Source: an uncultured Flammeovirgaceae bacterium (lineage in GTDB: Bacteria > Bacteroidota > Bacteroidia > Cytophagales > Cyclobacteriaceae). Taken from it: DNA of 10,405 nt. Location: assembly GCA_946480685.1 (NCBI GenBank), contig CAMLLI010000070.1, forward strand, positions 1 through 10,405, read 5' to 3'. The notes beneath the pieces are model-generated. The model was given only the letters and a program-made list of their open reading frames with translations. It was not told where the DNA came from and did not search any database. Below are positions 1-10,405 of this stretch, piece after piece; the first letter of the stretch is position 1; every line of letters starts with the position of its first letter. The position numbers and the translations under genes were made by a program.

Positions 1-1339
1 TTGCATTGGTAAAGTTCAGGTATAGCTGGCGGAAGTCAGGAGCCTTGAAGCCTACACCAAACGAACCGCGTACAGCCAGCCAAGAGTTTACATCATACTG
101 TGCCGACAGTTTAGGACTGAATTGAGATCCGTATGCACTATGATCATCGTAACGTCCGCCAATCAACAGGTTAAGTTTGGAGACCGGTTGCCATTCATAC
201 TGTGCATACGCATAGTTGGTCTGGTACTTCATCTTGTCATCATACCGCGTGGCTTCTACACTTTCCCATATCCTTCCGACACCGAGTGTGATGATGTTCT
301 TCGCGTTCAGAAAATACTCCGTTTGGATCTCCGGGCGGGTAAATGTCTGATCAAAGTATGTATCATCGTAGGTAGAGCCATCGCCTTGATACGTCATTAA
401 TGAGGTCGTGCTATATTTCGATCCGTATAGCCTGAACGTTGTCTTGAATTTCTGTGAGAAACTATAGCTCAACACCGGGTTTACATTCCAGTCTTCCACA
501 TCGCCACGTCCGTTCAGCAACACCGGGGCATCGGTTGTACCTATATCCGTAATACTCTTTTGTGTTTCGGTAAAATACCTCCCCGACAGCGAGAACTTCA
601 TGCGATCACTGAAGTCGTAGGTAATGCGCGATTGATAGGTATAATTCGTAAACGGACTTACTGTTTTACCTTCCGTTTCCGGAGACAGATCATAACCATC
701 CGTACTATAGCGATCCAGAAATGCATAAAGTCCAAACCTGTTCTTCTGATAGTTCAGGGTTGCCGAAAAGTCTGATGTCTCATTCGTTCCATAGCGTGCT
801 GATAATGTACCGTTCACACCATTGGGACGATCGGTAATAATATTGATCACACCCGCCAATGCCTCTGATCCATACAAGCTTGAGCTTGGACCTTTCATAA
901 TCTCCACTTGTTTGATGTTACCCACGGCAATGCGGTTTAACTCCAGCGTGCCGGAAGTACGACCGATCAGCGGTTCACCATCCACCAGTATCAATGTATA
1001 TTCGGGAGTAAAGCCCTGCATCTGCACGCCGGTACCATGATCGCTTGTTATAGCCAGACCGGTTTGTTCACCCAGTACATCGTTAAGACGAAGCGATCCC
1101 ATACTGGCAATCTGTTTCTGCTGGATCACCGTTACAGGTACCGGTAATTCTGCGAGGGCACGTTCGCTGCGCGTAGCCGTGACTACGATCTCTGCCAGTT
1201 GTTTGATGGTAAGAGAATCCTGCGCCTGAGCATTTATACTCATCGCCAGGATAATTGCAGCAGCAATAGCCACACCGTTGTAGCTGCGATGCCGGCAGAT
1301 ATAGCGCAGTACGTTCCGAAATATATAGACAGTTTTCAT
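1..1339 (-). CDS. hmuR: TonB-dependent outer-membrane heme receptor, HmuR-like (partial, C-terminus off window)
   Basis: Reading leftward from the ATG at 1339, the frame stays open for 446 codons to the window edge, so the last part of the barrel is missing. Residues 1-40 form a signal peptide with an unusually long n-region, a hydrophobic stretch at about 23-33 and an AQA-Q cleavage site. A TonB-box/plug start EIVVTATR lies at 50-57. The plug runs to about 170 and includes the typical segment around SSSLYGSEALAGVINIIT (152-169). The rest alternates as beta-barrel strands, with FKAPDFRQLY at 431-440 matching the FRAP-type motif of heme and BtuB/Cir-like receptors. There is no carboxypeptidase-regulatory domain before the plug, so it is not SusC-like. 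The start lies 3 bases after the hmuS stop, making it the last visible gene of the heme operon. The heme substrate is inferred from the operon; the receptor class is clear. Confidence 0.9.
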   Translation of the reverse strand, partial: MKTVYIFRNVLRYICRHRSYNGVAIAAAIILAMSINAQAQDSLTIKQLAEIVVTATRSERALAELPVPVTVIQQKQIASMGSLRLNDVLGEQTGLAITSDHGTGVQMQGFTPEYTLILVDGEPLIGRTSGTLELNRIAVGNIKQVEIMKGPSSSLYGSEALAGVINIITDRPNGVNGTLSARYGTNETSDFSATLNYQKNRFGLYAFLDRYSTDGYDLSPETEGKTVSPFTNYTYQSRITYDFSDRMKFSLSGRYFTETQKSITDIGTTDAPVLLNGRGDVEDWNVNPVLSYSFSQKFKTTFRLYGSKYSTTSLMTYQGDGSTYDDTYFDQTFTRPEIQTEYFLNAKNIITLGVGRIWESVEATRYDDKMKYQTNYAYAQYEWQPVSKLNLLIGGRYDDHSAYGSQFSPKLSAQYDVNSWLAVRGSFGVGFKAPDFRQLYLNFTNA

Positions 1340-1342
1340 TTT

Positions 1343-2419
1343 TTAAAGCGCCTGAAGATTCTTCACGACTTCTCTCCATTCTTCTCTTTCAGGAATACCG
1401 GGTTTTCGCAAGCCGAAGAATTGTGCGATCATGTTCTTTCCTTTGTCGAAAAGTTCAACAGAAGTCACCAGCCCCTCCGTTGTAGGTTTCTGTACGACCC
1501 ATGCGGTGTGTACTACATCCATGCGCATGTGCATATTGAAATCCGGATCAAGTACATTCAACCATTGTTCTGGTCCGGCATGCCCGCGTTCGAGTACGCG
1601 TATCGTTCTTACTTTGCCTTGGTGGATCTGAAGATTACCACGATTCCCGGCGAAGATCATGATCGGTAATTTGGTAGCCGATGCGCTGTCCAGTATCTGC
1701 CTGGGTGTAAGCTTGGCATCTACCTGGTAGGTATATTTACCGGCTGCAAGTTCCAGGGCATGATAGCGATGTACTTTGTGTCTGCGCAGCATCCCGAAGA
1801 AGTCATGTGTATCTTTCAACTCACTCCACTCCTGCAGAAAAGCTTCGCGATTCTCCGGACCATTTAATTCTTCCGTTGCATACGGCTCAACTTCCAGTTC
1901 TGCACTTTGGTCAGCAGCGCGAAATGTCTCCACCAGTTTTTCGTAAGCGGCTTCATCACTTTTCTCCTGCAGGTATATTTTGGTTACAGCATCACCTGCT
2001 TTATCAAATACCTGTATGCTCTTGAGTGTGCGATCTGATTTCTCTTCGGTAACAGCAAATGCAAAACTCCATGCACTGAAGAATACACGTGTCTCCACCG
2101 GACCGATCACCGTTGCTATAGCACGTGCGCCTTCTCCTTTCACATCCACTTCCTGAAAGGGACCTTTATGTTCAAGTATGCAGGCATCATTGCGTGTAAG
2201 CGACATCACCTTGCCAAGCGTTGTGAAACTCTTCAGCAATTCAGTCCACGGGCCTTGCAGACGTACCACGCCCTCTCCGATCCTTGTGGCCAGCAGTTCC
2301 GCTTCACTTGCTCCGAGGTCACGGGCAGCTTCGCGGATTCTGATACCAGGCTTGGCTTGTTGAATGCCTCTCCAGGCTTCGCGTAAGGATGACGATTTAC
2401 TTTCTACTATCGTACTCAT
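1343..2419 (-). CDS. hmuS: HmuS/HemS/ChuS-family heme-degrading or heme-trafficking protein
   Basis: This 358-residue cytoplasmic protein has the usual length and two-repeat layout of HemS/ChuS/PhuS, with a half of about 40-165 and a half of about 190-355. Conserved family features are DTHDFFGMLRRHKVHR at 203-218, whose His205 is the probable equivalent of the heme-ligating His of HemS, ChuS and PhuS, and the MRMDVVHTAWVV stretch in the second half. Family members bind heme delivered by the HmuUV importer. They either open the ring oxidatively (ChuS) or pass heme on to an oxygenase (PhuS); the sequence does not tell which. The gene follows hmuV after 46 AT-rich bases and precedes the receptor by 3 bases, so cotranscription is expected. 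No separate promoter of the TAnnTTTG type was seen in the 46-bp gap. Confidence 0.9.
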   Translation of the reverse strand: MSTIVESKSSSLREAWRGIQQAKPGIRIREAARDLGASEAELLATRIGEGVVRLQGPWTELLKSFTTLGKVMSLTRNDACILEHKGPFQEVDVKGEGARAIATVIGPVETRVFFSAWSFAFAVTEEKSDRTLKSIQVFDKAGDAVTKIYLQEKSDEAAYEKLVETFRAADQSAELEVEPYATEELNGPENREAFLQEWSELKDTHDFFGMLRRHKVHRYHALELAAGKYTYQVDAKLTPRQILDSASATKLPIMIFAGNRGNLQIHQGKVRTIRVLERGHAGPEQWLNVLDPDFNMHMRMDVVHTAWVVQKPTTEGLVTSVELFDKGKNMIAQFFGLRKPGIPEREEWREVVKNLQAL

Positions 2420-2465
2420 TTTATAGATGTTTATAAGTATATTTATAGGTATATAGTTTCGTTGA

Positions 2466-3275
2466 TTATCGCTTGGAGCTGATGCTCATGGGCTGCTGCA
2501 CTGTTCGCTCCGGAATTATATAAGGACAGTTATTACAGGGATCGTGATATACATTAACCCGGCAACAGAATGTTTCTTCAATGTTTGATTTGGTAAATAC
2601 TTGCTGCGCTTCCCCTGACGCTACAATTTTACCACCGCGTAAAAAGTATAAATGATCGGCAAACTGAACAGCCTGGTTCAAATCATGTATGATGGCCATT
2701 ACACCAATGTTACGCTCGCATACCTGCTTGGCCAGACTAAAGATGAGTTGCTGCTGCGCTATATCGAGACTGCTGGTAGGTTCATCCAGCAATATATAGC
2801 GCGGGTATACGGTTTCTTCCCATACCTGCGCCAGTACACGGGCCAGCTGAACCCGTTGCTTCTCTCCTCCTGACAATGTCAGGTAATTGCGTTCACGGAA
2901 ATGATCGATGCCGGTTAGCGCCATCACTTCATCGAGTATATGCGCATTTTCTTTCTGTGTAGCTTTATGACCGTGTCTGCCGAGCATCACGATTTGCTCA
3001 ACAGTAAAAGTAAATTGCACTGTGGTAGTCTGCGGCAATACCGCGCGGACCCAGGCCAATTCTTTAGGACTATAGTTGCGTGCAGCCTTACCGTTGATCG
3101 TTACCTCACCGTGATACTCCGTATGCTCGTGTGCCATTACCTTGAGCAGTGTACTTTTACCCGCTCCATTCGGTCCTACAATGGCCGTAAATGCACCGGG
3201 CTCCAGGTTCAGATTGATATCGCGGAGTATAATTTTATCGCGCACGCGAAAGGATATATTACTCGCCTGGTACAT
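2466..3275 (-). CDS. hmuV: Heme ABC transporter ATP-binding protein HmuV
   Basis: The 269-residue ATPase has all ABC motifs. Walker A GPNGAGKST is at 34-42, the Q-loop Gln at 82, the signature LSGGEKQR at 134-141, Walker B YILLDEP at 160-166 with D-loop SSLD following, and the H-loop His at 197. It would energise heme import through HmuU at the inner membrane. Its ATG shares one base with the stop codon of hmuU (TAATG), implying translational coupling. The C-terminal tail contains a cysteine cluster (CC at 237-238 and CNNC at 247-250) in the stretch where HmuV proteins usually carry a His-rich or hydrophobic tail. The family call (iron-chelate/heme importer ATPase) is secure; heme as substrate follows from hmuT, hmuS and the receptor. 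Confidence 0.95.
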   Translation of the reverse strand: MYQASNISFRVRDKIILRDINLNLEPGAFTAIVGPNGAGKSTLLKVMAHEHTEYHGEVTINGKAARNYSPKELAWVRAVLPQTTTVQFTFTVEQIVMLGRHGHKATQKENAHILDEVMALTGIDHFRERNYLTLSGGEKQRVQLARVLAQVWEETVYPRYILLDEPTSSLDIAQQQLIFSLAKQVCERNIGVMAIIHDLNQAVQFADHLYFLRGGKIVASGEAQQVFTKSNIEETFCCRVNVYHDPCNNCPYIIPERTVQQPMSISSKR

Positions 3276-4339
3276 TACAATTCGTTTTTACGCTTTGCAT
3301 TCATTAATAATCCGATGAAGAAGGGGGCACCGATCAGCGCGGTAACAACACCAATGGGAAGTTCTGACGGACTTACCACCGTACGCGCCACTATATCTGA
3401 CAGTACAAGCAGCAACGCTCCGCCTATAACAGAACCAGGCAATACAAGTCTGTTATCGGCATAAAATGATACGCGTATAACATGCGGAACAATCAGCCCT
3501 ATAAATCCAATCATGCCCGACAACGACACACTTACACCTACGGCTAACGCGGAAAGGAAAATCACCACGCGCTTGGTATACTCTACATCCACACCTACGT
3601 GATACGCTTCTGCTTCACCGAGCGCGAGTGCATTCAGTGTGGGTGAAAAAAACATCAATCCTACTGAAGACAGAATGAGTAAAGGTGACGCAATCATGAG
3701 TTTATCCCACGTTGCGCCACCCAGATCGCCCAAGGTCCAGAAAGTGAAAGTTCTTAGTTGATTTTCGTCAGCATAAAATATAGCGAGCCCTATAATGGCA
3801 CCGGCCAATGCGTTGATCGCAACACCGGTTAATACCAGCACCGCTATATTTGTACGACCGGTTTGATTACTCATTCGCAATACTGTAAATGTCGCGGTTA
3901 CTCCGCCGGCAAATGCCAGTACGGGTAAGAGTATACTATACATCCAGCCATCAGCCTGTATAACCAAACCACCAAATACAATCATTACAACTACGGCTGC
4001 AGCGGAACCACCGGATACACCAATCAAACTAGGTTCTACCAATGGGTTTCTGAACAGGCCCTGCAACGCAGCGCCACTTACACCCAGTGCAGCACCGATC
4101 AATATAGTCATGACAATGCGCGGTATACGTATAGTTGACAGTACAACTTCATGCATACTGTCCACCGCTATATTTTGAAACAGGCCTGCCTTCTGCAGTA
4201 TAATGATGGCTACATCTGCAACCGGAACAGAGACAGCACCAATGGTTAACGAAAGCAATATGGCAAGTATCAAACCGATGCCCAGTGCCGTCAGAATTAT
4301 AGCAGTACGATACTCCCGTATGGAAAGCGCCAGGTTCAT
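3275..4339 (-). CDS. hmuU: Heme ABC transporter permease HmuU (FecCD family)
   Basis: The 354-residue, very hydrophobic protein carries FecCD/BtuC permease motifs: RIPR at 71-74, GLFRNPLVEPSLIGVSGGSA at 94-113, GLIVPHVIR at 281-289 (the region contacting the ATPase), and ELPIGVVTALIGAPFF at 326-341. Length and motif order match the usual permeases, which have about ten membrane helices and work as a homodimer with two ATPases and one binding protein. The gene starts 5 bases after the hmuT stop and overlaps hmuV by one base, so the three genes form one transport unit. No truncation or frameshift is seen. Confidence 0.95.
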   Translation of the reverse strand: MNLALSIREYRTAIILTALGIGLILAILLSLTIGAVSVPVADVAIIILQKAGLFQNIAVDSMHEVVLSTIRIPRIVMTILIGAALGVSGAALQGLFRNPLVEPSLIGVSGGSAAAVVVMIVFGGLVIQADGWMYSILLPVLAFAGGVTATFTVLRMSNQTGRTNIAVLVLTGVAINALAGAIIGLAIFYADENQLRTFTFWTLGDLGGATWDKLMIASPLLILSSVGLMFFSPTLNALALGEAEAYHVGVDVEYTKRVVIFLSALAVGVSVSLSGMIGFIGLIVPHVIRVSFYADNRLVLPGSVIGGALLLVLSDIVARTVVSPSELPIGVVTALIGAPFFIGLLMNAKRKNEL

Positions 4340-4344
4340 GTTGA

Positions 4345-5190
4345 TTATTTCGCGCGGAGTTCAGGATGGATCAACACAACAAGCTCTTTTACAGCCTCAC
4401 CAAAACGAGGACCAAAATTGGTAAGCTTCAAACTTTCAATGGAAACAATCTGCTTTTTCTTACCGGCAGTAGTCTGTGCTACACCCGGAATTTTTAAAGC
4501 GCCATCTATACCTCCGAGACTTTCAAGTCCCATCGACACCATTAACAGGTAATCCGGATTGGCAGCGATCAACGCTTCCGTGTTCAGCGGCTTGTATCCT
4601 TCTACATCACTCACGGCACTGGTAGCACCGACATACGAAAGAATTTCTCCGAATGTATTTTTACCGGCAACACTGATGGTAGATGTACCTCTGTTATATA
4701 CACTCAATACTTTCGGAACGGAAGTCGTTTTCTTGAGCATGGCGTTTGCTTCCGCAAGTTCGCCTTCTATTTTAGCGATCAGTTTTTTTCCCTCGGCATC
4801 ACGATTCAACGCAGTGGCTATCTGCGCTATGAACTTCTTGGTATCGTTGAAAGTATATTTGCGATCAATGATCAACAGCTTTACGCCACTGGCAGTAAGT
4901 TGCTGCAGTACGGCATCTTCCACATAATCCTTCTCTGCTATAACAAGGGTTGGCTTCAGACTAAGAATTCCCTCGGCATTTATACCACCGCGATAACCAA
5001 TGGAAGGCAATTGCTGAATGTGTGCCGGATATAAGCTTGTTCGATCAGACGCTATAATTTTATCGCAGTCACCCAATGCACATACTGTCTCAGTCAGTGC
5101 ACTGCCTGCTGTTATGATGCGTTGGGCATATACTATATTACTATAAGAAAGTATACATATAAATAAGAGAAGAACAGGAACTCGTTTCAT
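4345..5190 (-). CDS. hmuT: Periplasmic heme-binding protein HmuT
   Basis: The 281-residue protein begins with a signal peptide (basic n-region MKR, hydrophobic core 5-15, cleavage near YAQ at 21-23). It continues as a class III (BtuF/PhuT-type) substrate-binding protein. The segment SLYPAHIQQLPSIGYRGG (52-69) followed by AEGILSLKPTLV is characteristic of heme-binding ShuT/PhuT/HmuT proteins. Tyr66 in the GYR motif is the likely axial heme ligand, with Tyr54 as an alternative. There is no lipobox cysteine at the cleavage site, so a soluble periplasmic protein is expected. It is the first gene of the operon. The ATG at 5190 lies just downstream of a strong promoter/operator, giving a short leader of roughly 17 bases. 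Confidence 0.92.
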   Translation of the reverse strand: MKRVPVLLLFICILSYSNIVYAQRIITAGSALTETVCALGDCDKIIASDRTSLYPAHIQQLPSIGYRGGINAEGILSLKPTLVIAEKDYVEDAVLQQLTASGVKLLIIDRKYTFNDTKKFIAQIATALNRDAEGKKLIAKIEGELAEANAMLKKTTSVPKVLSVYNRGTSTISVAGKNTFGEILSYVGATSAVSDVEGYKPLNTEALIAANPDYLLMVSMGLESLGGIDGALKIPGVAQTTAGKKKQIVSIESLKLTNFGPRFGEAVKELVVLIHPELRAK

Positions 5191-5245
5191 TAGTTGTTTA
5201 GATTAATTCTAAACAAAAGTAGAGCGAACCATCATCGTACGTCAA
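5191..5245 (-). promoter_or_regulatory. Promoter and metalloregulator-type operator of the hmu operon
   Basis: On the minus strand a -7 box TACTTTTG (5214-5221) fits the Bacteroidota TAnnTTTG consensus. A -33 TTG (5243-5245) lies 21 bases upstream. Overlapping the -7 box and the expected transcription start is a near-palindrome at 5194-5216 with perfect 9-bp arms (TTGTTTAGA / TCTAAACAA) around a 5-bp centre. The TTTAG-N-CTAAA arrangement resembles sites of DtxR/MntR-type regulators more than a classical Fur box, but which protein binds is not known from sequence. Its location would block polymerase when occupied, as expected for iron repression of heme uptake. Confidence 0.8.
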
Positions 5246-5471
5246 TCGCCTCTAGCCGGCATTTTTTTTATACCTTCATCAGACTACATGATGCGATTCT
5301 ACAGGCTAGATTGCTTATACCTTTTACCGGGTAGCTGTGGGGAGTTGCTGGTTGCTGGCTGCTAGCTGCAAGACGGGAGTGCTATCGCTGCATAACGGTA
5401 CAATACAGCCAATCCTATATATAGTAAATATATAGTTGCTTGCAGCAGGAAAGTATACTTGTGTTGTTACA
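5246..5471. other. Intergenic region between the response regulator and hmuT
   Basis: No convincing gene is seen here. The stretch holds a run of 7-bp repeats (5344-5371) and an AT-only hairpin (5415-5435, arms CTATATAT / ATATATAG, 5-base loop). It also holds an oligo-T run near 5264-5272. The regulator and hmuT point the same way. No clear intrinsic terminator separates them on the minus strand, so some read-through from the regulator into the heme operon is possible. Confidence 0.5.
5344..5371. repeat. Degenerate 7-bp tandem repeat, four units
   Basis: Four consecutive heptamers read GTTGCTG, GTTGCTG, GCTGCTA, GCTGCAA. The same kind of G-Y-T-led heptamer recurs at 7023-7050 and 7074-7143, always outside genes. 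Confidence 0.6.
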
Positions 5472-6122
5472 CTATTTGGGCTTGATAAGACCGAAGTCGA
5501 TGGCGTAGATAACAAACTCGGTTGGTGATTTGATGTTGAGTTTGCGAATGATGCTCTTGCGATGGGTTTGTACGGTATGCGGACTCAGGTGAAGATCGTC
5601 TGCGATAACCTGGGTTGATTTACCTTGCGCGATGAGTGTAAGTATCTCTGTTTCACGTGATGTAAGTACGGCAGCATCAAAGTTTTCCGGCTCCGGATTG
5701 AAATGCTTTTCCATGATGATGTCGAGAATCTTATGGCAATAAAACTTCTCACCACGTGCTGTGGATTGAATCGCCATCATGATCTCTTCACGACTACATT
5801 CTTTGGTGAGGTATCCTTTTATACCCAACTGCAATACATCGAGTATACTTCCTTTATTATTATCAGCCGAGATAACGAGAATGTGCGTTGAAGGAGAAAT
5901 TTCTTTTACCGTACGAAGATCATCTTTCGTAATATACCCGTGCAGGTTGTAATCGGTGATGAGTAAATCGGGTTTGTGCCGGTTCAGCATCTGCTCAAGC
6001 TGCTCACGTTCAGAGACTTCATCCAGGATGGTAGCATCCTCCCGTGACGACAGGAAGTGGACGAGTCCTGCCGAGGTCAGAGGCTGTTTATCCGCTAATA
6101 AAATTCGAATCGGTGCAGTCAT
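5472..6122 (-). CDS. NarL/FixJ-family response regulator (orphan)
   Basis: The 216-residue protein has an N-terminal receiver domain (about 4-120): acidic Asp11, phospho-acceptor Asp57 in LLITDYNLHG, Ser85 at the switch position and Lys107 in GYLTKE. A LuxR-type helix-turn-helix follows (about 151-214) with LTSRETEILTLIAQG at 153-167 and SPHTVQTHRKSIIRKL at 180-195. All residues needed for phosphorylation and DNA binding are present, though the usual paired acidic residues are reduced to one (Ala10-Asp11). No histidine kinase is encoded in the window. The gene lies upstream of and co-directional with hmuTUVS-R and divergent from ferritin. It carries the same operator as hmuT, so it is probably induced with heme uptake and may respond to iron or heme. 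Its targets are unknown. Confidence 0.92.
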   Translation of the reverse strand: MTAPIRILLADKQPLTSAGLVHFLSSREDATILDEVSEREQLEQMLNRHKPDLLITDYNLHGYITKDDLRTVKEISPSTHILVISADNNKGSILDVLQLGIKGYLTKECSREEIMMAIQSTARGEKFYCHKILDIIMEKHFNPEPENFDAAVLTSRETEILTLIAQGKSTQVIADDLHLSPHTVQTHRKSIIRKLNIKSPTEFVIYAIDFGLIKPK

Positions 6123-6161
6123 TATCGTTTAAAATCCTGATAATCAAGCGGAAAAACACGC

Positions 6162-6215
6162 TAGTTATTTAGACTAATTCCAAACAAAAGTAATCACCAA
6201 TGCTATACAAGTCAA
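6162..6215 (-). promoter_or_regulatory. Promoter and operator of the response regulator, twin of the hmu operator
   Basis: A -7 box TACTTTTG (6185-6192) with a -33 TTG (6213-6215) 20 bases upstream reads leftward. The block 6162-6192 matches 5191-5221 at 28 of 31 bases. The palindrome at 6165-6187 has arms TTATTTAGA and TCCAAACAA, with 7 of 9 positions complementary, so it may be a somewhat weaker binding site. The predicted leader to the ATG at 6122 is about 55 bases. Confidence 0.75.
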
Positions 6216-6305
6216 GGACCATTAAAAGTTACAACCCCATTTCAGGGTATTTCTTTTTGGTAGCCTAACGGGATAACTAGACCAGATTTAAATTAGCCTC
6301 AAAGC

Positions 6306-6320
6306 GGTATAATTTATACC
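6306..6320. promoter_or_regulatory. Perfect 15-bp palindrome upstream of ferritin, possible operator
   Basis: The sequence GGTATAATTTATACC has perfect 7-bp arms around one central base. It lies about 40 bases before the candidate ferritin -7 box, a place suited to an activator. It could also act on the divergent regulator gene, or be chance in AT-rich DNA. It does not resemble the hmu operator. Confidence 0.35.
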
Positions 6321-6336
6321 CTTTGGCAGGTATCGT

Positions 6337-6368
6337 GATTTACCTTTATTTCAATCCATGTACATTTG
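6337..6368 (+). promoter_or_regulatory. Candidate ferritin promoter
   Basis: TACATTTG at 6361-6368 fits the TAnnTTTG -7 consensus exactly. It would start transcription near 6375, about 29 bases before the ATG at 6404. The -33 element is poor: no TTG lies at 19-21 bases, only a GTG about 23 bases upstream. No copy of the hmu-type operator is seen on this side. Confidence 0.45.
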
Positions 6369-6403
6369 CTGTGTTTACAACTCATTAAAGCATTTCAAGA
6401 TTT

Positions 6404-6961
6404 ATGAAAAAACAGTCGTATACTCCTGCCCGGTCAATCACCACAGAGATTGAAGCGTTATTGAACCAGCAGATCGTGATGGAAGGTAAATCTTCTGCAG
6501 CGTATCTCTCCATGGCATCATGGTGTGATACCCAGGGGTTTGAAATTTCTGCCGAATTCCTGTACAAACACTCTGAAGAAGAGCGTCAGCACATGCTGAA
6601 ACTTTTCCGCTATGTAAATGCTGCCGGTGGTCATGCACTCCAGCCTGAGATCTCGGGTATAAAACACTCTTTCAATTCACTTCGTGAAGTTTTTGAAGCT
6701 GTACTTCATCACGAGATCGAAGTAACCAAATCGATCAACAACATCGTTGATCAGTGTTTACAGATTAAAGACTTCGCTACGTTCAACTTCCTGCAGTGGT
6801 ATGTTAACGAGCAACGTGAAGAAGAAACGCTCGCACGCAGAGCTGTTGAGATCTTCGATATCATCGGTGAAGAAGGTGTTGGTCTGTGGATGATCGACCA
6901 GGAAGTTGGCAAACTCGCTGCATACGCTGCACGTGTTTCCGGCAAGATGAGTGGAGAATAA
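6404..6961 (+). CDS. ftn: Ferritin (FtnA-type iron-storage protein)
   Basis: The 185-residue protein matches bacterial non-heme ferritin with about ten extra N-terminal residues relative to E. coli FtnA. The ferroxidase centre is complete: Glu27, Glu60 and His63 (HSEEERQHM, 56-64) for site A; Glu104, Gln137 and Glu140 (FLQWYVNEQREEE, 129-141) for site B; the conserved Tyr34 is also present. It would oxidise Fe(II) and store the mineral in a 24-subunit cytoplasmic shell. A heme-binding bacterioferritin is less likely on sequence. The gene is divergent from the response regulator and sits beside the heme uptake operon, which fits storage of iron released from heme. The ATG at 6404 is supported by the start of the family alignment shortly after it. 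Confidence 0.95.
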   Translation: MKKQSYTPARSITTEIEALLNQQIVMEGKSSAAYLSMASWCDTQGFEISAEFLYKHSEEERQHMLKLFRYVNAAGGHALQPEISGIKHSFNSLREVFEAVLHHEIEVTKSINNIVDQCLQIKDFATFNFLQWYVNEQREEETLARRAVEIFDIIGEEGVGLWMIDQEVGKLAAYAARVSGKMSGE

Positions 6962-6964
6962 CAT

Positions 6965-7020
6965 TCAGCGTTGCTTTGACGCTTCAGGGATGCATGGGCT
7001 TGCTTGTGCATCCTTTTTTA
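6965..7020 (+). terminator. Intrinsic terminator after ferritin
   Basis: A small stem AGCGT/ACGCT (about 6967-6983) is followed by a 7-bp stem GGATGCA (6988-6994) / TGCATCC (7007-7013) with a 12-base loop. Six T residues (7014-7019) come directly after it. It begins a few bases after the ferritin stop. Confidence 0.8.
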
Positions 7021-7022
7021 TT

Positions 7023-7050
7023 GCTGCTGGTTTCTGGCTACTGGTTTCTG
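7023..7050. repeat. Degenerate 7-bp tandem repeat, four units
   Basis: Heptamers GCTGCTG, GTTTCTG, GCTACTG, GTTTCTG follow each other directly after the ferritin terminator. They share the G-Y-T-N-CTG pattern of the array at 5344-5371. Confidence 0.6.
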
Positions 7051-7073
7051 GACAACGGCCCGCTGGGTGGGAT

Positions 7074-7143
7074 GTTCGTTGTTAATCGTTAATCGTTACA
7101 AGTTAATCGTTAATTGCTAATTATTGTCGGTTATTGGTGGTTG
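7074..7143. repeat. Degenerate 7-bp tandem repeat, about ten units
   Basis: In strict 7-base phase the units read GTTCGTT, GTTAATC (twice), GTTACAA, GTTAATC, GTTAATT, GCTAATT, ATTGTCG, GTTATTG, GTGGTTG. The unit start GTT is shared with the two G-Y-T arrays, but the tail has drifted from CTG to AATC. No open frame uses it. Confidence 0.65.
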
Positions 7144-7347
7144 CTGTTGTATATATCTATAGTATGTTCTCGTTGTTGGCGTTCTATACCCCATATTGTT
7201 CCGTAACTAATTATATATCTAACGAGACAGGTATATATCTGTGTTAAGATATATCGCTTTAAAATAAAATACTGGGCGAATAATTAAATTGTTCTACTGG
7301 TCGTTTTAGTTTCGATTAGTCCTATATTTCGAATTGTAAATCCCCTT
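7144..7347. other. AT-rich non-coding stretch upstream of the lipoprotein gene
   Basis: No gene was recognised. The 9-mer TATATATCT occurs three times (7150-7158, 7212-7220, 7232-7240). The last copy pairs with AGATATAT at 7247-7254 to form an 8-bp hairpin with a 6-base loop. TATATTTC at 7323-7330 is one base off the -7 consensus and could serve the lipoprotein gene, but no -33 TTG lies at the right distance. Confidence 0.4.
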
Positions 7348-8322
7348 ATGAAAATTACACGATATTCATTTGTTGTCGCTATGGTGGTGGCTTCTGCATG
7401 TTCATCGGATGATGATGACTCTGCACCGGCTGCAGTTGACTATAAAGAAGAGATGCGCAAGCTGGTAATTAACATCAGCGCCAAAGCTAAAAGTACTTCG
7501 GCTGGTTTCGCGATCATCCCACAGAATGGAATTGAACTCGTTACACAAAATGGTGAAGAGGATGGCGCCCTTCACACGGCCTATCTCGATGCAATTGACG
7601 CTCACGGTCAGGAAGACTTCCTATACGGCTACGACCAGGATGATGTAGCGACTCCTTCCAGTGCTACAAGTTACCTGAAAGCTTTTCTCGACCGGTCACA
7701 CAACAACGGAAACACGATTCTCATTACAGACTATTGTTCTACCGACAGCAAGAAGTCTGCTTCGTATACTACCAACAATAGTTATGGATACATATCGTAT
7801 GCGGCTGAACATCGTGAGCTCGATATTATTCCGGCAAGCGAACCATATCTGGCTCATAACGGTAATGTCAGTTCGTTAGCCGATGCCAAAAACTTTCTCT
7901 ACTTGCTCAACCCGGATAACTATACTTCGCGCGCTGACTTTTTACAGGCGTTGAAAAACACGCGATACGATGTCCTGATCATTGACTTGTTCTTTCACGA
8001 TGGCACTTCCTTTACTGCTGACGAAATCACTCAATTGAAAACGAAGAACGGTGGCGGCACACGAAAAGTAGTTGCGTATATGTCGATTGGCGAAGCAGAA
8101 GACTATCGCTACTATTGGCAAAGTGCCTGGAGCAACACCAAGCCCTCTTGGATGGACGCAGAGAATCCCGACTGGCCCGGAAACTATAAAGTAAAATATT
8201 GGGAAGCAGACTGGCAGAACATCATATATAAGAACAGCGACTCTTATCTGAACAAAATCCTCACTGCCGGATTCGATGGTGTATACCTCGACATTATTGA
8301 TGCGTTTGAGTATTACGAATAA
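7348..8322 (+). CDS. Surface lipoprotein, TM1410/MJ1477-type (GH114-like) putative glycoside hydrolase, apparently circularly permuted
   Basis: The 324-residue protein starts with a lipoprotein signal (lipobox ASAC, Cys18) followed by SSDDDD (19-24), the kind of acidic tag that sends Bacteroidota lipoproteins to the cell surface. The body matches the TM1410/MJ1477 TIM-barrel family, related to GH114 endo-alpha-1,4-polygalactosaminidase. Matching motifs are FAIIPQNGIEL (54-64), ILITDYC (124-130), NFLYLLNP (182-189), VLIIDLFFHDG (209-219), AYMSIGEAEDYRYYW (243-257), ENPDWPGNYKVKYW (272-285) and GVYLDIIDAFEYYE (311-324). Asp213, Glu249, Glu251, Asp315 and Asp318 are candidate active-site acids. 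In the family as I know it, the IIDLFF-to-DAFEYYE half comes first; here it comes last, after the PQNG half. Sugar-chain hydrolysis, perhaps of a galactosamine-containing polymer, is inferred, not shown. No partner gene adjoins it. Confidence 0.85.
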   Translation: MKITRYSFVVAMVVASACSSDDDDSAPAAVDYKEEMRKLVINISAKAKSTSAGFAIIPQNGIELVTQNGEEDGALHTAYLDAIDAHGQEDFLYGYDQDDVATPSSATSYLKAFLDRSHNNGNTILITDYCSTDSKKSASYTTNNSYGYISYAAEHRELDIIPASEPYLAHNGNVSSLADAKNFLYLLNPDNYTSRADFLQALKNTRYDVLIIDLFFHDGTSFTADEITQLKTKNGGGTRKVVAYMSIGEAEDYRYYWQSAWSNTKPSWMDAENPDWPGNYKVKYWEADWQNIIYKNSDSYLNKILTAGFDGVYLDIIDAFEYYE

Positions 8323-8404
8323 CGATTACCCCCTCAAAGTCAGGACAAAAGCATCGCGTCACGTCTTTGTGCTTCAACAAGGTAAAATAAACATCGTCAT
8401 TAAC
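8323..8404. other. Short convergent intergenic gap
   Basis: These 82 bases separate two convergent genes. Only a weak pairing (AAGCA near 8349 with TGCTT near 8370) is visible, with no T-run, so no terminator is called. Confidence 0.4.
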
Positions 8405-10135
8405 TCAACTCCCAAATATAAAATTATACCCCACCGTAACCGTAACATCGTTCGTATTTGCTTCGCTGGTGCTTCGCCATTGATTAAGTACGTTCAGGTT
8501 AAAAGTATGCTTACGTTGTACTTTATATACCGCGTGGCATCGCACATTGAAGACATGATTGTCCCATTCGGTTGCTGTGCGGCTGGCGTTATAGGACAGA
8601 TTAGCTCCGGTGGTAATTCGCTTTTGAAATATACTGGCGCTTATACTGGCGATGGGTCCTAACGTAATAAAGTCATCGCGACCGATTGTATTATAGGACA
8701 CGTTAAATCCGGCTGAGAAATTTCGTCCTGCCGTCATCCGCGATAAAGTATATAAGACCGATGCATTGTAGAATTGAGACAGGTTCCCGTTTCGTACGAC
8801 ACCACCCTGCTCATCCGCTGTCTCCTGGAAACCGAGATCAACACTGATGCCTTTCATCTCGTCATCCGTCTGAGAAAACATATAGCTTGCTGATGCCGTT
8901 GCGTTCTGCGACACTTGCGTATAATCCAGCGTATCGAGATTCCGGAAATTGTCCAATCGGTTTATATTCAGAAACTGCGGACGGATACGCATAAAGGTCT
9001 GAAAGTTTGAATAGGTGAATGCAGACGTGAGTTTATCAGAAGGAGTATACGATACATTTACGGATCCTATAAATCGGGTTGATGACCCCGACTTTGCATT
9101 ATCAAGATTGTCGCGCTGAAAACCCATGTTCATCGCGAGTTGAACCTTACTCTTGAACAGTGGTTGCGCTGCATTTACCGTTATATTTTCCAAATCGTTA
9201 TTGAGGTAATAAGCTCCGAGCGTTCTGTAACCGGGATCAATGCGCTCGTAGCCAACACCGAGTATTGTGCTGGTAAATGTATACTGCAGTGATGATTTGA
9301 TGGCGTGAAAATAACCGGTTGATTCCTTATTATTGAGCATGCGTCCGAAGAGGTTATTGCTCTCGGCATGCTCTGCACGCACATCTTCCGTTACGGCACT
9401 GGCAGCATACTCTACCGCTATATCCATGTGCTGCCATAGGCGTGTGCCGGCATTTACACTAAGTACCGTGTTGGCGATCGGGTATATCTGCAAACTATCA
9501 GGCTTGTTCTGAATCGAGTTCACATCATCCCACGCGTGAAATGCAATCATGCCCAGGCGATAATTATTCTTTTGATATTCGATCTTGCTCCCCCACCCCA
9601 TGCGCTCATACGCAGCAGGCGTTATGCGATTGGCAGTGTCATATTCAACAGCCTTTTGCAAGCGTCCATATATACCACTTACTTTTAGTCCGCTATCCTT
9701 CGGCTCAACATCAACACCGGCTCCGGTAAACAAATAACCATTCAGCGTATAGGGAGAATACGTTGCTGCTATATTTCCGATATGGGATGTTACCGATTTA
9801 TAGGACGGATGTATACTGAAACGATTCGGTGGCACCGGGTAAGAATAATTGCTGCCAAAACTTGTGAGCGTAAATGAAAACGGCAGGTTCACCAATCCAT
9901 AGAGATTCAGGTTCATACTACCGTTCACAAAATATGAAAAGGGATCGCGACCGTATCCTCCATTTCCGTTATAATATATACCATTGGCGGACAAAGCACC
10001 ATTGAGTTTGAACGGCTTGCCTTTGCCAAACTGATCACGCAGGTTGTCGAGCCGAATGGACTGCCCATACGACATTGATCCTATTGTGAGTATAAAAAGA
10101 ACTAACAGGCAACGGTACATGTAGAGAGGATTCAT
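8405..10135 (-). CDS. Outer-membrane beta-barrel protein of unknown function
   Basis: The 576-residue protein has a signal peptide (hydrophobic core about 9-20, cleavage near SYG-Q at 22-25). After it come many alternating amphipathic strands rich in Tyr, Asn, Ser and Thr, ending in VTVTVGYNFIFGS with an aromatic residue near the C-terminus, as in outer-membrane barrels. No plug domain, TonB box or carboxypeptidase-regulatory domain is visible, so it is not a TonB-dependent receptor. Notable segments are the Gly/Tyr/Asn-rich ANGIYYNGNGGYGRDPFSYF (50-69) and LPFSFTLTSFGSNYSYPVPP. The start at 10135 is supported by an ATGA overlap with the upstream gene's stop. The pair may form a surface complex of an exported protein and a barrel. 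I do not recognise a named family; a transport, anchoring or secretion role is possible. Confidence 0.8.
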   Translation of the reverse strand: MNPLYMYRCLLVLFILTIGSMSYGQSIRLDNLRDQFGKGKPFKLNGALSANGIYYNGNGGYGRDPFSYFVNGSMNLNLYGLVNLPFSFTLTSFGSNYSYPVPPNRFSIHPSYKSVTSHIGNIAATYSPYTLNGYLFTGAGVDVEPKDSGLKVSGIYGRLQKAVEYDTANRITPAAYERMGWGSKIEYQKNNYRLGMIAFHAWDDVNSIQNKPDSLQIYPIANTVLSVNAGTRLWQHMDIAVEYAASAVTEDVRAEHAESNNLFGRMLNNKESTGYFHAIKSSLQYTFTSTILGVGYERIDPGYRTLGAYYLNNDLENITVNAAQPLFKSKVQLAMNMGFQRDNLDNAKSGSSTRFIGSVNVSYTPSDKLTSAFTYSNFQTFMRIRPQFLNINRLDNFRNLDTLDYTQVSQNATASASYMFSQTDDEMKGISVDLGFQETADEQGGVVRNGNLSQFYNASVLYTLSRMTAGRNFSAGFNVSYNTIGRDDFITLGPIASISASIFQKRITTGANLSYNASRTATEWDNHVFNVRCHAVYKVQRKHTFNLNVLNQWRSTSEANTNDVTVTVGYNFIFGS

Positions 10136-10405
10136 TTTTTCTGAACTTTAATATCCACCAGTATATAGGACTGCAAGCCATCGCGATGATAGGACTTGAT
10201 CTTGATTGCACCTTTCCGATTGTCCTGGGTCTTGAACAGAACAATGCGCGGCACCGTTACATCGTCAAAAGGCTGCAATCCTTTGGCAGTTGAGGTTATG
10301 TTCATCGACTGCAAAGGTGCATCGGTCGTCATCTGATTGAAATCACTTTCCGACAATGTAATTCCACAAGCACACTTATCGAGAGAGTTGATGAAGTGTG
10401 TTACC
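10132..10405 (-). CDS. Unrecognised protein, C-terminal part only (N-terminus off window)
   Basis: The frame is open from the right window edge to the TGA at 10132-10134, so at least 90 residues are visible and the start lies outside. A TTG at 10356 and an ATG at 10332 are in frame but are probably internal codons, because the frame continues past both of them. The visible part has a Cys-Ala-Cys near its beginning (DKCACG). It ends in a beta-rich tail with VPRIVLFKTQDNRKGAIKIK and YILVDIKVQKK, which looks like the end of an extracytoplasmic beta-sandwich domain. Its stop overlaps the start of the barrel gene by 4 bases (ATGA), so the two are very likely translated together and may act together. 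No function can be named. Confidence 0.7.
   Translation of the reverse strand, partial: VTHFINSLDKCACGITLSESDFNQMTTDAPLQSMNITSTAKGLQPFDDVTVPRIVLFKTQDNRKGAIKIKSYHRDGLQSYILVDIKVQKK

Follow-up and report, generated by a model that had tools for sequence, protein, structure and literature searches.

The window, the whole 10,405-nucleotide stretch of DNA that we analysed, encodes a circularly permuted relative of the GH191/TM1410-type glycoside hydrolases, and not a plain member of that group. From profiles and structure models, we regard it as nearly certain that the strands of its barrel run in the order b5-b6-b7-b8-b1-b2-b3-b4, with the old chain ends linked and the new ones in the loop between b4 and a4, on the catalytic face as judged from the geometry of the barrel (Table 1). 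The rearrangement is a real, natural and family-wide circular permutation of a known kind of enzyme: relatives from two bacterial phyla at least, and probably from more, share the swap. The best explanation overall, which we hold with considerable confidence, is that the permuted gene encodes a GH191-type lipoprotein, probably displayed at the surface, that stems from a permutation of single origin and most likely cleaves Pel-like polymers.

Table 1. Features of the permuted enzyme and of its neighbours in the window
Feature	Position	Strand	Basis
CDS, circularly permuted GH191/TM1410-type glycoside hydrolase, 324 aa	7348..8322	+	ORF, profiles, PDB sequence matches
Putative lipoprotein signal peptide, lipobox ASA-C, residues 1-18	7348..7401	+	sequence; model pLDDT <50 at residues 1-27
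C-S-S-D-D-D-D, like the Bacteroidota lipoprotein export signal	7399..7419	+	sequence
Usual second barrel half (a4, b5-b8), here N-terminal, residues 31-160	7438..7827	+	
PQNG motif, end of strand b5	7519..7530	+	conservation
Glu89, putative general acid/base	7612..7614	+	alignments to Env-GH191 Glu391 and TmGH191 Glu225; conservation
Linker between old C-terminus and old N-terminus, residues 161-177, probably at the position of helix a8	7828..7878	+	model
Usual first barrel half (b1-b4), here C-terminal, residues 178-324	7879..8319	+	
b3 insertion, strands 249-251, 269-272 and 279-282, loop Trp276	8092..8214	+	model, conservation
Asp315, putative nucleophile, end of b4, nine residues before the C-terminus	8290..8292	+	equivalent to TmGH191 Asp156 and Env-GH191 Asp323
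Haem-uptake set (HemS/ChuX-type, ABC ATPase, FecCD permease, periplasmic binding protein)	1343-5190	-	
576-aa protein, convergent with the enzyme, without a Pfam match	8405-10135	-	

The open reading frame of 324 codons starts with ATG at 7348 and its stop codon ends at 8322. A first-pass annotation had read it as two swapped barrel halves (residues 31-162 and 178-324) joined by a linker at 162-178; the motifs it quoted are present in the order it gave, and its limits fall within a few residues of the profile and PDB ranges. In a scan of the whole protein, residues 197-323 match positions 55-175 of the 315 in TIGR01370 (NCBIfam, MJ1477/TM1410), and when the first 175 residues are scanned by themselves, residues 33-160 match positions 186-311, so that the two halves cover the profile in swapped order. 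The whole-protein score of 164.1 bits is below the cut-off of 181.25, a threshold that does not sort the two orders (permuted L061, 189.7; canonical L093, 168.2). Pfam PF03537 (Glyco_hydro_114) matches with 64.8 bits, above its gathering cut-off of 27, the best stretch covering profile positions 17-119 of 231. In a PDB sequence search, residues 178-321 align to 33-161 of Env-GH191 (9ep5) and residues 30-160 to 173-290 (31.2 bits), and residues 202-323 match TM1410 (2aam) strongly, the other stretch reaching 1.4 bits. Because no colinear full-length profile match was seen and the solved GH191 structures are ordered the other way, the two objections that the first-pass annotation had foreseen (a colinear match, or this same order in the reference family) do not apply.

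The swapped halves were also compared with a canonical enzyme from Cereibacter (L091). Paired in swapped order, the halves reach scores of 332 and 85, where 500 shuffles each average 32.8 (maximum 67) and 29.0 (maximum 62); paired colinearly, they score 39 and 26, which is noise, and the colinear reading was therefore rejected. The junctions are clean: the b4 strand of the Cereibacter protein is DIIDAFEFWEETAPRSGIDYRQEM, the window protein ends in DIIDAFEYYE and its mature part starts with AAVDYKEEM, so that the DY-x-x-EM motif, which follows the b4 loop in Cereibacter, begins the mature permuted protein. The old C-terminus, HRELDIIPA, and the old N-terminus, VSSLADAKNFLYLL, are connected through about 10 residues. 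An AF2 model of the whole protein (pLDDT 89.7) has eight strands and no helix of four or more residues between b8 (149-153) and b1 (183-186), suggesting that a short linker joins the old chain ends and probably replaces helix a8. The C-terminal part of this model superposes on residues 27-165 of 2aam, and a model of the N-terminal half alone matches 2aam 174-312, 9ep5 342-463 and the PelA hydrolase 5tcb 175-299; the two models thus cover the two halves of TM1410. In the ranking for the N-half model, C-terminal halves come first, three from GH191 entries and one from a further entry, above other barrels (the absence of a fold from the match lists was not counted as evidence). Profile order, reciprocal alignment and both models, whole-protein and N-half, agree on a permutation.

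The swapped order extends far beyond the window. A first homology search scored 6,484 matches, and all 120 of those listed have the halves swapped, as do all 120 listed relatives of a Cetobacterium protein, the named ones being fusobacterial (Fusobacterium, Cetobacterium, Streptobacillus, Fusobacteriaceae). Among 120 listed relatives of canonical proteins none is permuted: 119 have the order AB and one has AB with a split first half. A motif pattern failed on 10 of the 120 fusobacterial-type rows, which the half-profiles classed as permuted; in L091 and L092 no ORF was classed for half order, the genuine frames having probably lost out to longer spurious ones in this GC-rich DNA. With the order BA in 240 of 240 permuted-type matches listed, we rejected a one-off artefact, frameshift or misassembly. 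Many members are still named cysteinyl-tRNA synthetase by one source.

We then counted genomes with a TIGR01370 match, taking the order from the two half-matches, in samples that each include one or two seed genomes entered for carrying the gene and whose group names follow seed records, some of them MAGs and possibly misbinned. The permuted gene occurs in 20 of 296 genomes from the phylum of a Flavobacterium, against 1 whose canonical match exceeds the cut-off, and in 23 of 149 from the Spirochaetes group, against 2, which makes it the commoner GH191-type form in these Bacteroidota and Spirochaetota-type samples. This is reversed in the KSB1 group (6 of 82 genomes permuted, 13 canonical over the cut-off), where one genome (G708; L147, L148) has both a permuted gene and a canonical match over the cut-off. 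The permuted gene was found in 2 of 78 Cloacimonadota-group genomes (1 canonical over the cut-off) and in 8 of 118 from the family of the closest relative of the window that was reached (0 canonical). TIGR01370 matches in G190, G217 and G265 of the Flavobacterium-phylum sample and in G312 and G327 of the Spirochaetes sample are without class. Many genomes, 23 of them in the Flavobacterium-phylum sample, have weaker matches that are partial or in canonical order; 17 of its 20 permuted genomes have a weak canonical-order match, as does G145 by BLAST. The order proposed for the window protein is no oddity of a single gene but is shared by the 120 listed homologs and by permuted genomes in every sample. 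Among 50,697 phage records there was no tblastn match at E 1e-5; of 12 plasmid records with a match, 3 covered most of the query, and these were all fusobacterial. In one permuted locus (L061, 6894-8882, G012), a 663-aa protein carries Ig/cadherin-like repeats ahead of the permuted enzyme domain, on a MAG contig labelled Mycobacterium sp. that is possibly misbinned.

In trees, the permuted proteins hold together. The 38 permuted rows sampled in an 83-row tree form one clade (100/98), present in 100% of 200 bootstraps, as do the permuted proteins in a 59-row tree (97/98) and in a tree of half A (100/98). The half-B tree is weaker, with L091, L116 and L094 as long rows: the permuted group needs 2 changes, and a branch sets it apart from the other rows in 74% of 200 bootstraps, the bootstrap being unsettled in both half trees and in the 83-row tree. 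After clustering, 58 of the 480 classified rows were used, with the listed matches P0001-P0120 and a duplicate locus excluded, and L091 (Cereibacter) was added to the 59-row tree by hand; it is sister to the permuted clade there (90/84), and its place is unresolved in the 83-row tree. The sole odd row, P0337 (AAB), in which an insertion divides a single A half, was excluded from the trees. It is very probable from these trees that the whole permuted clade goes back to a single ancestral event and then spread by descent and transfer; the event looks old. The earlier description of a rare rearrangement holds for the number of events, one clade, and fails for the number of genes.

Circular permutations usually come about through tandem duplication and loss, and the likeliest course here, in our judgement a probable one, is that a canonical gene duplicated in tandem and that the outer halves were lost. 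No duplicated intermediate (AB-AB or B-A-B) was found among the ORFs classified for order, those for the 83-row tree included, which would also suit a cut-and-paste event or recombination slip that put the 3' half in front without duplication and loss. We consider that rather improbable, since an event that looks old would have lost its intermediates, and since in Deinococcus aquaticus (L092) neighbouring genes are annotated as such enzymes, the first without a profile match. A fusion of half-barrels from different sources, which would be no permutation of one gene at all, could draw on the lack of firmness with which the half-B tree recovers the permuted clade; it is nonetheless very improbable, given the single clades of half A and of the combined tree, the GH191-type character of both halves with each part present once, the meeting of the old ends through a short linker, and the motif from beyond the b4 loop at the start of the mature protein. 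That the protein is an ordinary, unpermuted TIM barrel, its half matches produced by the internal symmetry of barrels, is scarcely credible: the register is set by sequence, beyond fold, with 42% identity between the C-half and the Cereibacter enzyme, the catalytic residues and PQNG lie in their GH191 places, colinear pairing is at noise level, and the N-half model by itself places GH191 C-terminal halves above other barrels. The Deinococcus aquaticus genes (L092, 1937-3747) overlap in tandem; the first is annotated polygalactosaminidase and the second is a strong canonical TIGR01370 match.

The active site of GH191 appears to have survived the permutation. In an alignment of 458 rows, from which duplicates and rows of up to 220 residues had been removed, Gln59 and Asn60 of the PQNG motif are conserved in 326 and 327 of 327 permuted proteins and both in 121 of 121 canonical ones, Glu89 in 327 of 327 and 121 of 121, and Asp315 in 326 of 327 (one gap) and 121 of 121. 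These two residues align with the putative catalytic pairs Asp156/Glu225 of TmGH191 and Asp323/Glu391 of Env-GH191 (PMC12054363), the Glu89 equivalence resting on the 31-bit Env-GH191 stretch, with the TmGH191 stretch weak. The insertion after b3 described for GH191 (PMC12054363) is found in the model as three strands with an aromatic loop tip, whose Trp276 is conserved in 326 of 327 permuted and 119 of 121 canonical proteins. In 331 of 332 unique permuted proteins (the other is without the Asp motif), 8-31 residues follow the nucleophile, most commonly 9 (130 proteins); the canonical median is 143 (n=115).

The window protein starts with both a lipobox and an acidic export signal after the Cys (ASA-C-SSDDDD), and SDDDD and SDDFE are described as consensus surface-export signals (PMC5080379); to judge by its sequence, it is probably a lipoprotein displayed on the cell surface. 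Lipobox-like starts occur in 104 of 116 unique listed Bacteroidota-type matches, 97 with acidic residues after them, and a lipobox pattern in 23 of 120 fusobacterial-type permuted proteins. Thus the lipobox does sit on the new N-terminus of the window protein, as first noted, and these frequencies do not tie it to the permutation.

Apart from the enzyme, the window encodes a response regulator, a ferritin (6404-6961), the haem-uptake set and the 576-aa protein. The latter also adjoins the enzyme in a Flammeovirgaceae MAG (L001), at 95% identity; no L001 match to the other window neighbours is among those listed. Named matches of at least 80% identity, among those listed, are to Ohtaekwangia. 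When the flanking ORFs of the window and of 93 loci were clustered, no neighbour proved to be widely shared, the largest non-enzyme cluster spanning 6 loci. Similar haem-uptake genes lie beside the enzyme in another permuted-gene locus (L023), perhaps by chance. Between the ferritin and the enzyme, positions 7023-7119 hold two copies of a 14-base unit followed by about five of GTTAATC, and include an 18-base direct repeat.

A link to Pel emerges from other genomes. In Cetobacterium, the permuted gene belongs to a run of same-strand genes that includes pelF and pelG; in Cellulophaga (L042) it is directly upstream of a PelF-like gene (DUF3492 and GT4 domains), followed by a 534-aa gene and a canonical GH114/Spherulin4-like gene, and G145 and G149 likewise have the permuted gene directly upstream of pelF. 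The PelF domain PF11997 is present in 18 of 20 permuted and 4 of 276 other genomes of the Flavobacterium-phylum sample (p 4.8e-23; 2 of the 18 pairs adjacent), in 7 of 23 and 4 of 126 of the Spirochaetes sample (p 1.9e-4; a weak match below the cut-off in G457 left uncounted), and in 1 of 8 and 0 of 110 of the family of the closest relative reached (p 0.07), p-values that overstate the evidence because the sampled genomes are related to each other. PF11997 was found in 3 of 15 seed genomes chosen for carrying the permuted gene, and G001, the nearest genome reached, with a protein 89% identical to that of the window, showed no match to it.

Several features of pelF loci deserve mention in their own right. 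PelF-type gene groups (L104-L111, L115, L121 and L042 9109-15061) contain a canonical-order GH114/Spherulin4-like paralog, and the 534- and 659-aa members in L042 have no Pfam match. A second protein, mostly of about 400 aa and with split PF11997 matches, is near PelF in 20 of 22 PF11997 genomes. The canonical Cereibacter enzyme (L091, 6028-7485) is fused to RTX calcium-binding repeats, near pelF and pelG.

To our knowledge, activity has been demonstrated for no permuted member. From the conserved residues and the biochemistry of the family, we lean towards an endo-acting retaining hydrolase of alpha-1,4-galactosamine/N-acetylgalactosamine Pel-like polymers, in which Asp315 would act as nucleophile and Glu89 as acid/base, with Trp276 on a loop closing over the substrate. 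A different substrate, such as algal or host glycans, is less likely but deserves weight: TmGH191 was inactive on fungal GAG in the assays reported in PMC12054363, Zobellia has a GH114-family gene that responds to agar (PMC5613140), and many carriers of the permuted gene had no PF11997 match. The retained catalytic pair and loop Trp, the statistical and positional linkage to pelF, and the cleavage of GalN-rich Pel by Env-GH191, the only enzyme so shown as far as the text of PMC12054363 goes, argue for Pel-like polymers. With pelF linked in some hosts and not found in others, we take the Pel-like polymers that we favour as substrate to be made by the host itself in some cases and foreign in others, the host of the window probably among the latter. 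We put at about even chances a division in which the enzyme, where a pelF operon is present, trims polymer that the cell has made and more probably attacks foreign polymers in the lineage of the window, where the nearest genome reached shows no pelF.

We found no description in the literature of a permutation in the GH191/TM1410 family, and no match for "polygalactosaminidase" with "circular permutation". A 2011 study by Naumoff and Stepuschenko, reportedly on the evolution of this family, may hold prior notice. The string "permut" is absent from the main text of PMC12054363. Reference profiles read the permuted proteins as two half-matches; recognizing them widens GH191 past its two structurally studied members and offers many candidate Pel-degrading enzymes. 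They also form a natural experiment on how a barrel folds when its catalytic nucleophile lies only about nine residues before the end of the chain. It is decidedly doubtful that the permutation was adaptive rather than neutral, moving an anchor or fused partner to the active-site side of the barrel. Were it so, the chain ends would have shifted from the back of the barrel to its catalytic face, the strand of the nucleophile would form the free C-terminus, where the last Glu is mostly conserved, the enzyme would act on polymer on or close to the cell surface, such as polymer leaving a Pel-type exporter, and its open/closed behaviour would differ from that of canonical GH191.

Among known systems, the permuted protein most resembles GH191, proposed in 2025 from TmGH191 (TM1410: 2aam, 9eux, 9euz) and Env-GH191 (9ep5) (PMC12054363). 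It shares the barrel fold, the Asp/Glu pair and the b3 insertion with its loop Trp, and is similar in sequence to Env-GH191 over both halves and strongly to TM1410 over one. Unlike the solved members, with their strand order b1-b8, it has its halves swapped and, unlike canonical GH191, its nucleophile near the C-terminus. Both halves match the profile of the TIGR01370 family, although the whole protein scores below the family cut-off. The GH166 PelA hydrolase (5tcb) and the GH114 enzyme FsGH114 (9ep6) are also among the closest systems. The canonical GH114/Spherulin4-like paralog of Bacteroidota pelF operons (L042 12261-13082) shares PF03537 but differs in its canonical order and its separate clade in the 59-row tree (10 rows, 100/99). 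The GH70 glucansucrases, whose barrels are permuted relative to GH13, are likewise naturally permuted (beta/alpha)8 glycoside hydrolases, but belong to an unrelated family and are cut at another site.
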